Positions 1 to 64,000 of a stretch of 64,000 nt of DNA are shown in pieces. The notes beneath the pieces are model-generated. The model did not search any database. It had not been told where the DNA came from and was given only the letters and a program-made list of their open reading frames with translations. A program made the translations under genes and the position numbers. The first letter of the stretch is position 1. Each line of letters begins with the position of its first letter. Origin of the DNA: Candidatus Mycalebacterium zealandia (GTDB lineage: Bacteria; Desulfobacterota_D; UBA1144; Nemesobacterales; Mycalebacteriaceae); NCBI GenBank assembly GCA_014075295.1, contig CP046180.1, forward strand, positions 186,001-250,000. Reading direction: 5' to 3'.

Positions 1-948
1 GATGTCTTTGCCTTCGCTTGAAACGTAGTGCCTCAACTTCACGACAATATCGCGCGGGGAAAGAACCTTTTCCGTGTTCCAAGCCGGGCAGTTGTCCGTG
101 CATCTGCCGCATTCAGTACAGGTGTAGGAATCCATCAAGTCTTTCCAACTGAAATCCTCAATTTTGCCCGCTCCAAAGTGGTCAATGTCTTCGGGAATGT
201 CCTCAAAATCTATCTTGGGAAGCGCGCCGCGCGGGTTGAGATTCTGAAAGAAAACATTGAGCGCGGCCGTGAAAACATGGCTGTGCTTTGAGTAGGGCAG
301 GTAGTTGAGAAAACCGAGAAGTATCAGAACGTGGAACCACCAGAAAAACTCGCGCCAGAACACCTGGCCGGTTGCGGACATCGTAGAGAAAAGCCCCGCG
401 AAAAGCGACGAAACAGGCAAAAACTCCGCGGGCGCTCCGCCAAGAGCGATTCGCGCTCCGGTGTAGAGGAACGCCGTCATCACAAGCCCGAAAATAAGTC
501 CCAGAACAACAACCGCGTCCGGTCCGTTCACCTCCCTTCTTTTACCAAAAGTGAGGCGGTTCGTAACTCCCATGCACAGCGCCAGAATCACAAGCGCCTG
601 AGTTATGTCCAGAGCATATTCGTAGTAGTCATGCCCGATTCCGGGAATGAGTTTGAATCCGCTTTCGGGAAAGAAAAGCCCGCTCACGAAAATCTCAAAA
701 GTGCCAATGGAGATAATGATAAATCCCCAGAAAATCATAAAATGCTCAATTCCCGCAAAGGTGTAGTTCTGCCACAGCCGCCGCTGTCCGAAAACATAGA
801 TAAAAACGCGTTTTAGCCGCTCGCCGATTTGGTCAAACCGGTTGTCTTCTTTTTTTCCAAGCCGTAAAAGGCGGGTCAGGTTGTAGATGTTGTAAAAGAA
901 AAAGCCGAAAGAGGCAACAAGAACGACTGTCATTATAAGCGGTTTCAT
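1..948 (-). CDS. Membrane-bound Fe-S oxidoreductase, HdrD/GlpC-like (3' part cut off by window edge)
   Basis: The frame is open from an ATG at 948 to the window edge, giving the first 316 residues. The N-terminal half has about five or six hydrophobic segments (residues ~3-25, 65-90, 105-125, 140-165, 205-225) like the cytochrome-b/NarI-type anchor of this family. A ferredoxin-like cluster follows, with Cys277, Cys280, Cys283 and Cys287-Pro in the 4Fe-4S arrangement. Family members of about 650-700 residues carry a second cluster and C-terminal CCG domains, which would lie outside the window. The likely role is membrane electron transfer between a quinone pool and an unknown partner. A substrate cannot be named from this fragment. 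Confidence 0.8.
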   Translation of the reverse strand, partial: MKPLIMTVVLVASFGFFFYNIYNLTRLLRLGKKEDNRFDQIGERLKRVFIYVFGQRRLWQNYTFAGIEHFMIFWGFIIISIGTFEIFVSGLFFPESGFKLIPGIGHDYYEYALDITQALVILALCMGVTNRLTFGKRREVNGPDAVVVLGLIFGLVMTAFLYTGARIALGGAPAEFLPVSSLFAGLFSTMSATGQVFWREFFWWFHVLILLGFLNYLPYSKHSHVFTAALNVFFQNLNPRGALPKIDFEDIPEDIDHFGAGKIEDFSWKDLMDSYTCTECGRCTDNCPAWNTEKVLSPRDIVVKLRHYVSSEGKDI

Positions 949-1033
949 AACTCACTCTGCATGCGGACTCGCCGCGAACTGCCAGACTATATTAAAGAGG
1001 CGGCGTGAAAGGTCAAGAAACAGAAACAAGTTG

Positions 1034-1055
1034 AACCGCTCGGGCGGTTTGTCTT
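1034..1055 (-). terminator. Possible weak terminator after leuA
   Basis: A 6-bp inverted repeat (AACCGC at 1034-1039, GCGGTT at 1044-1049) with a 4-base loop lies between leuA and the Fe-S oxidoreductase gene. There is no good T-run on the minus strand, so this is a weak call and read-through from leuA is possible. Confidence 0.3.
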
Positions 1056-1093
1056 ATGCAGGAAGCAAAAGTCCGCTACAACGAACAGAAAAA

Positions 1094-2644
1094 CTAAATC
1101 CCGTCTTTGACCCTTTCCTCTTTCCGGCTTCTGCGCCACCTGAGACGGTTAAGCGCGTTCACAAACGCCTTTGAGCTCGCGACTATTATGTCCGTGTCCG
1201 AGCCCCTGCCGCGTGAAAAAACGCCCGCATCCTCATCGGCGATGCGAACTGTAACCTCTCCCTGCGCGTCCGTGCCGCCCGTTATGGCGGAAATTCTGTA
1301 ACTTTCCAGTTTCGGAAACTCCCCGGTCGCCTCTTTTATCGCCTTGTAAGCCGCGTCAACCGGACCGCCGCCCGTGTTGGTGCCGGAAATCTCTTTTCCG
1401 TCCGCGAGAAGTTTCACGGTCGCCCCCGCGGTCGCGCTTGAACCACCCGTGAACTCCACATCAATAAACTCGTAGTAATCGGATTGCCCCATAAACTCCT
1501 CGCTTATGAGTGCTTCAATGTCTTCGTCAAACACGTATTTCTTTTTGTCGGCGAGGTTTTTGAACTTTAGAAACGCCTTTTCAAACTGATTGTCATCAAG
1601 ATCGTATCCGAACTCATCAAGACGGTCTCTGAATGCGTGCCGTCCCGAATGTTTTCCCAGAACAATGGAGTTTGAGGATATGCCCACGTCTTCAGGCTTC
1701 ATAATCTCATAAGTGATTCTGTCGCTCAAAACGCCCGCCTGATGTATGCCCGCCTCGTGAGCGAAAGCGTTTGCGCCCACAACAGCCTTGTTCGGCTGAA
1801 CCGCCACACCTGTAACCTGCGAAACAACCTTGCTTGACGGGTATATCTGCTCGGTTGAAATACCAGTTTTGTAAGGATTTTTGTCGCCTCTGACCCTGAT
1901 TGCCATAACGATTTCTTCAAGCGAGGCGTTTCCGGCTCTTTCTCCGAGCCCGTTTATTGTGCATTCCACCTGACGAGCTCCGGTGGCGACCGCGGCAAGC
2001 GAGTTCGCGACCGCGAGTCCCAAATCGTTGTGGCAGTGGACGCTCAAAACAATATCGTCAATCCCTTCAACATTCTCCCTTATCTGTCTGATGACTCCGG
2101 TGAACTCTTCGGGCACCGTGTAGCCGACCGTGTCGGGAATGTTGATTGTGGACGCGCCCGCTTTTATGGCTAGAGAGACCACTTCGCAGAGATAATCAAT
2201 ATCGGTTCGTGTGGCGTCTTCGCATGAAAACTCAACGTTGGAGGTGAATTTCCGCGCGTAAGCGACCGAATCCGAGGCAATTTTCGCAACTTCGGCGTGC
2301 GATTTTCTGAGTTTGTGTTTCAGATGAATATCCGAAGTGGCGATGAAGGTGTGAATTCTGGGGTTTTCCGCCTTTTTCACCGCTTCCCAGCCGCGGTCTA
2401 TGTCGCCTTTGGCGGCTCTGCACAAAGCGGCAATTTCGCAACCGCGCACCCTTTCCGCGATTTGGCGCACGGAGAGAAAATCCTCCTCCGAAGAAATGGG
2501 AAAGCCCGCCTCTATAACGTCAACGCCCAGCCGTTCAAGTTGAAAAGCGACCCGCAGTTTCTCCGAAGCGGTCATTCCGCATCCGGGCGCCTGCTCACCG
2601 TCCCTGAGGGTGGTGTCAAAAATCTTCACATAGTTATCAGGCAT
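1094..2644 (-). CDS. leuA: 2-isopropylmalate synthase
   Basis: First committed step of leucine biosynthesis: condensation of acetyl-CoA with 2-oxoisovalerate. The 516-residue protein starts with the HMGL-like TIM barrel (residues ~5-275). It shows the TTLRDGEQAPG motif, the metal-binding HCHNDLG motif near residue 200, GERAGNASLEE, and HEAGIHQAG near residue 300. The C-terminal third (~375-505) is the LeuA dimerisation and leucine-feedback domain, so this is the full-length regulated form. The ATG at 2644 lies 25 bases from the 3' end of tRNA-Gln on the same strand, so the two may share a transcript. No leucine leader peptide or T-box fits in that gap. Confidence 0.96.
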   Translation of the reverse strand: MPDNYVKIFDTTLRDGEQAPGCGMTASEKLRVAFQLERLGVDVIEAGFPISSEEDFLSVRQIAERVRGCEIAALCRAAKGDIDRGWEAVKKAENPRIHTFIATSDIHLKHKLRKSHAEVAKIASDSVAYARKFTSNVEFSCEDATRTDIDYLCEVVSLAIKAGASTINIPDTVGYTVPEEFTGVIRQIRENVEGIDDIVLSVHCHNDLGLAVANSLAAVATGARQVECTINGLGERAGNASLEEIVMAIRVRGDKNPYKTGISTEQIYPSSKVVSQVTGVAVQPNKAVVGANAFAHEAGIHQAGVLSDRITYEIMKPEDVGISSNSIVLGKHSGRHAFRDRLDEFGYDLDDNQFEKAFLKFKNLADKKKYVFDEDIEALISEEFMGQSDYYEFIDVEFTGGSSATAGATVKLLADGKEISGTNTGGGPVDAAYKAIKEATGEFPKLESYRISAITGGTDAQGEVTVRIADEDAGVFSRGRGSDTDIIVASSKAFVNALNRLRWRRSRKEERVKDGI

Positions 2645-2669
2645 TGTTCTGTCTCTTTCGGGCGCGGAG

Positions 2670-2743
2670 TGGCTGGGGGACTGGGATTCGAACCCAGACT
2701 AGCGGTTCCAGAGACCGCGGTACTGCCGTTATACTATCCCCCA
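2670..2743 (-). tRNA. tRNA-Gln (CTG anticodon)
   Basis: The minus strand folds as a cloverleaf. The acceptor stem TGGGGGA pairs with TCCCCCA, the anticodon stem GCGGT/ACCGC encloses loop CTCTGGA with anticodon CTG, and the T-loop is GGTTCGAAT. The discriminator base is G and CCA is encoded at 2670-2672. It lies directly upstream of leuA. Confidence 0.95.
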
Positions 2744-2779
2744 CCTTAGCAGGTTAATATTACATAAACCGCCGTCAAT

Positions 2780-2808
2780 TTGAACAGTTTTGCTGTAGGA
2801 AGTAAAAT
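2780..2808 (+). promoter_or_regulatory. Sigma-70-type promoter for slt
   Basis: TTGAAC (2780-2785), a 17-base spacer and TAAAAT (2803-2808) precede the transglycosylase start at 2836. The expected start of transcription is near 2815, giving a leader of about 20 bases without a strong Shine-Dalgarno site. Confidence 0.6.
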
Positions 2809-2835
2809 CCGCCTGATTGCGATTCCGGAAAACTT

Positions 2836-4788
2836 ATGATTAAACCTCTTTTTCTCCGCACCGTGCTCGCGGCGACATTTTTATTTGTTGCGCTTGTTCC
2901 GACTTGCGAAGCGCAAAACCCCGGGCGGACGGTTGCGGTGAAAAAACTCCGGGCGGCGAATGAAGACGCGGACAACGCGGGCGGTCCCGGAAAAGCGCTT
3001 TCACTGCTTTATAATCTTGAAAACGAAATTCCGGAACTCCGGGAGTATGTCTTTTTCATCAGGGGAAACGCCCTAGCCAAACTGGACAACTTCCTTGCCG
3101 CAGACATGTATAGAATCGCGGCGGAACTTGAAACGCTCAAACCCGAAGCTCTTGAAAAACAGGCTCAAATACTTGAAACAAAAGGACTTTTGGTTGAAGC
3201 GGAAAGGGTTTACAACACGCTTTTTAATTCAGACTCCGCGACACGCAAAGGGTTTTACCTAAAAAAAATCGCGGAACTGGCGGAGAAAAACGGCCGCGCG
3301 GACGTTGCGGCGGAAACGTGGAAAACGCTTTGGAGAGACTATCCGGCAAGCGTTCACGCGGGCGCGGCGGCGGAAAAAATCTCTCCTTCCGAACAAGACC
3401 GCGTCCGCAGAGCGGACACGCTGTTCGACCTCAAAAAATGCGCAAGCGGCGCGGCGGCGGCTTACGTGTCTCTGCCCAAAACGGAGGAAAGAAATATCAG
3501 GCGCGCCATATGTATGCGCAAAACCGGATGGAAAAATGAGCGGCTCTTGAAAAATGCGCTTTCGGTTCTCGGCTCGGCAAAATCCGCTCACGCGGCGTAT
3601 GTCAAAGGAACGGTTCTTGAAGCGATGGCTAAAATCCGGCGCGGGAAATCGGGAGAGCGGAAAGCGCTCCGCAAAGCGCAAGCCGCTTTCAGGGCGGTAA
3701 ACAAGTTGTTTCCCAAAACCGAATGGGCGGGAAAAGCCCTTGTAAAAGAGCAGAAAATCGCTCTGAAACTCGGCAAAACCGGCAGGGCGGAGGAGATTTA
3801 CGCTCTGGTAAAACAGTCTCATCCGCAAAACCGCACGGATGTGGCATGGAATCTAGGCTGGAATTATTACAAAAAGGGGGAATACCTGAAAGCCGCGCGC
3901 GTTTTCGCGGAAAACGAAAGAAAAGAAAAATCCTTTCTCGCAGGGCAGTTCGCGTATTGGAGGGCGAGAGCCATTGAAGAAACGGGGGAGCGCGAAGAGG
4001 CGAAACAGTTTTTTATTGAAGCCGCTGGCAGAGAGTTCAGCTATTACTCTTTTCTCGCGGAGGAAAAAATCGGAAAGAAAGACGCCCATCGCCGCAACGG
4101 CTTCCGTATCTCGAAAAAATCCAGAACGTCGCCCGCGATTAAAAGAGCGCGATTTCTGCTTGAAGCGGGCATGGAAAAATGGGCGGCAAAAGAAGCCGTT
4201 GCGGCGGGGAGAGGAAATCCCGCCGCGGCATGCGAAATTCTCACCGCCGTCCGGAAGTTCAATTCGTGCATAAAACTCATCGGAAGCAACCCGCCGTCCA
4301 AAAGAATGCGGCTCGCTTTCCCTAGAGGGTTTAACAACGAGGTAAAAAAGTTTTCGTCAAAATACGGGCTTGATGAAAACCTTGTCTATTCCCTCATACG
4401 CGAGGAGAGCAGATTCAAAATGGACGCCGTTTCGCACGCAGACGCGTTCGGGTTGATGCAGCTCATAATGCCAACCGCGAAAGATATGGCGGCGGGGGCC
4501 GGAGAGGAGGAAATCATACGCGAAAAACTTTTCTCGCCGGAAGTGAACATAAAACTCGGTTCGCGCTATCTGCACCTGATGTTGAAAAAATTCGGCGGTG
4601 ATACCGTTGCCGCGCTTTGCGCCTACAACGCGGGACCGACAAGGGCGGCGCGGTGGAAAAACGGAGCGCTCAAAGGTCTTGAACAGGACGAGTTCACCGA
4701 AGAAATCCCGTTTAACGAAACAAGAAATTACGTGAGGCGCGTATTTAGAAGTTACGGCGTTTACAGAGCGGTTTACGGAGACGGCTGA
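2836..4788 (+). CDS. slt: Soluble lytic murein transglycosylase (Slt70-like)
   Basis: A periplasmic enzyme that cleaves the MurNAc-GlcNAc bond of peptidoglycan to give 1,6-anhydro-muropeptides. The 650-residue protein has a signal peptide (cleavage around residue 26) and a long alpha-helical, TPR-like superhelix over residues ~40-490. A C-terminal lysozyme-like SLT domain follows: the catalytic Glu sits in the SLIREESRFK stretch near residue 523, then GLMQLIMPTA, and YNAGP near 595. Length and order match the Slt70 family (about 620-650 residues). It converges on hisH, and the last 16 bases overlap that gene's 3' end. Confidence 0.93.
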   Translation: MIKPLFLRTVLAATFLFVALVPTCEAQNPGRTVAVKKLRAANEDADNAGGPGKALSLLYNLENEIPELREYVFFIRGNALAKLDNFLAADMYRIAAELETLKPEALEKQAQILETKGLLVEAERVYNTLFNSDSATRKGFYLKKIAELAEKNGRADVAAETWKTLWRDYPASVHAGAAAEKISPSEQDRVRRADTLFDLKKCASGAAAAYVSLPKTEERNIRRAICMRKTGWKNERLLKNALSVLGSAKSAHAAYVKGTVLEAMAKIRRGKSGERKALRKAQAAFRAVNKLFPKTEWAGKALVKEQKIALKLGKTGRAEEIYALVKQSHPQNRTDVAWNLGWNYYKKGEYLKAARVFAENERKEKSFLAGQFAYWRARAIEETGEREEAKQFFIEAAGREFSYYSFLAEEKIGKKDAHRRNGFRISKKSRTSPAIKRARFLLEAGMEKWAAKEAVAAGRGNPAAACEILTAVRKFNSCIKLIGSNPPSKRMRLAFPRGFNNEVKKFSSKYGLDENLVYSLIREESRFKMDAVSHADAFGLMQLIMPTAKDMAAGAGEEEIIREKLFSPEVNIKLGSRYLHLMLKKFGGDTVAALCAYNAGPTRAARWKNGALKGLEQDEFTEEIPFNETRNYVRRVFRSYGVYRAVYGDG

Positions 4789-5408
4789 AAACCGGCGAAA
4801 TTGCGCAGGACTTCCAAGCCCGCGTCCGAACTTTTTTCAGGGTGAAACTGGCAGGCGAAAACATTGTCTTTTTCCACCGCGGCAGTGAACTCGCTTCCGT
4901 AAGAAACCCTCGCGGCTATAATTGACGAATCCTCCGGCTCAACGTAGAACGAGTGCGCGAAGTAAAACCAGCTTTGGTCGGAAACGCCGGTGAAAAGTCC
5001 GCCGCCGGACAGCGACACGCGGTTCCAGCCCATGTGCGGCACTTTGAGTTCGGGAGACGTGCGTAAGCCCTTAACACCGCCTTTGAAAACGCCGAGCCCC
5101 GTCTCTCCGGGACTTTCATCGCTACTCTCGAAAAGTATTTGAAGCCCGAGGCACATTCCCAGATACGGTTTTCCTTCGTCTATGAAATCGCGCAAAGCCG
5201 TGGCAGCTCCGGATTTTTCAATCTCTTTGGCGCAGTCGCCGAAAGACGCGACTCCGGGAACGACAATCTTTTCCGCCTGCGATATTTCGCGGGGAGTGGA
5301 AATTGCCTTTACGTTGAAGCCGAGAAACTTAAAAGCGCTCAGAACGCTTCGCTGGTTGCCCGCCCCATAGTCAAAAACGGCTATTTCGGGGTTGCGGGCG
5401 GAGCTCAT
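4773..5408 (-). CDS. hisH: Imidazole glycerol phosphate synthase, glutamine amidotransferase subunit
   Basis: Provides ammonia from glutamine to HisF in histidine biosynthesis. The 211-residue protein is a class-I glutamine amidotransferase: it starts with the DYGAGN motif, has the nucleophile Cys in GMCLGLQ (near residue 80) and the His/Glu pair in CQFHPEKS near the C-terminus. The ATG overlaps the hisB stop in an ATGA junction, indicating translational coupling. hisA and hisF are not next to it, so the histidine operon is split in this genome. Confidence 0.95.
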   Translation of the reverse strand: MSSARNPEIAVFDYGAGNQRSVLSAFKFLGFNVKAISTPREISQAEKIVVPGVASFGDCAKEIEKSGAATALRDFIDEGKPYLGMCLGLQILFESSDESPGETGLGVFKGGVKGLRTSPELKVPHMGWNRVSLSGGGLFTGVSDQSWFYFAHSFYVEPEDSSIIAARVSYGSEFTAAVEKDNVFACQFHPEKSSDAGLEVLRNFAGFQPSP

Positions 5409-6001
5409 AAAGCGCCTTTTGTGGAAGGAACGCCTGTGTAGCGTTCGTCAATCGCGGTCGCCAGATCAAACGCGCGGCCGCACGATTTGAACATCGCCTC
5501 AATGTTGTGGTGCAGATTGTCGCCACTGTGGAGGCGGATGTGGAGGTTGCATCCCGCATTGTTTGAGAGAGATTTAAAAAACTCGCGCGCAAGCTCCGAG
5601 TCAAAATCTCCCACTTTGGACTTGGGCATTTCGGCGTCAAACACAAGACACGGTCTGCCGCTTATGTCCACGGCGCAAAAAACAAGCGTGTCTTCAAAAG
5701 GCACAAAAGAGTGCGCGAAGCGGACTATGCGACTTTTCTCGCCGAGCGCCTCCTTGAAAGCGTTTCCAAGCACAATGCCCACATCTTCAACTGTGTGGTG
5801 AAAATCAACCTCGGTGTCGCCGACGGCTTTTATTTTGAGGTCAAAGCAACCGTGCCGCGCGAACTGGCTGAGCATGTGGTCAAAAAAGGGTATGCCGGTC
5901 TGGATGTCAAACTTCCCTGAACCTTCAACATTCAATTCAACGCTGACTTTTACCTCGCTGGTTTTTCTTTCAGCTCTCGCTTTTCTGGATTCGGGAGGCA
6001 T
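5405..6001 (-). CDS. hisB: Imidazoleglycerol-phosphate dehydratase
   Basis: Dehydrates imidazole glycerol phosphate to imidazole acetol phosphate in histidine synthesis. At 198 residues it is the monofunctional form, without the N-terminal phosphatase of E. coli HisB. Diagnostic motifs are GIPFFDHML, the manganese-binding HHTVEDVG stretch, and HHNIEAMFK near residue 170. It is the first gene of a hisB-hisH pair and ends in an ATGA overlap with hisH. Its start lies 18 bases after the radC stop on the same strand, so radC-hisB-hisH may be one transcript. Confidence 0.95.
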   Translation of the reverse strand: MPPESRKARAERKTSEVKVSVELNVEGSGKFDIQTGIPFFDHMLSQFARHGCFDLKIKAVGDTEVDFHHTVEDVGIVLGNAFKEALGEKSRIVRFAHSFVPFEDTLVFCAVDISGRPCLVFDAEMPKSKVGDFDSELAREFFKSLSNNAGCNLHIRLHSGDNLHHNIEAMFKSCGRAFDLATAIDERYTGVPSTKGAL

Positions 6002-6019
6002 GAGTGTTTTCCAAGGCTA

Positions 6020-6712
6020 TCATAACAAGCCGTTTTCAACAAAACTGTAATGGTCGTGCGAGCATACAATCAGGTGGTCAACAAGCCGTATGTCAAGCGA
6101 TTTGCAGATTCTTGCGAGTTCCCCGGTGATGTCTTTGTCGCTGTCGGACGGTTGCGGGTGGCCGCTCGGGTGATTGTGAACAACAATGATGCCTGAGCAT
6201 CTTTTTACATCAATCGCCTTTTTCACCACGTCCCTTATGTTCATATTCACGCTTGCGACTCCGCCTTCGGACACAACCTCGTGCTCAATAAACTGGTTTT
6301 TAGTGTTGACGAAGACCAAAAGCATAAACTCCCTGCTTTCGCGTCCTATTCTGGATTTACAAAAATCTATGACCGCCTGCGGAGAAGTCAGATAGTCCTC
6401 TTTTTCAATCCGCGTCTCCATATAGCGCCAGTTGATTTCCCTGACAAGCGGTATGAAAGCGGCGGTTGAGACGCCTATGCCGGCAACTTTCCTTAGTTCG
6501 GACGGGGAAGCGTCCAAAATGGCTGAGAGCGAGCCGAAGGTTTTAAGCAGATTTTTCGCGACGGGTTTCACGTCGCTGCGGGGAATTGAATAAGTCAGAA
6601 GCAGCTCCAGCGCTTCGTAATCCTCAAACACGCCCAGCCCCTCTTTGAGAAATTTTTTTCTGACGCGCTCCCTGTGACCGGCGTAGTGGGGGGTACTCGG
6701 CTGGCGGCTCAT
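6020..6712 (-). CDS. radC: RadC family protein (JAB/MPN metalloprotease-like fold)
   Basis: The 230-residue protein has a helix-hairpin-helix-like N-terminal region (residues ~20-100) and a C-terminal JAMM/MPN domain with the zinc motif HNHPSG followed by SDSDKD. This is the standard architecture of the YkfG/RadC family. The historic name suggests DNA repair, but the biochemical role is unproven. It is divergent from cofC: its ATG at 6712 lies about 60 bases from the cofC start, so a shared promoter region lies between them. It is upstream of, and collinear with, hisBH. Confidence 0.92.
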   Translation of the reverse strand: MSRQPSTPHYAGHRERVRKKFLKEGLGVFEDYEALELLLTYSIPRSDVKPVAKNLLKTFGSLSAILDASPSELRKVAGIGVSTAAFIPLVREINWRYMETRIEKEDYLTSPQAVIDFCKSRIGRESREFMLLVFVNTKNQFIEHEVVSEGGVASVNMNIRDVVKKAIDVKRCSGIIVVHNHPSGHPQPSDSDKDITGELARICKSLDIRLVDHLIVCSHDHYSFVENGLL

Positions 6713-6771
6713 TGAGCGTTAGTTTAACTTGCCGTGTGGAAAAAAACCTATTTTTCTGTAGTGTTTGTGAA

Positions 6772-7425
6772 ATGAAAGCCGTTGTTGTTCCGGTAAAAAG
6801 ATTTTCAGCCGCAAATGAAAGGCTTTGCGAAAGCCTGTCGCCGTCCGAGCGCAACGGGCTCGCGCGCGTGATGCTTGAGGATGTTCTGTCCAATGTGGCG
6901 CGGTGCGAACGCACGGACGGGGTTTTCCTCGTAACCGCCGAACCGGACGCCATGAGCATGGGGCGCGAATTCGGAATGGAGATAATTCTTGAGCATGACC
7001 AGCAGAGCGAAAGTTCGTCCGTTGATTTCGCGATGAAGAAATGTTTTGCGGCTGGCGTGGATTCCGCGCTTGTGATTCCGGGCGACATACCCGCCGCGCA
7101 GGCTTGGGAGTTTGACGCCGTGCTTGAAAAAGATGACGGGGAAAAGCGCATTATCATTGTTCCCTCACGGGACGGAACGGGAACAAACGCGCTTTTTATG
7201 AGTCCGCCGGGCGCGCTGTCTCCGCATTTCGGCGAAAACAGTTTTCCACGCCACAAGGAAACGGCTCGGCGGCGAGGTCTGGAGTTTTCCTCATTAACGC
7301 TCGGCGGCATAGGGCTTGATATTGACACGCCAGAGGATTTGGAGATTTTTATGAGCGGGGACGGCACGAGAACTCACGACTATCTGCGCAAACTGGGCTT
7401 CGGAAAAACGGAGAAAACCGCATAG
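6772..7425 (+). CDS. cofC: CofC/FbiD-like phosphoenolpyruvate or 2-phospholactate guanylyltransferase
   Basis: Members of this family use GTP to activate 2-phospho-L-lactate or phosphoenolpyruvate as the first step in attaching the side chain of coenzyme F420. The 218-residue protein begins MKAVVVPVKRFS, has the LSPSERNGLARVMLEDVL stretch, a PGDIPAA segment, then SRDGTGTNALFMSPPGAL and a C-terminal GLDIDTPEDL. This order is characteristic of CofC. I chose the ATG at 6772 over an upstream in-frame start because the family begins with this core. It lies 10 bases before speB on the same strand. No other F420 gene is in the window. Confidence 0.82.
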   Translation: MKAVVVPVKRFSAANERLCESLSPSERNGLARVMLEDVLSNVARCERTDGVFLVTAEPDAMSMGREFGMEIILEHDQQSESSSVDFAMKKCFAAGVDSALVIPGDIPAAQAWEFDAVLEKDDGEKRIIIVPSRDGTGTNALFMSPPGALSPHFGENSFPRHKETARRRGLEFSSLTLGGIGLDIDTPEDLEIFMSGDGTRTHDYLRKLGFGKTEKTA

Positions 7426-7435
7426 GCAATTCGGA

Positions 7436-8326
7436 ATGGGCTTTGAGTTGAACTTTCTGGACCTTGACCCGTCCGAATCAAATCCCGATAGCGCGCAAAC
7501 GGTTGTGCTTCCGGTGCCGTACGAGAGAACGGTGTCGTTCCGGGGTGGCTGCTCGCGGGGTCCAATGGCGATAATTGAAGCGTCCCGCTCAATTGAACTC
7601 TACGATGAAGAACTTGGAATCAACCCGGCGGAGGGAGGCATCCACACCGCGCCTGAAATTGAATGCGACATTGATCCGGCACAGATGGTCAAAACCGTTA
7701 AAAACTCGTGCCTTGATTTTGCGCGGGAGGGCAAATTTGTTCTCACACTCGGCGGTGAGCACTCCGTAACGGTTGGGGCTTTCGCCGCGCAAAAGGAGAT
7801 TCATTCTGAAATTTCGGTTCTGTCCATAGACGCCCATTGCGACCTCAGAGACAGTTACCAGGGCTCAAAATTCAGCCACGCGTGCGTTATGAGAAGGATT
7901 GTGGAAGCGGGCGCGTCGCACATTGTAATCGCGGGAGTGAGAAGTATGTCGGCTGAAGAAGCCGGGTTCGCGGTCGGCAGAGAGGATTTGAGTATTGTTT
8001 CCGCAGAAAAGATTTTAGAGGAAAAACTTCTTGTGAACGCGCCCGGGCAAATTATGGAAAAACTTGGGCGCAAAGTTTATTTGAGCATAGACGCCGACGG
8101 ACTCGACCCTTCAATTATGCCTTCTGTCGGAACACCGGAACCCGGAGGAATGGGCTGGACGGACGTTATCTCTTTGCTCCGCGCGGTGTTCGAGAGCCGT
8201 GAAGTGGTGGGAATGGACATCGTTGAACTCGCGCCAATTCCGGGCTTTGTCGCGCCCGATGTAACGGCGGCGAAAATGGCATGTAAAGCTATTGGATACA
8301 AGCTCGGACGGTCGCGCCAATCTTGA
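7436..8326 (+). CDS. speB: Agmatinase / ureohydrolase family protein
   Basis: Likely hydrolyses agmatine to putrescine and urea, a polyamine step. The 296-residue protein has the binuclear manganese motifs of the arginase/agmatinase superfamily: GGEHSVT (near residue 105), SIDAHCDLRD (near 128) and SIDADGLDPS (near 217). Overall organisation is closer to agmatinase than to arginase, but specificity inside this family (agmatine, guanidinobutyrate, formiminoglutamate) cannot be fixed by motifs alone. It follows cofC by 10 bases and probably shares its transcript. tRNA-Met lies 41 bases downstream. Confidence 0.88.
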   Translation: MGFELNFLDLDPSESNPDSAQTVVLPVPYERTVSFRGGCSRGPMAIIEASRSIELYDEELGINPAEGGIHTAPEIECDIDPAQMVKTVKNSCLDFAREGKFVLTLGGEHSVTVGAFAAQKEIHSEISVLSIDAHCDLRDSYQGSKFSHACVMRRIVEAGASHIVIAGVRSMSAEEAGFAVGREDLSIVSAEKILEEKLLVNAPGQIMEKLGRKVYLSIDADGLDPSIMPSVGTPEPGGMGWTDVISLLRAVFESREVVGMDIVELAPIPGFVAPDVTAAKMACKAIGYKLGRSRQS

Positions 8327-8367
8327 TAAGACTCAGGCTTGTGTGTTAAACTCCGCCTTCCTCAAAG

Positions 8368-8439
8368 GGCGGCGTAGCTCAGAGGCAGAGCAGGGCTCTC
8401 ATAAGGCCCCCGTCGGAGGTTCGAGTCCTCCCGCCGCCA
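8368..8439 (+). tRNA. tRNA with CAT anticodon (elongator Met, or Ile2)
   Basis: A cloverleaf with acceptor stem GGCGGCG/CGCCGCC, D-stem GCTC/GAGC, anticodon stem GGGCT/GGCCC around loop CTCATAA, and T-stem GGAGG/CCTCC. The discriminator is A and CCA is not encoded. Initiator features are absent. A lysidine-modified Ile2 tRNA cannot be excluded from sequence alone. Confidence 0.93.
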
Positions 8440-8447
8440 CTCAATCC

Positions 8448-8849
8448 CTAATCCTTTTTCTTGAAATCCAGAGACGCGGAGTTAATGCAGTATCTTGTTC
8501 CGGTGGTTTCGGAGGGGCCGTCCGGAAAAACATGCCCCAGGTGGGCGTCGCACTTTGAGCACATAACCTCGGTCCGGCTCATTCCCGCAGAGTTGTCCTG
8601 TTCGGTCTTGACATTGTCCCGCTCCATCGGCTTGTCAAAACTGGGCCATCCCGTTCCGGAATCAAACTTTGAATCCGAATTAAAAAGCGGCTGTCCGCAA
8701 CAGACGCAGATATACCGGCCTTTTTCCTTGTAATCATTGAACTTTCCCGTAAAGGGCTTTTCGGTTCCCTTCCGCCGGGCGACGTGGAACTGCTCTTCGG
8801 TAAGTTCGGCTTTCCACTCCTCGTCAGTTTTCTTTATCTTTCCAGTCAT
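8448..8849 (-). CDS. msrB: Peptide-methionine (R)-S-oxide reductase
   Basis: Reduces the R form of methionine sulfoxide in oxidised proteins. The 133-residue protein has two CxxC zinc pairs (ICVCCGQP near residue 46 and [13 protein letters not shown] near 93). The substrate-binding GTGWPSF motif and the catalytic Cys in RYCINSASL near the C-terminus are also present. I chose the ATG at 8849 because an upstream in-frame extension would run through tyrA. No signal peptide is seen, so it should act in the cytoplasm. It is the last gene of the collinear dnaA-dnaN-comF-pheA-hisC-tyrA-msrB block. Confidence 0.95.
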
Positions 8850-8880
8850 CGAGAAAACATTAACAAACCGCACGGCGGTG

Positions 8881-9738
8881 TCAAAAATTGCGTTCGTTCT
8901 TGATGAAAAGCTCTTTCGCCGCACGCCCTTTTTCAAGCAGACGGGCGAGTTCTTCCCTGTCTCCGGCTTCCACCGCACGCGCAATTTTGGAAATTGAGCG
9001 CGAAAACCCTTTGAACGCTTCAAGAACATTCTCCCCGTTCTCAATAAGTATGCCCGCCCACAGGTCCGGGTCACTCATTGCTATTCTGGTTGTGTCCTTC
9101 AATCCGCCTCCTGAAATGGAGAAAGCGTTTACTTTTTCCGTGGTCGCAGTTCCGGCAACCGAAGACAGAGAATACGCGCACGCGTGCGGAAGGTGGCTTA
9201 TGAGAGCGAAGATCCGGTCATGCTCACGGGCGGACATTTTCAAAATCTTCGCGCCCGTCTTTTTCCACATATCCTCAACTTTGCTCAATGCGTCTCCCGA
9301 ACCGCTGGTGATTATCACGGGTTTTCCTTTGAAGATGGTTTTTTTATGCGCCTTCGCTCCCTGTTTTTCGCTTCCCGCAACCGGGTGCGCCGGAACAAAA
9401 AACACATCCGGCGGCAAAACACTCTCAATGCTTCGGGCAACGGATTCTTTAACGCTTCCAACGTCTGTTATCACCGCGCCGGGGCGCGGAGTGGAAAAAA
9501 GAGCGTCCGCCGCCGTGCGCATGCGGTGAACAGGAACGGCAAGAACGTATATGTCTGTATCGGGCGGAATTTCCGCCGCATCCTTAAAACCCCGGTCTAT
9601 AAGCCCTTCGGAGACGCAGTAATCAACCGCCGCGGAGTTTGTGTCCGCGCCTGTAATTTCATCCGCCGCGTCCGCTTCTTTAAGCGCCGCGCACAGAGAC
9701 GCGCCTATTTGTCCCAGCCCTATAATGGAGATTTTCAT
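8881..9738 (-). CDS. tyrA: Prephenate dehydrogenase
   Basis: Oxidative decarboxylation of prephenate to 4-hydroxyphenylpyruvate in tyrosine synthesis (or arogenate to tyrosine; the cofactor and substrate branch is not resolved). The 285-residue protein starts with the Rossmann motif GLGQIGAS, has a VGSVKES segment near residue 97, [11 protein letters not shown] near 120, and a C-terminal helical dimerisation domain. There is no fused chorismate mutase or ACT domain. It overlaps the hisC stop in an ATGA junction. Confidence 0.93.
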
Positions 9739-10823
9739 TTTTCCATTGCCTTACTCAGAGCGTTGATAAAAGCGGCGTTATGCTCCGCCGTGCCGACCGT
9801 AACCCGTATGTGATTTTCAAGCCCGTAAGCCGAAACGGGGCGCACTATAATCCCTGCACGCAACAACCTCTCGTACACTCCCTCGGCATCGCGCCCGACT
9901 TCCGCGAGAACGAAGTTTGCCTTTGAGTCTGTGCGTTCAACGCCCATTGAGTCAAGAAAGGAATGCAGATACTCAAGCCCTTCCAGATTCACTTTGCGGG
10001 AAACGGCGCAATGCCGTGAATCTTCAAGAGCGGCGAGCGCGGCCGCCTGCGAAACAGAGTTGACATTGAACGGCTCTTTGGCGCGGTTCAAAAGAGCCGC
10101 CACACGCTCGGACGCAATCGCGTAGCCGATTCGGGTTCCCGCAAGCCCGTGGATTTTTGAGAAAGTCCGGACGGTTATAAGTCCCTCCCTCTGTGAGTGG
10201 TACTCAAGCGTGTCGGGATATTCCGGGTCGTCCACATACTCAAAATACGCCTCGTCAATCACAATGGCCACGTGTTCGGGAACCTTGCCGAGAAAATCCT
10301 CAAACTCGCCGCGCGAAAAAATTGTGCCGGTCGGGTTGTTTGGATTGGCAAGAAAAATGACTCTGGTTCTAGGAGTTATCCGCCGCGCAAAATCTTCAAG
10401 TTCGTGTTTCAGACCGGGCATGTGGGAAACAACCCCTTTTGCCGCGGCGGCGGCGGTAACGATGGGATAGACAACAAAGCCGTGAGCCCCGTAAATCGCT
10501 TCATCGCCGGGACCGAGAAAAACCTTCGCTATCAAATCAAGCACCTCGTTTGAGCCGTTGCCGACCGCGAGGTTCTTAGAAGCGACGCCGAGTTTTTCAG
10601 ACAACTTCTCTTTGAGACGCGAGCAGTCCCCGTCGGGATAGAGGTGGATTTGAGAGGAAAAAGAGTTCACCGCTTCAACCGCCGCGGGCGAGGGCCCGAG
10701 AGGGTTTTCGTTTGACGCCATTTTGACGGCGTTTTTTATTCCCATCTCTTTTTCAATCTGCTTGGAGGTCTTGCCCGGAACATAAACCGGAAGACTCATT
10801 ATGTTTTCTTTCGGAGTTAGCAT
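9735..10823 (-). CDS. hisC: Histidinol-phosphate / aromatic aminotransferase (HisC family)
   Basis: A fold-type I PLP aminotransferase. Motifs are YVPGK near the N-terminus, ASNENPLGPSP, ANPNNPTGT, the PLP lysine in SKIHGLAGTRIGYA near residue 215, and RVTVGT near the end. It lies between pheA and tyrA, a context in which HisC-type enzymes also transaminate phenylpyruvate and 4-hydroxyphenylpyruvate, so a dual role is likely by inference. The start at 10823 gives 362 residues and a TAATG junction with the pheA stop. An ATG at 10799, closer to YVPGK, is a fair alternative. Confidence 0.9.
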   Translation of the reverse strand: MLTPKENIMSLPVYVPGKTSKQIEKEMGIKNAVKMASNENPLGPSPAAVEAVNSFSSQIHLYPDGDCSRLKEKLSEKLGVASKNLAVGNGSNEVLDLIAKVFLGPGDEAIYGAHGFVVYPIVTAAAAAKGVVSHMPGLKHELEDFARRITPRTRVIFLANPNNPTGTIFSRGEFEDFLGKVPEHVAIVIDEAYFEYVDDPEYPDTLEYHSQREGLITVRTFSKIHGLAGTRIGYAIASERVAALLNRAKEPFNVNSVSQAAALAALEDSRHCAVSRKVNLEGLEYLHSFLDSMGVERTDSKANFVLAEVGRDAEGVYERLLRAGIIVRPVSAYGLENHIRVTVGTAEHNAAFINALSKAMEK

Positions 10824-11944
10824 TACGAGTCCGCTCTGGTCTCGTCGCCCGAAAAATAGCATCCGAGCACTTTGAAAGAAGAACTCCCGGACTCAATTTC
10901 CCTTATAAGTTTGTCGGTTTTCCGCTTGCCGAGACTTCCTTCCAAATCAACAAAAAACACGTATTCCCACGCCTTTTTACCGGACGGGCGGGACTCTATT
11001 CTCGTAAGGTTGACTCCGGCGGACGCAAGCGGGGAAAAGAGCGTTTTATGTAGCGCGCCCGGCTCGTCTTTGATGGAGAACATTATGGATATTTTATTTC
11101 CATCACGCTTTTGTGTGGCGATGGCTTTTTCCACAACCACAAAACGCGTAGCGTTGAGCGGGGTGTCTTCCACGCTTTTAGCGGCGATGCGCAGTTTGTA
11201 TATGGAGGCGGAGTGGGCGCTTGAAATTGCGCCGACCGTTTTGTCTTTTGCCGCCATTACGGCGGCCGCGGCCGTGCTGGAAGTTTCCACCGGACGCGCG
11301 GCGGGCAATTTTAAGGCAATCCACTTTCTGCACTGTCCGAGAGCCTGCGGATGTGAAGCGATCTTTTTTAAATCCTTCAAACTTCCGGTTTTGGACAAAA
11401 GAAGGTGGCTTATTTTCTCGTAGTGCTCACGGGTTATATGAAAATCATTCTCGGCTATTATTTCAAGAACCCTTCCCACCGATCCCTCCGTTGAGTTTTC
11501 TATCGGAATCGCGCCCATAGAGACCGAGCCGGTTGCCACACTTTCAAAAACTTCCTCAATGGTTTTGCGCGGAACCATTTCCGAGGAGTAACCGAACATG
11601 TTTGAAGCCGCCTGATGTGAGAAACTCCCCTCCGGACCGAGGTAGGAAACCCTGCCTTTTGATTGAAGGGTTCTGCACGAGCGGATTATCTGCCTGAAAA
11701 TTGAAAGCGCGTCCCCGTCCGCAAGAGGTCCCTTGTTGAGGCTAACGATTTTTTTCTCAACCTCTCTTTCCCTCTCCGGATCATAAACGCTTTTTGCCAG
11801 CCGTTTCTTCTCTTCCATAACCTCAAACGCCACTGCCGCTCTTTCATTTATGGCGGCGAAGATTTTGCGGTCAACGGAATCAATCTCGGCTCTGAGTTTG
11901 GAAAGTGTTTTTGAACCGCTTTTTCTTACTCTTTTTACAGGCAT
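10823..11944 (-). CDS. pheA: Bifunctional chorismate mutase / prephenate dehydratase (P-protein)
   Basis: Converts chorismate to prephenate and then to phenylpyruvate in phenylalanine synthesis. The 373-residue protein has an AroQ chorismate mutase domain (residues ~15-95, with LRAEIDSVDRKI and the DPEREREV stretch). The prephenate dehydratase domain (~105-285) has YLGPEGSFSHQAA and NATRFVVV, and a C-terminal ACT domain (~300-370) has the ESRPSGK phenylalanine-binding motif. The ATG at 11944 is preferred because the longer frame adds an unalignable basic extension into comF. It should be feedback-inhibited by phenylalanine. Confidence 0.94.
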   Translation of the reverse strand: MPVKRVRKSGSKTLSKLRAEIDSVDRKIFAAINERAAVAFEVMEEKKRLAKSVYDPEREREVEKKIVSLNKGPLADGDALSIFRQIIRSCRTLQSKGRVSYLGPEGSFSHQAASNMFGYSSEMVPRKTIEEVFESVATGSVSMGAIPIENSTEGSVGRVLEIIAENDFHITREHYEKISHLLLSKTGSLKDLKKIASHPQALGQCRKWIALKLPAARPVETSSTAAAAVMAAKDKTVGAISSAHSASIYKLRIAAKSVEDTPLNATRFVVVEKAIATQKRDGNKISIMFSIKDEPGALHKTLFSPLASAGVNLTRIESRPSGKKAWEYVFFVDLEGSLGKRKTDKLIREIESGSSSFKVLGCYFSGDETRADS

Positions 11945-12039
11945 TTCGGAAGTACTAAACCTTGTTAAAAACCTTTTTAGTATGCGGGTTGAGACAAAAA
12001 GAGGCAAGGGAGAGGCGTTTTTGCCCGCGCGACGGGACA

Positions 12040-12801
12040 TTAAATCGGGGTTCTAAAAACAGTCAGCGCCTTAACTTCGGCGGCACCGCCCGAAAGTAGT
12101 GTTGCCGAACACTCATCAAGGGTTGAACCGGTGGTGAAGATATCGTCAAAAAGCAGCACTTTTTTGTTTTTTACCGCCTTTTTTCCCTCATCCGTGATGG
12201 CGAAAGCGCCGCGCATATTCGCTTTTCTGTCGCGACTTTTAGAGAAAGACACCTGTGGAGTTGTGTTGATAACTCTTTTGAGCGCGGAAGGCGCGTGCTT
12301 TTTTCCCAAGCGGGAAGCCACTTTTGAAGAAATCACCGCGGACTGGTTGAATTCCCTCTCCCTGATTCTGTTCAAATGAAGCGGGACGGGGATAACAACC
12401 TCAAAATCGCCCATGTCTGAAGGGAAAAAATCAACAACAAGCGAAGAGAAAAAGGTTCCCAGGGAAAAACGTCCGTCATATTTGAAAATCTTTGCCACCC
12501 GCGCTGCGGGACCGGAAAAAAGAACAATTGAGCGGGCGATGGAAAAATGCTTTTGCGATACAAAACATGAACCGCACGGGGAATTGCTGTGGTTTTCCAC
12601 AAGTGGGTTCCCGCAAAGCGGGCATATATCCGGCGGTGAAAGAGGGATAAAACCTTCCGCGCAGGCTTGGCAGAGAGAAACGCTTAAATCTGGGGAGTTC
12701 TCAGCATGGGGAGGTTCTGAAAAAACTGAATCACAAACAACACACGATTTGGGAAACAGTAAAGAGATTAGAAAACTGGCAAGATTCCGCACAAACCCCA
12801 T
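12040..12801 (-). CDS. comF: ComF family protein (phosphoribosyltransferase-like)
   Basis: The 253-residue protein has an N-terminal zinc-ribbon region with Cys pairs (CVVC, CQAC, CPLC and CGSC within residues ~18-82). The C-terminal phosphoribosyltransferase fold has the PRPP loop LLFDDIFTTGST near residue 218. The family includes competence protein ComFC and E. coli GntX and is linked to DNA uptake or processing; no reaction is proven. It starts 6 bases after the dnaN stop, so it is probably co-transcribed with the sliding clamp gene, and it precedes pheA by 95 bases. Confidence 0.9.
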   Translation of the reverse strand: MGFVRNLASFLISLLFPKSCVVCDSVFSEPPHAENSPDLSVSLCQACAEGFIPLSPPDICPLCGNPLVENHSNSPCGSCFVSQKHFSIARSIVLFSGPAARVAKIFKYDGRFSLGTFFSSLVVDFFPSDMGDFEVVIPVPLHLNRIREREFNQSAVISSKVASRLGKKHAPSALKRVINTTPQVSFSKSRDRKANMRGAFAITDEGKKAVKNKKVLLFDDIFTTGSTLDECSATLLSGGAAEVKALTVFRTPI

Positions 12802-12807
12802 AAAAAT

Positions 12808-13923
12808 TCAGGAAACCACCGGCATCAATATACAGACAAAATCTGCGGAACCGGTAAGGGTTAACACACCGGGTGTTGCTCCGTCCCCGGGGCGAAAATC
12901 AATCTCTTCACCATCAAGAAAGCTCAGAGAGTCAACAAGGAATCTAGGGTTAAAAGATGTTTTTAACTCGTCTCCGCCGAATTTTACCGGAACGGTGTCC
13001 ACAGCATCTCCCTCATCCGTTTCCACACTCGAGATGGAAAGCGTGGAGGGAACAAGGCTCAAATCCACCTTTTCGTGTTTTTCGCAAAAAACACTTACCC
13101 TCTTCACCGCGGCAAGTATGGCGTTTTTATCAACAACGGCTGGTTCCAGAGCGGAAAAATCCGGCACAACCCTTTCGTATTCAGGAAAGAGGGAGTCTAT
13201 AGGGTTTGAGATAACCGTTGTTTCCCCCGTGGAGCAGAAAACCATATTGTTCTCAAAAGAGAACGCGGTTTCGGAATCCACTTTGGAATCCTTGATTGTT
13301 TTCACAACTTCACCAAGAGCTTTTTTTGACAATATGAATTTTTCAAAATTGCCCGCGCCGGAGATCTCTTTTTGAAAATAGGCAAGCCGGTGGCTATCGG
13401 TAGCGACAAGTCTGATTTTTCCGCCAATTTTCTCAAAATACACACCGTTGAGGTTGCGTCTCAAAGAGTCGTCCGCGGCAAAGTTTAGAAGTGACGGGAG
13501 AATTGTCGACACGGTTTGTGAGGAAAACGAGAAAACCGCCTTTGTTGGCGAGGCGGGAATTTTTGGAAAACTTTTCCCGGAAAGAAAGGGAAATTTAAAA
13601 ACACCTGATGTGGTTTTTATCTCCATCCAGTTGTTTTTGTGAATATTAACGACCACATCATCGTCTTCCATACGCCTTATTATTTCAAGAAATTTGCGTG
13701 CGGGAACAAGGATGTCAAAATCAGCATCGGGGGCATCTTCCGGGTTGAAGTAACTGGCTATTGTCGATTCAATATCCGTGGCTGCGACAAAACACTCTTT
13801 TTTCTTGCCAAACCCTCTTAAAAGTATATTCCGCAGTATATCGTTTGGAGATTCGGATTCCGCCAGCCCTGCGACCAATTGCAATTTGTTAAGCAGGGGT
13901 TGCCTTTTGAACTTTATCTTCAA
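12808..13923 (-). CDS. dnaN: DNA polymerase III sliding clamp, beta subunit
   Basis: Processivity clamp of the replicative polymerase. At 371 residues it has the normal length of the three-domain beta clamp. The start is a TTG at 13923: the product then begins with the expected KIKFKRQPLLNKLQLVAGL-type N-terminus, and AAGGTGG lies 7 bases upstream. A longer ATG-started reading would extend 72 residues into the origin region with low-complexity sequence and no family similarity, so it is rejected. The C-terminal MPVVS end agrees with the conserved MPM-R/V terminus of clamps. It sits downstream of dnaA across oriC and is followed by comF after 6 bases. Confidence 0.96.
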   Translation of the reverse strand: MKIKFKRQPLLNKLQLVAGLAESESPNDILRNILLRGFGKKKECFVAATDIESTIASYFNPEDAPDADFDILVPARKFLEIIRRMEDDDVVVNIHKNNWMEIKTTSGVFKFPFLSGKSFPKIPASPTKAVFSFSSQTVSTILPSLLNFAADDSLRRNLNGVYFEKIGGKIRLVATDSHRLAYFQKEISGAGNFEKFILSKKALGEVVKTIKDSKVDSETAFSFENNMVFCSTGETTVISNPIDSLFPEYERVVPDFSALEPAVVDKNAILAAVKRVSVFCEKHEKVDLSLVPSTLSISSVETDEGDAVDTVPVKFGGDELKTSFNPRFLVDSLSFLDGEEIDFRPGDGATPGVLTLTGSADFVCILMPVVS

Positions 13924-14187
13924 TTGTTTTCCACCTTGTCTATTCGTTTCTTCTATTAGTCTTTTTATTATACATAAAAATATAGTAGTCGTAGTAGTAG
14001 GGGGTGTGGATTTGTGGATAAGTTTAAAACCCTTATCAAAACTCCAAAACACATAAAGAATTCTCATTGTTGAGTAAGTGTTGAAAACGATGTTTATGTT
14101 TTTGTTTTTTCCACAATGTTTTGTGGAAAACTTTTTCAAGGTGTGGATTTGTTGTGTTTTTCCACAGGTTTTCCACAGGTTTGTGGG
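13924..14187. other. Chromosomal replication origin (oriC), dnaA-dnaN intergenic region
   Basis: This 264-bp AT-rich gap between dnaA and dnaN holds two groups of DnaA boxes. One at 14005-14021 includes a perfect TTATCCACA (minus strand). The second, at 14107-14190, has TTTTCCACA-type boxes in both orientations. An AT-rich stretch (about 13950-13985) next to a DnaA-trio array is the likely unwinding site. Location, box content and the trio element together make a strong origin call. Confidence 0.88.
13983..14021 (+). promoter_or_regulatory. Basal origin unwinding element: DnaA-trios, GC cluster and tandem DnaA boxes
   Basis: Six consecutive triplets (TAG TAG TCG TAG TAG TAG, 13983-14000) are followed by GGGG (14001-14004). 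Then come DnaA boxes TGTGGATTT (14005-14013) and TGTGGATAA (14013-14021, a perfect consensus on the complementary strand). Read 3' to 5' from the boxes the triplets are GAT repeats. This is the order of boxes, GC cluster and DnaA-trios described for the Bacillus subtilis origin, on which DnaA assembles to open the duplex. Confidence 0.85.
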
Positions 14188-14190
14188 TTA
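14107..14190. promoter_or_regulatory. Second DnaA-box cluster at the 3' end of dnaA
   Basis: Box-like 9-mers lie at 14107-14115 (TTTTCCACA), 14122-14130 (TGTGGAAAA), 14142-14150 (TGTGGATTT), 14158-14166 and 14169-14177 (TTTTCCACA), and 14182-14190 (TGTGGGTTA). The last overlaps the dnaA stop codon. The first two form an inverted pair. The boxes deviate from TTATCCACA at one or two positions and may be lower-affinity sites. Confidence 0.78.
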
Positions 14191-15564
14191 AATTCCAAGC
14201 CTGTCTTCTATCTCTTCAATGGCTTTTACGGTGAGTTCATCACCCTGTTTGATGTTTTCCTCTATTTTGTTGACAGCGTGAATCACGGTTGAATGATCCC
14301 TTTTGAAAAACACCCCAATTGAGGGATATGGCGTGCCCAGATGTTTTCTTATAAGGCTCATCGCGAGTTGTCTGGGGAAAACAACCCCCCTTTCCCTGCT
14401 CAGGGAAACAAGTTGTTCTTTTTCAAGGTTGAAAACGTCTTTAACACTCTCAATAATGAGCTCAACCGACATGTTCCTGCCAATTGCGGAAATGTCTTTC
14501 TCCGCTTTACCGTTCTGGTTTATGGAGCGCTCATCGATAATCTGGTGGGCGGTTCTTATATCTATGGGTCTTCCGTCTATCTCAGCCATAATTATAAGTT
14601 TTGCAAGAACGCCTTCAAGCTCCCTGACGTTCCCCTTCACTTTTTCCGATATTATCTCAATAACACCCGGCGGAATTTCAATCTTTCTAGCCTCCGCTTT
14701 TTTCTTAAGAATGGCGGCACGCGTTTCTATGTCGGGGTGCCTTATGTCCACCGTAAGTCCCCACATAAACCTTGTCTTTAATCTCGGCTCAAACCGCAGG
14801 TTCCCCGGTTCCTCGTCGCTTGTTACAATAATCTGTTTTCCTTTTTCATGAAGAGTGTTGAAGGTGTGGAAAAACTCTTCCAGAACCTTTTCTTTTCCCT
14901 CAAGGAACTGAATGTCGTCAATCATGAGAAGATCGCACTCGTTGCGGAGCTTCTTCTTCAGAATGGACATTCTTTTCCCCCCGATGTGTTCTATAACAAT
15001 GTTTGTAAAATCCTCCGAGGGCATACAGCATATTTTCAAATTCGGGTTGTTTTTCTCGAACTCGTTTCCCACGGCGTTCATAAGATGTGTCTTTCCAAGT
15101 CCGGAAGAGCCTCTGATGAATAAAGGGTTGTGGCGTCCGGGTTGTTTGGCGGCCGTACTTGCCGCGGTAAAGGCCAACTGGTTGCTCTCGCCCACAACGA
15201 AACTTTTGAAACTGTATTTTGAGTTCAGGTGACCCAAAAGAACCTCTTTTCTCACGTTTTTCTCGGGAGGTATTAAAACATCTTCAGTGCTCTCGCCTTT
15301 AGGGTTTGCCACCTCAACCTTTTTTACACCGTAAAACTTTGTGAAATAGTCGGAAATTTCCGCCAAAGAGTTTCCAACATTGTTGGTGAGGCAGTTCATC
15401 CCGATTCTGTCCGGAGGCAGTATCTCAACAACACCCTCCTTGTCATCAAAACCGGATATCTGTGATTTGGAAAAAATTTCTATGGTGTCTCGGTCAACAT
15501 TGCCGCCCTGTTCAACATGACCCAGAAACCCCTGCCAGATCTGACTTAAATCTTCTCTCTGCAT
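14188..15564 (-). CDS. dnaA: Chromosomal replication initiator protein DnaA
   Basis: The AAA+ ATPase that opens the origin. The 458-residue protein has the N-terminal DnaB/DiaA-interaction domain (1-80), a linker, and the AAA+ core with Walker A GSSGLGKTH near residue 155 and Walker B LLMIDDIQF near 215. The C-terminal DNA-binding domain has the signature RDHSTVIHAVNKIE near residue 430, which contacts the DnaA box. The ATG at 15564 is chosen; an in-frame TTG one codon upstream is possible. No good Shine-Dalgarno site is visible. Its own 3' end overlaps the outermost DnaA box of oriC. Confidence 0.97.
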   Translation of the reverse strand: MQREDLSQIWQGFLGHVEQGGNVDRDTIEIFSKSQISGFDDKEGVVEILPPDRIGMNCLTNNVGNSLAEISDYFTKFYGVKKVEVANPKGESTEDVLIPPEKNVRKEVLLGHLNSKYSFKSFVVGESNQLAFTAASTAAKQPGRHNPLFIRGSSGLGKTHLMNAVGNEFEKNNPNLKICCMPSEDFTNIVIEHIGGKRMSILKKKLRNECDLLMIDDIQFLEGKEKVLEEFFHTFNTLHEKGKQIIVTSDEEPGNLRFEPRLKTRFMWGLTVDIRHPDIETRAAILKKKAEARKIEIPPGVIEIISEKVKGNVRELEGVLAKLIIMAEIDGRPIDIRTAHQIIDERSINQNGKAEKDISAIGRNMSVELIIESVKDVFNLEKEQLVSLSRERGVVFPRQLAMSLIRKHLGTPYPSIGVFFKRDHSTVIHAVNKIEENIKQGDELTVKAIEEIEDRLGI

Positions 15565-15640
15565 CAAACCATAAGACCGAGAGGGCGTCCGAAGAAGTTA
15601 CAAAGCGAACAAGACCCTCACCACTACCAAAGCCGTTTTC

Positions 15641-15670
15641 AATCTAAACACTAAAAACCCGCTCTGTCAA
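15641..15670 (-). promoter_or_regulatory. Candidate dnaA promoter
   Basis: On the minus strand, TTGACA (15670-15665) is followed after 18 bases by TAGATT (15646-15641). The -35 is perfect and the -10 is four of six. Transcription would start about 70 bases before the dnaA ATG. No DnaA box is seen in this leader. Confidence 0.45.
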
Positions 15671-15715
15671 ACAGCTTCTCAAAAACCCTTTGTTGTGTTG
15701 TGTAAAATAGCCCGC

Positions 15716-17245
15716 ATGACTTCAAATATTCAAAGTTGCGCCGTGCTGGGTGTGGATGGCTATATAGTGGAAGTTGAGGTTGACATGAGCACCGGACTCC
15801 CCGTTTTTACGACGGTCGGTCTGCCGGAAGGAGCCGTGAGGGAAAGCAAGGAGAGGGTGCGCTCAGCCATAAAAAACAGCGGTTTTAAAATCCCGCCGCG
15901 AAGGATTACGGTGAACCTTGCCCCAGCCAACATCAGAAAAGAGGGATCTTCGTTTGACCTGCCCATATCGGTCGGAATTCTGGCGGCGGCGGGCATCATC
16001 GTGCCGGGGGAAAAACTCAAAGACTTTCTCGTAATGGGTGAACTCTCACTTGACGGCAGAGTGAAAAAAGTCGGAGGGATTCTGTCCATGGCGATTTGCG
16101 CGAAAGAGAAAGGACTAAAAGGAATCGTGGTTCCCGAAGCCAACGCCGCTGAAGCCTCGCTTGTTTCCGGTTTGGAGGTCATCGCCGTGGATACACTCGC
16201 CCAGTTTGTGGGACATATTGACGGAAAAAATGAAATCGCGCCGCAAACCTTCTGCGCGGACGTATTCTCCTCAAAAGCGCAATACGGAGTTGATTTCAGC
16301 GAGGTCAAAGGTCAGCATCAGGAAAAGAGGGCTGTTGAGATAGCCGCGAGCGGCGCACACAACATTCTCATGGTCGGTCCGCCGGGTTCGGGAAAAACCC
16401 TCCTCGCCCGCAGAATTCCCACAATCCTTCCCGATATGCATTTTTCAGAAGCAATGGAAACCTCAAAAATCTACTCCGTTTCGGGACTTCTTAAAGATGA
16501 ACAGCCCTTCGTTACCGAGCGTCCGTTCCGCTCTCCGCACCACACCGTAAGTGACGCGGGCCTAATAGGCGGCGGCTCCGTTCCGCGCCCCGGCGAAATC
16601 AGCCTCGCTCACAACGGCGTTTTGTTTCTTGACGAAATGCCCGAGTTCAAAAGAACCGTGATTGAAGCGATGCGCCAGCCGCTTGAAGACGGCGAAGTGG
16701 TTATATCCCGCGCCGCCACAACACTCACCTATCCGGCGAAATTTATGCTTGTCGGCGCGATGAATCCCTGCCAGTGCGGGCATCTGGGCGATACTTCAAA
16801 GCCGTGTTCCTGCCGTCCCGAACAGATAAGAAAATACCGGGCAAAGCTGTCGGGACCGGTTCTTGACAGGTTTGACATAAACATAGAGGTTCCCGCCCTT
16901 GAATACCGCGAACTTTCGGATGAAACCGCCGCCGAGAGTTCCGCGGATGTGAAGGACAGAGTCAATTCCGCGAGAGGGATTCAGAACGAAAGGTTCGGCG
17001 GCGCGGGTGTTTTCTCCAATTCTCAGATGTCGCCCGAGATGCTGAAAAAATTCGCCCCGCTTTGCGACTCTTCAAAAAAAATTCTTGAAAGAGCGGTTGA
17101 AAAACTCGGGCTTTCAGCGAGAGCGTACGACAGAATAATCAAAGTCTCGCGAACAATAGCAGACCTTGCGGGCTCGGACGCCATAGAGCCCGAACACATT
17201 GCCGAAGCTGTGCAATACAGACGTCTTGACAGGTATTTTCAGTAG
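15716..17245 (+). CDS. yifB: YifB/ComM family Mg-chelatase-like AAA+ ATPase
   Basis: The 509-residue protein has the N-terminal ChlI/Lon-protease-like domain (TVGLPEGAVRESKERVRSA near residue 35) and an AAA+ module with Walker A GPPGSGKTLLARR near residue 220. Walker B is FLDEMPEF near 305, followed by a zinc-type Cys group (CQCG...CSC near 350) and the C-terminal Mg-chelatase helical domain. ComM, the studied relative, is a helicase that promotes branch migration during natural transformation; a role here is inferred. The ATG at 15716 lies 7 bases after a TAAAAT element (15703-15708), suggesting a near-leaderless mRNA; an earlier in-frame start at 15695 is less likely. Confidence 0.92.
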   Translation: MTSNIQSCAVLGVDGYIVEVEVDMSTGLPVFTTVGLPEGAVRESKERVRSAIKNSGFKIPPRRITVNLAPANIRKEGSSFDLPISVGILAAAGIIVPGEKLKDFLVMGELSLDGRVKKVGGILSMAICAKEKGLKGIVVPEANAAEASLVSGLEVIAVDTLAQFVGHIDGKNEIAPQTFCADVFSSKAQYGVDFSEVKGQHQEKRAVEIAASGAHNILMVGPPGSGKTLLARRIPTILPDMHFSEAMETSKIYSVSGLLKDEQPFVTERPFRSPHHTVSDAGLIGGGSVPRPGEISLAHNGVLFLDEMPEFKRTVIEAMRQPLEDGEVVISRAATTLTYPAKFMLVGAMNPCQCGHLGDTSKPCSCRPEQIRKYRAKLSGPVLDRFDINIEVPALEYRELSDETAAESSADVKDRVNSARGIQNERFGGAGVFSNSQMSPEMLKKFAPLCDSSKKILERAVEKLGLSARAYDRIIKVSRTIADLAGSDAIEPEHIAEAVQYRRLDRYFQ

Positions 17246-17293
17246 ATTCCGATTGACAAACCGCGCCCGTTCTGAAACAATTTTGACGCGAAA

Positions 17294-18349
17294 ATGAATG
17301 AAGATATTGATTCTTCCGACCATACGGATTCCCCACACAAAAAGACCGCTTTTGCGGATGAGGAGTTTGTTGTCTCCCGTGCGCTGAGGCGGTTCGCCTC
17401 AAAAGAGACGCGCGGACGCCTTGTTGTGGGTCCCGGCGATGACGCCGCCGTGATTGATTGCGGCGCGGACGAATTTATTGTGGACAGTTGTGATTGCGTG
17501 GTTGAGGGAGTTCATTTCAGAAAACAGTGGCTCTCGTTGCCCGAATTCGGCGCGCGCGCGGTTGGTTCAAGAGCGGTTCTGTGTGCTGCGAGCGACATCG
17601 CGGCGATGGGCGCTTCTCCGAAATCGGTTCTCGTGAGCGCGGGTGTCAATCCCCGCACCGATTCACAAATCATTGATGAACTTTTACAAGGCATTGAAGA
17701 CGCCTGCGCAGAGATAGGCGCGGCGGTCGCGGGAGGCAACACATCGTCCGCGCCCTTTATGTTTCTTGACATAAAAGTCAGCGGTGAAACCTCCGCACGC
17801 AGCTTCGCACGCAACAGCGGAGCGAAAAGCGGAGACGCCGTTTTCGTTACCGGGCGTCTTGGCGGTTCGGACGCGGCGGTGAAAATTCTTGACGGTCTCA
17901 CATCCGGCGCTCACTCCGCCGCGAGCGAGCTCGGAACTCTTGAGCGGTTCCGTTTTCCTTCTCCGAGGATAGACGCAGGTCTCGCGCTTGCGGGTATGGT
18001 CTCGGCAATGACGGATATAAGCGACGGGCTTATAGCCGATTTGAGGCGGGTGGTTTCGCTGTCCGGTTGCGGCGCGCGCCTGTCGCTTGAAAAGATTCCC
18101 GTCCATCCGGGTCTGGCCGGAGGCGCGATGGAGGCCGTGACCGCCGGAGGCGACTACGAACTTGTGTTTACCGCGTCCGCGGACCGCACTGGCGAAATCG
18201 CGGGCGTTTCAAAGAAAACCGGACTGGACATAACACAAATAGGAAGCGTGGACGGCGGCGGGGCTTTAAGCGTTTTTGACGGAGAAACGGAAATTCCCGC
18301 TTCGGAGTTCGGTCCGGGCGGCTACGTTCACAACGATAAAAATGGGTGA
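17294..18349 (+). CDS. thiL: Thiamine-monophosphate kinase
   Basis: Phosphorylates thiamine monophosphate to the active cofactor TPP. The 351-residue protein has the PurM/AIR-synthase fold with VGPGDDAAVI near residue 45, the DCVVEGVHF motif near 68, AVAGGNTSS near 150 and MTDISDGLIADL near 240. The N-terminus has a charged 25-residue extension before the conserved core. It overlaps the next gene by 8 bases. No TPP riboswitch was seen in the 48-base gap upstream. thiD lies about 36 kb away. Confidence 0.93.
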   Translation: MNEDIDSSDHTDSPHKKTAFADEEFVVSRALRRFASKETRGRLVVGPGDDAAVIDCGADEFIVDSCDCVVEGVHFRKQWLSLPEFGARAVGSRAVLCAASDIAAMGASPKSVLVSAGVNPRTDSQIIDELLQGIEDACAEIGAAVAGGNTSSAPFMFLDIKVSGETSARSFARNSGAKSGDAVFVTGRLGGSDAAVKILDGLTSGAHSAASELGTLERFRFPSPRIDAGLALAGMVSAMTDISDGLIADLRRVVSLSGCGARLSLEKIPVHPGLAGGAMEAVTAGGDYELVFTASADRTGEIAGVSKKTGLDITQIGSVDGGGALSVFDGETEIPASEFGPGGYVHNDKNG

Positions 18350-19694
18350 GATTCTGATAAGTACACTGATTGCCATCGCGCTTTTGGGTGCTTCGGCATT
18401 TTTCTGTTTTTCCGAAGGCGCGCTTTTTTCGCTCGGAAGACACCAGAGGGAGAGAATAAAAAATGAGGGTGGAGGAAAAGCCAGACTCATAGAGAAACTT
18501 CTCCAAAAACCCGGAGATCTCATCGTTACGGTTCTTTTCGCGGACGAGGCTGTAAACATCGCGTATTCGGCCGTGGTCGCCATGGTGGTCGCGAGCCTGA
18601 TGGGCTCGTTCTCGTCCGAAACTGTAACCTTTGTGTCGATTGCCGTCGCTTCTCCGCTTCTTCTGATATTTGGCGAGACGGTTCCCAAAACCCTTGCCGT
18701 GCGCTTTCCGGCTTCCATCGCCAAAGCGGTTGCGCCGTCACTCAATGTTTTTCACGACGCCATAACTCCGCTACGCTGGCTCATAATAAAGTTTTCAAAT
18801 GTTTTTATTCCGCGCGGCGACGGCGAAGCAACCGAGGGGCTGGCTCAGGAATTTAGCGAGGAAGACATAGAAACCCTTGTGCTGATGGGCAGGGAAGAGG
18901 GTGTTGTGAATGAGATTGAAAGCCGCCTTGCCGACCGTCTTTTCCGTCTGCGCGACACTTCGGCGCGCCAGATAATGACGCCCAATGTGAACTGCCTCAC
19001 CATCAGTGATTCGCTCTCCGTTGAGCAGGTCATCTATGAAATCAAAAAGGCGGGATATTCAAGAATTCCGCTTTATTCGGATGACAAAAACGACATCACG
19101 GGCGTTATCTTCGCCAAAGACCTTTTGCTTAAATCTCCCGACAGCGATTCTCTGAAAAACCATATCCGCCCGCCGTACTTCATACCCGGAAGCAAAGACG
19201 CGTTTGATCTTTTTAGGGAGTTCCGGCGGCGCAGAATTCACATGGCAATCGTGGTTGATGAATACGGCAGGTTTGACGGGCTTGTAACAATGGAGGACAT
19301 CCTTGAGGAGATAGTCGGCGAAATAGAGGACGAAAGGAGCGTCGGCAGAGACCAGCCCGCAACTGAATGGGACGGAGGAAAACTGATTGTGCCGGGCAGT
19401 TACAGGGTTGACGAATTCAATGACATTATGCTTTTTCCGCTCATCAAGTTCGTTGGAATTGAGAATTTTTCGCAAGCTCTTTCCGAGTCCGCGATTTCGC
19501 AGAGCACAGGCGAAGGCGAGACGCTCGCCGGTTTTGTTTTCAGCAAATTCGGCGCGCTTCCTTCCGAAGGGCAGACCATATCGCACGGAAGTCTTGAGTT
19601 CACGGTTACTAAAATATCGGGAAAGAGAATAAGCGAAGTAACAGTTGAGGCGCTTAGCACGCTCTCCGGCGCGGAGGAAGAGCATGAGTCTTGA
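18342..19694 (+). CDS. CNNM/HlyC-CorC family transporter, first of a tandem pair
   Basis: The 450-residue membrane protein has an N-terminal DUF21 (CNNM) domain with about four hydrophobic segments (residues ~3-180). Two CBS domains follow (~205-330, with RIPLYS and the VVDEYGRFDGLVTMEDILEE stretch), then a C-terminal CorC/HlyC domain (~350-440). The family is linked to magnesium or cobalt handling and, by older naming, to hemolysins. The ATG at 18342 overlaps thiL by 8 bases, and its own end overlaps the paralogue downstream by 11 bases, indicating coupled translation. Confidence 0.9.
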   Translation: MGEILISTLIAIALLGASAFFCFSEGALFSLGRHQRERIKNEGGGKARLIEKLLQKPGDLIVTVLFADEAVNIAYSAVVAMVVASLMGSFSSETVTFVSIAVASPLLLIFGETVPKTLAVRFPASIAKAVAPSLNVFHDAITPLRWLIIKFSNVFIPRGDGEATEGLAQEFSEEDIETLVLMGREEGVVNEIESRLADRLFRLRDTSARQIMTPNVNCLTISDSLSVEQVIYEIKKAGYSRIPLYSDDKNDITGVIFAKDLLLKSPDSDSLKNHIRPPYFIPGSKDAFDLFREFRRRRIHMAIVVDEYGRFDGLVTMEDILEEIVGEIEDERSVGRDQPATEWDGGKLIVPGSYRVDEFNDIMLFPLIKFVGIENFSQALSESAISQSTGEGETLAGFVFSKFGALPSEGQTISHGSLEFTVTKISGKRISEVTVEALSTLSGAEEEHES

Positions 19695-20907
19695 AGCCAC
19701 AATAACGGCGGTTGTTTTATGCCTCGCCGTTCAGGCGTTTTTCGCGGGCTCGGAAATCGCCCTCATATCATGCGACAAGATACGCATGAGGATGCTCAGC
19801 GGCAGAGGGTCGCGCGCGGCGCGGCTTGTGCTTGAATCCTATTCCGAAGTGGACAGATTTCTCGGAACAACACTCGCGGGAATAAACATCTCGCTTATAA
19901 CAAGCACCATACTTTTGACCTTTTATATGGAAACCCGTTTCGGCGCTGGAGAGTTTTACGCGGTAGTGATACTTTCCCCTCTCGTAGTGGTTTTCGGGCA
20001 GGTGGTTCCGAAATCTATCTTCCGCAGAAGCAGCGACTCCATGATTCTATGGGCGATATATCCTCTGTGGGTCGCAACACGGCTGTTCTATCCGCTCACA
20101 TGGATTGTCAATTTTTTCACGCGTCAGGCGTTGCGCCTTGCCGGGCACCGCTCTTCAATCACAAGGGAGGAAATTATGGACGCCATCAGAGCCCACGCGC
20201 GGGGAAGCGCGGATTCAGGCAAACGGCGGATGTTCAGCAGGGTGTTTTCATTCTCCGAGGTTCAGGTCTCAGACGTTATGGTTCCGCTCTCTTCGGTGAA
20301 GGCTCTTTCCGAGTCCGCAACCCTGTCCGAAGCCGCCGGGATGGTCGGGGAAACGGGATACACGAGGATACCGATTTACAGCGGCAGGGTGGATAAAATA
20401 ACCGGCGTTCTTCACTCGTTCTTTCTGCTGGGCAATGATGAAAACGGCTCTCAAAAAACCGTCGGACAATACGCGAGTCCGGCTTTTTACGTTCCGAGAC
20501 GAAGGCCCATAAATGAGCTTCTTGAAGAGATGAAAGCGGGCGCGTCAATGGCGATTGTGGTTGACGAATACGGAGGCGCGGTCGGAATCGTAACCCTTGA
20601 AGACATACTTGAAGAGATAGTGGGCGAGATAGAGGACGAACACGACAAGGGCGAAAACCTCTGGACACGGACGGGCGCGAACAAATATCTGATTTTTCCG
20701 CATATCAGCGTTGAGCGCGTCAACGAAGACCTTGGCACGCGCATACCGGAGAGCAAAAATTACGAGACGCTCGGCGGCTTTCTGCTTTTCAAATTCGGAC
20801 GCATACCCGCGCGCGGCGAAACGGTTGAGTCAAGCGGGGCGATTTTCACGGTTGAGTCTTCCACTCCGCGCTCAATCCAGCGGGTGGAAGTTACAACGAC
20901 GGGTTGA
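19684..20907 (+). CDS. CNNM/HlyC-CorC family transporter, second of a tandem pair
   Basis: The 407-residue paralogue of the preceding gene has the same order: a DUF21 membrane domain (~3-170), two CBS domains (~190-320, with RIPIYSG and VVDEYGGAVGIVTLEDILEE), and a C-terminal CorC/HlyC domain. The start MSLEATI at 19684 lies inside the 3' end of the first gene. Tandem CNNM genes often act together, possibly as a heterodimer, but this is inference. A shorter linker after the membrane domain is the main visible difference from the first copy. Confidence 0.9.
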   Translation: MSLEATITAVVLCLAVQAFFAGSEIALISCDKIRMRMLSGRGSRAARLVLESYSEVDRFLGTTLAGINISLITSTILLTFYMETRFGAGEFYAVVILSPLVVVFGQVVPKSIFRRSSDSMILWAIYPLWVATRLFYPLTWIVNFFTRQALRLAGHRSSITREEIMDAIRAHARGSADSGKRRMFSRVFSFSEVQVSDVMVPLSSVKALSESATLSEAAGMVGETGYTRIPIYSGRVDKITGVLHSFFLLGNDENGSQKTVGQYASPAFYVPRRRPINELLEEMKAGASMAIVVDEYGGAVGIVTLEDILEEIVGEIEDEHDKGENLWTRTGANKYLIFPHISVERVNEDLGTRIPESKNYETLGGFLLFKFGRIPARGETVESSGAIFTVESSTPRSIQRVEVTTTG

Positions 20908-20950
20908 TATTGGGGTTTTTCCGTATAATAATTGCGTTGGTTTTTGTAAC

Positions 20951-21024
20951 GGGGATGTAGCTCAGTCTGGGAGAGCGCTGCCTTCGCAAGGCAGAGGTCG
21001 GGGGTTCGATTCCCCTCATCTCCA
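20951..21024 (+). tRNA. tRNA-Ala (CGC anticodon)
   Basis: A cloverleaf with acceptor GGGGATG/CATCTCC (one G-U pair), anticodon stem CTGCC/GGCAG around loop TTCGCAA giving anticodon CGC, and T-loop GGTTCGATT. The discriminator is A and CCA is not encoded. It reads GCG, which appears as a common alanine codon in this window. Confidence 0.94.
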
Positions 21025-21043
21025 TTAAAGAAAGCAAAAGAGT

Positions 21044-21072
21044 TTGATTTTCACAATCCTCACATATAAAAT
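21044..21072 (+). promoter_or_regulatory. Sigma-70-type promoter for hupE
   Basis: TTGATT (21044-21049), 17 bases, TAAAAT (21067-21072). The expected start near 21079 leaves a 20-base leader with AAGGCGG as a weak ribosome site before the ATG at 21099. Confidence 0.55.
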
Positions 21073-21098
21073 CAGAATTCCGTTTAAGGCGGCTTTGA

Positions 21099-21722
21099 AT
21101 GAGAATTTTCCTGCTTTCAGCGACATTTTTTTCACTCGGAACCTCAAATGTTCTTGCGCATCATCCGTGGGAGGGCGCGGCTCTTACCCACTGGCATCAG
21201 GGCTTGCTTTCGGGATTCGCGCACCCCGTGCTCGGGCTTGACCACCTTGCGTTTCTCGCCGCGGTTGCGTTTTTCTGCGCCATGTGTTTCAGAAGCAAAA
21301 AGACGCTTTTGGCTTTTATTCCCGCCACAATCGCGGGCGTTTTTGCGCATCTGTTTCTGTCCGGTCGCGGATTTGAAATTCCGTTTTATGAAACTGTGGT
21401 CGCCGTGTCGGTTGCGCTTGCGGGTTTTGCCATTTTCACGGGCGCGGTTTCAAAAGCATTCGCCACTGCTCTTTGCGCCGTTTTCGGGCTGTTTCACGGC
21501 TACGCCTACGGCGGCGGGATAGTCGGTTCTGAAGTGTCCCCGCTTGTTTTCTACCTCATCGGTCTCGCGGTTGTTCAAACCGCGCTTGTTGTTGCCATGG
21601 CGTTTTTATTCCCGAAACTTTCCGGCTTTTTCCGCATTCCGCGGGCCGGCTTTTCAAAAATCACCGGGTTTATTCTGTTCGCCGCCGGAGCTGTTATTTC
21701 AATCACTTCAACCTCTCTTTGA
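21099..21722 (+). CDS. HupE/UreJ family metal permease
   Basis: The 207-residue protein has a signal-like N-terminus (1-20) and about six further hydrophobic helices. The family signature HPVLGLDHLAF lies near residue 42, and a second histidine-rich stretch GLFHGYAYG near residue 130. HupE/UreJ proteins are thought to bring nickel or cobalt into the cell for hydrogenase, urease or cobalamin enzymes. Neither a hydrogenase nor a urease is present in this window, so the metal and the client are unknown. Its last bases overlap the mutS promoter. Confidence 0.87.
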   Translation: MRIFLLSATFFSLGTSNVLAHHPWEGAALTHWHQGLLSGFAHPVLGLDHLAFLAAVAFFCAMCFRSKKTLLAFIPATIAGVFAHLFLSGRGFEIPFYETVVAVSVALAGFAIFTGAVSKAFATALCAVFGLFHGYAYGGGIVGSEVSPLVFYLIGLAVVQTALVVAMAFLFPKLSGFFRIPRAGFSKITGFILFAAGAVISITSTSL

Positions 21723-21746
21723 TAAAGACGGCAATTTCAATATAAT
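21719..21746 (+). promoter_or_regulatory. mutS promoter (near-leaderless)
   Basis: TTGATA (21719-21724) overlaps the hupE stop. After 16 bases comes a perfect TATAAT (21741-21746). The mutS ATG is at 21756, so the mRNA would start only about three bases before the start codon, and no Shine-Dalgarno site exists. Confidence 0.65.
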
Positions 21747-21755
21747 TTCCCTTTT

Positions 21756-24347
21756 ATGAGCGAATCAAGCACACCGATGCTTGAACAGTATAAAAGCATC
21801 AAAAGCCGCTACCACGATTCCATACTTTTTTTTCGGCTCGGTGATTTTTACGAGATGTTTTTTGAAGACGCGCTTGCCGCTTCGGAAATTCTCGGCATAA
21901 CCCTCACGGCGCGCAACAAAAAATCCGCCTCGCCTGTTCCATTTTGCGGCGTTCCGTTTCACAGCGCGGAGAGGTATGTGTCAAAACTGCTTGAATTTGG
22001 GCTCAAGGTCGCCATATGCGAGCAGGTTGAAGAAGGCCAATCCGGCAAACTTGTGGAAAGGCGGGTCGTCAAAGTTCTCACTCCGGGCACCGTTCTGGGC
22101 GATGAAAGCCTTGATTCAAAAACAAACAACTACATAGCGTCAGTCAGTTCGGACTCTTCGGGCTATCATCTTGCGCACTGCGACATTTCAACCGGGGATT
22201 TCGCCGTCTGTTCGCTCAAAACAGAAGTCGCGGCACGCTCCGAACTTCTCAAACTTATGCCGTCCGAAGTTGTCATCGCGGTGGAGAACGGCCTGTGCGC
22301 CGCGGAGTCGGCCGTTTCATGGAATCCGCTTTTCACCATCAGACAAGATCTGTTTGTTTCAAGCGAGCCGGGCTCGGCTGTTATGAAACACTTCGGGATT
22401 TCGTCTCTCGCGGCGTGCGGATTTGACGAAACTTCAGGCGCGGCTCTTGCCTGCTCCGCGTTGCTTGAATACATGCGCGAAACCCAGATGGACTATATGC
22501 CTTCCATAAAACTGCCGGTTTTATACGGTGCGTCCTCCTGCGTTCAGATTGACGAATCCACAAGAAAAAACCTTGAACTCGTGAAGTCCATGACTTCCGA
22601 AGACGGACCCACGCTCATCAAAACAATTGACCTTACGCTGACCCCGATGGGCGGGCGGCTTTTGAGAAAATGGATGGACTACCCGCTCACGCAAATCGAC
22701 GAGATTGAAAGCCGCCTTGATGCGGTTGAAAACCTTTGCGCCGATTCCGACCTGACGGATTCAATCCGAACCGAACTCAAAGGTGTGAACGACATTGAGC
22801 GACTGATTGGTAGAATCTCCACGCCGTCTTCAAAGCCGAGAGACATGACTGCGCTAAAGGATTCGCTTTTGCGGACATCGGAGTTGAAGAAAATTGCGCC
22901 GCGCGCGGCCGCGCCTCTTCTTCGTGGCGCCGGGGAAAAGATAGACGGTTTTGACTCTGTAACCGGGCGCATAGCCGCGACAATTTACGATGAGCCGCCC
23001 GCCACTCTTGCCGAAGGTGGGGTCATAAAGGAGGGATGCGACCCCGACCTTGACGAATTCAGACGTCTGCGGCAGGAAGGCAGAAACTGGATATCGGGCT
23101 TTGAGCAACAACAGAGGGAAAAAACCGGAATTTCCTCTTTGAAGGTCGGATACAACAGAGTGTTCGGCTACTACGTTGAGGTTACAAAAACAAACATTGA
23201 CAAGGTTCCGCCCCAATACGTCAGAAAACAAACTCTTTCCTCAAGCGAAAGATTCACAACTCCCGAACTTTCCGAATGGGAGGAAAAAATCAAAATTGCT
23301 GAAGACGAGATGTTGCGACTTGAAAGAGAGATATTTGAAGGTTTGAGACGCGAGGTTTCATCTGTCGCGGACAAAATCAGAGAGTGCGCGAGGCTGATTG
23401 CCGTTTTTGATGTACTGTCGTGTTTTTGCGCCGTCGCCGTGCGCAACGGATACACAAGGCCCGTCATAAACGGAGGAGGAGAAATAGACATTACGGACGG
23501 ACGGCATCCGGTTGTGGAGCAGATACGGGGTGCGGGCGCGTTTGTCGCGAACAATGTCAAAATGGATGACGGGGAAAACAGATTTCTGCTTATTACCGGA
23601 CCCAACATGGCGGGAAAATCCACCCTCATAAGACAGGTCGCGCTCACGGTTTTGATGGCTCAGATGGGAAGTTTTGTTCCGTGTTCAAAAGCGGTTGTGG
23701 GGATTACGGACAAGATTTTCACACGCGTGGGTGCGTCCGACAATCTTGCGAAAGGGCTTTCAACCTTTATGTCCGAAATGGTTGAAACCGCCTACATAAT
23801 ACGAAACTGCACCCCGCGCAGTCTTGTGATTCTGGATGAAATCGGACGTGGTACGGGCACCTTTGACGGAATGAGCATCGCGTGGGCGGTCGCCGAGCAT
23901 TTGCATCAAGTCGGCGCGAGGTCTCTTTTCGCTACTCACTATCACGAACTTGCGAATCTCTCCGCGTCAAATCCGGGAGTCAAAAACTACAATGTCGCGG
24001 TCAAGAAAAGCGGAGAAGAGATTGTTTTTCTCAAAAAACTTGTTCCCGGCTCATCAAGTCACAGTTACGGAATTCAGGTTGCCGCGCTCGCGGGCGTTCC
24101 GGAATCGGTTCTTGTGTCCGCGCGCAAAATACTTTCCTCTCTTGAAAGCATGCGCGCAAAAATGACCGAACTTATGGGCGCGGAGCAGATGACGCTTTTT
24201 CCCGATGCTGAACCCGAACAACCCGCCGAGAACAGCTCGTTTGGCAAACTCGCCGAAGACCTTTCCCGCATAGACACAATGAACCTCACGCCCGCCGAAG
24301 CGATAAAAACCATTGAGGAATTAAAAAAGAAACTTGAAACTGATTGA
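21756..24347 (+). CDS. mutS: DNA mismatch repair ATPase MutS
   Basis: Recognises base mismatches and small loops and recruits MutL. The 863-residue protein has the usual domains: mismatch-binding domain with the GDFYEMFFEDA stretch holding the Phe-x-Glu wedge (residues ~25-40), connector, lever and clamp. The C-terminal ATPase has Walker A NMAGKSTLIRQ near residue 617, a VILDEIGRGTGTFDG Walker B/signature near 690, and the helix-turn-helix dimer motif. It has an excellent promoter but no leader. The 3' end overlaps yraN by 14 bases. Confidence 0.97.
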   Translation: MSESSTPMLEQYKSIKSRYHDSILFFRLGDFYEMFFEDALAASEILGITLTARNKKSASPVPFCGVPFHSAERYVSKLLEFGLKVAICEQVEEGQSGKLVERRVVKVLTPGTVLGDESLDSKTNNYIASVSSDSSGYHLAHCDISTGDFAVCSLKTEVAARSELLKLMPSEVVIAVENGLCAAESAVSWNPLFTIRQDLFVSSEPGSAVMKHFGISSLAACGFDETSGAALACSALLEYMRETQMDYMPSIKLPVLYGASSCVQIDESTRKNLELVKSMTSEDGPTLIKTIDLTLTPMGGRLLRKWMDYPLTQIDEIESRLDAVENLCADSDLTDSIRTELKGVNDIERLIGRISTPSSKPRDMTALKDSLLRTSELKKIAPRAAAPLLRGAGEKIDGFDSVTGRIAATIYDEPPATLAEGGVIKEGCDPDLDEFRRLRQEGRNWISGFEQQQREKTGISSLKVGYNRVFGYYVEVTKTNIDKVPPQYVRKQTLSSSERFTTPELSEWEEKIKIAEDEMLRLEREIFEGLRREVSSVADKIRECARLIAVFDVLSCFCAVAVRNGYTRPVINGGGEIDITDGRHPVVEQIRGAGAFVANNVKMDDGENRFLLITGPNMAGKSTLIRQVALTVLMAQMGSFVPCSKAVVGITDKIFTRVGASDNLAKGLSTFMSEMVETAYIIRNCTPRSLVILDEIGRGTGTFDGMSIAWAVAEHLHQVGARSLFATHYHELANLSASNPGVKNYNVAVKKSGEEIVFLKKLVPGSSSHSYGIQVAALAGVPESVLVSARKILSSLESMRAKMTELMGAEQMTLFPDAEPEQPAENSSFGKLAEDLSRIDTMNLTPAEAIKTIEELKKKLETD

Positions 24348-24744
24348 CGAAATCGCGAGCGTGGCGGCGCGGCTTGTGAAAAAACCCGAACCCGCGAAGA
24401 CCGAGAGCGGCGAGCAGATTGCCGCGGATTTTCTCAAGGAAAAAGGTTTTTTAATTCTTGAAAGAAACTTCCGGTGCAGAGAGGGGGAAATAGACATTGT
24501 TTGCTCTGACGGCGGCACGCTGTGCTTTGTTGAAGTCAAGTCGCGCTCAAACTTCGCGCACGGATTTCCCGAAGAGTTTGTTGACCGGCGAAAGAGAAAA
24601 AAAATTACGATTGCCGCGTCCAGATATATCAAAAAACATCGCGTTGAATCTAAACCGATGCGCTTTGACGTTGTCGCGGTGGATCTTTCGAAAGGCGATG
24701 TGAGGCTTCTGGAAGGGGCTTTTGAGGCGGATTTTAGTATCTGA
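24334..24744 (+). CDS. yraN: YraN family (UPF0102) nuclease-fold protein
   Basis: The 136-residue protein keeps the restriction-endonuclease-like core of this family: AADFLKEKGFLILERNFR, then GEIDIVCSDGGTLCFVEVKSRSN, where the Asp and the Glu-x-Lys are the putative metal-binding residues. The function is not established, though some relatives are linked to recombination or DNA uptake. The start is taken as TTG at 24334, inside the mutS 3' end. GTG at 24361 is another possibility. Coupling to mutS suggests a shared DNA-maintenance transcript. Confidence 0.85.
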   Translation: MKLIDEIASVAARLVKKPEPAKTESGEQIAADFLKEKGFLILERNFRCREGEIDIVCSDGGTLCFVEVKSRSNFAHGFPEEFVDRRKRKKITIAASRYIKKHRVESKPMRFDVVAVDLSKGDVRLLEGAFEADFSI

Positions 24745-24753
24745 AAAAAGTAC

Positions 24754-24782
24754 TTGACGTTTAACCGGAAAGTCTTTACTAT
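24754..24782 (+). promoter_or_regulatory. Strong promoter of the candidate small RNA
   Basis: TTGACG (24754-24759), exactly 17 bases, TACTAT (24777-24782). It begins 10 bases after the yraN stop, and no protein-coding start with a ribosome site follows. Expected transcription start is about 24789. Confidence 0.7.
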
Positions 24783-24788
24783 ATGGAT

Positions 24789-24870
24789 GTAAGTTAGGGA
24801 ATTTCCTTAACTTCCTCCTCCTCCTGATTTATGAAAAGCCGTGCGATACCCGCGTGGCTTTTCTTTGTTT
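24789..24870 (+). ncRNA. Candidate small RNA with a CU-rich anti-Shine-Dalgarno stretch
   Basis: About 80 bases lie between a good promoter and an intrinsic terminator. The predicted 5' end begins at a near-perfect 10-bp hairpin (24791-24800 with 24804-24813, one G-U pair). A single-stranded stretch CTTCCTCCTCCTCCTGATTT (24811-24830) follows, then the terminator hairpin. The short ATG-containing readings inside stop at once. The hairpin / C-rich seed / terminator layout is typical of trans-acting regulatory RNAs. I do not recognise the family. It lies between yraN and the convergent VKOR gene. Confidence 0.62.
24833..24870 (+). terminator. Intrinsic terminator of the candidate small RNA
   Basis: GAAAAGCC (24833-24840) pairs with GGCTTTTC (24856-24863). 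Five more inner pairs (GTGCG with CGCGT) give a 13-bp stem around ATACC. A T-rich tail follows. In the other orientation it could also stop transcription from the VKOR gene. Confidence 0.75.
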
Positions 24871-24881
24871 CTTCCGCCGTC

Positions 24882-25697
24882 TTATTGCCGCCCGCTCTTG
24901 TACCCTGAAATCTTGGAAAGTTGTTCAAGTGTTTTTGCGCCCTTGTGAAAGGAGCCCTTTATTTCCCATGTTGGAAAAGCCCCTATGTTCTTTTCCCTGC
25001 ACAGGTCCGGCTTGGCGTTTTTCCCTTCGGGGTGGCACTCAACATAGTTCAGTTTTTTCGCGTCCGCGCCGAAAATTTTTTTCTGCATAATGCACGCCGG
25101 GCATTTGAACGAGCCATACATAACCGCGCCGGTCTTTTTCAAGTGCTGCGCCAGTCCTTTGCTCATCATAACGTTTTGGACGTTTTGCGAAACGCGCGGC
25201 GAATCCTCACTCATCTCCGCCGACACATATCCCGCCACCGCCGCGACAACGGCGATAACAACGCCCGCGCCGATTTTAGCCCCGTCCGCCCCGCGCACGG
25301 ATAGTATCCATATCACAAGAATTATTACGGCGGACGTCACGCAGAACGGGCAGATTTGCCGTATCACAAAAAACTCCGCCCATGACAGATAAGCCGACAC
25401 TCCGACCCCCGTGCTTGCCAGCCCGATTATAAGCGCGCGGTTTTTCCTCAAACCCCCGAACGCGCCCGCGACTGACAAAAACGCATATCCGATTGCTCCG
25501 GCGAGCGAGGCCGGATAACCGAACATTTTTGAAAACTTGCTGTTGAGAACCTCGTTGCACTGCCACCCGCCCGAGCAGTAAGCACCCGCGCCGTCCGTTG
25601 TGTAGTATATCGCGGTAAGGTAAAGACAGATTGCGAGACCTGTGACTGAGAGGGCTGTTATCGCGACAGATGAACCGTTTTTTTTGGTCTCACTCAT
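24882..25697 (-). CDS. Vitamin K epoxide reductase (VKOR) fused to a thioredoxin-like DsbA domain
   Basis: The 271-residue protein combines a four- or five-helix VKOR membrane domain (residues ~10-160) with a periplasmic thioredoxin-like domain (~185-270). The VKOR part has loop cysteines in YCSGGWQCNEV near residue 45 and the catalytic CPFC near 118. The thioredoxin-like part has KCPACIMQKK near residue 200. Such fusions make disulfides in exported proteins and pass electrons to quinone, replacing DsbB/DsbA. I start at ATG 25697; upstream in-frame codons are non-ATG. A client could be the secreted four-cysteine protein at 62 kb, by inference only. Confidence 0.88.
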   Translation of the reverse strand: MSETKKNGSSVAITALSVTGLAICLYLTAIYYTTDGAGAYCSGGWQCNEVLNSKFSKMFGYPASLAGAIGYAFLSVAGAFGGLRKNRALIIGLASTGVGVSAYLSWAEFFVIRQICPFCVTSAVIILVIWILSVRGADGAKIGAGVVIAVVAAVAGYVSAEMSEDSPRVSQNVQNVMMSKGLAQHLKKTGAVMYGSFKCPACIMQKKIFGADAKKLNYVECHPEGKNAKPDLCREKNIGAFPTWEIKGSFHKGAKTLEQLSKISGYKSGRQ

Positions 25698-25804
25698 GGG
25701 CGGGATTGATTTTAACAGCAAATCAGGGATTTTTGAGTTTCAGTGCAAACTCTTGTTGCAAAAAAGATGAAATACAAAGGTGCTGTTAAGCTTTGAGAAC
25801 AAGC

Positions 25805-26374
25805 ATGTATTCGCGCGGCGCGGCGGTTTTTCTCTCGGTGGTTTTCTCCCCGCCTCTTGTTGCCCTGTACGCACTGACTCTTCTCTATGAGCGTTTCGGG
25901 TTGCAATGGCCCGCCGTAATGGCGGCTTTTTTCGTTATGGGTCCCGCCCTTTACGTGCTGTTTCTGCTCGGCAGGGGATCGGTTTCGGACTTTCATATGA
26001 CAAACGGTTCGGAGAGAATCGGCCCCCTCAAACTGACGGTTTTAAGCGTCGCGGTCGGGCTCGGACTTATGATCCACTTCGGCGCCCCGGCCGCCGCCGT
26101 TGACTTCACTCTCGCCTGCCTCGTGGCGGTTTTCGCTTTCTACGCCGTAACTCTTTACTACAAAGTCAGCGCCCACTCCGCAACACTGGCGGCTTTTTGC
26201 GCGATGCTCACTTTTTTCCACAACTGGGATGCCGGTGTGGCGTCTGCCGCGCTTCTTCCTTTTGTGTCGTGGGCTCGCGTGCGCCTCAACCGGCACACAA
26301 CAATGCAGACGGTTACCGGCTGCCTGCTGGGTTGGTTCGCGGTATTCGCGCTTCTGAAAATCAAAGGATATTAA
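25805..26374 (+). CDS. PAP2-like integral membrane protein (probable lipid phosphatase)
   Basis: The 189-residue protein has about six hydrophobic segments. It carries polar motifs resembling type-2 phosphatidic acid phosphatases: SDFH...ERIGPL near residue 60, VSAHSATLAAF near 120 (compare PSGH), and RLNRHTTMQTVTG near 160 (compare SRx5Hx3D, with Gln in place of Asp). The match is partial, so a diverged lipid or polyprenyl-diphosphate phosphatase is the best reading. ATG 25805 is chosen; a TTG at 25793 is also in frame. It converges on a glycosyltransferase gene and the two stops share a 4-bp TTAA overlap. Confidence 0.62.
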   Translation: MYSRGAAVFLSVVFSPPLVALYALTLLYERFGLQWPAVMAAFFVMGPALYVLFLLGRGSVSDFHMTNGSERIGPLKLTVLSVAVGLGLMIHFGAPAAAVDFTLACLVAVFAFYAVTLYYKVSAHSATLAAFCAMLTFFHNWDAGVASAALLPFVSWARVRLNRHTTMQTVTGCLLGWFAVFALLKIKGY

Positions 26375-27369
26375 GCGGTTTCGCCGAGCGCGCTTTCAAA
26401 GATCTTATCAACTATGTCGTCCGAATTATCGCGATATTTCACCGCGCGCGGACTTGGGGAATTGACAAACTTTTCAAGTTTTTTAGCAAGGCGCGAAGCA
26501 ACCGGTTTTTCAACAATCGCGCCGATTTTTTCAAGCGCGGCGGCGTTGCATTTCTGTTCGTACTGCCCCTTCATCGGAGTTACGAAAAGTTTTTTACCGA
26601 GAAAAAGCGCTTCAGACGGGGTTTCAAAACCGCTGTTGCACAGCACTCCCTCGCACGCGCAGATGGAGTCCACAAAGGTGCCGTCTTCCACCGGAAAAAT
26701 CGAGACATTTCCTTTTTTCTCTTTTCTTGACGTGTGCTTTGAAAACACATGCCATTCCACATCAACATTGCGCAGATGCGGAACAATTTTCTCCGGCGCG
26801 AAAGAGGGCAGATAGACCGTGTAGTGTCCTTTGTTCGAACGGTCACGGTCACGAATCTGCTTCCTTATAACAGGCGTTTCTATGAAAGAGTCATATTTCT
26901 CAAAGTGGAGTCCGAGCGGAATTGAGACCGGCGCGTACCATTTCAAAACCGCCTCTGACAGACGGTCAACTTTTTCAGGTCTCGGTGTTTTTTCTGACGC
27001 AAAGGAGGTCTGGTGCGAAAGCGAAACGCATTTCTTTCCCTTAATAAGACACGCCCACGAGGAAACGGGTTCAAAATCGCTCACGACCACGTCGTATTTT
27101 TCAACGGGCAGTTTCGTAACGTTGGAAAACAACTCATGCGGCCGCGCTTTTTTGATTGAGGAAACAATATCAATTCCGCCCTTTTTGCCGAAAACAAAGC
27201 CCAGCCCGCGCGGCTTGAATTTTATTTCCGTTCCTATGTCTATTTCACTGTGAGACTCGCTCAGGCAGATGTCAACTTCAGCGCCCCGGAGTTTTAAAAG
27301 CGACACAATCTCTCGTGACCGGACGATATGTCCGTTTCCCGTTCCTTGAATGCCGTAAAGAACTTTCAC
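26371..27369 (-). CDS. Glycosyltransferase-like protein (MurG/TIGR00661 type, GT-B fold)
   Basis: The 332-residue product begins with the nucleotide-sugar transferase N-terminus KVLYGIQGTGNGHIVRS. Near residue 230-260 it has a C-terminal donor-site region of the form CNSGFETPSEALFLGKKL followed by PMKGQYEQKCNA, as in family 28 transferases. Substrate is unknown. I place the start at GTG 27369, immediately before the conserved KVLYG; TTG at 27390 would add seven residues. No good ribosome site favours either. It is divergent from dapL. Confidence 0.75.
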   Translation of the reverse strand: MKVLYGIQGTGNGHIVRSREIVSLLKLRGAEVDICLSESHSEIDIGTEIKFKPRGLGFVFGKKGGIDIVSSIKKARPHELFSNVTKLPVEKYDVVVSDFEPVSSWACLIKGKKCVSLSHQTSFASEKTPRPEKVDRLSEAVLKWYAPVSIPLGLHFEKYDSFIETPVIRKQIRDRDRSNKGHYTVYLPSFAPEKIVPHLRNVDVEWHVFSKHTSRKEKKGNVSIFPVEDGTFVDSICACEGVLCNSGFETPSEALFLGKKLFVTPMKGQYEQKCNAAALEKIGAIVEKPVASRLAKKLEKFVNSPSPRAVKYRDNSDDIVDKIFESALGETA

Positions 27370-27446
27370 TTCAAACCATAATATTTTCAATTCTCACAAA
27401 ATCAAAGTAGAATGGCGTAGCGCGCCTTTCGGCGGCGGGGTTCTTA

Positions 27447-28613
27447 ATGGAAATAAAGTGGTCTGACAGAATATCTGAACTGCCGCCCTACCTTTTTGCG
27501 GAGATAGACAAAAAGAAGGCGGAATGTATTGCCAAAGGGGTTGATGTGATAGACCTCGGAGTCGGCGACCCGGACATTCCCACGCCCTCTCATATAATCG
27601 GCGCGGCGGCAAAAGCTCTCAAAGACCCCGCGAACCACCGATACCCCTCTTACGCCGGAATGGCGGAATTCAGAGCCGCGGCGGCGGGATGGTTTGAAAA
27701 AAGGTTCGGTTTGAAACTCAATCCCGACACCGAGGTTCTCGCGCTTATCGGCTCAAAAGAAGGTGTCGCCCACGCACCGATGGCGTTTGTCAATCCCGGT
27801 GACCCGGCGCTTATTCCCGACCCCGGCTATCCCGTGTATCCGGTTTCAGTCGCGTTTGCCGGCGGCCGTCCGCATGTGATGCCGCTTTTGAAGGAAAACG
27901 GCTTCCTGCCGGATTTTGACGCCATTCCGTCTGAAGTCGCCTCGCGGGCGACCATGATGTTTTTGAACTATCCGAACAACCCGACCACCGCGATAGCGGA
28001 CGGCGCGTTTTTTGAAAAGGTCGTCCGGTTCGCGCACGATAACAACATAGTCGTCTGCCACGACGCCGCCTACACCGAAATCGCGTTTGACGGCTTTTCG
28101 CCTCCCAGTTTTCTCCAGACGCCCGGAGCCAAAGAGGTTGGAATTGAGTTCCATTCTCTCTCCAAAACATTCAGCATGACAGGCTGGAGAATTGCTTTCG
28201 CGGCGGGCTCGGAGCGGGCGATTGCCGCGCTCGGCAAGGTGAAAACCAACATAGATTCCGGCGCGTTTCAGGCGGTTCAAATGGCCGGCATTGAGGCGCT
28301 CACGGCTGAGGACCCCGGTTTTAAAGACAGAGCGGACACATACCGCCTCAGAAGGGACATTTTCTGCAAGGGGCTCGACAAGGCCGGACTGCCGTATCAC
28401 AAACCGCTTTCAACCTTTTATGTCTGGTTTGAAACGCCACCCGGCGTTACATCAGAGCAGTTTTCATCTATGCTTCTTGAACAGTGCGGCGTTGTGATAA
28501 CGCCCGGAAACGGCTTCGGTGAATTCGGGGAAGGCTATGTGCGCGCCTCAATAACATTTGACACGGAAAGAATAAGAGAGGCCGCGGACAGATTGGCGTC
28601 TCTGTCTCTCTAG
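27447..28613 (+). CDS. dapL: LL-diaminopimelate aminotransferase
   Basis: Converts tetrahydrodipicolinate directly to LL-diaminopimelate, bypassing the succinylase or acetylase steps in lysine and peptidoglycan synthesis. The 388-residue PLP enzyme has DLGVGDPDIPTP near residue 35, NHRYPSYAG near 62, LNYPNNPTTA near 170, and the PLP lysine in SLSKTFSMTGWRIAFA near 235. These features favour the DapL branch over a general aspartate aminotransferase. It precedes a glycosyltransferase 2 gene by 9 bases on the same strand. Confidence 0.87.
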   Translation: MEIKWSDRISELPPYLFAEIDKKKAECIAKGVDVIDLGVGDPDIPTPSHIIGAAAKALKDPANHRYPSYAGMAEFRAAAAGWFEKRFGLKLNPDTEVLALIGSKEGVAHAPMAFVNPGDPALIPDPGYPVYPVSVAFAGGRPHVMPLLKENGFLPDFDAIPSEVASRATMMFLNYPNNPTTAIADGAFFEKVVRFAHDNNIVVCHDAAYTEIAFDGFSPPSFLQTPGAKEVGIEFHSLSKTFSMTGWRIAFAAGSERAIAALGKVKTNIDSGAFQAVQMAGIEALTAEDPGFKDRADTYRLRRDIFCKGLDKAGLPYHKPLSTFYVWFETPPGVTSEQFSSMLLEQCGVVITPGNGFGEFGEGYVRASITFDTERIREAADRLASLSL

Positions 28614-28622
28614 GGCTTCGCT

Positions 28623-30104
28623 ATGCTGTCTGATATTCTTCGCCTGTCGGTTTTTTCCGTTGAGATTTTGTATTTCGCCTCCCTGCTGCTTATTTCCATT
28701 GTGGGTTTTCACTGGTATCGCCTTTGCTGGCTTTATATAAAAAACCGCAAACGCTCATCATTGCTTCCCCCTCCGCCGGACGTTTCCCCCCTTCCGTCCG
28801 TAACCGTTCAGATACCAGTCTATAACGAGGTCTATGTCATCAAAAGGGTCATAGAGGCGGTTTGCGCCATTGACTATCCCGCTCATCTGTTTGAGATTCA
28901 GGTGCTTGACGATTCAACCGATGAGACTTCCGAAATCGCCGGCGAGGTAATTGAGCGCGAAAAACAGCGCGGCGTGAACATAAGTCACATCCGTCGCCGG
29001 ACGCGGCGCGGGTTCAAAGCCGGCGCGCTCAAAGACGCGTTCGGGTCCGCGCGCGGCGAGTTTATCGCGCTTTTTGACGCTGATTTTGTTCCGCCTCGCG
29101 ACTTTCTACGGAGCATTCTGGGCTGTTTTTCAGACCCGCGCGTGGGCATAGCGCAGGCGTGCTGGGGGCATACAAATATGGAACAGTCTCTGCTTACGCG
29201 TCTGCAATCGGTTTTTCTTGACGGGCATTTCGTCATTGAGCAGGCCGGTCGCTCCGCTTCGGGGCTGTTTCTCAACTTCAACGGAACCGCTTCGGTAATA
29301 AGGAGGGAGTGTCTGGTTTCATCGGGCGGCTGGCACGAAGACACGATGGCGGAGGATCTTGACCTCAGTTGCCGCGCTCAATTGAAGGGGTGGAAAATAC
29401 AGTATTTAAAAGCCCTTGTATGCCCGGCGGAAATTCCGTCCGACATCGCGGCGTTCAAATCACAGCAACGCCGCTGGACGGGCGGGGGAGTGCAGAACGC
29501 GAAGAAGTTTTTCGCCGCGCTTATTTCAAACAAGGGGTTTTCCGCCGCTTTCAGGATTGAGGCGGCTTTCCACCTGTTGCGCAGTTTTTTGAGTCCGCTT
29601 TTTCATTTCTACCTGTTTTCAGCGGTCGTCATAGCGATTGTGGGAGGCGGTTTTCCGGCGTCCGCCTACAATATTGTGGGCGCGACCGCTTTCGCGGCAA
29701 GCGGTGGAATTTTTCTGTTCTACACGCTCGCGGTGTTGGAATCTTCTCCTGAAAGAAAAATCTGGAGATTTGCGGCTGTGCCGTTTGTCATTGTTCTGCT
29801 TTCGGGAATATCAATAAGCAACGCACAAGAGGTGTATCGCTGCCTCGCGGGAAGGGGCGGGGGTTTTGTGCGCACTCCGAAAACCGCTTCGGTGGCTCAG
29901 ACGGGGCATATTTACGGGCAGAAGTTTAATTTTACCGCGTTTTTAGAGTTGGCGGCGGCGGGCGCGCTTCTGTTCTGCGCTTTCGCGGGCGGAGTGAAGG
30001 ACCCGCTAATGAAGGGAATTCTGACCGCCTTTTCGGGCGCCTTTTTGTATGTCTTTTTCCTTTCGGTAAAAACCCACATTGGAAGGTTTTTTCGCGGGTC
30101 TTGA
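28623..30104 (+). CDS. Processive glycosyltransferase family 2 membrane protein (CslA/cellulose-synthase-like)
   Basis: The 493-residue protein has one N-terminal membrane helix (~10-35), a GT-A catalytic domain (~58-290) and four or more C-terminal helices (~310-490). Catalytic marks are QIPVYNE, VLDDSTDET, the DADF metal site near residue 145, the AEDLDLS acceptor-base motif near 243 and QQRRW near 282, the QxxRW motif of processive enzymes. The likely product is a beta-linked polysaccharide made at the inner membrane; the sugar is unknown. No BcsB, BcsC or Alg partner lies nearby. Confidence 0.86.
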   Translation: MLSDILRLSVFSVEILYFASLLLISIVGFHWYRLCWLYIKNRKRSSLLPPPPDVSPLPSVTVQIPVYNEVYVIKRVIEAVCAIDYPAHLFEIQVLDDSTDETSEIAGEVIEREKQRGVNISHIRRRTRRGFKAGALKDAFGSARGEFIALFDADFVPPRDFLRSILGCFSDPRVGIAQACWGHTNMEQSLLTRLQSVFLDGHFVIEQAGRSASGLFLNFNGTASVIRRECLVSSGGWHEDTMAEDLDLSCRAQLKGWKIQYLKALVCPAEIPSDIAAFKSQQRRWTGGGVQNAKKFFAALISNKGFSAAFRIEAAFHLLRSFLSPLFHFYLFSAVVIAIVGGGFPASAYNIVGATAFAASGGIFLFYTLAVLESSPERKIWRFAAVPFVIVLLSGISISNAQEVYRCLAGRGGGFVRTPKTASVAQTGHIYGQKFNFTAFLELAAAGALLFCAFAGGVKDPLMKGILTAFSGAFLYVFFLSVKTHIGRFFRGS

Positions 30105-30128
30105 CAAAACAAAACCTGAATTTAGTAT
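30101..30128 (+). promoter_or_regulatory. Promoter of the 30.2-kb aminotransferase gene
   Basis: A perfect TTGACA (30101-30106) overlaps the stop of the preceding gene. TAGTAT (30123-30128) follows after 16 bases. The ~55-base leader contains a small perfect hairpin TCCCG-ATA-CGGGA and a TGGAGG ribosome site. Confidence 0.6.
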
Positions 30129-30188
30129 ATGTCCTGATTTTAGGTGAGGTAGCAGTTTCCCGATACGGGAGTCCTTCTGGAGGTTTTT

Positions 30189-31361
30189 ATGTCAGAGTAC
30201 AGGTTCAGTTCAAGAACGAAGCATTTTGTTCAACCCAGACAGTGGGCGAGCATGAGGGTGGCAAAAGATATTGAGAAAAAGACGGGCAAGACCATAATCC
30301 ATTTTGAAAAAGGGGATTATCAGGGACCCGATTTTGACACTCCCCAACACATAATTGAGGCGACAACCGAAGCGGTTGAACAGGGCTATGTACGCTATGA
30401 CCCGGGTCCGGGACTTCCGGAACTCAGAGAGGCAATCGCGGAAAGAACAACCTCTCAGGGTCGCAAAACCGACCCTGAAGAAGTAATCGTAACCGCCGGA
30501 GCGAAACATGCGCTCACCGCGTCTCTGAACATCTTTCTTGAAGACGGCGACGAGGTGATATTCCCCAACCCCGGTTATCCGCCTGACGAAGTGTGGGCAA
30601 AGTATCTGGGAGCAAAGATAAAACACACGCCGCTTACCGACCCCGACTGGCAGTTTAATGTTAAGGAACTTGAATCCCTTATAACCCCGAAGACGAAGCT
30701 TCTCATAATAAACACTCCCCAGCGTCCCAACGGGCATTTGGTTGAAAACCCCGAAGAGATAGCCGAAATGTGCCAGAGGCACCCGGATCTGGTTGTTATA
30801 TCGGACGAGATTTTCTCTCAAGTAACCTTTGACAAGCCGCACAAAAGCATAAGCGCGGTTGACGGAATGGCGGACAGAACAATCGTCATTGACACATTTT
30901 CAAAAACATGGGCGATGACCGGATGGAGAATTGGCTGGGCGGTCGCGCCGAAGCCGATAGTGGAGAAGATGTCAATCTTCCTTCAGGACTCCATAACAAA
31001 TGTTGCCGCTTTGATACAGCGCGCCGCGTATTCCGCCCTTACGGGACCGCAGGACTGGGTTCACGAAAAGCACGGTCTTCTGCAAAAGAAAAGAGACAGA
31101 ATGATTGCCGCTCTGAATGAGGTTCCCGGAGTCAAATGCGACACGCCGGACGGGGCGTTTTACGCTTTTGCCGACATAACGGGAACGGGACTTACTTCGC
31201 AGGAATACACAGATCGCCTTGTTGAGCGCGCCGGAGTCGCAGTTGTCGCCGGAACCGCTTTCGGAGACAGGGGCGAGGGTTTTATACGCGTAACCTATGC
31301 GTGCTCTGATGAGGACATAGACGAGGGAACGCAAAGGATGAAAGACGCCGATTTGAAATAG
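30189..31361 (+). CDS. Class I/II PLP-dependent aminotransferase (aspartate aminotransferase-like)
   Basis: A 390-residue fold-type I aminotransferase with RYDPGPGLPELREAIA near residue 75 and NPGYPPDEVW near 125. The PLP lysine lies in DTFSKTWAMTGWRIGWA near residue 240, and the substrate-binding Arg in FIRVTYA near 372. The usual NxPxNPTG motif reads NTPQRPNG, a visible departure. Specificity is not clear; aspartate, alanine or an aromatic or branched substrate are all possible. It has its own promoter, and a terminator overlaps its stop, so it seems to be a single-gene unit. Confidence 0.83.
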   Translation: MSEYRFSSRTKHFVQPRQWASMRVAKDIEKKTGKTIIHFEKGDYQGPDFDTPQHIIEATTEAVEQGYVRYDPGPGLPELREAIAERTTSQGRKTDPEEVIVTAGAKHALTASLNIFLEDGDEVIFPNPGYPPDEVWAKYLGAKIKHTPLTDPDWQFNVKELESLITPKTKLLIINTPQRPNGHLVENPEEIAEMCQRHPDLVVISDEIFSQVTFDKPHKSISAVDGMADRTIVIDTFSKTWAMTGWRIGWAVAPKPIVEKMSIFLQDSITNVAALIQRAAYSALTGPQDWVHEKHGLLQKKRDRMIAALNEVPGVKCDTPDGAFYAFADITGTGLTSQEYTDRLVERAGVAVVAGTAFGDRGEGFIRVTYACSDEDIDEGTQRMKDADLK

Positions 31362-31370
31362 CGGCGTTTT
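31345..31370 (+). terminator. Intrinsic terminator overlapping the aminotransferase stop
   Basis: ACGCCG (31345-31350) pairs with CGGCGT (31362-31367) around an 11-base loop that holds the TAG stop, followed by TTT. It is short and only moderately strong, but it separates this gene from the phosphate regulon. Confidence 0.5.
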
Positions 31371-31393
31371 CTCCATTTTCCCTTCCTTCAACC

Positions 31394-31445
31394 TTAACTC
31401 TCAGTTAACGGATTTTTAACATTTCGCGGGTTTACTCCATAGTAA
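31394..31445 (+). promoter_or_regulatory. Pho-box-like triple repeat and pstS promoter
   Basis: TTAAC occurs at 31394, 31405 and 31416, exactly 11 bases apart, the helical spacing of PhoB/PhoP half-sites. The third copy, with the next base, reads TTAACA and can serve as a -35. TAGTAA (31440-31445) follows after 18 bases. This is the expected layout for an activator that replaces or overlaps the -35, and it directly precedes pstS. Confidence 0.7.
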
Positions 31446-31490
31446 TGCGGGACAATTTCCCGCCAATTTTCTTTGGAGGAAAAACAAGAA

Positions 31491-32468
31491 ATGTTGAGAA
31501 AAAGTTTTTATGTGTTTCTCATAGCAGTTTTCGTGTTGCCTTTCTCCGCTTTTCCGGCTTCCGCCGTGGTGGAAGTTGACCGGAACCTTCCCGTTTACAA
31601 AAAGACGAAAAAGATGGTTTCCGGGCAGATAAACAGCGTTGGTTCGGACACGATGAACAACCTGATGGCTTTGTGGTGCGAAGGATTTAAAAAACGCTAT
31701 CCCAGAGTCAAATGCCAGATAGAAGGCAAGGGTTCAAGCACGGCGCCGCCCGCGCTGATTAAAGGAACTTCACAGTTCGGACCCATGTCGCGGAAGATGA
31801 AGTCAAAAGAAGTCGACGCTTTTGAAGGGGAGTTCGGATACAAACCGATTGCCATACCGACAGCGGTTGACATGCTCGCGGTTTTCGTGAACAAGCAGAA
31901 TCCGGTTAAGTGTCTTTCCATAAAACAGATTGACGCCGCCTTTTCACAGACCCGTCGTTGCGGAGCCGAAACAGCCGCTACGAAATGGGAAGACATCGGC
32001 GTCAGTGGCTCGTGGGGATCACGCCCGATAACGCTTTACGGAAGAAACTCGGCTTCGGGCACTTACGGATACTTCAAGAAGACAGCGCTTTGCAAAGGCG
32101 ACTACTCCGACTCAGTCAAGGAGCAGCCCGGTTCCGCGTCCGTTGTTCAGGGCATAAGCAATGACAAATACGCGATAGGCTACAGCGGAATTGGCTACCA
32201 GACTTCCGGAGTCAAAGCCATAAAGCTTTCCAAAAAAGGCGGGAAATGCATTGAGCCGTCTCCCGACAAAAAGGGATATCCTCTGGCGAGGCATCTGTAT
32301 CTTTACATCAACAAGCCGCCCGGCAAAAAACTTGACACTCTGCGCAAAGAGTTCCTCAAGTTTGTTTTGAGCAAACAGGGACAGAGAGTTGTTGTCAAAG
32401 ACGGATACATTCCTCTGGACGACAAAACAGCTAGGAAACTCAGGAAGAAATATCTCGGAAGCAGATAA
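31491..32468 (+). CDS. pstS: Phosphate ABC transporter, periplasmic substrate-binding protein
   Basis: Captures phosphate in the periplasm for PstCA. The 325-residue protein has a signal peptide ending about residue 25 (ASA). Phosphate-contact loops are SVGSDTMNNL near residue 50, KGSSTAPPAL near 77 and GRNSASGTYGYF near 185. The ATG at 31491 has GGAGGA ten bases upstream. It is the first gene of pstS-pstC-pstA-pstB-phoU, preceded by the triple TTAAC repeat. The several cysteines of the mature part (in MALWCEG, KCQIE, KCLS, RRCGAE) are unusual for PstS and may form disulfides. Confidence 0.93.
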   Translation: MLRKSFYVFLIAVFVLPFSAFPASAVVEVDRNLPVYKKTKKMVSGQINSVGSDTMNNLMALWCEGFKKRYPRVKCQIEGKGSSTAPPALIKGTSQFGPMSRKMKSKEVDAFEGEFGYKPIAIPTAVDMLAVFVNKQNPVKCLSIKQIDAAFSQTRRCGAETAATKWEDIGVSGSWGSRPITLYGRNSASGTYGYFKKTALCKGDYSDSVKEQPGSASVVQGISNDKYAIGYSGIGYQTSGVKAIKLSKKGGKCIEPSPDKKGYPLARHLYLYINKPPGKKLDTLRKEFLKFVLSKQGQRVVVKDGYIPLDDKTARKLRKKYLGSR

Positions 32469-32504
32469 TTCTCCGACATGGAATCTCGCCCCGTGTGACT
32501 TGAT

Positions 32505-34694
32505 TTGAATACAAGAAAACTTTACGACAAAGTCGCCAGTTTCTTCATAGTGTTGGGAGGGGTGGCGATAATTACCGCGATAATCGCGGTTTTCGCTTTT
32601 ATACTCCTTGAGGTTCTGCCTCTTTTTTCAGACCCGTCATACGGTCCCCAAAAGAAATCCGTTGAGTCCCCGGTGTTTGCCGGGGCTCTCGGTATTGGGC
32701 TGGACGAACACCGCCAGACCGCTTACGCGGTTTTCCGCGACCGCGGCATACGGGTCTTTTCCGCGCAGACCGGCGAGGTTCTGAAAACCGTTCCGTCTTC
32801 CGCGCCCGCTTTGTCATTCGCGCTCTCATCGGATGCGGGCGAGTTTGTTATCGGCGGCGCGGACGGAAAAGCGCGGATCTTCTCCGTCTCCTCTGAAGAC
32901 ACATATCCGGACGGCGTCCAAAGGCGGGTTGCCGTTACAATTGAACCGGCCGCTGAAATTCCGGTCGCGAGTTCGGGACTTGAAACCGTCTCTTTCGCCG
33001 GAGACGGGGAGGGAGGATTTTCAGTCGCCGCGCTTTCGGCGGACGAAGGACTGTTTTTCGCTTCCGTTTCGGGTTTGGAAGAGGAGGAGAGTCTGTTTGC
33101 CGATGAAGAGCAACCCGCCTCTCCCGTTGAAGTTTTCGCGAGTGAAATAACGGGCGATGCGCGGGGCGAAACCGTTACCGCGCTTGCCTTTCTTGAAGGG
33201 ACGGATTTTCTTTACGCGGGTACGGATTCGGGACGAGTTCTGCAGTGGGACGCGTCCGGCGGGGGCGCGCCCGTTTTTCTCGGCTCGGTCCAAACCGGCG
33301 GGGGCGCGCCCGTTACGATGATGGGCGTTATTAACGGAGGGCGTTCAGTCGCCATAGGGGATTCCGAAGGCAACATTTCAGTCTGGTTCCGCCCCGTGGG
33401 CAAATCCTCCATTGAGCGCGTCCACAGTTTCCCCAAATTTGAGGGCGCGGTTAAAAGGTTTTCAAACTCGCTTAGAAACAGAGGTTTGACGGCGGCGGAT
33501 TCTCTGGGAAACATAGGCGTTTTTCACGCCACAACGGCAAAGAGGCGTTTGCTGATTGAGGGTTCACCGGTCTCCGCTCTGGTTATGACGCCCAAGGCGG
33601 ACGGTCTCGCGGCGGTGGAGAACGGCGCGCTCGTGCAGTGGGACATATCCAACAACTTCGGCGAAATCAGTCTCAAATCCATCTTCTCGCGCATGTGGTA
33701 TGAGGGGTACGACTCGGCGATTCATATGTGGCAGTCAACCGGCGGAACCGATGAGTTTGAACCCAAACTCGGTCTCGCGCCCATAATTTTCGGCACTTTC
33801 AAAGGGGCGATATACTCGCTTCTTTTCGCCGTGCCGCTTGCCGTTCTCGCCGCGCTTTGCGTCTCGCAGTTTATGCATCCGTCTTTCGGAAAGGTCATCA
33901 AGCCCGTCATTGAAATTATGGCGGGGCTTCCGAGTGTTGTAATCGGATTTTTCGCGGGTCTGTGGCTGTCGCCCGTTCTTGAAAAGATATTTCCCGCGCT
34001 TGTTGTGATGCCCTTTGTAATGATAGCGTTCGCGCTGTTTTCGCTCTATCTGTGGAAGAGATTTGGCGCTTCGCTCGCCGGCGGTTTCAGGCACGGCGCG
34101 GAATATCTGCTTCTCATTCCCGTTCTTGTCGCCGCGGTCGCGGTTTCGCTGTGGCTCAACTCTCCGGCGGAGGCGTTTTTCTTTCAGGGCGACTACAAGC
34201 AGTGGCTCGCCGCGATAGGTCTTGATTTTGACCAGCGCAACGCGCTTGTGGTCGGGTTCGCGATGGGGTTCGCGGTCATACCGATAGTTTTCACAATCGC
34301 CGAAGACTCAATGTCCGGCGTGCCGAAGTCGCTTGTCGCCGGGTCCCTCGCGCTGGGAGCAAGCAGATGGCAGACAGCCGTAAGAGTGGTTGTGCCGAGC
34401 GCGAGCCCGGGCATTCTTTCCGCCATTGTAATCGGCTTCGGCAGAGCGGTGGGGGAAACAATGATAGTCCTTATGGCAACCGGCAACACCCCTCTGCTTG
34501 ATTGGAACATCTTTAACGGTTTTCGCGCGATGTCGGCGAACATCGCGGTTGAACTGCCCGAAGCCCCGCACGGCGGCGGGCTTTACCGGCTCATATTTTT
34601 CACAAGTCTGCTTCTGTTTCTGTTCACCTTCTGCCTTAACACGGCGGCGGAGATTTTCAGAGGCAAGCTGGGAAGGAAATACGGCTCATCATGA
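32505..34694 (+). CDS. pstC: Phosphate ABC transporter permease PstC with a large beta-propeller-like insertion
   Basis: The 729-residue inner-membrane protein has a first helix (~12-38), then about 370 residues predicted outside the membrane, then the normal permease core (~430-729). The core has the EAA-type loop GASRWQTAVRVVVPSASPGI near residue 625. The insertion contains WD40-like blades (for example GGADGKARIFS, AGTDSGRVLQWD, IGDSEGNISVWF). Long PstC proteins with periplasmic insertions are known in some proteobacteria, whereas E. coli PstC has about 320 residues. The start is TTG at 32505 with a weak ribosome site. It overlaps pstA by ATGA. Confidence 0.9.
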   Translation: MNTRKLYDKVASFFIVLGGVAIITAIIAVFAFILLEVLPLFSDPSYGPQKKSVESPVFAGALGIGLDEHRQTAYAVFRDRGIRVFSAQTGEVLKTVPSSAPALSFALSSDAGEFVIGGADGKARIFSVSSEDTYPDGVQRRVAVTIEPAAEIPVASSGLETVSFAGDGEGGFSVAALSADEGLFFASVSGLEEEESLFADEEQPASPVEVFASEITGDARGETVTALAFLEGTDFLYAGTDSGRVLQWDASGGGAPVFLGSVQTGGGAPVTMMGVINGGRSVAIGDSEGNISVWFRPVGKSSIERVHSFPKFEGAVKRFSNSLRNRGLTAADSLGNIGVFHATTAKRRLLIEGSPVSALVMTPKADGLAAVENGALVQWDISNNFGEISLKSIFSRMWYEGYDSAIHMWQSTGGTDEFEPKLGLAPIIFGTFKGAIYSLLFAVPLAVLAALCVSQFMHPSFGKVIKPVIEIMAGLPSVVIGFFAGLWLSPVLEKIFPALVVMPFVMIAFALFSLYLWKRFGASLAGGFRHGAEYLLLIPVLVAAVAVSLWLNSPAEAFFFQGDYKQWLAAIGLDFDQRNALVVGFAMGFAVIPIVFTIAEDSMSGVPKSLVAGSLALGASRWQTAVRVVVPSASPGILSAIVIGFGRAVGETMIVLMATGNTPLLDWNIFNGFRAMSANIAVELPEAPHGGGLYRLIFFTSLLLFLFTFCLNTAAEIFRGKLGRKYGSS

Positions 34695-36274
34695 AACAGG
34701 GCGCGAAATCCGGAAGGTTCTCTTTCGGCGGCGAGGCGTATTCTTGGCTCACGGGAATCGCGCTTATGATATCGCTTCTGATGATAGCGGGATTGCTGTT
34801 TCTGGTCGCCTCAAAAGGGCTCGGATTTTTCTGGCCTTCTCAGGTAGCCAAGGCGACACTGGCGGACGGAAGCGCACTTTTCGGGCAGTTTGCCGGAAGC
34901 AAACAGACTGACTCCGGCGACCTCACAAGGTTCAAGGTCGGCAACAGAGACATTTACGGGCTCGCGTTCCGCTGGGTTTCGGATGACGAGATAACCGCCG
35001 TTGAGTATCCGGCTTCGGTGTTCGTTATTCAGAGGTGGGAATGGGGAGACATGATAGGCGAAGTGAAGGAGATTCGCGAGAATGGAAAAACGGTTGCCAC
35101 GGCGGCGGACATGGAAATTCTGAACCGTTTTCTCGCCTCCGCGCGCGATTTGCGCAACAAGGTTGCGCATATAGCGCTTTCGGAAGTTGACGACATAATC
35201 CATGAGACTGAAAAAATTGAGAAGCGCGTAAGACGGAAAGGCGAAACCCCGGAGCTAATGGCGCGGCTTTCAAAACTTGTCGGGCAATACCGCGAAAAAG
35301 AGGCGGAGCTGGAAACGCTTTACGCCCGTATGGATGAAAACACGGTTGTTATTGTTACGGCGGAGGGGCATGAAAAAGAGGTTTCATTCGGCGGCATAGA
35401 GCGGATGTACGCCCCGAACTCAATGGGATTTTTCTCAAAAGCCGGGCTTTACGCCAAAAAATTCTGGACTTTCGTCTCCGCCGAGCCGCGCGAGGCCAAC
35501 ACCGAGGGTGGAGTCGCGCCCGCGATTTTCGGCACCGTGATTATGGTGATTCTTATGAGCGTGATGGTTATGCCGCTGGGCGTTCTCGCCGCGCTCTATT
35601 TAAGCGAGTATTCAAAGAAAGGGACTTTTGTAAGAATTGTAAGAATTTGCGTCAACAATCTTGCGGGGGTTCCGTCAATTGTTTTCGGTGTTTTCGGGCT
35701 CGGATTTTTTGTTTACGGAATCGGAGGACTCATAGATTCGGTCTTTTTCTCCGAAGCCCTTCCCGCTCCCACCTTCGGCACGGGAGGGGTTTTGTGGGCG
35801 TCCCTCACGCTTGCCCTGCTCACCGTTCCGGTCGTTATAGTTTCAACGGAAGAGGGGCTTTCACAGGTTCCCAAAAACATGCGCGAGGGTTCACTTGCGC
35901 TCGGGGCGACAAAGTTTGAAACCATCTGGAAGGTGGTTCTGCCCGCCGCCCTGCCGGGCGTTATGACGGGGCTCATACTCGCGGTCGCGCGCGCCGCCGG
36001 GGAGGTTGCCCCGCTTATGCTTACCGGTGTTGTCAAACTCGCGCCGGACGCCATAATTGACGGCAGGTTTCCGTTCCTTCACGCTGAAAGAAAGTTTATG
36101 CATCTGGGGTTTCACATATACGACGTGGGCTTTCAGTCTCCCAACGTGGAGGCGGTTAAAGACGTTGTTTACGCGACCGCATTTCTGCTTATAATTATTG
36201 TGGCGGTCTTAAATCTGGCTGCGATTTTCCTCAGAGGCAGAATTAGGGAGAGAAGATTTGGTTCCGGAATCTGA
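34691..36274 (+). CDS. pstA: Phosphate ABC transporter permease PstA with a periplasmic insertion
   Basis: The 527-residue permease has a first helix (~20-45) and a ~220-residue insertion rich in charged residues that looks alpha-helical and coiled-coil-like around 150-220 (heptads in the [15 protein letters not shown] stretch). The permease core (~275-525) has the [20 protein letters not shown] loop near residue 405. E. coli PstA has about 296 residues, so the insertion accounts for the excess. It pairs with PstC, which also has a large insertion, so the two extra domains may meet in the periplasm. Confidence 0.9.
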
Positions 36275-36290
36275 CAAAGGATTGGAGAAT

Positions 36291-37085
36291 ATGGAAGAGA
36301 AGTTTGAATCGTTGGACAACACGAGCTTTGATTCGGTAATTGCCGAAACTAAAAACCTCTCGCTCAAATACGGCGAGGTTTTTGCTCTCAAAAACATATC
36401 AATGCGCGTTCCCCAGAATATGACAACCGCGCTCGTCGGTCCTTCGGGTTGCGGAAAATCAACCTTCCTGCGCTGTTTCAACCGCCTGAATGACCTCATA
36501 GACGATGTTTCCATTGAGGGCGAAGTTCTTGTCTCGCGCGAAAACATTTACTCTCCCGCCACTGAAATCAGTGATTTGCGCAGAAGGGTGGGAATGGTTT
36601 TTCAGAAATCAAACCCGTTCCCCTCGTCCATCTATGAAAATGTCGCCTACGGGCCGCGCATATCGGGGGTCAAGAAAAAGAGCGACCTTGACGAAATTGT
36701 GGAATCAAGTTTGCGGCAGGCGGGGTTGTGGAAGGAGGCGCGCGACCGCCTCACCGAATCCGCTTTCGCGCTTTCGGGCGGTCAACAGCAACGTCTGTGT
36801 ATAGCCCGCGCGGTGGCTGTGCGACCCGAACTTCTGCTTATGGACGAGCCGTGCAGCGCGCTTGACCCCATCGCCACCGCGAGCATTGAGGAACTTATCC
36901 GCAAACTCAAACTCAAATACACGGTGGTCATCGTAACCCACAACATGCAACAGGCGGCGCGCGTTTCCGACTACACTATGTTTATGTATATGGGCAGAAT
37001 GGTTGAATACGATGAGACGGAAAAGATATTTTTGAACCCCGCCTTGAAACAAACCGAAGATTACGTTTCAGGTAAATTCGGATAA
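36291..37085 (+). CDS. pstB: Phosphate ABC transporter ATP-binding protein
   Basis: The 264-residue ATPase drives phosphate import. Walker A is [16 protein letters not shown] near residue 50, the Q-loop FQKSNPF near 105, signature [14 protein letters not shown] near 160, Walker [14 protein letters not shown] near 183 and switch His in VTHNMQQA near 217. I start at ATG 36291, which has GGAG six bases upstream; an in-frame TTG at 36258 inside pstA is rejected. It follows pstA by 16 bases and precedes phoU by 10. Confidence 0.96.
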
Positions 37086-37095
37086 TGGAGAACTC

Positions 37096-37752
37096 ATGAC
37101 AAGTTTACTTGGCAAAGAAATAGAGGATTTGAAAAAAACGCTTCTTGATATGATGGAGGTGGTTGATTCCATGCTTGAAAAAAGCATCGGTCTCATCCGC
37201 GACCCATCGGACTCCAAGTCCAGAATTGCGGAAATAAAGAAGATGGACGATGACGTTGATTCCAAAGAGGTGGATTTGGACGGAAAATGCGTCCGCCTGC
37301 TCAGTCTTTACGCGCCCGAAGCGGAGATGCTCCGCACCACAATCGCGGTTATGAAAATCAACAACGATGTGGAAAGAATCGGCGACCACGCGGTCAATGT
37401 TGCGCGGCTTGTCGGCAAAAGTTCGGACTTTCCGCCGCTTGCGATTCTGAATGAGGCGGCGGAGATGGGGGAAAAAGCGCTTGAGATGTTCAGAATGAGC
37501 GTTGACGCGTTCATAAACAAACGCGAAGACCTCACGCTTGAAGTGTCAAAGAAAGACGCCGAGGTTGATATGATGGAAAAGGAAATCGTGGAAGGCACGC
37601 TCCGGCACGCGGAGATGGCTCCCGAAGCCACGCCCGCCGCGACCTGCGCGATTGTTATTGCGCGGAATCTGGAAAGGGCGGCGGATTTGTCAACCAACAT
37701 CGCCGAAGACACTCACTACCTCATAACCGGCAATGTTATAAAACACTCCTGA
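37096..37752 (+). CDS. phoU: Phosphate signalling protein PhoU
   Basis: Links PstSCAB activity to PhoR, repressing the Pho response in high phosphate. The 218-residue all-helical protein shows the two three-helix PhoU repeats with the metal-binding ERIGDHAVNVA (near residue 95) and ERAADLSTNIAED (near 195) motifs. It is the last gene of the pst operon and converges on phoR with a gap of only 19 bases, which leaves no room for a strong terminator between them. Confidence 0.95.
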   Translation: MTSLLGKEIEDLKKTLLDMMEVVDSMLEKSIGLIRDPSDSKSRIAEIKKMDDDVDSKEVDLDGKCVRLLSLYAPEAEMLRTTIAVMKINNDVERIGDHAVNVARLVGKSSDFPPLAILNEAAEMGEKALEMFRMSVDAFINKREDLTLEVSKKDAEVDMMEKEIVEGTLRHAEMAPEATPAATCAIVIARNLERAADLSTNIAEDTHYLITGNVIKHS

Positions 37753-37771
37753 ATTTCTCAGGCGGACGCGT

Positions 37772-39085
37772 TCAGGTTTTCGCGCCGAAAGAAACCGTAA
37801 AAACGCTTCCGCTTCCGGGCTTGCTCTCAACTGTTATCGCTCCGCCGTGAATTTCCACCGCCTCCCGCGCTATGCTCAAACCCAGCCCGTTGCCCGCTTC
37901 GGCTATCGCGCTCTTGCCTCTGTAAAACCGCTCAAATATTCTGCCTTCCTCACCGCGCTCAATTCCCCTGCCGCTGTCGCTCACGGAAACACGCGCCCCG
38001 CCCGCCCCGCCGCTCACGCTCACGCGAACACGCGAACCCCCCGGCGAGTATTTGACCGCGTTTTCAATCAGGTTCACAAACATATTTTCAATAATCAGCC
38101 GGTCGCCGTTTATAACAATGTCCGGCTCTTCCTCAGTTTCTATGGCGATGTTTTTTCTCTCCGCCGCCGCGCTCATCAAATCCACCGCGCTCATCACCGC
38201 GTCATTCAGGTTGAACGGCAAAAAACTTTCCCTTCCGCCGCGCCGCTCCTCCAATTCAGACAGGCTTATAATGCGTCCGCACAACTTTGCGAGCCGTCCG
38301 GTGTTTCTTTCCAAAATCTGTGCGAATTTCTCCGTCTCACCGTCCGCGCCGCCGGTTATCCGCTCAACCGCGCCCATTATTGAAGTGAGCGGAGTGCGGA
38401 TTTCGTGGGAAGCGTTGGTGATAAAGTCCCTTTGCGCTTTTTCAAGTTTTTTCATCTCGGTTGAGTCAAACAGAACAAGCGTTACTTCGTCATTCCCTTC
38501 GCCGCGCGCCGCGGACGCCACATAAAAATTTTCCGCCGGATAGAGGTTTGCCACCTCGCGCCGCAGGGGCTCGTCGCCGCTTTCAAGCGCATCTTTTATA
38601 AGCCCTCTGATTTCAGGGCTGAGGATAACCTCCCAGTAGTTTCTGCCGACCATCTCACCGCTCGCGCCCAGCATTGTTTGAGCGCTTTTGTTTGCGGCGG
38701 TAACGCGTCCTTGCGCGGAAACGCACAAAACGCCTTCTCTTATCTGATTGAGAAAGACCGAAAGCCGCGCCCTTTGCTCATCGCCCGCGCGAACTCGTTT
38801 TTGAAACTCCCGCGCGGCTGTGTTGAGCGCCTTTGCCATTTCGCTTTCCCCGCCGTGTGAAAGCGGGTCGTAGCGTGCGAACTGTTTTGAAAGAAGCGTC
38901 CGGGCAAACTCGGTAACATTGCGCTCAATCGCGTCCCCTCTTCTCCGCGCCGCGATTGCAGCTCCCAGAGCCGCAAGAGCCGTGATGCCGGCGATTACAA
39001 CCGCTCCGCCGCCGGAGTCTGAATTAATGTAGGAAACCGCGCCCGCAACCGCGCACAGAAAAACTGCGCCTGCGGGAATTCTCAA
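37772..39085 (-). CDS. phoR: Phosphate regulon sensor histidine kinase
   Basis: The 437-residue kinase has two N-terminal hydrophobic segments (~4-45), a PAS domain (~110-210), HisKA with SHEIRTPLTSI near residue 230, and an HATPase domain with DSGRGI and GNGLGLSIA near the C-terminus. It should phosphorylate PhoB when phosphate is low, under PstSCAB-PhoU control. The start is TTG at 39085, forming a TTGA overlap with the phoB stop. The gene order phoB-phoR on the opposite strand to pst, and convergent with it, differs from the common single operon. Confidence 0.9.
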   Translation of the reverse strand: MRIPAGAVFLCAVAGAVSYINSDSGGGAVVIAGITALAALGAAIAARRRGDAIERNVTEFARTLLSKQFARYDPLSHGGESEMAKALNTAAREFQKRVRAGDEQRARLSVFLNQIREGVLCVSAQGRVTAANKSAQTMLGASGEMVGRNYWEVILSPEIRGLIKDALESGDEPLRREVANLYPAENFYVASAARGEGNDEVTLVLFDSTEMKKLEKAQRDFITNASHEIRTPLTSIMGAVERITGGADGETEKFAQILERNTGRLAKLCGRIISLSELEERRGGRESFLPFNLNDAVMSAVDLMSAAAERKNIAIETEEEPDIVINGDRLIIENMFVNLIENAVKYSPGGSRVRVSVSGGAGGARVSVSDSGRGIERGEEGRIFERFYRGKSAIAEAGNGLGLSIAREAVEIHGGAITVESKPGSGSVFTVSFGAKT

Positions 39086-39780
39086 TGTTCAGCCCCGGCC
39101 GTATCAAGTTTGTAGCCCACGGCGCGAACGGTTTTTATTTCAACGCCGCTGTCCGTGATTTTTTCCCGCAGATGTTTTATATGAACATCAATTGTGCGGT
39201 CATACGCGAGGCGGTCATCCGATTCGCTTTTCTTTTTGACTATCTGATCCCTGCTGAGCACCCTGCCCCGGTTTTTCGCAAGAAACTCCAGAATTCTGAA
39301 CTGTGTCGCCGTAAGGTCAATGGGTTTGCCCTTCACCGAAGCAACAAAACTTTTTCCGTCTATTTTGAGTTTTTCGATTTCAATGGCTTCGTCATCTTCG
39401 CCCGCGCTTTTTCCCCTGCGCAGAACGCTTTTAATTCTCGCGACAACCTCGCGCGTGCTGAACGGTTTTGTTATGTAGTCATCGGCTCCGATTTCAAGCC
39501 CCAGCACAACATCAATCTCGGTTGCGCGCGCGGTAACCATAATTACGGGAATGTCCGCCGTTTTTGACGAACTTTTGAGTTGTTTGCACACCTCAATTCC
39601 GTCCATTTCGGGCATCATCAAATCAAGAAGCGCCAAATCGGGCTTCACCGAACCCGTGGAAAGCAGAAACTCCCTGCCGTTGCGGAAGGTTTTTGTTTTG
39701 AATCCCTCGCTTTTGAGCGCGGAGGATAATATCTCCAGAATATCTTTTTCATCATCGATGATTGCTATTGTTTTGGACAT
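39082..39780 (-). CDS. phoB: Phosphate regulon response regulator
   Basis: The 232-residue OmpR/PhoB-family regulator has a receiver domain with phospho-acceptor Asp in LALLDLMMPEMDG near residue 53 and the conserved Lys in DYITKPFS near 104. The C-terminal winged helix (~135-228) has a recognition helix around TIDVHIKHLREKI. I start at ATG 39780 (MSKTIAIIDDE); in-frame starts slightly upstream exist. It faces an OprP-type porin across a 112-base region with TTAA-type repeats spaced by 11 bases, so it may autoregulate and control the porin. Confidence 0.92.
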   Translation of the reverse strand: MSKTIAIIDDEKDILEILSSALKSEGFKTKTFRNGREFLLSTGSVKPDLALLDLMMPEMDGIEVCKQLKSSSKTADIPVIMVTARATEIDVVLGLEIGADDYITKPFSTREVVARIKSVLRRGKSAGEDDEAIEIEKLKIDGKSFVASVKGKPIDLTATQFRILEFLAKNRGRVLSRDQIVKKKSESDDRLAYDRTIDVHIKHLREKITDSGVEIKTVRAVGYKLDTAGAEH

Positions 39781-39810
39781 GGCTCTCATCCGGCAAGTCA
39801 ATATATCCGA

Positions 39811-39826
39811 TTAACGCTTTCTTAAT
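39811..39826 (+). promoter_or_regulatory. Pho-box-like repeat between phoB and the porin gene
   Basis: TTAAC (39811-39815) and TTAAT (39822-39826) are 11 bases apart, matching the period of the pstS triple repeat. Another TTAAC lies at 39844. A clear -35/-10 pair for either divergent gene could not be fixed here. Confidence 0.5.
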
Positions 39827-39892
39827 GAGAATTTTGTGCGATGTTAACTTTCCTTTGCCACAATAACCCGCAAACGGGAGGACGTTTATAAA

Positions 39893-41143
39893 ATGAATTT
39901 TTCAAAAATTTTCTCCGCGGCGATTTTAGCCTTGTTGTTGTTGGCAATTCCCCGGCATTCATTTGCCGAATCTAAAATTGAGGGCGAAATCGGATACAAA
40001 AAAGGTCTGTATTACCAGAGCGCGGACGGAAAGTTCAAAATCAAACAGAACTTCCGCATTCAGTTCCGTGGCGACGTAATGAGCGACAATGTTGCCGGTT
40101 CAGATACCACAACCGATTTGATGGTTCGCCGTGTGAAAATGAAACTCGGCGGACACGCTTACGAAAAGTGGATTAAATGGGGCCTTCAACTTGCCGGAAG
40201 CGCGGGTCGCAGCGGCAAAGGGGAAGAGATGAAGGTTGAAGACGCCTTTATTGTTATCGCCAAAAATAAGGCGGCGGACCTGAAAATGGGAAGATTCAAG
40301 GTTTCGTATGGCCGCGAGGTTCTTAACTCCTCGTCCGCGTTGCAGTTTGTTGACCGCTCTTTTGTAAAAGAGTTCATCATTGACACAAGCAGAGGGGACG
40401 GAATTTCAGTCGGCGGAATTATGGGCAACATGATTGCCTACCGCACCGGACTGTTTCAGAGAGACGGCAAAACTTTTGACGGCGGGCGGAATGTTCTCTG
40501 GACGGGACGCGTTCAGGCGAACATCTGTTGCGGAGAGTTGAAATACTCAAGCGGAACTTTCACCGCGAGCGGCGATTACAAAATTTCGCCAAACTTCGCG
40601 AAGGTTCCGGTTTTCGCGCTAGGATTCGGCGGTTTCTACGACAGTGGCACGGACGCCGCGATTGACCGTATCGGAGCAACGGATTTAGTTGCTGGAACAA
40701 CGAGCAACGCCACGGGCGGATTCACGCTTGACCTGATTGCGAAAATACAGCGGGCTAATTTTGAAGCCGCTTTCTACTACGGAAGCACAAAAGACGTAAC
40801 TAACGCGACTTTGGGAGACGACAACACGGTCGGCGGAACGGGCGTTAATACGGACACCGCCGCGTCAACCGGCACTTTGACTCACACGGCGTATCGTATT
40901 CAGGGCGGATTTATGATGACCCCGAATTTTGAAATCGCCACGCGCTGGGCATACGCCGATTACGACACCGGCTACTCCAACAACGAATGGCGGTGGACAA
41001 CGGGTTTGAACTGGTATATCGCCGCCAAGCACCGCACGAAGGTTCAACTTGATTACACATACGGAAATGAAAAGGACGGCATTTCAAGCGGCGCGGACAA
41101 GAAGGAAAACATTTTCAGGGGACAGATTCAGATTGATCTTTAA
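39893..41143 (+). CDS. Phosphate-selective porin (OprO/OprP family)
   Basis: The 416-residue outer-membrane beta-barrel protein has a signal peptide (1-25). Its strand-rich mature part starts with KIKQNFRIQFRGDV, LMVRRVKMKLGG and KMGRFKVSYGRE, features of the OprO/OprP (porin_O_P) family. OprP in Pseudomonas is a trimeric, anion-selective channel induced by phosphate starvation. The protein ends in FRGQIQIDL, not in the classical terminal Phe. GGAGG lies 10-12 bases before the ATG. Its position facing phoB and near pst supports a role in phosphate uptake across the outer membrane. Confidence 0.87.
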   Translation: MNFSKIFSAAILALLLLAIPRHSFAESKIEGEIGYKKGLYYQSADGKFKIKQNFRIQFRGDVMSDNVAGSDTTTDLMVRRVKMKLGGHAYEKWIKWGLQLAGSAGRSGKGEEMKVEDAFIVIAKNKAADLKMGRFKVSYGREVLNSSSALQFVDRSFVKEFIIDTSRGDGISVGGIMGNMIAYRTGLFQRDGKTFDGGRNVLWTGRVQANICCGELKYSSGTFTASGDYKISPNFAKVPVFALGFGGFYDSGTDAAIDRIGATDLVAGTTSNATGGFTLDLIAKIQRANFEAAFYYGSTKDVTNATLGDDNTVGGTGVNTDTAASTGTLTHTAYRIQGGFMMTPNFEIATRWAYADYDTGYSNNEWRWTTGLNWYIAAKHRTKVQLDYTYGNEKDGISSGADKKENIFRGQIQIDL

Positions 41144-41277
41144 GAGAATTGTGAATTTATAATTCACCGTTCAAAAATTTTCCTTGAATTTTTCACCAAG
41201 TTATTATAGTTTTAACGTGAAATTGAATTGAGGTTGGTTTTGGGGAGTCGGTTTTCCCTTGCATGTTTTAAAATTGC

Positions 41278-41306
41278 TTGACACTTTTTCGGTGTTGACC
41301 TATAAT
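41278..41306 (+). promoter_or_regulatory. Perfect consensus sigma-70 promoter of the first barrel gene
   Basis: TTGACA (41278-41283), 17 bases, TATAAT (41301-41306): both hexamers and the spacing are ideal. Expected start is about 41313, giving a 55-base leader that ends in a very strong ribosome site (AAAGGAGG). The upstream part of this 224-base gap is AT-rich and has a small palindrome at 41151-41167. Confidence 0.85.
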
Positions 41307-41367
41307 GTGCGAGGATTGCGGACTCATAACAGAGCCCGCCAATTCTTTTTCAAAGGAGGTAGGAGAC

Positions 41368-43098
41368 ATGAGAAAAGCTAATTGGCTAATAATGTTTCTT
41401 TTAGCTGTGACGGTGGCTGTTCCGGCATCCGCTGTTGAGCTTAACCTGGGAGGATTTCCCAGTTATATGTCCACTAAGGCGCGTTATATTGAAAACGCGA
41501 CTTACAAGAGTGCGTCCGCGACACAGCAGGACGACAATATTTTCTTCGTGGACACAACCCTGCGAGTTACCCCTCAACTTGTTTTGAGTGATACGGTAAC
41601 CATCAGGGCTCAAGTTGACATTCTTGACAACAACATTTGGGGAGGCCAGACCGATCAATTGCTCGGCGGCGGCTCCACACTTGTAAACTCAGGTATTTCA
41701 GCAAGTGACAAGTTCAGAGGCACGATTCTTCACGGAAACACGAGCACGAACTGTCTTACTTTCGGTAATTTCTGTGCGGTTGAGCAAGACGCGGGATTTT
41801 TTAATGTCCGCATGCTTCACGCCGACATTGTTCTGCCGAATAATCTCGGATTTGTAAGAATCGGTCGCCAGCCTTTTGACTGGGGACTTGGCATTCTTGC
41901 CAACGGCGGATGGGACCCGCACAGCGACGGGGGATTTCTGGTTGACAGATTCCTGTGGCTGAAAGGTTTCTCGCTTGCGCCTGATGTTTCGCTGACGGCG
42001 ATATTCGTGTCCGACAGAATTACGCAGGGCACGGGTCTTAACACTGGCAGCGGAGACGGCTGGGACGGCGGCGCTGTTGCGTTTGTTCTTAACCACGCCA
42101 ACATGGGCGGCATCAACGCCACCTTCGGCGCATATGTGTTCCCTTACATTCATCAGGACGCTTTCATCGGCGGGTTTGGTGATCTTGACAGATTCACGCT
42201 TTACTCAGGTCTTATTGACCTGAAAGGCGACTCCTGGAAGCTCACCGGTGAGCTTCAGGGCGGATTTGGTGAAATTACGAACATACTTGGTGCGGCTGAT
42301 TCCAAAATCAAGAACGCTCTTCTGTTTGCCGTTCGCGGTGAATACATGGCTCCGACCATTGAATACCTCAATGTTATCGGTGCTGAGTTCGGATGGGCTG
42401 ACGGCGACAAGAACGACGGCAGTTGGATTGCCGGAGATGACATTGAGGGCGGAGTTATCGTCTTCAACCCGGCTTACAACCTTGACAACCTGTTGTTCAA
42501 GCACGTAATGCCGTCCATCTATCAGGACGCCAACAGCAACATTCTCGCTAGAGCGGACGCAAGCGTTCAGAACGCTTACTACACGCGTGTTTACGCGGAC
42601 ATTCCGGTTTCGCCGAGAGTTTCGTTCAAACCGCAGATTCTGGTTGCCTGGAATCAGGAAACCTCCGGTCTTATAGGGGACGGAGCGGTTGTTGGAAGCG
42701 TTGAGAACGCTTTCAGTGACGCAGTTTCCGGAGCCACATACGGCGAGGATGATTCATCTGGAGAGGGCGCCACTGGCAGGAAAACAGTTACGGCAACCCA
42801 GCCCAATAGCGATGCAAACTCCTACCTCGGAACCGAGGTTGAAGGAACGGTTACGGTTGAAATCTATCCGGGTGTCAACCTTGACATTATCGGCAGTCTT
42901 ATGGTTGCCGGTGAAGGTTTGACCGACCTTCTTGAAGCGCAGGCTTTTGCGCGGGACAACGCCGTTGCCGGCACTGCAGAACTTGCAGATGCTGACGGTG
43001 TTGCAGGCGCGATTAACACGGGTCAGAAAGCCGAGGACATCCTCTGGGGCGTTCAGACTCGCTTGGTTGTTTACATAGACGAGTTCTTCAAGAGCTAA
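41368..43098 (+). CDS. Outer-membrane beta-barrel protein of unrecognised family (paralogue A)
   Basis: The 576-residue protein has a signal peptide (1-22, cleavage after ASA). A mature part rich in alternating strands follows, with blocks FFVDTTLRVTP, IWGGQTDQLLGGGSTLVNSG (near residue 95), GFVRIGRQPFDWGLGI (near 170) and IEGGVIVFNPAY. A low-complexity acidic loop lies near residues 455-485. I start at ATG 41368, which has a strong AAAGGAGG site. The perfect promoter, strong ribosome site and barrel-like sequence suggest an abundant outer-membrane protein. I do not recognise the family; a porin or transport role is inference. A tandem paralogue follows. Confidence 0.8.
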   Translation: MRKANWLIMFLLAVTVAVPASAVELNLGGFPSYMSTKARYIENATYKSASATQQDDNIFFVDTTLRVTPQLVLSDTVTIRAQVDILDNNIWGGQTDQLLGGGSTLVNSGISASDKFRGTILHGNTSTNCLTFGNFCAVEQDAGFFNVRMLHADIVLPNNLGFVRIGRQPFDWGLGILANGGWDPHSDGGFLVDRFLWLKGFSLAPDVSLTAIFVSDRITQGTGLNTGSGDGWDGGAVAFVLNHANMGGINATFGAYVFPYIHQDAFIGGFGDLDRFTLYSGLIDLKGDSWKLTGELQGGFGEITNILGAADSKIKNALLFAVRGEYMAPTIEYLNVIGAEFGWADGDKNDGSWIAGDDIEGGVIVFNPAYNLDNLLFKHVMPSIYQDANSNILARADASVQNAYYTRVYADIPVSPRVSFKPQILVAWNQETSGLIGDGAVVGSVENAFSDAVSGATYGEDDSSGEGATGRKTVTATQPNSDANSYLGTEVEGTVTVEIYPGVNLDIIGSLMVAGEGLTDLLEAQAFARDNAVAGTAELADADGVAGAINTGQKAEDILWGVQTRLVVYIDEFFKS

Positions 43099-43153
43099 GA
43101 ACTGAAATAAATAAACTTTCCTTCAACTGACAAAGTAGAGGGAAAAACAGATT

Positions 43154-43189
43154 AAGGCGGCGTTCTTACAAAGAGTGCCGCCTTTTTTT
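43154..43189 (+). terminator. Strong intrinsic terminator after paralogue A
   Basis: AAGGCGGC (43154-43161) pairs with the GCCGCC (43177-43182) and following T residues, around a 15-base loop, then seven Ts. It separates the two barrel genes into independent transcription units. Confidence 0.88.
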
Positions 43190-43265
43190 GTAGCTTGACG
43201 GCGCGGGGAAAGAGAGGTTTGGAGCCGTGAATTTTGAGAGCGCGCGAAAGCCGGAAAACGATTTC

Positions 43266-43294
43266 TTGAAAAGTTGGCGTTTCTTTAGTAGAAT
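43266..43294 (+). promoter_or_regulatory. Promoter of the second barrel gene
   Basis: TTGAAA (43266-43271), 17 bases, TAGAAT (43289-43294). Expected start is 43300-43302, at or just inside the hairpin described next. Confidence 0.7.
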
Positions 43295-43297
43295 AGA

Positions 43298-43318
43298 CGG
43301 AAAGTTGGTGGCTTTCCG
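43298..43318 (+). promoter_or_regulatory. 5'-end hairpin in the leader of the second barrel gene
   Basis: CGGAAAG (43298-43304) and CTTTCCG (43312-43318) form a perfect 7-bp stem with a 7-base loop right at the predicted mRNA 5' end. Such 5' stems stabilise ompA-type messages; that role here is inferred. Confidence 0.5.
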
Positions 43319-43363
43319 ACTATCTAAACTTGTATTGTTAGAACGGGTTCTGGAGGATTTATA

Positions 43364-45448
43364 ATGCTTAAGTTGTTTTCAAGATGGATGATTTTTGCTT
43401 CAATGGCTGTTTTTACCGCCTCTGCGGTATCGCACGCCGTGGAGATAGAATTGGATTCCTATCCGAGTTATTTCAGAACAAGAGCAAAACTCTTGAACAA
43501 AGCCACATATCTTGACCCCTCTTATCTGGCGGGCGGCACAAAAGACAGAATCTTTTTTGTTGACAGCACTCTTCGCGTAACCCCGAGACTGCAACTTGGC
43601 GATAACGCCGCGCTTGTTGTTCAGGTTGACGTTGCGGACAACGTAATCTGGGGTGGCTTGACGGACCAACTGCTCGGCGGCGGCTCCACACTTGTAAATT
43701 CAGGCATTTCCGGCTCCGACAGATACAGAGGCAACCTGCTTACGCCCGTGTATGACCGGGTCGCCTATCTTGACAGCATCGGAGGGAGCGGAGGGTTCGC
43801 TTCTGCGGACGAAAGAGCGGCATCAGACAACGGAACCCCGACTTTACTGCGGGACACCGCCGTTGAACAGGATGCCGGCTGGCTTAATCTGCGTTTCGCC
43901 TATCTTGAAATAGACCTTCCTTACAACTACGGCTATGTGCGGGTTGGGCGCCAGCCGTGGAACTGGGGACTTGGAATTGTCGCAAACTCCGGAACGGACC
44001 CGTCTTCGGACGGCGGGAAGATGTTTGACCGGATTTTGTTTGCGAAAACAGCGGAACTCAATTCCGGTTCAACTGTAACGGGAATGCTTTTTGCCGACTT
44101 GTGGGCGGGCGGAACGGAACTCGAAGCCCACGGAGCCGCTTATGACGGAATCGGCGGCGCGGTGGTTTACAACAGGCCCGCGGCGGACTCAAGCAGCGCG
44201 GACATTACGCTCGGTTCCTACATCTACCCCTGGATAAAACAAGACAACTTCGGGGGAGGCGGAAACTACCTGCTCGGCGGAGAAGGCAATCTTGACCGAC
44301 TTACCATCTATTCATTCACAACGGACATAAGACGCGGAGATTTCCGCTTTGCCACGGAACTGCACGGGGCGTTCGGTCACATGACGGACATTAACTCTTT
44401 CAGAAACTGTGCTGACAGCAGTTGTAACCGCGTAACAATTTTTAACAGGAATGACAACGTTGACATTGACCACCATGTTGCGTGGGTCGCGAGGTTGGAG
44501 TTTATGCCTCGGAACAAGATTCAGACTTTAGGCGGTGAATTCGGCTGGGTTGACGGCGACAGGGCGAGCGAATACTGGAATGACGGCTCAATTGAGGGCG
44601 GAATTCTCGCGTTCAGCGGTGCTTACAAGGCGGACCATTTTCTTCTTGAACACGTTATTCCGAACATATACCAGAGTGTGAATAACAAGGTTTTCTCTCA
44701 TCAGGGGGGCGGAATTCAGAACACACGCTACGCGCGCGCGTACATTGATTTCAAACTCGCCGATCGGCTGATTTTGAAAAACCAGTGGCTTACCGCGTGG
44801 ACAAACCAGACGCAAGACCTTTTTGTTGACGGCGAAGACATAAGCGGATATATCGGCACGGAACTTGAAACCACTTTGAGTTTCCGTCTGGCGAAGGGTG
44901 TTTTTCTTGACCTTACCGGAAGCGTGGTCTTCGCGGGAGACGGTTTGAAACATATGTTCACGGGGCAGGGATTTAATGAAATAGTCCGCCGCAGTGATGA
45001 CGACCCCGTGTATAGGATTCAGTCCAAGTTCCAGGCGTCGAGCCTGCCTACTGACGGCAATCCGAATGAGGGTGAAAGACTTGTAGATGTTTATTTTGTT
45101 GACAGGGACGGCAACCCAACCGCTGGAAACCTTGTTTTTGAGGATTTACTGGATAGCAATGGAAACGTTATTGGTTCCGGAAACGGCAACGTGGACAGAG
45201 TCAACAGCGAAGGCCTTTCCGCCCAGATTAACATAAATGTTGCCAGATATTTGAACGACGATGGTGTTACGGTAAACCCGGTCATATTGAATGGCTATGT
45301 CACCGCCGAGGAGCAACTGGCGCTTCAACAGCAGGCAATTTCCGCTCTGTATGACGCCTATAAGGATCAATACAATCACGAAAACGACCGGCTTTGGTCT
45401 GTTCAGACCGTTTTGACGGTTCATCTTGATTCGCTTTCCTCTAATTAA
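43364..45448 (+). CDS. Outer-membrane beta-barrel protein of unrecognised family (paralogue B)
   Basis: The 694-residue paralogue of the preceding barrel has a signal peptide (1-25, ending SHA). Its mature N-terminus and blocks line up with paralogue A: FFVDSTLRVTP, IWGGLTDQLLGGGSTLVNSG (near residue 95), GYVRVGRQPWNWGLGI (near 190), and a C-terminal RLWSVQTVLTVHLD matching LWGVQTRLVVYID. It is longer because of extra loops, including about 60 residues near 550-610 in an acidic, Asn/Gly-rich stretch. The ATG has CTGGAGGA upstream. A TolC homologue follows by 32 bases and may be co-transcribed. Function is unknown. Confidence 0.8.
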   Translation: MLKLFSRWMIFASMAVFTASAVSHAVEIELDSYPSYFRTRAKLLNKATYLDPSYLAGGTKDRIFFVDSTLRVTPRLQLGDNAALVVQVDVADNVIWGGLTDQLLGGGSTLVNSGISGSDRYRGNLLTPVYDRVAYLDSIGGSGGFASADERAASDNGTPTLLRDTAVEQDAGWLNLRFAYLEIDLPYNYGYVRVGRQPWNWGLGIVANSGTDPSSDGGKMFDRILFAKTAELNSGSTVTGMLFADLWAGGTELEAHGAAYDGIGGAVVYNRPAADSSSADITLGSYIYPWIKQDNFGGGGNYLLGGEGNLDRLTIYSFTTDIRRGDFRFATELHGAFGHMTDINSFRNCADSSCNRVTIFNRNDNVDIDHHVAWVARLEFMPRNKIQTLGGEFGWVDGDRASEYWNDGSIEGGILAFSGAYKADHFLLEHVIPNIYQSVNNKVFSHQGGGIQNTRYARAYIDFKLADRLILKNQWLTAWTNQTQDLFVDGEDISGYIGTELETTLSFRLAKGVFLDLTGSVVFAGDGLKHMFTGQGFNEIVRRSDDDPVYRIQSKFQASSLPTDGNPNEGERLVDVYFVDRDGNPTAGNLVFEDLLDSNGNVIGSGNGNVDRVNSEGLSAQININVARYLNDDGVTVNPVILNGYVTAEEQLALQQQAISALYDAYKDQYNHENDRLWSVQTVLTVHLDSLSSN

Positions 45449-45480
45449 GAGGGTGTAATTTTTTCACTTGGGGTGGTTTT

Positions 45481-47034
45481 GTGGGCTTTGCGTTAGCGAT
45501 AGTTTTTTTGCTGATTTCCGTTTCCGGCGCGGGCGCGCAAACTTACGGACTTGATGACGAAGCCGCCGTTTCCCTTTCCATTAAACAGGCGCGGGTTCTC
45601 GCGCTTGAAAACAACAGGGACATTCTGATGAGCAAACAGTCCGTTCGCTCGGCGGGCGCGAAAATCAAGGCGGAAAAAGGCAAGTTTGATCCGGTTCTGG
45701 AAATCAAATCCTTTTACGAAAAAGAGAACGAGCCGTCCGCGTCTTCGTTTGTATCCGGCGGCGTTCAAAACCGCAATTTTGAGGCGAGTATCGGCGTTTC
45801 GGGGGTTATTCCCACCGGCGGATACTACGACCTGTTCAAGGCGTCCGTTTCACGCGAGGAAACCGACTCGCCCGTTCAGTCTTTAAGTCCGGCGTTTTAC
45901 TCAAAAATGGATATGAAAATCGGGCATGACCTTCTGCGCAATTTCGGTTTGAAAACGAACAAAACCTTTGTCATAACCGAAACTTTGCGGGCGGGTATCG
46001 CACGGGACGGACTGGAGATTGAAGTGTCCGACACGCTTCTCAAAGTTGAGCGCGAATACTGGAATCTTGCCGCCGCGCGAAGCGAGCATGAATTGAGGCG
46101 GCAAAACCTTGAACTCGCGATTGATTTGTTTGAAAGAAACCTCATCAAGGTAAGAGAAGGCGTTATTCCGCGTCTTGACGAGGTTAAGGCGGCTTCGGAG
46201 GTCGCAAAGCGCCGAGTTGACCTCATAGAGGCGGAAAACCGCCTCAGAAGAGCGTCTGATGAGTTAAAACATACGCTTGGCCTCCCGCGCTCCGCGCGCG
46301 TTGAACTGACAGACCGTCCGGGCGCGCATTTTCACGAAGGAACGGAAATCACCGAATTGATTGGCAAGGCGTTTGAAAACAGGGAAGAGTTGAAAACGGC
46401 TTTCAAAAAAATGGAAATTGCCGAACAGGAAAAGATTTTCCGCGCGAACCAGCGTCTTCCTCAGCTTTCGGTTGAGGGTTTTCTCTCTCTGCGCGGACTT
46501 GCCGGAGATGACAACCCGGCGAGCGGGTCGTTCGACAATTTCCTGCCCGACTCTCCCGCTTCTTTTTCGGGTGGATTTTCCGACTCCGTTTCAAGGGCGT
46601 CGCAAGGCGATTTTCTGACATGGGGCGCGAGTTTAACAATGTCTGTTTCCATAGGAAACCGTCACGCGGCGGGGCTTTACGAAGCCGCGCAAGCCGAAGT
46701 GAACAGGGCGGTTTTTGAACACCGTAAGATCAAGGAACGGGTAGCGCTTGAAGTCCGGGCGGCGGCGGACACGGCTTGGAGCGAACACAGGCGGGTTGAA
46801 GCGGCGGACGTCGCCCTTAACCTTGCCGAAGAGGTTCTTGAAGCCGAAAAGGAAAAATACGCCGCCGGAATTTCCACAACGCGCGAAGTGCTGGAGGCAC
46901 AAACAGAACTCGCCGAAGCGAAGTCAAAACGTGTTCGCGCCCTTGCGGATTACCAAATCTCCCTCGCGGCGCTCCGCAGAGCGACCGGAACCATCATAGA
47001 AGAGTTTGTTCCCGCGTCCGCGCGCGGGATGTAA
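45481..47034 (+). CDS. TolC-family outer-membrane channel protein
   Basis: The 517-residue protein has a signal peptide (1-19, ending GAQ) and two outer-membrane-efflux repeats of long helices and short strands. It starts with LSIKQARVLALENNRDI near residue 30 and has a C-terminal helical repeat with AGISTTREVLEAQTELAEAKSKRVRALADYQISL-type sequence near 460-495. TolC homologues form trimeric exit ducts for type I secretion or efflux pumps. No inner-membrane pump or adaptor lies beside it; it follows barrel paralogue B. The start is GTG at 45481 after GGGGTGG. Confidence 0.88.
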   Translation: MGFALAIVFLLISVSGAGAQTYGLDDEAAVSLSIKQARVLALENNRDILMSKQSVRSAGAKIKAEKGKFDPVLEIKSFYEKENEPSASSFVSGGVQNRNFEASIGVSGVIPTGGYYDLFKASVSREETDSPVQSLSPAFYSKMDMKIGHDLLRNFGLKTNKTFVITETLRAGIARDGLEIEVSDTLLKVEREYWNLAAARSEHELRRQNLELAIDLFERNLIKVREGVIPRLDEVKAASEVAKRRVDLIEAENRLRRASDELKHTLGLPRSARVELTDRPGAHFHEGTEITELIGKAFENREELKTAFKKMEIAEQEKIFRANQRLPQLSVEGFLSLRGLAGDDNPASGSFDNFLPDSPASFSGGFSDSVSRASQGDFLTWGASLTMSVSIGNRHAAGLYEAAQAEVNRAVFEHRKIKERVALEVRAAADTAWSEHRRVEAADVALNLAEEVLEAEKEKYAAGISTTREVLEAQTELAEAKSKRVRALADYQISLAALRRATGTIIEEFVPASARGM

Positions 47035-47068
47035 TTTCCTCAAATTTCACGCGAAAGCGCGTCTCGTG

Positions 47069-48655
47069 TTAATGCTTGAAATGCCTGACGCCCGTCAGCA
47101 GAACCGCCATCGCGTGTTCATTGGCGGCGGATGTGGTTTCTTCGTCCCTGATTGAGCCGCCGGGGTGAACAACCGCTTTTATTCCGGCTTTTGCCGCTTC
47201 GTCAATTCCGTCTCTGAACGGAAAGAACGCGTCTGACGCCATAACACAGCCTCCGGTCGGGCTTTGAGCCTTCATCGCGGCGAGTTTTACCGAATCCACC
47301 CTGCTCATCTGCCCCGCGCCGATGCCGATTGTCGCGCCGTTTCTGGCAAAAACTATGGCGTTTGATTTCACGTGCTTGCAAACCTTCCACGCGAAACGCA
47401 TATCGGCGGTTTCGGCGGCGGAGGGTTTTCTTTCCGTGGGTGAGGCGGCGGATTCAAAATCCTCATCGGCGGTTGAATCTCTGTCCTGTATGAGCGCGCC
47501 GCCCGCCACCTTTTTGATGTCGTAATTTCCGGTGCCTTTCCCGTTTATCGCGGGAGTTTCCAGAACCCGCAGGTTTTCCTTTTCGGAAAGGATTTTGACG
47601 CATTCCTCTGAAAACCTCGGAGCGATGACCACTTCAACAAACATCTCCGCTATGAGGCGCGCGATGCCTTCGTCCGCCTCGCGGTTGAGCGCGACAATGC
47701 CGCCGAACGCACTTACGGGGTCGCACTGTTTTGCTTTTGTGAAAGCGTCCGCCGGAGTTTCACCGAGCGCGACACCGCAAGGATTGTTGTGTTTTACAAT
47801 CACGCACGCCACGCCGTCCGCCGGGTCAAACTCCTTTACAAGTTCAAACGCGGAATCGGTGTCGTAGATGTTGTTGAGGGAGAGTTCTTTTCCCTGAATC
47901 TGTTTTGCGGTTGAAACGCAGGCCTCGGTCGTTTGCTCGGTGTAAAACGCTCCCTTCTGATGCGGATTTTCGCCGTATCTCAAATCCATCCGTTTTGTGA
48001 GGTTGATTGCGATACTTTGCGGAAAGCCCGCGCCGCCTGTTTTTTCACTCTCCGACACCCCGTTTTGTGAAAAAAAAGCCGTTATCGCGGAATCGTATCG
48101 CGCCGTGAGCGCGAACGCTTTGCGGGCGAGAGCGAGGCGTGTTTGTTCGCCGACCGCGCCTGAATTTTTGATTTCCTCCAACAAGGCGGGATAGTCCGCG
48201 GGATCCGTAACAACCGCAACAAAAGCGTGGTTTTTCGCCGCCGCGCGAACCATTGCCGGACCGCCGATGTCTATGTTTTCTATCGCTTCGGAGAAAGAAA
48301 CTCCTTTTTTCGCGATTGTCCGTTCAAACGGATAGAGGTTCACGACCACTATGTCTATCGGCTCAATGCCGTTCTCGGTCATCTGTTTTGCGTGTTCGGG
48401 GTTGTTTCGTATGCCGAGAATCCCGCCATGAATTGCTGGGTGAAGCGTTTTAACTCTGCCGCCGAGTATTTCTTTCGCGCCCGTAACATTCTCAACCTTT
48501 GTTACGGCAACTCCCGCATCGCCAAGAGTTTTTGCTGTTCCGCCCGTGGACAGAATTTCAATTCCGAGTTCGCTTAAAGATTTCGCGAAATCCGCGACTC
48601 CGGTTTTGTCCGAAACTGATATGAGGGCTTTTTTGGTTGGCGTAGTTTGTCCCAC
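47069..48655 (-). CDS. purH: Bifunctional AICAR transformylase / IMP cyclohydrolase
   Basis: Catalyses the last two steps of IMP synthesis. The 528-residue protein has an N-terminal MGS-like cyclohydrolase domain (~8-150, with SVSDKTGV and STGGTAKTL). The transformylase domain (~150-528) has RYGENPHQ near residue 215, KHNNPCGVA near 290 and FPFRDGIDEAAKAGI near 485. The start is GTG at 48655. A TAGAAT lies 9 bases before it on the minus strand but no good -35 was found. It converges on the TolC gene with a 34-base gap. Confidence 0.96.
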   Translation of the reverse strand: MGQTTPTKKALISVSDKTGVADFAKSLSELGIEILSTGGTAKTLGDAGVAVTKVENVTGAKEILGGRVKTLHPAIHGGILGIRNNPEHAKQMTENGIEPIDIVVVNLYPFERTIAKKGVSFSEAIENIDIGGPAMVRAAAKNHAFVAVVTDPADYPALLEEIKNSGAVGEQTRLALARKAFALTARYDSAITAFFSQNGVSESEKTGGAGFPQSIAINLTKRMDLRYGENPHQKGAFYTEQTTEACVSTAKQIQGKELSLNNIYDTDSAFELVKEFDPADGVACVIVKHNNPCGVALGETPADAFTKAKQCDPVSAFGGIVALNREADEGIARLIAEMFVEVVIAPRFSEECVKILSEKENLRVLETPAINGKGTGNYDIKKVAGGALIQDRDSTADEDFESAASPTERKPSAAETADMRFAWKVCKHVKSNAIVFARNGATIGIGAGQMSRVDSVKLAAMKAQSPTGGCVMASDAFFPFRDGIDEAAKAGIKAVVHPGGSIRDEETTSAANEHAMAVLLTGVRHFKH

Positions 48656-48711
48656 TAGTGCTACATTCTATCGTATAAATCAGGTTAAAGTAGTGATTCG
48701 AAATGGAAATA

Positions 48712-48740
48712 TTGACGTTCAAATGTCTCACCAATACAAT
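48712..48740 (+). promoter_or_regulatory. Promoter of the AT-rich orphan gene (leaderless)
   Basis: TTGACG (48712-48717), 17 bases, TACAAT (48735-48740). The ATG at 48747 is 7 bases after the -10, so transcription should begin at or next to the A of the start codon. There is no Shine-Dalgarno site. Confidence 0.7.
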
Positions 48741-48746
48741 TAGAAA

Positions 48747-49565
48747 ATGCGCTTTGTCTTTTTCCTAATCATCTTTCTTTTTGCTGATTTTGCCCATTCT
48801 GATGATACTGATACTGGAGTATCAGTAGGTAACACAACAATTATACTTTCCTCTCCAGAAGGATTTGTTTCGTTGTCTGAACAGTCGCATAGGTTTATTG
48901 ATATGGATCAGAACTTTACAGGTGGCGACGTTAGATTGGTTGGTTTTTTTGTACTGAAAAGCGAGGTAGAAATTGCGGAGGCGGGTGGTGCTCTTACACG
49001 TTATATGCTTGTCAAGACAAATCGAGAGTTCGAATTTCTGAATATAACGCGTGAGCATTTCAGCCAACTCTCTTCTGTATTCAAAAAGCAGAGCATGGAA
49101 TCTCTTTACAATCAATATGGTAAAGAAATGGTTGAAGAAAAGATTGAGAGTCTTCGCCGTCAGTATGGTCAAAAGTGGTTTGAATCCTTCGTTGGTCCTT
49201 ATTTAAATCCCGAATTTTCAAGACTTTATGCTGACGAAAAGAACTTCATTGGTTCTTTAGCCTTATACGGTGGAAAAGCTGTTTGTGGTGTGAACATAAT
49301 TAGGGCAAATAATAAATTGTTATATGTATATGTCTATGATTTGAGCGGGGATAAAAGGGATAATTTAGACTGGGTACTAAGAACGTCAAAGAATTGGGTT
49401 CGTAATATAATTTCCAGAAATCCCTCTGTTGACACAACGAACAAAACTTTTACTTCTTCTATGTCTCGTAAAGAGATATTTGGCAAGGCAGTTGGAAAAG
49501 GCATTGCGTCTGGATTTTTTGTGATGATAATATTGTTTGTTTATTTTTTCTTCCGTAAAAATTAG
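48747..49565 (+). CDS. Uncharacterised exported protein with a C-terminal membrane helix (AT-rich orphan)
   Basis: The 272-residue protein has a signal peptide (1-18), a ~220-residue extracytoplasmic part without recognised motifs, and a C-terminal hydrophobic helix (~250-268) ending in basic residues FFRKN. A middle region (~105-145) is strongly charged and helical (repeats like EEKIESLRRQYGQKWFE). Base composition is clearly more AT-rich than its neighbours, and codon use is different, suggesting acquisition by transfer. No homologue is recognised. It stands alone between purH and the decarboxylase genes. Confidence 0.78.
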   Translation: MRFVFFLIIFLFADFAHSDDTDTGVSVGNTTIILSSPEGFVSLSEQSHRFIDMDQNFTGGDVRLVGFFVLKSEVEIAEAGGALTRYMLVKTNREFEFLNITREHFSQLSSVFKKQSMESLYNQYGKEMVEEKIESLRRQYGQKWFESFVGPYLNPEFSRLYADEKNFIGSLALYGGKAVCGVNIIRANNKLLYVYVYDLSGDKRDNLDWVLRTSKNWVRNIISRNPSVDTTNKTFTSSMSRKEIFGKAVGKGIASGFFVMIILFVYFFFRKN

Positions 49566-49610
49566 AGATTATTGTCTTTGTTTGGTCAATTAATTTTGGC
49601 ATTTCGACCA

Positions 49611-49650
49611 TAAAAAAAGGAGGACTGCCTTGCGGCAGCCCTCCAATTTT
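49611..49650 (-). terminator. Bidirectional intrinsic terminator after the decarboxylase operon
   Basis: GGAGG-A-CTGCC (49619-49629) pairs with GGCAG-C-CCTCC (49634-49644) around TTGC, with one A-C mismatch. Seven As flank it on the left, so the minus strand reads into seven Ts. On the plus strand a shorter TTTTT lets it also end the AT-rich orphan gene. Confidence 0.85.
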
Positions 49651-49670
49651 TAGCACAAATGCTAAGGCGA

Positions 49671-50657
49671 TTAGCCCTGGCTGTACTGCGGGAGCAGGAA
49701 GCGGTGACGCATTGTGTACTCAAACGGTTTAGCGTAGGCAATAGCCCTGCTGTCCGTGGCACCCAAGTCGTCCGCTGACCTCTCAACCGTTCTGGTCCAA
49801 ATCGTTTTGGCCGGTGGGATTATCAGGTTGAAAGTAAAACTTATCAATCCAACAACCTCTTTTGCCGGTATCTGGCCGCCCATAAAGTCAAAAGGCGTGC
49901 CCGACATGTACCAAGCGCGGATGTCATCTCCCGTGGCTGTCCTTACACTGTCCGGGTCCAGCTGGAAACGGTGTCCCGTTCCAAAAGCCGGGGGCAGCTC
50001 CGACGGCAGGTATGTAACCTCATGGATACTGTTGGTTACATCCGGGCGGGTCGTGATGCGGTAATTCATCCTTCCCCAGTCTGTCTGTCCGTAAAATGTT
50101 GGTTTTACTGACAGCTCTTTGTCGGAGTAGCGTCCGTTGGCAGTGTGAAGAATGTAGCCACGACGCTCCATAAGCATGTTGAAGTAGTTGTTATTCGTGC
50201 CATGCTCATAAGCGGCGATGTACGCGGCCTTTTTCGGAAATCCGAAAGGCTCTTTGCCCGCCCAAATCGGAGAGTCGTTTGACAGATACATGTAGGGATA
50301 GTATCCCGCCATGTATTTATTTCCGTCTTCACCGTCAGCGGTGGCGGAAAATGTCACACCCATCTCCATGTAGGGTCCGAGCATTGTGTTCTTGTGAATC
50401 ACATACCAGAACTCAATAACGTCGTCCTGAAGCTGAATCGGCTCAGGCAGAATGTGTTTCATGTCGTTTTCATCTGCTCTGATAACAAAAGCCATCCAGC
50501 GGCTCTCCGTGTAGGTGAGCGGGACGATGTCGTAGTCAAAAACAGGGTCGGCGACACCTTGAGAAATGATGTCTATCCTGTCTCTGTCCATTGGCAGCGG
50601 GGGGACTTCCCCTTCCGCGAGCCAAGGGTAACTGTACTCATTTGCTTGCATTCCCAT
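49671..50657 (-). CDS. Acetoacetate decarboxylase family protein (second of tandem pair)
   Basis: The 328-residue protein keeps the Schiff-base Lys pair of the family in FGFPKKAAY near residue 145 and the preceding GYYPYMYLSNDSPIWAG strand. Classical enzymes decarboxylate acetoacetate to acetone, but the superfamily also includes aldol-condensing and hydrolytic members. At about 325 residues this is longer than the ~245-residue clostridial enzyme, with extra N-terminal sequence. AAGGAGG lies 11 bases before the ATG. It is 26 bases downstream of its paralogue and ends in a strong terminator. Confidence 0.83.
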   Translation of the reverse strand: MGMQANEYSYPWLAEGEVPPLPMDRDRIDIISQGVADPVFDYDIVPLTYTESRWMAFVIRADENDMKHILPEPIQLQDDVIEFWYVIHKNTMLGPYMEMGVTFSATADGEDGNKYMAGYYPYMYLSNDSPIWAGKEPFGFPKKAAYIAAYEHGTNNNYFNMLMERRGYILHTANGRYSDKELSVKPTFYGQTDWGRMNYRITTRPDVTNSIHEVTYLPSELPPAFGTGHRFQLDPDSVRTATGDDIRAWYMSGTPFDFMGGQIPAKEVVGLISFTFNLIIPPAKTIWTRTVERSADDLGATDSRAIAYAKPFEYTMRHRFLLPQYSQG

Positions 50658-50683
50658 AGTTCAATTAACCTCCTTGAAAGTTA

Positions 50684-51661
50684 TTAGGAACCCTGACTAA
50701 TGGGGAACTGCTGTCTGAGACCGTATTTGTAAGGTGTTGCAAATCCGGCGTAGTCAGCGGGTCTCTCATAAGTCTCATTCCAGAGAACCTGAGCGGGAGG
50801 AATAACAAGATCAAACACGAACGAGATAAGTCCCGTTACTTTGTCAATCTTGAGCTCCGTTCCCATGTTGTCGAACGGAGTTCCCTGCATAAACCAGTTG
50901 ACGGCGTCTCCTGACGCTGTTCTGGTGTGCTCGGGTTTAATCTGGAAACGATGTCCTTTGATCATTGAGTCAAAGGGAGGCGGGAGTTCTGACGGCAAGT
51001 AGGTAAGCTGCCATTCGGAGCTTGAAACATCAGGTCTTGTAATAACCTTCATGTTGAATTTGCCCCAGTCCGTTTTTCCGTAGAAATACGGAGGCTTAAC
51101 CTCTTTGTCGTCGAACTGACCTGTTGCGCTGTGCATCAGGTAACCGTTACGCGACATCGCGAATCCGAAGAAGTCGGTTCCTTTTTCGCCGCCGTGTACC
51201 GAACAACGGATGTAGGACATCTTTTTAGGAAATCCAAGAACACGACCCGCGTCAACGGGGGCGTCTCCTGTAAGGTACATGTACGGGTAATAACCGGCTT
51301 TCCAGACATTACCTTGCGGGTCCTTGTAGGACGCCGACATGGTAACACCAAACTCCAGATACGGACCAAGCATCGTGTTGACATGGTCAACGTACCAGAA
51401 TTCGACAAGGTCGGCGTCGTCTCCGTCCCACGGCTCAAGCGGTGGGTTCGGAATCAAACGGCGTCTTGTCTCTTCTGAACAGCTGACTATGAAAGCAGAC
51501 CAGCGACTGTCCGTGTAAGTAAGAGGAAGAACGTCTATGTCCCATAGCGGATCTGAAGGATTCGCTATGATCCAAGATTTGATATCCCTCTCAATCGGAG
51601 GAGGCGGAACCTCCTTCGTAAGTTCCCAATATTTACTTGGGACATTGAGATGACTAGGCAT
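50684..51661 (-). CDS. Acetoacetate decarboxylase family protein (first of tandem pair)
   Basis: The 325-residue paralogue of the next gene shares the DxxPLTYT(E/D)SRW(M/S)AF block near residue 45, NTMLGPY(M/L)E(M/F)GVT near 90, GYYPYMYL near 120 and the active-site LGFPKKMSY near 143. The two proteins are clearly related along their whole length but far from identical, suggesting an old duplication and perhaps a hetero-oligomer. AAAGGAGG lies 7 bases before the ATG. Transcription likely starts at about 51779, after a long structured leader. Confidence 0.83.
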   Translation of the reverse strand: MPSHLNVPSKYWELTKEVPPPPIERDIKSWIIANPSDPLWDIDVLPLTYTDSRWSAFIVSCSEETRRRLIPNPPLEPWDGDDADLVEFWYVDHVNTMLGPYLEFGVTMSASYKDPQGNVWKAGYYPYMYLTGDAPVDAGRVLGFPKKMSYIRCSVHGGEKGTDFFGFAMSRNGYLMHSATGQFDDKEVKPPYFYGKTDWGKFNMKVITRPDVSSSEWQLTYLPSELPPPFDSMIKGHRFQIKPEHTRTASGDAVNWFMQGTPFDNMGTELKIDKVTGLISFVFDLVIPPAQVLWNETYERPADYAGFATPYKYGLRQQFPISQGS

Positions 51662-51780
51662 ATAATTACCTCCTTTATAGGTTTTCCGACCGCTTACCTA
51701 GTTCCAACAGCGGCCAGAGGTTTGAGGAGTTAAGCGGAATGATAAAACGACAAATACCAATCTCACTAACACAACCTCGG
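51662..51780 (-). promoter_or_regulatory. Structured leader of the decarboxylase operon
   Basis: The ~118-base leader is unusually long for this window. It contains a 7-bp stem (plus-strand positions 51688-51694 with 51709-51715, one wobble pair when transcribed) just before the ribosome site. No known riboswitch was recognised. The rest of the 355-base gap up to 52016 holds the promoter, TTAAC repeats and about 160 bases in which I see no gene. Confidence 0.45.
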
Positions 51781-51785
51781 CAGTA

Positions 51786-51814
51786 TTTGTATCACCTCAT
51801 CGGAGTTGTGTCAA
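51786..51814 (-). promoter_or_regulatory. Promoter of the decarboxylase operon
   Basis: On the minus strand TTGACA (51814-51809), 17 bases, TACAAA (51791-51786). The -35 is perfect. TTAAC-type repeats lie immediately upstream. Confidence 0.65.
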
Positions 51815-51837
51815 TATGCCGAATTTAACTTTTTTTG

Positions 51838-51853
51838 TTAACACACTCTTAAC
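51838..51853. repeat. TTAAC repeats with 11-base period upstream of the decarboxylase promoter
   Basis: TTAAC occurs at 51838 and 51849 (11 bases apart) on the plus strand, with a third copy at 51825. It sits just upstream of the -35, but in opposite orientation relative to the gene when compared with pstS, so a Pho link is uncertain. Confidence 0.4.
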
Positions 51854-52016
51854 AGAATCTGCGGCGGGGCGCAATTCGTGGTAACTTCCTGAAATCACTC
51901 ACTTTTTGCCGTTTGGAGCGGTTTTAAGTAATGTTGTTAACCTCCGTTCCGCCCTTTATTTCAGGGAATTATGCGCTGCTTATAAAGTAAAACGCTTTGT
52001 TTCGGGCGCGCAAGTG

Positions 52017-52424
52017 CTACCCCGTGTTCAGAACCATATAGGTAACCTGAGCGATTGAGACGGTTTTGCCGCCGGAATCTGTTAATTCCACCTGAACGGG
52101 GCAGAGTGTTTTGCCGGCTTTGATGACTTTTGCAACCGCCGTTACGCCGGATAAGCACGGATTGAGAAAGCGGATATTGATGTCTGTTGTTGTTATCGCG
52201 GCTTTGCTTCCCGCAACCGTCAATACCGCGGCCGCGGCCGCGGTGTCGGCAACGGTGGTCAGCAAACCGCCGTGAAAGGTTTCAAAAATGCCGTCGTAGT
52301 TTTCCTTTTTCGGGGCGGTGAGTTCGCACAGCCCTTTTTCAAGTCGCGCAATTTGCGCGCCGAGCAGCTTCATTATCGGAACGCGCTCCATTCTCTCGCG
52401 TACTTTTTCGACTTCGTTGCTCAC
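52017..52424 (-). CDS. PaaI/YdiI-type hotdog-fold thioesterase
   Basis: The 135-residue protein is a small hotdog thioesterase: MKLLGAQIARLEKGLCEL near residue 18 and NYDGIFETFHGGLLTTVADTAA near 42, where the HGG region marks the active site. The end is of the form VAKVIKAGKTL...VELTDSGGKTVSIAQVTY. Family members hydrolyse acyl-CoA thioesters such as phenylacetyl- or hydroxybenzoyl-CoA. The start is a GTG at 52424 with AAAGGAGG six bases upstream; a longer ATG-started frame running into folD is a shadow. It is divergent from folD and lies next to the decarboxylase operon. Confidence 0.87.
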   Translation of the reverse strand: MSNEVEKVRERMERVPIMKLLGAQIARLEKGLCELTAPKKENYDGIFETFHGGLLTTVADTAAAAAVLTVAGSKAAITTTDINIRFLNPCLSGVTAVAKVIKAGKTLCPVQVELTDSGGKTVSIAQVTYMVLNTG

Positions 52425-52523
52425 TTTTAACCTCCTTTGCGTCTCGCTGTCTGTTTTCCGGCTTTTGTTTATGGTAACCTGTACGCCCTCTGCTTTGAAC
52501 AAGGACTCGGAAAGAATCTTCAA

Positions 52524-53378
52524 ATGGCGGAAATCATAGACGGCAATGAAATCTCCAAACGCATACGCGGCGAAATCGCGGCGCAGGTGGAGAGTTTGCG
52601 CGAAAAAACCGGCGTAACGCCGGGGCTCGCGGCGGTTCTTGTTGGGAACGACCCGGCTTCGGAAATCTATGTCGCTCGGAAAAGGAGCGCCTGTTTTGAG
52701 GTTGGAATGCATTCCGAAGAGCACCGACTCGGCGCGCGGACAACCCAGAGTGAATTGCTTGACCTTATAGGCGAACTCAACACCGACCCGAAAGTTCACG
52801 GCATACTCGTCCAGCTTCCCCTGCCCGAAGCCATAAATGAGGTAACGGTGCTGAGAACGGTTTCGCCGCTCAAGGATGTTGACGGTTTCCATCCCGAAAA
52901 TATGGGAATGCTTATGGAAGGCAACCCGCGTTTCATCTCATGCACTCCCTACGGAATTATGGAGATTATTGACGGGCTCGGCGTCAACGTTGAGGGAATG
53001 GACATTGTGGTGGTGGGCAGGAGCAACATAGTGGGCAAGCCGGTCGCCGCGATGCTGCTCAACAGGGACGCCACGGTTACGGTTTGCCATCTGTGCACAA
53101 AAAATCTCGCGCATTTCACCCGCGAGGCGGAGATTCTGATAGTTGCCATAGGATGCAGTGAATTCATAAAAGGCGACATGATAAAAGAGGGCGCGATTAT
53201 TATAGACGTGGGAATCAACCGGAATGAGAAGGGAAAAATTACGGGCGATGTTGATTTTGAGAGCGTGTTTCCCAAATGCTCGCATATAACTCCCGTTCCC
53301 GGCGGCGTGGGACCGATGACGATAGCGATGCTCTTGAAAAACACCCTGATGGCGGCTGAGATTTACGCGCGCGGCTAA
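52524..53378 (+). CDS. folD: Methylenetetrahydrofolate dehydrogenase / cyclohydrolase
   Basis: Interconverts methylene-, methenyl- and formyl-tetrahydrofolate with NADP. The 284-residue protein has the catalytic Tyr/Lys stretch EIYVARKRSACFEVG near residue 50, VQLPLPEAI near 98, KDVDGFHPENMG near 120, the Rossmann motif VVGRSNIVGKP near 165 and a terminal PVPGGVGPMTIAML. I start at ATG 52524 (MAEIIDG); the upstream extension overlaps the thioesterase start region and is unlikely. It converges on folK, sharing 4 bases at the stop codons. Formyl-THF feeds PurH. Confidence 0.95.
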   Translation: MAEIIDGNEISKRIRGEIAAQVESLREKTGVTPGLAAVLVGNDPASEIYVARKRSACFEVGMHSEEHRLGARTTQSELLDLIGELNTDPKVHGILVQLPLPEAINEVTVLRTVSPLKDVDGFHPENMGMLMEGNPRFISCTPYGIMEIIDGLGVNVEGMDIVVVGRSNIVGKPVAAMLLNRDATVTVCHLCTKNLAHFTREAEILIVAIGCSEFIKGDMIKEGAIIIDVGINRNEKGKITGDVDFESVFPKCSHITPVPGGVGPMTIAMLLKNTLMAAEIYARG

Positions 53379-53890
53379 CCGCCGCTTCCGAACGGGAAGA
53401 ACTCGCTTTTCAGCATCTCAACGGACGCGGTTTCATCAAGTTCCCGGAGCAGTTCGGCGATGGTTTTACCGAGAACCGGATGGACAAAATCAGGCGCGAT
53501 TGCCGACATCGGTTCCAGAATAAAACGCCTTAAATGAGCAAGCGGGTGGGGGATTTTTAGCGACCGGTTTTCAAAAACCGTTTCGCCGTAAAAAAGAATG
53601 TCGAGATCCATCACTCTGGGCTTGTTGTTTCCCTTTTCGGTTCTGCCCATCTGTTTTTCAACCGCCTGAAGTTCAAGCAAAAACCGTTCGGGCGGCGGCG
53701 CGTCTCCAATCATCGCGACCGCGTTTATAAAAAAGGGTTGAACGCCTTCAATGCCTACCGGCTCGGTTTTATAGATTGGAGAAACTGCCTCAAGGCTCGC
53801 GAAACGCGATATGAGCAAAAGAGCCCGAACGCAGTTCGCCTCGCCGTTTCCAAGGTTTGACCCAAGCCCGACAAACGCTTTTTCGCTCAA
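53375..53890 (-). CDS. folK: 2-amino-4-hydroxy-6-hydroxymethyldihydropteridine pyrophosphokinase
   Basis: Transfers pyrophosphate from ATP to the pterin in folate synthesis. The 171-residue protein begins with AFVGLGSNLGN, then TEPVGIEGVQPFFINA near residue 60, the signature KPRVMDLDILFYG near 110, and PHPLAHLRRFILEP near 130. It starts at TTG 53890, overlapping the thiD stop in a TTGA junction with AGGGGG upstream. folD and folK, two folate genes, lie convergent and adjacent. Confidence 0.92.
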   Translation of the reverse strand: MSEKAFVGLGSNLGNGEANCVRALLLISRFASLEAVSPIYKTEPVGIEGVQPFFINAVAMIGDAPPPERFLLELQAVEKQMGRTEKGNNKPRVMDLDILFYGETVFENRSLKIPHPLAHLRRFILEPMSAIAPDFVHPVLGKTIAELLRELDETASVEMLKSEFFPFGSGG

Positions 53891-54648
53891 AAATTTCCCC
53901 CTTGAAGCGACTTTTTTATTTCTTCCGCCGTAAAGCGGCCCGCCTGCTCCACCGCTTCGGCATCTTCCCGCCCGAGCGCTTTGAGAGCGCAAAGCGCGGA
54001 CGAAAAAACGCAACCGCTTCCGTGCATTTCGCCGCCGATTCTTTCGCGTCCGATTTCAAAAAATTCAGCACCGTCAAAAAATGTGTCAATTATTCTCTCG
54101 TCCCGCAGGTGTCCGCCCGTTACCACAACCTTGCCGGCTCCGAGCGCGGCAATTTCACGCGCGGCGTTTTTAACATCTTTTGCGGTTTCTATCTTCCCGC
54201 CCCCGCAAATCTTCTCCGCTTCGGCGATGTTCGGAGTTACGAACCCGCAAAGCGGAAGCAGTTCTTTCTTTAACGCGTCCACTCCGTTTCCGGTGAGCAG
54301 ACTCGCGCCCGAACTTGATTGCATGACGGGGTCGGCAATGACGTTTTTAATTGAAAAATTCCTTATGTTGCGGCAGACGGCCGTAACAGTTTCCTCGTCA
54401 AGAAGCATTCCGGTTTTTGCCGAGTTCACGTTTTCCGCCCGTGCGGCGGCGAACTGCGCGTCAATAAAACCGGTGGCGATTTTCAGCGCGCCGGAAAATC
54501 CCACCTCGTTTTGCGCCGTCAGGCATGCGACAACGGCTCCGCTCTCCACTCCGAGCGCGGTGAAAGTTTTTATGTCTCTTGAGACTCCCGCGCCGCCCGA
54601 AGGGTCAAAACCGGCGATTGTAAGGGCGCGGGCGCGTTTGTTACCCAT
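53887..54648 (-). CDS. thiD: Hydroxymethylpyrimidine / phosphomethylpyrimidine kinase
   Basis: Phosphorylates HMP and HMP-P for thiamine synthesis. The 253-residue ribokinase-fold protein has TIAGFDPSGGAGVSRDIKTF near residue 10, DPVMQSSSGASLL near 105, VTGGHL near 180 and the C-terminal GSGCVFSSALCA anion-hole motif near 212. The ATG at 54648 is chosen; earlier in-frame starts would cross the promoter region of the divergent gene. It is coupled to folK through TTGA. No TPP riboswitch was seen in front. Confidence 0.93.
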   Translation of the reverse strand: MGNKRARALTIAGFDPSGGAGVSRDIKTFTALGVESGAVVACLTAQNEVGFSGALKIATGFIDAQFAAARAENVNSAKTGMLLDEETVTAVCRNIRNFSIKNVIADPVMQSSSGASLLTGNGVDALKKELLPLCGFVTPNIAEAEKICGGGKIETAKDVKNAAREIAALGAGKVVVTGGHLRDERIIDTFFDGAEFFEIGRERIGGEMHGSGCVFSSALCALKALGREDAEAVEQAGRFTAEEIKKSLQGGNF

Positions 54649-54740
54649 AGCCAAACTGTTTAACAGACAAGCGCGCATTTTACAAAAACCGCTTGTTTGA
54701 TATAATCCACCCTCTAACTTCATTTAGCAGAGGTGCAACA

Positions 54741-55154
54741 ATGGGTGAGCCACAAATTTTTATGCCGGAACTTTTCAAGGAGGACGAGAACGGAACTCTC
54801 CGTCTTGTCGCGGGCTACTGCCCGGAGTCCAAGAACTGGACTTTCCCCAAATATCTCGCTGACCCCGTGAGTTTTACCGACAACATTGAGGAGCGTCTTC
54901 TCAGCCCCACGGGAATTCTTCATTCGTTCACGATTGTTCGCAGAAGCATGCCCGAATACGTTGTGCCGTATGTTCTCGCCCTTGTTGATTTTCCCGACGA
55001 GGTCGTGCGTGTTATGGCACAGGTTGAAACGCAGGATGCCGGCGCGCTCACACTTGGCGAAGATATGGGCGTAACAACCGGATTTATAAGAAAAGCCGAA
55101 GACGACAGCGATGTGATTTCCTACAAATTCATTCCCGTTCGGGAAATGAAATAG
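54741..55154 (+). CDS. DUF35-type OB-fold protein lacking the zinc-ribbon cysteines
   Basis: The 137-residue protein resembles DUF35/Zn-ribbon OB-fold proteins that accompany thiolases and HMG-CoA synthases in acyl-CoA metabolism. It has RLVAGYCPESKNWTFPK near residue 20, TGILHSFTIVRRSMPEYVVPYVLALVDF near 70, a DMGVTTGF region and a C-terminal strand. The usual four zinc cysteines are reduced to one (in GYCPE), so the ribbon has probably lost its metal. A TATAAT (54701-54706) and an AGAGGTG ribosome site precede it. No thiolase is adjacent. Its last 26 bases overlap the convergent DUF192 gene. Confidence 0.7.
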   Translation: MGEPQIFMPELFKEDENGTLRLVAGYCPESKNWTFPKYLADPVSFTDNIEERLLSPTGILHSFTIVRRSMPEYVVPYVLALVDFPDEVVRVMAQVETQDAGALTLGEDMGVTTGFIRKAEDDSDVISYKFIPVREMK

Positions 55155-55650
55155 TTATTGCGCCGCGTTCAAGACCCTTTCTTTTCAACCAGCCCGCGGG
55201 CAGTTCAAGCGCCGCCGAATATGGTGCGGGCGGTTTGTAGGCGCGAGCGAGCGAAGAACAGCGTTTTTGCCATCCTCGCGTTTTTTCCCCTTCCCGGCGC
55301 GGGCATTTTTTCATCTCCGCGCCGCCAATCACTCTCCCGCCCTTTTCAATGTAGAGAATGTCCAAATCAAAGTGGGTGTTGAACATCCAGAATCCGGCTT
55401 TTTGCGGACGGTCGAAAACAAAAAGCATTCCGCTTCCGTTCCGCAGATTTTTTCTGCACATCAGCCCGCGTGTTTTTTCGGAGTCCGTTCGGGCGATTTC
55501 AGCGTTGATTTTGAGCCGCTTTTTCCCGTTTGCGAGGACAACCGTTTTTTTCGCCAGCGGTTTGGGATTGAAGCCCGCGCAGTCAGCTTCAAAGTCCGCC
55601 TGCGAAGACGGCGCGAAAACAAGCGCGGCGAATAAATACGCGCTCTTCAA
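55129..55650 (-). CDS. DUF192 family exported protein
   Basis: The 173-residue protein has a short signal peptide (1-18, ending QA). The DUF192 core has INAEIARTDSEKTRGLMCRKNL near residue 50, GMLFVFDRPQKAGFWMFNTHFDLDILYI near 75, and a C-terminal PYSAALELPAGWLKRKGL. The family is widespread and its function is unknown. An insertion rich in Arg, Lys and Cys (near residues 112-137) looks unusual. It begins at TTG 55650 in a TTGA overlap with the phosphohexomutase stop. Confidence 0.83.
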   Translation of the reverse strand: MKSAYLFAALVFAPSSQADFEADCAGFNPKPLAKKTVVLANGKKRLKINAEIARTDSEKTRGLMCRKNLRNGSGMLFVFDRPQKAGFWMFNTHFDLDILYIEKGGRVIGGAEMKKCPRREGEKTRGWQKRCSSLARAYKPPAPYSAALELPAGWLKRKGLERGAITISFPERE

Positions 55651-57017
55651 ATTTTTACGGCTCCGGCGATGATTGTTTCAAGCCCTTCCCGTATCTCACC
55701 TAGCCGTTTTTCACTTTTCGCTTCAAATCTCAGCACAAGCGCGGGCTGTGTGTTTGAGGCGCGCACAAGGCCCCAGCCGTCTTCAAACTCCACTCTCGCG
55801 CCGTCAATGTCTATGATTTTTGCTTCGGGGAATTTTTCCACTATCGCGCTTTTCGCGTTTTCCACCACGGTGAACTTTATGTCGTCCGGGCAGTCAAGCC
55901 GAATCTCCGGCGTTGAGAAAAGTTCCGGCACATCAGCAAGCAGTTCCGAAACCTCGCTGCCGGTTTTTGAAACAATTTCCAGAAGCCGCAAGCCTGCGTA
56001 AAGCGCGTCGTCATATCCGCCGAATCGCTCGCCGCCGAAAAACAGGTGTCCGCTCATCTCTCCGCCAAAGTCGGCTTTTTCCTCGGCGAGTTTCCTTTTC
56101 ATAACGGAGTGTCCGGTTTTCCACATAATCGTTTTCGCGCCGGCTTTCTCGCTGAGTTCAAAGAGCAGTTTTGAGCATTTGACATCTCCGATGATTTTCG
56201 CGCCGGCTTTTGAGCGCGCCGTATCAAGGGCGAAAATAAGCGCAAGCATGTCGCCGCGCACGACTGTTCCATTTTCGTCCACAACGCCAATCCGGTCGGC
56301 GTCTCCGTCAAAAGCCATTCCAAGCAGGGTTTTTTCGCTCCGCACTTTTTTAATCAGGTCGGCAAGGTTTTCTTCAATGGAAGGGTCGGGATGATGGTTC
56401 GGGAAATTTCCGTCCGGTTCGGTGAAAAGCCCGTCCGCTTTAAGCCCCAGTTTTTCAAACACCATGGGCGCGGCGATTCCGCCCGCTCCGTTTCCGCAGT
56501 CATAGGCGAAACCGATTCCGCTTTCCACCTTAACGCCGCCGCAGAGAAAATCGGCGTAGTTTTCCGCGATATCGGTTTTTGTAATTTTTCCGCGAACAAG
56601 TTTGCTTTTTCCCTCCGGCGGGCGTGCGAGCGATTTGATTTCATTGCCGAACATCGCCTGTTTGCCCATGCACAGTTTGAGCCCGTTGTATTCGGGCGGG
56701 TTGTGGCTCGCGGTTACAATCACACCACCGTGCGGCGTGAGATTGAACACGGAAAAATAGAGCATTGGCGTTGAAACAAGACCGATGTCCGTAACATTCA
56801 CGCCGCGCCCCGTTATGCCGCTTGTAAGCGCGGCGGCAAATTCCTCCGAACTCAGGCGGCAGTCGCGCCCGACCGAAACCGTTTTTGCTCCAAGCGCTTT
56901 CGCTTTTTCCCCATATGCCGCTCCGATGGCGAAGATGCGTTCTTCATCTATGCCATCGCCGACCACACCCCTGATGTCGTATTCGCGGAAGATGTTTTCA
57001 GAGTTTTTTGCGTTCAC
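55647..57017 (-). CDS. Phosphomannomutase / phosphoglucomutase
   Basis: Interconverts hexose-6- and hexose-1-phosphates for LPS, exopolysaccharide or nucleotide-sugar synthesis. The 456-residue protein shows REYDIRG near residue 11, the phosphoserine in TASHNPPEYNGLK near 100, the metal loop DGDADRIG near 237, the sugar loop GGEMSGHLFF near 320 and a C-terminal phosphate-binding RASNTQPALVLRFEA stretch, as in AlgC/ManB. The start is GTG at 57017. It is divergent from trpE, with a 65-base gap between their starts. Confidence 0.92.
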   Translation of the reverse strand: MNAKNSENIFREYDIRGVVGDGIDEERIFAIGAAYGEKAKALGAKTVSVGRDCRLSSEEFAAALTSGITGRGVNVTDIGLVSTPMLYFSVFNLTPHGGVIVTASHNPPEYNGLKLCMGKQAMFGNEIKSLARPPEGKSKLVRGKITKTDIAENYADFLCGGVKVESGIGFAYDCGNGAGGIAAPMVFEKLGLKADGLFTEPDGNFPNHHPDPSIEENLADLIKKVRSEKTLLGMAFDGDADRIGVVDENGTVVRGDMLALIFALDTARSKAGAKIIGDVKCSKLLFELSEKAGAKTIMWKTGHSVMKRKLAEEKADFGGEMSGHLFFGGERFGGYDDALYAGLRLLEIVSKTGSEVSELLADVPELFSTPEIRLDCPDDIKFTVVENAKSAIVEKFPEAKIIDIDGARVEFEDGWGLVRASNTQPALVLRFEAKSEKRLGEIREGLETIIAGAVKI

Positions 57018-57045
57018 AATTCTGCCTTGCGGGACGTGTTGCAGT

Positions 57046-57073
57046 TTGACTTTATTTTAACACTTTTTACCAT
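57046..57073 (+). promoter_or_regulatory. trpE promoter (near-leaderless)
   Basis: TTGACT (57046-57051), 16 bases, TACCAT (57068-57073). The GTG start at 57083 follows after 9 bases, so the mRNA would have about three leader bases. No trp leader peptide or attenuator fits here. Confidence 0.5.
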
Positions 57074-57082
57074 TAGCCCGTT

Positions 57083-58555
57083 GTGATTAAACCCTCTTTT
57101 GACGAATTCAGGAAAAAACTGAAATCCGGAAATGTTATTCCCGTCTGGGATGAGGTTCCCGCGAGCGGCGGCACGCCCGTTTCAGCTTTCGCCGGGATTG
57201 ACGAAGGCGGGCATTCATTCCTTTTTGAAAGCGTTGAAGGGGGAGACAAGTGGGCGAGATACAGTTTTCTCGGTTCCGGCGCGGACTGCGTTTTTAGAGC
57301 CAGAGGCGACAAAATTGAGATAGAGGAACGCGGCGCGGTATCGCGGGAAACCGGCGACCCGTTTGAGTGTTTGCGGACTTTGCTCGGGCGATACAAGTTT
57401 GTTGAAGACCCCGTGTTGCCGCGTTTCGCGGGCGGCGCGGTTGGTTATATGAGTTATGACGCGGTCAGATTTATTGAAAAACTGCCGCGGGAAAACCCCG
57501 ATGTGCTTGGCGTCTGGGATTTTTATTTTATGATAGCGCCCGCCGTTCTCATCTTTGACAATGTAAAAAATGATGTGAAAACGGTTGTTTGCGCCCACTG
57601 TCCAGAGGGAGCGGACGCGCGTGAGGTTTACGACTCCGCCGTGCGTGAAATAGAGCGGTTGAAAAAAGCGGTTTCATCTCCCGACGTCAAACGGAACGGC
57701 CCCCCGGCTCCGCGTCGCGGAGGCGGACTTGTGTCAAATTTTGAGAAGGACGATTTTGAAAACTCGGTAAACAGGGTGAAGGAATACATAAAAGACGGCG
57801 ACATAATTCAAGCCGTGATTTCGCAGAGGTGGAGTGCCGATTTGGATGTGAGTCCGTTCACGCTTTACAAAGCGTTGCGGGTTCTCAATCCGTCTCCGTA
57901 TATGTTTTTTCTTAAAATGCCCGACCAGATTCTTGTCGGCTCATCACCCGAAGTGATGGCGCGCGTGGAGGACGGAGTGGTTGAAAGCCGTCCGATTGCG
58001 GGCACAAGGCCGAGGGGCGCGGATGAAAAAGAAGACCTCGCTCTTGAAAAAGAGCTGCTTTCCGATGAAAAGGAAAGGGCGGAGCACATCATGCTTGTTG
58101 ATTTGGCGCGAAACGATCTGGGCAGGATAGCAAAGCCCGGAACCGTGCGCGTGGACTCTTTTATGAATGTTGAGCGGTATTCTCATGTGATGCACATAGT
58201 TTCAAACATCAAGGGCGCAATGACAGAGGGAACCGATGTTGTTGATGTTGTGAAGGCGACTTTTCCGTGTGGAACGCTGTCGGGCGCGCCGAAAGTGCGG
58301 GCGATGGAAATCATAGAGGAGATAGAGCCGGACACACGCGGTCCCTACGGCGGCACGGTGGGGTATATGAGTTTTTCGGGCGAGATGGACACCTGCATAA
58401 CCATCAGAACTTTCCTTATAAAAGACGGTAAAATCCATGTTCAGGCGGGCGCGGGAATTGTGGCGGATTCAGACCCCGCGCGCGAATATGAGGAAACCGT
58501 CAACAAAGCCAAGGGGCTTTTGAAAGCGCTTGAAAAGGCAAGAGAAATGGAATAG
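57083..58555 (+). CDS. trpE: Anthranilate synthase component I
   Basis: Makes anthranilate from chorismate with ammonia from TrpG. The 490-residue protein has the Trp-feedback motif FLFESVEGGDKWARYSF near residue 35, PYMFFLKMP near 275, the SRPIAGTRPRG region near 300, HIMLVDLARNDLGRI near 338 and the CGTLSGAPKVRAMEII signature near 395. The long N-terminal domain and feedback motif favour TrpE over PabB. GTG 57083 has no ribosome site. It is unusual that two lipoprotein genes on the opposite strand separate it from trpG. Confidence 0.93.
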   Translation: MIKPSFDEFRKKLKSGNVIPVWDEVPASGGTPVSAFAGIDEGGHSFLFESVEGGDKWARYSFLGSGADCVFRARGDKIEIEERGAVSRETGDPFECLRTLLGRYKFVEDPVLPRFAGGAVGYMSYDAVRFIEKLPRENPDVLGVWDFYFMIAPAVLIFDNVKNDVKTVVCAHCPEGADAREVYDSAVREIERLKKAVSSPDVKRNGPPAPRRGGGLVSNFEKDDFENSVNRVKEYIKDGDIIQAVISQRWSADLDVSPFTLYKALRVLNPSPYMFFLKMPDQILVGSSPEVMARVEDGVVESRPIAGTRPRGADEKEDLALEKELLSDEKERAEHIMLVDLARNDLGRIAKPGTVRVDSFMNVERYSHVMHIVSNIKGAMTEGTDVVDVVKATFPCGTLSGAPKVRAMEIIEEIEPDTRGPYGGTVGYMSFSGEMDTCITIRTFLIKDGKIHVQAGAGIVADSDPAREYEETVNKAKGLLKALEKAREME

Positions 58556-58605
58556 TTGGGAAATGTAATGCGCAACGAATTTACAGCAATTATTGAAGGG
58601 GGGCG

Positions 58606-59121
58606 TCAGAGACCTTCTTGGTGTAAAAACACTCCTTTGTCAATAATATAGAAGATGTTTTTATAGAATTCTTCATCTGTTATTTGTGCAACCTTTGAGA
58701 CAGCGCCTCTGGTATCGTAGATTTTAACTTGAGAAATTACTCTTACTTTTGATTTTTTTCCAAAACCTCTGACATTGACAGAAATTTCATGCACGCTGTT
58801 TTTGTCCCATGCAACATCATTGTCTCCGTCAAGTCCCTTTGAAAGCCCTCCAAAAAACTTGTTCCATCCTGATTCCACGTCGACTTCTTTGGTGCCGTAG
58901 ACAATACCCAACTTCTCATTAGCATTTTTGATTATGTAACCCTCATCCTGAAGAAAACCGAGAGACGCTTCTATGACGACTTCTTTTGGGGCTTCATATT
59001 CTCTGGTCTGCATTTGTCGGATTTGCAATTGTGTCATTTTGGGTGGACTTCCCGCTCCAACACAACCGCTTATGAGTGTTATAAAAAAAAGAGTAAAAAT
59101 TAAAGCAAGATGTTTTTTCAT
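58606..59121 (-). CDS. Uncharacterised lipoprotein
   Basis: The 171-residue protein has a lipoprotein signal with lipobox LISGC (Cys near residue 20). The mature part has a helical stretch (TQLQIRQMQTREYEAPKEVV), then alternating strands around NVRGFGKKSKVRVISQVKIYD. No family is recognised. It is AT-rich against its neighbours. Its start lies 20 bases after the stop of the next lipoprotein gene, so the two probably form an operon. The ATG at 59121 is chosen because it gives a standard lipoprotein leader. Confidence 0.8.
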   Translation of the reverse strand: MKKHLALIFTLFFITLISGCVGAGSPPKMTQLQIRQMQTREYEAPKEVVIEASLGFLQDEGYIIKNANEKLGIVYGTKEVDVESGWNKFFGGLSKGLDGDNDVAWDKNSVHEISVNVRGFGKKSKVRVISQVKIYDTRGAVSKVAQITDEEFYKNIFYIIDKGVFLHQEGL

Positions 59122-59140
59122 ATCAATGTTTATCAAGGGG

Positions 59141-59557
59141 TTAAAATTTGCTTGAATGGTAAGTAAAAGAACTCACATTCTTTTTGTCATCAAACTTGAT
59201 GATAACTGTTAAGGTTTTCTGCGTGGACGAACTCGCACCCGTGCTTTTGGCGCTTCCCCATAAGAGAGAAAGAACAAGCCCGACCCCGCCACTGCTTTGA
59301 GAGTAAGAAGCCTCACTTGCTATTTTGTCGTATACCCAAGTCTCCAAACCCTCTGAGTCACGGGTTACTATATTTGGAGAACCAAGGGATTGTGCAACAT
59401 CGGCTTGGCTCATTCCTTTTTGAATGTCTCTTTGGACTATTCCCACAGTCATCTCTTGTTCTTGCGAACTTGCAAGACTGCGCGAATGATCGGCTGCTGT
59501 CATTCCACAACTGACAGTCAGCAGTGCCAAGATGCAAAGAACACTTACACTTTTCAT
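59141..59557 (-). CDS. BamE/SmpA-like lipoprotein
   Basis: The 138-residue protein has a lipobox TVSCG (Cys near residue 17), a charged N-terminal region, then the SmpA/OmlA-like core IQKGMSQADVAQSLGSPNIVTRDSEGLETWVY near residue 45-75 and a C-terminal strand pair TLTVIIKFDDKKNVSSF. The KGM-x(n)-V-x(2)-LG-x-P pattern is typical of BamE-fold proteins, but many relatives are not Bam subunits. A low-complexity Ser/Gly segment lies between. It is the first gene of an AT-rich two-gene operon between trpE and trpG. Confidence 0.8.
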   Translation of the reverse strand: MKSVSVLCILALLTVSCGMTAADHSRSLASSQEQEMTVGIVQRDIQKGMSQADVAQSLGSPNIVTRDSEGLETWVYDKIASEASYSQSSGGVGLVLSLLWGSAKSTGASSSTQKTLTVIIKFDDKKNVSSFTYHSSKF

Positions 59558-59635
59558 TTTTTTCTCCCTCTGCGCTCTTGCGCGAAAATATAGATGTACA
59601 GTACAAGATTAAGGTTTCAAGCGCGAGTCTTTGTG

Positions 59636-59641
59636 TATAAT
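59636..59641 (+). promoter_or_regulatory. -10 element directly before trpG
   Basis: A perfect TATAAT lies 9 bases before the trpG ATG. No -35 at 16-18 bases was found. As in mutS and trpE, no Shine-Dalgarno site is present, which suggests a near-leaderless mRNA. Confidence 0.5.
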
Positions 59642-59650
59642 TTGCCTTTA

Positions 59651-60226
59651 ATGATCTTAATGATAGACAACTACGATTCTTTTACCTACAACCTTGTTCA
59701 TTATTTTGAGGAACTCGGAAAAGAGGTTTCCACCCACCGCAATGACGAAATATTGCCGGACGGGATTGAAAAACTCTCCCCCGAAATGATTGTGATTTCA
59801 CCGGGTCCGTGTTCACCTGAAAAATCGGGTGTTTCGGTTGAAATTGTTAAAAAATTCGCCGGAAAAACGCCCATTCTCGGCGTTTGCCTCGGCCATCAGG
59901 CAATCGCGCACGCTTTCGGGGCGGAGATTGTCCGCGCGGAGCGGCTTCTGCACGGAAAGACCTCCGAAATTCATCACACGGGCGCGGGAGTTTTCAAAGA
60001 TCTGCCGAGCCCTTTCAACGCCACGCGGTATCACTCGCTGATTGTCGCGCCGGACACTTTGCCCGAAGATTTTGAAGTTACGGCGTGGACCGACACCGAT
60101 GAGATTATGGGAATAAAGCACAAACAATTTTCGGGTTCCGGACGGCTTGAAGGCGTTCAGTTTCATCCCGAATCAATCCTGACCGAACACGGAAAAGATC
60201 TTCTGAAAAACTTTATTGAGGGGTGA
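59651..60226 (+). CDS. trpG: Anthranilate / aminodeoxychorismate synthase glutaminase
   Basis: Supplies ammonia from glutamine to TrpE (and possibly PabB). The 191-residue class-I amidotransferase begins [16 protein letters not shown], has ISPGPCSPE near residue 55, the nucleophile Cys in [14 protein letters not shown] near 80, and the His/Glu in [14 protein letters not shown] near 172. Start is ATG 59651, or ATG 59660 three codons later. trpE lies 1.1 kb upstream on the same strand. An acyl-CoA ligase starts 3 bases after its stop and is likely co-transcribed. Confidence 0.93.
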
Positions 60227-60229
60227 AAA

Positions 60230-61957
60230 ATGAAACTTCTTTTCAGACCGCGTGATGAAAAATATGTCGGCTCCGGCAATTTACCGCATGGCACTTTTGA
60301 CGACACGGCGAAATGGATTCCGATTTTCCGCTATCTGGAGGAAGGGGCGCGGAAGTTTCCCGACAAACCGCTTTTTACAGTCGGGGACTCCGGCGGCAAG
60401 GCGGTTTCGGAATACACATACGGTTCGGCAAACGGCGCCGTGAACACAATCTCCAACGCTCTTTTGGAGGAGGCTGGCGTCAACAAAGGCGAAACGGTTG
60501 GAATCTATATGCTCAACCGCGCCGAGTTTGTGCTTTCAATCCTCGCCATACATAAATCGGGCGGCGTTCAGGTTCCAATAAACAAGGACGAAAAAGGTGA
60601 GCGGCTCGCCTACATAATCAACTATTCAGGGCAACGCGTTCTTATGACCGATGAAGAGAGTTTGCCGTTGCTTGGCGAGATTGAGGGCGGGCTTGAAAAT
60701 CTGGAATATGTTTTTGTCGCGGGCGGAGGAGGAGAGAAACTTCCCGCGAAAATCGGGCGGGCAAAGGTTCTGCCGTTTTCATTTTTTGACGATTTTTCAT
60801 CTGAAAACCCCGATGTTGATGTTTCCGTTTCGGACGCCGAAAGGTGCATGTTCACCTCCGGCACAACGGGAATGCCGAAAGGCGTTTCCAGAAATCACAG
60901 CGGCGTTGTGCTGACCGTGCGCGCCTACATTGAGCATCAGGGAATCCGCAGCGAAGACGCGCTTATGACCGTGCTGTCGCTCGCTCACGCGAACGCGCAG
61001 GTGATGTGCCTGTTTGCCTCCATAGCGGCGGGGGCGCGTTGCGTCATATTTCCCCGTTTTTCGGCTTCCAATTTCTGGAAATGGGCGGGTGATTGCGGCG
61101 CCACCATTACCAATATGCTGGGCTCGGTTCCCGAATATCTGTGGGCTTCGGCTCGGTCCGAACACGATAGAAAACACTCGGTCAGAACCGTTCTTGCCGG
61201 GCCCGCGCCGAAAAACCGCACGGAATTTGAGGAACGGTTCGGCATTCGGGTTGTTGAGGGCTACGGCTCAACCGAGATGGGAATGGTGCTTTGGCAGTAT
61301 GCGGAGGATTTTCGCTCCGGCTCTTCGGGGTTTGTCACTCAGGGCTATCATGTTGAGATACGAGACTCTGAAGACACGGACACGGTTGTTCAGGATGAGT
61401 GGGACACTGTGGAGCATGACTCTGCGCCGCCGCAATGCGTGGGTCTGCTTTTCATACGCCCGCTTATACCGGACACAACGCTCAATGAGTATTTCAAAGA
61501 TCCGGAGAGGACTCGGCAGGCGTTTGATGACGAAGGGTTTTTCAATTCGGACGACCTTTTCGCCAGAGGGACAGACGGCAGATACTACTTTCAGGGTAGA
61601 TACAGCAGAATCAGGGTTTCGGGTGAAAACGTTGACCCCAACGCCGTTGCGAACACCGCCCTCAAACATGAGGCGGTGAGTCAGGCAATCGCGCTCGGAG
61701 TGCGTCTGCCCGACATTTCCGATGACGAAATCAAACTGAACATCGTTTTGAATGCGGGAGCGAGTTTTGACGAGGTTGAGTTCTGCAAGTGGATGGCGGA
61801 GCGCGGACCGGTCTATATGGTTCCCAGATTCATTCAGATATACGAGCAGTTTCCTCTCACTTCAACCCAGAAAATTAATCTGGGCTCTCTGAAGCTGCTT
61901 GAAGACAAAACATGGGACAGAAGCAAGTCGGGACTGCGTCTGAAGACGAGAAAATAA
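60230..61957 (+). CDS. AMP-dependent acyl-CoA synthetase/ligase
   Basis: The 575-residue adenylating enzyme has the ATP-binding P-loop FTSGTTGMPKGVSRNH near residue 208, the acceptor motif EGYGSTEMGMV near 345, and GRYYFQGRYSRIRVSGENV near 455, the hinge to the C-terminal subdomain with a late catalytic Lys region (STQKINLGSL). It is closest in layout to crotonobetaine/carnitine or medium-chain acyl-CoA ligases. The N-terminus (RPRDEKYVGSGNLPHGTFDD) is an unusual lead-in shared with the gene at 63713. It begins 3 bases after trpG. Substrate is unknown. Confidence 0.88.
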   Translation: MKLLFRPRDEKYVGSGNLPHGTFDDTAKWIPIFRYLEEGARKFPDKPLFTVGDSGGKAVSEYTYGSANGAVNTISNALLEEAGVNKGETVGIYMLNRAEFVLSILAIHKSGGVQVPINKDEKGERLAYIINYSGQRVLMTDEESLPLLGEIEGGLENLEYVFVAGGGGEKLPAKIGRAKVLPFSFFDDFSSENPDVDVSVSDAERCMFTSGTTGMPKGVSRNHSGVVLTVRAYIEHQGIRSEDALMTVLSLAHANAQVMCLFASIAAGARCVIFPRFSASNFWKWAGDCGATITNMLGSVPEYLWASARSEHDRKHSVRTVLAGPAPKNRTEFEERFGIRVVEGYGSTEMGMVLWQYAEDFRSGSSGFVTQGYHVEIRDSEDTDTVVQDEWDTVEHDSAPPQCVGLLFIRPLIPDTTLNEYFKDPERTRQAFDDEGFFNSDDLFARGTDGRYYFQGRYSRIRVSGENVDPNAVANTALKHEAVSQAIALGVRLPDISDDEIKLNIVLNAGASFDEVEFCKWMAERGPVYMVPRFIQIYEQFPLTSTQKINLGSLKLLEDKTWDRSKSGLRLKTRK

Positions 61958-61959
61958 TT

Positions 61960-61988
61960 TTTACTTTCAACCTCATTTGTGCTATATT
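61960..61988 (+). promoter_or_regulatory. Promoter of the secreted cysteine-containing protein
   Basis: TTTACT (61960-61965), 17 bases, TATATT (61983-61988). It begins two bases after the ligase stop. The expected start is about 61995, with a GAGGGAG ribosome site in the leader. Confidence 0.5.
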
Positions 61989-62026
61989 GACCCTCAATCA
62001 GTACTTTTTTTGAGGGAGTTTGTTCA

Positions 62027-62563
62027 ATGATTAGAGTTCTTTTTTCATTTCTTGTACTTATTGTTTTGTCTATGTCTCAGGGCGCGCAGGCTGTCCAGCC
62101 GGCCGACAGCGCTGAAGCGAGCGGAATACGTACCTGCAAAGAAAAAATTCGGGAAAACACCGCCATTTTTTTGAAAGACCAACCCCATGTAAGCCACGAT
62201 TTTGTGGCTCCCGGCGGCAAAAGAAGCGTTGACAAAAGGCCTTTCCTTTCAACAGCTTTCAGAAACTACAGCGATGTGGGGCTTGCTCACTTGAGCATTG
62301 TTGCCACAAGGTCTGATTTGAGCAGAAAAAATGTCAAGTGCGACATGCAAATCAGCGAGACTTTCGCTTCGGAAAGAAAAAGTTGCGAAGCGTGGTCGCT
62401 TGAACTTTCAAAGCAGCAGTTTGAGGCGTTGCCTCTCGCCCCGGACATAACTCTGATGGAAAACAAAGGCAAACAAGGAGTGTTCTCTTTCTACTATCTG
62501 ACCAGTATCAACGACGGAAACGGTTGTCTGGTCAGCAGAAGAATGATGGCCTACGACGAATAG
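62027..62563 (+). CDS. Uncharacterised secreted protein with four cysteines
   Basis: The 178-residue protein has a signal peptide (1-22, ending AQA) and no membrane helix in the mature part. Four mature cysteines (in RTCKEK, VKCDMQ, KSCEAW and NGCLVS) could form two disulfides. The C-terminus ends RRMMAYDE. No family is recognised. It has its own promoter and a GAGGGAG ribosome site. It lies between two related acyl-CoA ligases but on its own transcript, so a link to them is not supported. Confidence 0.78.
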   Translation: MIRVLFSFLVLIVLSMSQGAQAVQPADSAEASGIRTCKEKIRENTAIFLKDQPHVSHDFVAPGGKRSVDKRPFLSTAFRNYSDVGLAHLSIVATRSDLSRKNVKCDMQISETFASERKSCEAWSLELSKQQFEALPLAPDITLMENKGKQGVFSFYYLTSINDGNGCLVSRRMMAYDE

Positions 62564-62580
62564 TTTTCGCGTTCGTTTTT

Positions 62581-63519
62581 TCAGAAAATCCAGTAAAGGA
62601 AAAAGCCGTAGAGGAGGAGCAGGGAAATGCCCACCTCCCTTCCGATTGCCGTGTTCTTTTTCATGAACGGCACGACAAGCGCGCTTATGGCAATGGCGAA
62701 CGGCAGTTGAAAGCCCGTTATTTCGGGGCTAATGGTAAGCGGCAGGATTGAAGCGGTCAGCCCCAGAATTACTATGTTGAACAGATTGCTGCCGACCAGA
62801 TTGCCAACCGCGATTGAGTATTCGCGCCGCGCAATCGCCGCAAAAGACGCGGCGAGTTCCGGCAAAGAGGTGCCCACCGCCACCGCGCTTGCGCCGATTG
62901 CGGCTTCCGGCACTCCGGCTCTGAAACCGATTCCGCTCGCGCCCTTAACAACCAAATCGCTTCCAAACGCGAGCGCGGCAAGCCCCGCCACGGTGATGAA
63001 CAGAACAAACCCGTTTCCACGGCTCTGAAACTTTTCGGGCGCGTGAGCGCTGGCTTTGCCCGCGCGTCTCACATACAGATATATGACAAGAGGCACAAGA
63101 AGCACAAACACCACGCCGCCCTCCCCTCTGCCGAGCATGCCGTCTCCGCACAGGAATATAAGAACAACCAGAAAAACAAACGCCAGAATTGTTTCCGCCC
63201 TGAGACCCTGATGAGTCCGGATTGGAAAAATAGCCGCACTTATTCCCATTATAAGGCAGATGTTTGAAACGTTGCTGCCTATGATGTTTCCGGTCGCTAT
63301 GTCCGCCGCGCCATTGAATGCGGCTATGAGGCATATCAAAAGTTCAGGCAGAGAGGTGCCGATTGCTATGACAGTCAATCCGGACACGACCGGGCTTATG
63401 CCCAGTTTTCGTGAGAAGAGCGAAGCGCCTTCAACCGCCGAGTCCGCACCGACCCACACACCCGTGATGCCCGCGATGAGCAGAACTACTTCAAAAATCA
63501 ATGAATCCGCGAAAAACAT
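62581..63519 (-). CDS. Na+/Ca2+ exchanger family protein (CaCA superfamily, YrbG-like)
   Basis: The 312-residue inner-membrane antiporter has about ten hydrophobic helices in two inverted halves. Each half has an alpha-repeat: AIGTSLPELLICLIA with GNIIGSNVSN near residues 55-90, and AVGTSLPELAASFAA with GNLVGSNLFN near 212-245. These Glu and Asn residues form the calcium and sodium sites in the structurally known NCX_Mj. I start at ATG 63519 rather than a TTG eight codons upstream. The exchanger usually exports calcium with sodium entry. Confidence 0.92.
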   Translation of the reverse strand: MFFADSLIFEVVLLIAGITGVWVGADSAVEGASLFSRKLGISPVVSGLTVIAIGTSLPELLICLIAAFNGAADIATGNIIGSNVSNICLIMGISAAIFPIRTHQGLRAETILAFVFLVVLIFLCGDGMLGRGEGGVVFVLLVPLVIYLYVRRAGKASAHAPEKFQSRGNGFVLFITVAGLAALAFGSDLVVKGASGIGFRAGVPEAAIGASAVAVGTSLPELAASFAAIARREYSIAVGNLVGSNLFNIVILGLTASILPLTISPEITGFQLPFAIAISALVVPFMKKNTAIGREVGISLLLLYGFFLYWIF

Positions 63520-63609
63520 CTTCCAGAGATATGGAAAGGGCAAAACCTTCCGCTTCGGGAGTATAAACGCGGTTTTTTAAATGGAAAGGACGGTGCGCCG
63601 TCCGCTTTG

Positions 63610-63636
63610 TTGAAATTGATTTTCAAATTGTATATT
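63610..63636 (+). promoter_or_regulatory. Possible promoter with an inverted-repeat operator before the second acyl-CoA ligase
   Basis: TTGAAA (63610-63615) and TATATT (63631-63636) are 15 bases apart, shorter than ideal. TTGAAA-TTGAT-TTTCAA (63610-63626) is a perfect 6-5-6 inverted repeat covering the -35, the layout of a repressor operator. Confidence 0.4.
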
Positions 63637-63712
63637 TTTCCCGCTGTGGCTTGGAGATTCAGACGCCTGTTTCTCACAACTTTTACAAAAAAACCACAGG
63701 AGGATTTCGGCT

Positions 63713-64000
63713 ATGCGCCTTTTATTTAAACCACGTGACAAACAGTATGTTGGAGGTGGAGATTTGCCTTTTGGCACATTTGACGACACAACACAGTGGC
63801 AACCGGTTACAAAAAATCTTGAAAATGGAGCCGCGGAGTTTCCCGACAAGGATATGTTCAAAGTCGGTGACAGAGATGGCAACATCGTTAAAAGTTTCAC
63901 ATACAAAGAGGCCAATGAACTCGCGAACAAAGTTGCCAACGGACTCATAAAAGATTTCAAAATCAAAAAAGGCGACAAAGTCGGCATGTATATGCTTAAC
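63713..64000 (+). CDS. AMP-dependent acyl-CoA synthetase/ligase (3' part cut off by window edge)
   Basis: The first 96 residues match the N-terminus of the acyl-CoA ligase at 60230 throughout. Shared features are the LLF(K/R)PRD start, GTFDDT near residue 22, EFPDK or KFPDK near 42, and KGDKVGMYMLN against KGETVGIYMLN at the end. Start is ATG 63713 with CAGGAGGA upstream, a strong ribosome site not seen before its relative. The P-loop and later motifs lie outside the window. It is probably a second ligase with its own control. Confidence 0.82.
   Translation, partial: MRLLFKPRDKQYVGGGDLPFGTFDDTTQWQPVTKNLENGAAEFPDKDMFKVGDRDGNIVKSFTYKEANELANKVANGLIKDFKIKKGDKVGMYMLN

Follow-up and report, generated by a model that had tools for sequence, protein, structure and literature searches.

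Predicted small RNAs with an exposed anti-Shine-Dalgarno seed form an undescribed family in an order of Dadabacteria

The interval 24754-24870 of the window (the whole 64,000 nt stretch of DNA analysed here) is, judging from its sequence, probably an independently transcribed small-RNA gene, and we are highly confident that it represents a real and hitherto undescribed RNA family.

Anatomy of the locus in the window

The predicted gene lies on the forward strand, downstream of yraN (UPF0102; 24334..24744, +) and convergent with a VKOR gene (24882..25721, -). A sigma-70-type promoter, TTGACG-17-TACTAT, spans 24754-24782 (+), with the -35 element TTGACG at 24754..24759, of which TTGAC is retained in nearly all family copies, and the -10 element TACTAT at 24777..24782 after a spacer of 17 bp. 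The spacer holds a degenerate first promoter box of the TTAAG type (24761..24772, +), which reads TTTAACC in the window; among hits of at least 44 bits with model R3 (see below), this box is TTAAG in 50 of 71 and TAAAG in 15 of 71. Transcription would start 7-8 nt 3' of the -10 element, giving a predicted RNA of about 79 nt (24789..24868, +) of which both ends are inferred. Near its 5' end it has a 10 bp hairpin with an AUU loop and the arms AAGTTAGGGA/TCCTTAACTT (24791..24813, +), on which lies a second promoter box, TTAG-N9-TTAA (24794..24810, +), 40 bp 3' of the first -35 base. A CU-rich anti-Shine-Dalgarno (anti-SD) seed, UCCUCCUCCUCCUG, follows (24813..24826, +) and is unpaired in the predicted fold, and the gene ends in a rho-independent terminator (24833..24870, +) with a 13 bp stem, a 5 nt loop and TTTGTTT as the U tract. 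The promoter, hairpin, CU-rich stretch and terminator were thus all found where the first-pass annotation of this DNA had placed them.

The fold of 24780-24870 has a predicted energy of -32.4 kcal/mol (z = -6.3), which was equalled by none of 200 shuffles. Promoter matches of equal quality occur 1.1 times per 1.5 kb in shuffled sequence, so that the promoter match on its own is not significant; the case for an RNA gene rests on conservation.

Conservation in a congener

The only other genome of the genus examined (G001), whose VKOR is 61 % identical to that of the window, shows the same yraN-VKOR gene order and keeps the whole RNA unit in the gap between these genes. Its promoter is TTGACC-17-TACTAT, its 5' hairpin AGTTAGG-N7-CTTAACT has a 7 bp stem and a 7 nt loop, and its seed region is CTCCTCCTCCTG. 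The terminator, with a 13-14 bp stem and a 5 nt loop, is unlike that of the window in sequence and alike in shape: 6 of 13 pairs are altered on both sides with the pairing intact, compared to 0-2 such pairs when the pairing was slid by 1-3 columns as a control. This copy was found only by protein-anchored inspection of the yraN-VKOR gap, and the matches that a DNA similarity search with the interval returned in relatives were chance CT-rich sequence. According to the annotation, the interval is a complete but so far undescribed small-RNA gene bearing an anti-SD seed, a proposal to be abandoned if relatives that keep yraN and VKOR had lost the two stems or the seed; G001 keeps both genes and retains both stems and the seed, and the proposal survives.

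Distribution and copy number

A covariance model built from the window and G001 sequences with the promoter left out (R2) matched in genomes throughout the order (Dadabacteria). Each real match is preceded by the same kind of promoter, TTGAC-NNN-TTAAG...CTTTATATT, which is independent evidence because the model contains no promoter. A second model (R3), built from 21 sequences including that of the window, covers the promoter, hairpin region and seed and leaves out the terminator; it recovered the family in genomes that R2 had missed. In a survey of 387 genomes, R3 (E <= 0.01) found the family in all 44 genomes that belong to the order and in none of the 343 others, though the survey ran stricter filters, so that weak or diverged members outside the order could be missed. 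In the 14 class-level relatives, whose genomes are about 1 Mb in size, matches were only weak (E > 0.1). The covariance search in relatives that had been suggested as a check hence uncovered an order-wide, multi-copy family. Rfam contains no such family, and the window gave no match at the gathering threshold.

Promoter-only matches aside, there are about 84 copies in the 44 genomes, with 1-5 per genome. One copy was detected in the window genome; it scores 64 bits (E 1.4e-7 in that genome) with R3, a model that includes the window sequence, and combines the features that define the family under R3, namely the two-box promoter and the anti-SD seed with a terminator after it. R3 matches nothing else within the window. 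Terminator, seed and box were read in detail in 69 copies, 57 of which have a terminator by a strict perfect-stem rule (4.3 expected from shuffles), and in the other 12 the terminator stem has an interruption.

The seed and its pairing potential

Most copies carry two anti-SD motifs, AUCCUCC-AUCCUCCUUU, unpaired and placed before a strong terminator, and the exact sequence ATCCTCCATCCTCCTTT is found in 48 of the 69 copies. Genomes of family f6 have ATCCTTCATCCTCCTT as the seed, and in the window genus the seed has diverged to a run of CCT repeats, UCCUCCUCCUCC. In predicted folds an average of 85 % of the seed is unpaired, compared to 47 % of the whole transcript. It contains the anti-SD sequence of 16S rRNA, which is kept in the 16S tail of the window genome (GGATCACCTCCTTAC). 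An order-wide search for mRNA targets with long complementarity gave none above chance; outside the RNA loci GGAGGATGGAGG occurs near the chance level, and the RNA loci account for most of its occurrences in the order. As no class of mRNA with long complementarity was found, short pairing with SD sequences is the likely mode of action.

A promoter shared with gspC and pilM

The second promoter box, TTAA-N9-TTAA, is kept in 61 of the 69 copies, many of which lack a stable 5' hairpin, and in 55 of these 61, that of the window included, it lies at an offset of 40 bp from the first -35 base. The weakest R3 matches, which are seedless and score below about 50 bits, were set aside as promoter-only: they are the promoters of gspC (PF11356; L232, L236, L239-L247 and L249) and, in two genomes, of pilM (PF11104; L250 and L251). 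All 12 gspC promoters have the same box at offset 40. There, the box ends adjacent to the start codon, and an SD motif was found in none of the 12 gspC leaders.

At the level of the family the "5' hairpin" is, on sequence grounds, primarily a DNA box, TTAA-N9-TTAA, which is also a stable stem in the copies of the window genus, f6, f7 and some others. As the window stem sits exactly on a DNA box of protein-gene promoters, it is more than an element of the RNA; the 5' hairpin that the first-pass annotation described is present at its place, though its reading as an element of the RNA only does not hold. With the same box at the same offset as in the sRNA promoters, and with short SD-less leaders, the gspC and pilM promoters point to a putative, as yet unnamed regulon of the order.

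Genomic neighbourhoods

Copies convergent on VKOR, at distances of up to about 7 kb, recur in genomes of families f1 and f6, and also in the two f7 genomes and at least two of those from f5. Given this recurrence, the window copy is probably an ortholog of the VKOR locus, and the site beside VKOR is probably where the RNA ancestrally resided in several of the order's families. Other copies adjoin trhO (UPF0176), SCO1/SenC, ispE with a lipoprotein gene, bactofilin or M23 peptidase genes. Many lie on the same strand shortly 5' of trhO (f3) or SCO1/SenC (f3, f6 and f7) and, since several are directly 5' of these genes, some could act in cis.

Shine-Dalgarno usage and RNA chaperones

Over 464 kb from the window genome (the window and 20 sample stretches, L278-L297), an SD pentamer is present at 15 % of gene starts compared to 5 % of internal control codons, percentages that are rough because start sites were chosen mechanically. 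Genes led by an SD are, by this comparison, a minority. Those with SD sites in the window include genes for a PstS-like protein (PBP_like_2) and a porin (PF07396; at 39893), two genes of the acetoacetate-decarboxylase family and two further genes with no Pfam match; the GGAGG sites that the annotation had pointed out at pst, OMP and decarboxylase genes are thus borne out. Its suggestion that an RNA might separate genes with GGAGG sites from those without is, as far as sequence can tell, plausible. Exported proteins were not enriched among SD genes (7/56 compared to 39/311, P = 1), and hence no coherent regulon emerged. Genes with GGAGGAG at the start in the genus form a mixed list, which we take to include eno, rpsN, gcvH and ribH. 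The decarboxylase-family genes (PF06314) are an adjacent pair at 49671-51661 of the window, and their SDs are among the strongest there.

Hfq (PF17209) was found in none of the 44 genomes of the order (G000-G043), with positive controls, and CsrA (PF02599) in none of the 12 sampled. All 44 genomes therefore lack the Hfq gene that an Hfq-dependent sRNA would call for.

Proposed mechanism and alternatives

The reading that we favour, with somewhat better than even confidence, is that co-regulated, Hfq-independent sibling sRNAs repress mRNAs with GGAGG sites in trans by occluding the ribosome site. From the sequences we infer transcription from a two-box promoter which, being common to the sRNA, gspC and, in two genomes, pilM, would probably answer to one regulator. 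The anti-SD stretch would be left exposed, flanked on one side by the terminator hairpin and on the other, where a copy has one, by the 5' hairpin, and could pair, without Hfq, with the GGAGG-type sites of a minority of mRNAs and so block loading of the 30S subunit; mRNAs with short leaders and no SD, gspC among them, would escape. In a broader version, which seems rather unlikely, the RNAs would form a global switch in an SD-poor lineage, with double-anti-SD RNAs silencing the SD-led minority while the same regulator activates immune, SD-less secretion and pilus genes.

It is unlikely, though the copies on the same strand shortly 5' of trhO or SCO1/SenC invite the idea, that the unit is a cis-acting leader in which promoter, regulatory segment and terminator attenuate the next gene (trhO, SCO1/SenC or the lipoprotein gene). 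In the window genus, and at copies close to the bactofilin or M23 peptidase genes, the gene that follows is convergent, the downstream gene varies between copies while seed and promoter are constant, and the fold offers no obvious anti-terminator. Chance assembly of promoter-like and terminator-like sequence could account for the promoter match, which taken alone is at chance level, but is scarcely credible for the unit as a whole: the conservation seen in the congener, the covariation of the terminator and the distribution over 44 of 44 genomes compared to 0 of 343 already refute it, and on this conservation we rule it out.

Two further readings take up parts of the same evidence. Era prefers the 16S tail, and the exposed AUCAUCCUCC-AUCCUCCUUU might mimic the 16S rRNA 3' tail and, as a decoy, titrate a protein that reads it, such as Era, or another CU-binding protein. 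The likeness of the seed to the tail (GGAUCACCUCCUUAC in the window genome), the extreme conservation, the several copies per genome and the lack of targets with long complementarity would all suit a titrating RNA; however, the AUCA part of the tail is lost in the window genus and any anti-SD sequence resembles the tail, and we regard this reading as quite improbable. Less credible again is that only promoter, operator and terminator matter, the DNA with its two TTAA boxes being conserved and the RNA a by-product. The TTAA-N9-TTAA box at the same offset in the gspC and pilM promoters and the weak RNA hairpin of many copies fit such a view, yet it explains neither the conserved, exposed double anti-SD seed, which the gspC and pilM promoters lack, nor the terminator that directly follows the seed in the copies examined, and it is very improbable.

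Comparison with known small RNAs

The occlusion of SD sites in trans that we propose already has experimental precedents in NfeR1 and LhrC, while the family itself is new to Rfam. The RNAs probably act like Yfr1, the alpha-r14/cuckoo RNAs and LhrC, and by the tests that we ran are homologous to none of them.

In anatomy the nearest known system is Yfr1, which is likewise very short, occurs in every genome of a large clade and, though folded elsewhere, keeps a conserved CU-rich element single-stranded. Yfr1 base-pairs with mRNAs, porin mRNAs included (PMC6974561; PMC2518516), and its motif is aCUCCUcACACAC (PMC2518516). It is 54 nt long in Prochlorococcus MED4, whereas the Dadabacteria RNA is about 79 nt in the window, has 1-5 copies and shares a two-box promoter with secretion genes. 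The ultraconserved Yfr1 element ACUCCUCAC(AC) is absent from the family, which exposes AUCCUCC-AUCCUCC or, in the window genus, the CCT repeats, and Yfr1 gave no Rfam match either at the gathering threshold or among sub-threshold hits.

NfeR1 of Sinorhizobium carries three redundant anti-SD motifs and blocks the ribosome site of ntrB independently of Hfq (PMC10746234). As described in that source, the alpha-r14/cuckoo RNAs are similarly Hfq-independent, with redundant unpaired anti-SD motifs and stems free in sequence, though they have three hairpins, each with CCUCCUCCC, an arrangement not seen in the Dadabacteria family, where both motifs lie in one linker between the hairpin or box and the terminator. 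With the Rfam ar14 model (RF02344) the window scores 20.6 bits against a cut-off of 58.8, 11 other members gave no match, and no member of our family was found outside the order; the likeness to cuckoo and alpha-r14 RNAs drawn by the first-pass annotation is hence a sound analogy and not a case of membership.

LhrC of Listeria has five near-identical copies under one regulator, with redundant CU-rich sites that block the SD and no need of Hfq (PMC4132741). It differs in that it is 111-114 nt long, comes from an unrelated organism and distributes three redundant UCCC-type, CU-rich sites over loop, linker and terminator loop, whereas the CU-rich sites of the Dadabacteria RNA are in the linker alone. 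FsrA of Bacillus is also a short sRNA with C/U-rich single-stranded stretches; the window scores 27.7 bits with its model (RF02273; cut-off 80), the best sub-threshold Rfam score, and the other members searched gave no such match.

An open-literature search found no work on small RNAs in Dadabacteria, an uncultured group, for which this would be a regulatory RNA family carried by all genomes examined in the order. Sibling anti-SD RNAs, known from alphaproteobacteria and Firmicutes, would here occur in a clade without Hfq, and the link to the gspC and pilM promoters offers a testable idea, that one regulator acts oppositely on SD-led and SD-less mRNAs.

Rejected candidates and further loci

Two loci from an exact-motif search over the order (L102 and L103) have an unrelated CT-rich look and lack promoter, hairpin and terminator. 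An R2 match in G007 (L169) was discarded, as it looks like the terminal 3' part of an outer-membrane-type gene together with that gene's terminator; the true copies of this genome were recovered with R3. An antisense reading, in which AAAGGAGGATGGAGGATG resembles an SD and start, was excluded on three grounds: the ORF that would follow lacks conservation, no ATG is found at that place in the window genus, and the promoter and the terminator have the opposite orientation. Short sense ORFs (MKLK in some f3 copies) are not conserved either.

In G004, two loci (C144:7523, seen as L008 and L098, and C147:133) contain CTTAATCCTCCTCCTCCTGATTTAT, which closely resembles the window seed with its 3' flank; no matching hairpin or terminator was seen at them. 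At L184:1501-1569 (G015:C19), ACATCCTATACCATCCTCCTTGAGG is followed by a terminator, and this may be a divergent copy, or a decayed one, that lacks the usual promoter. In two genomes, G033 (L158) and G035 (L159), the RNA gene occurs as a tandem pair 5' of trhO, at distances of 352 and 273 bp, respectively.
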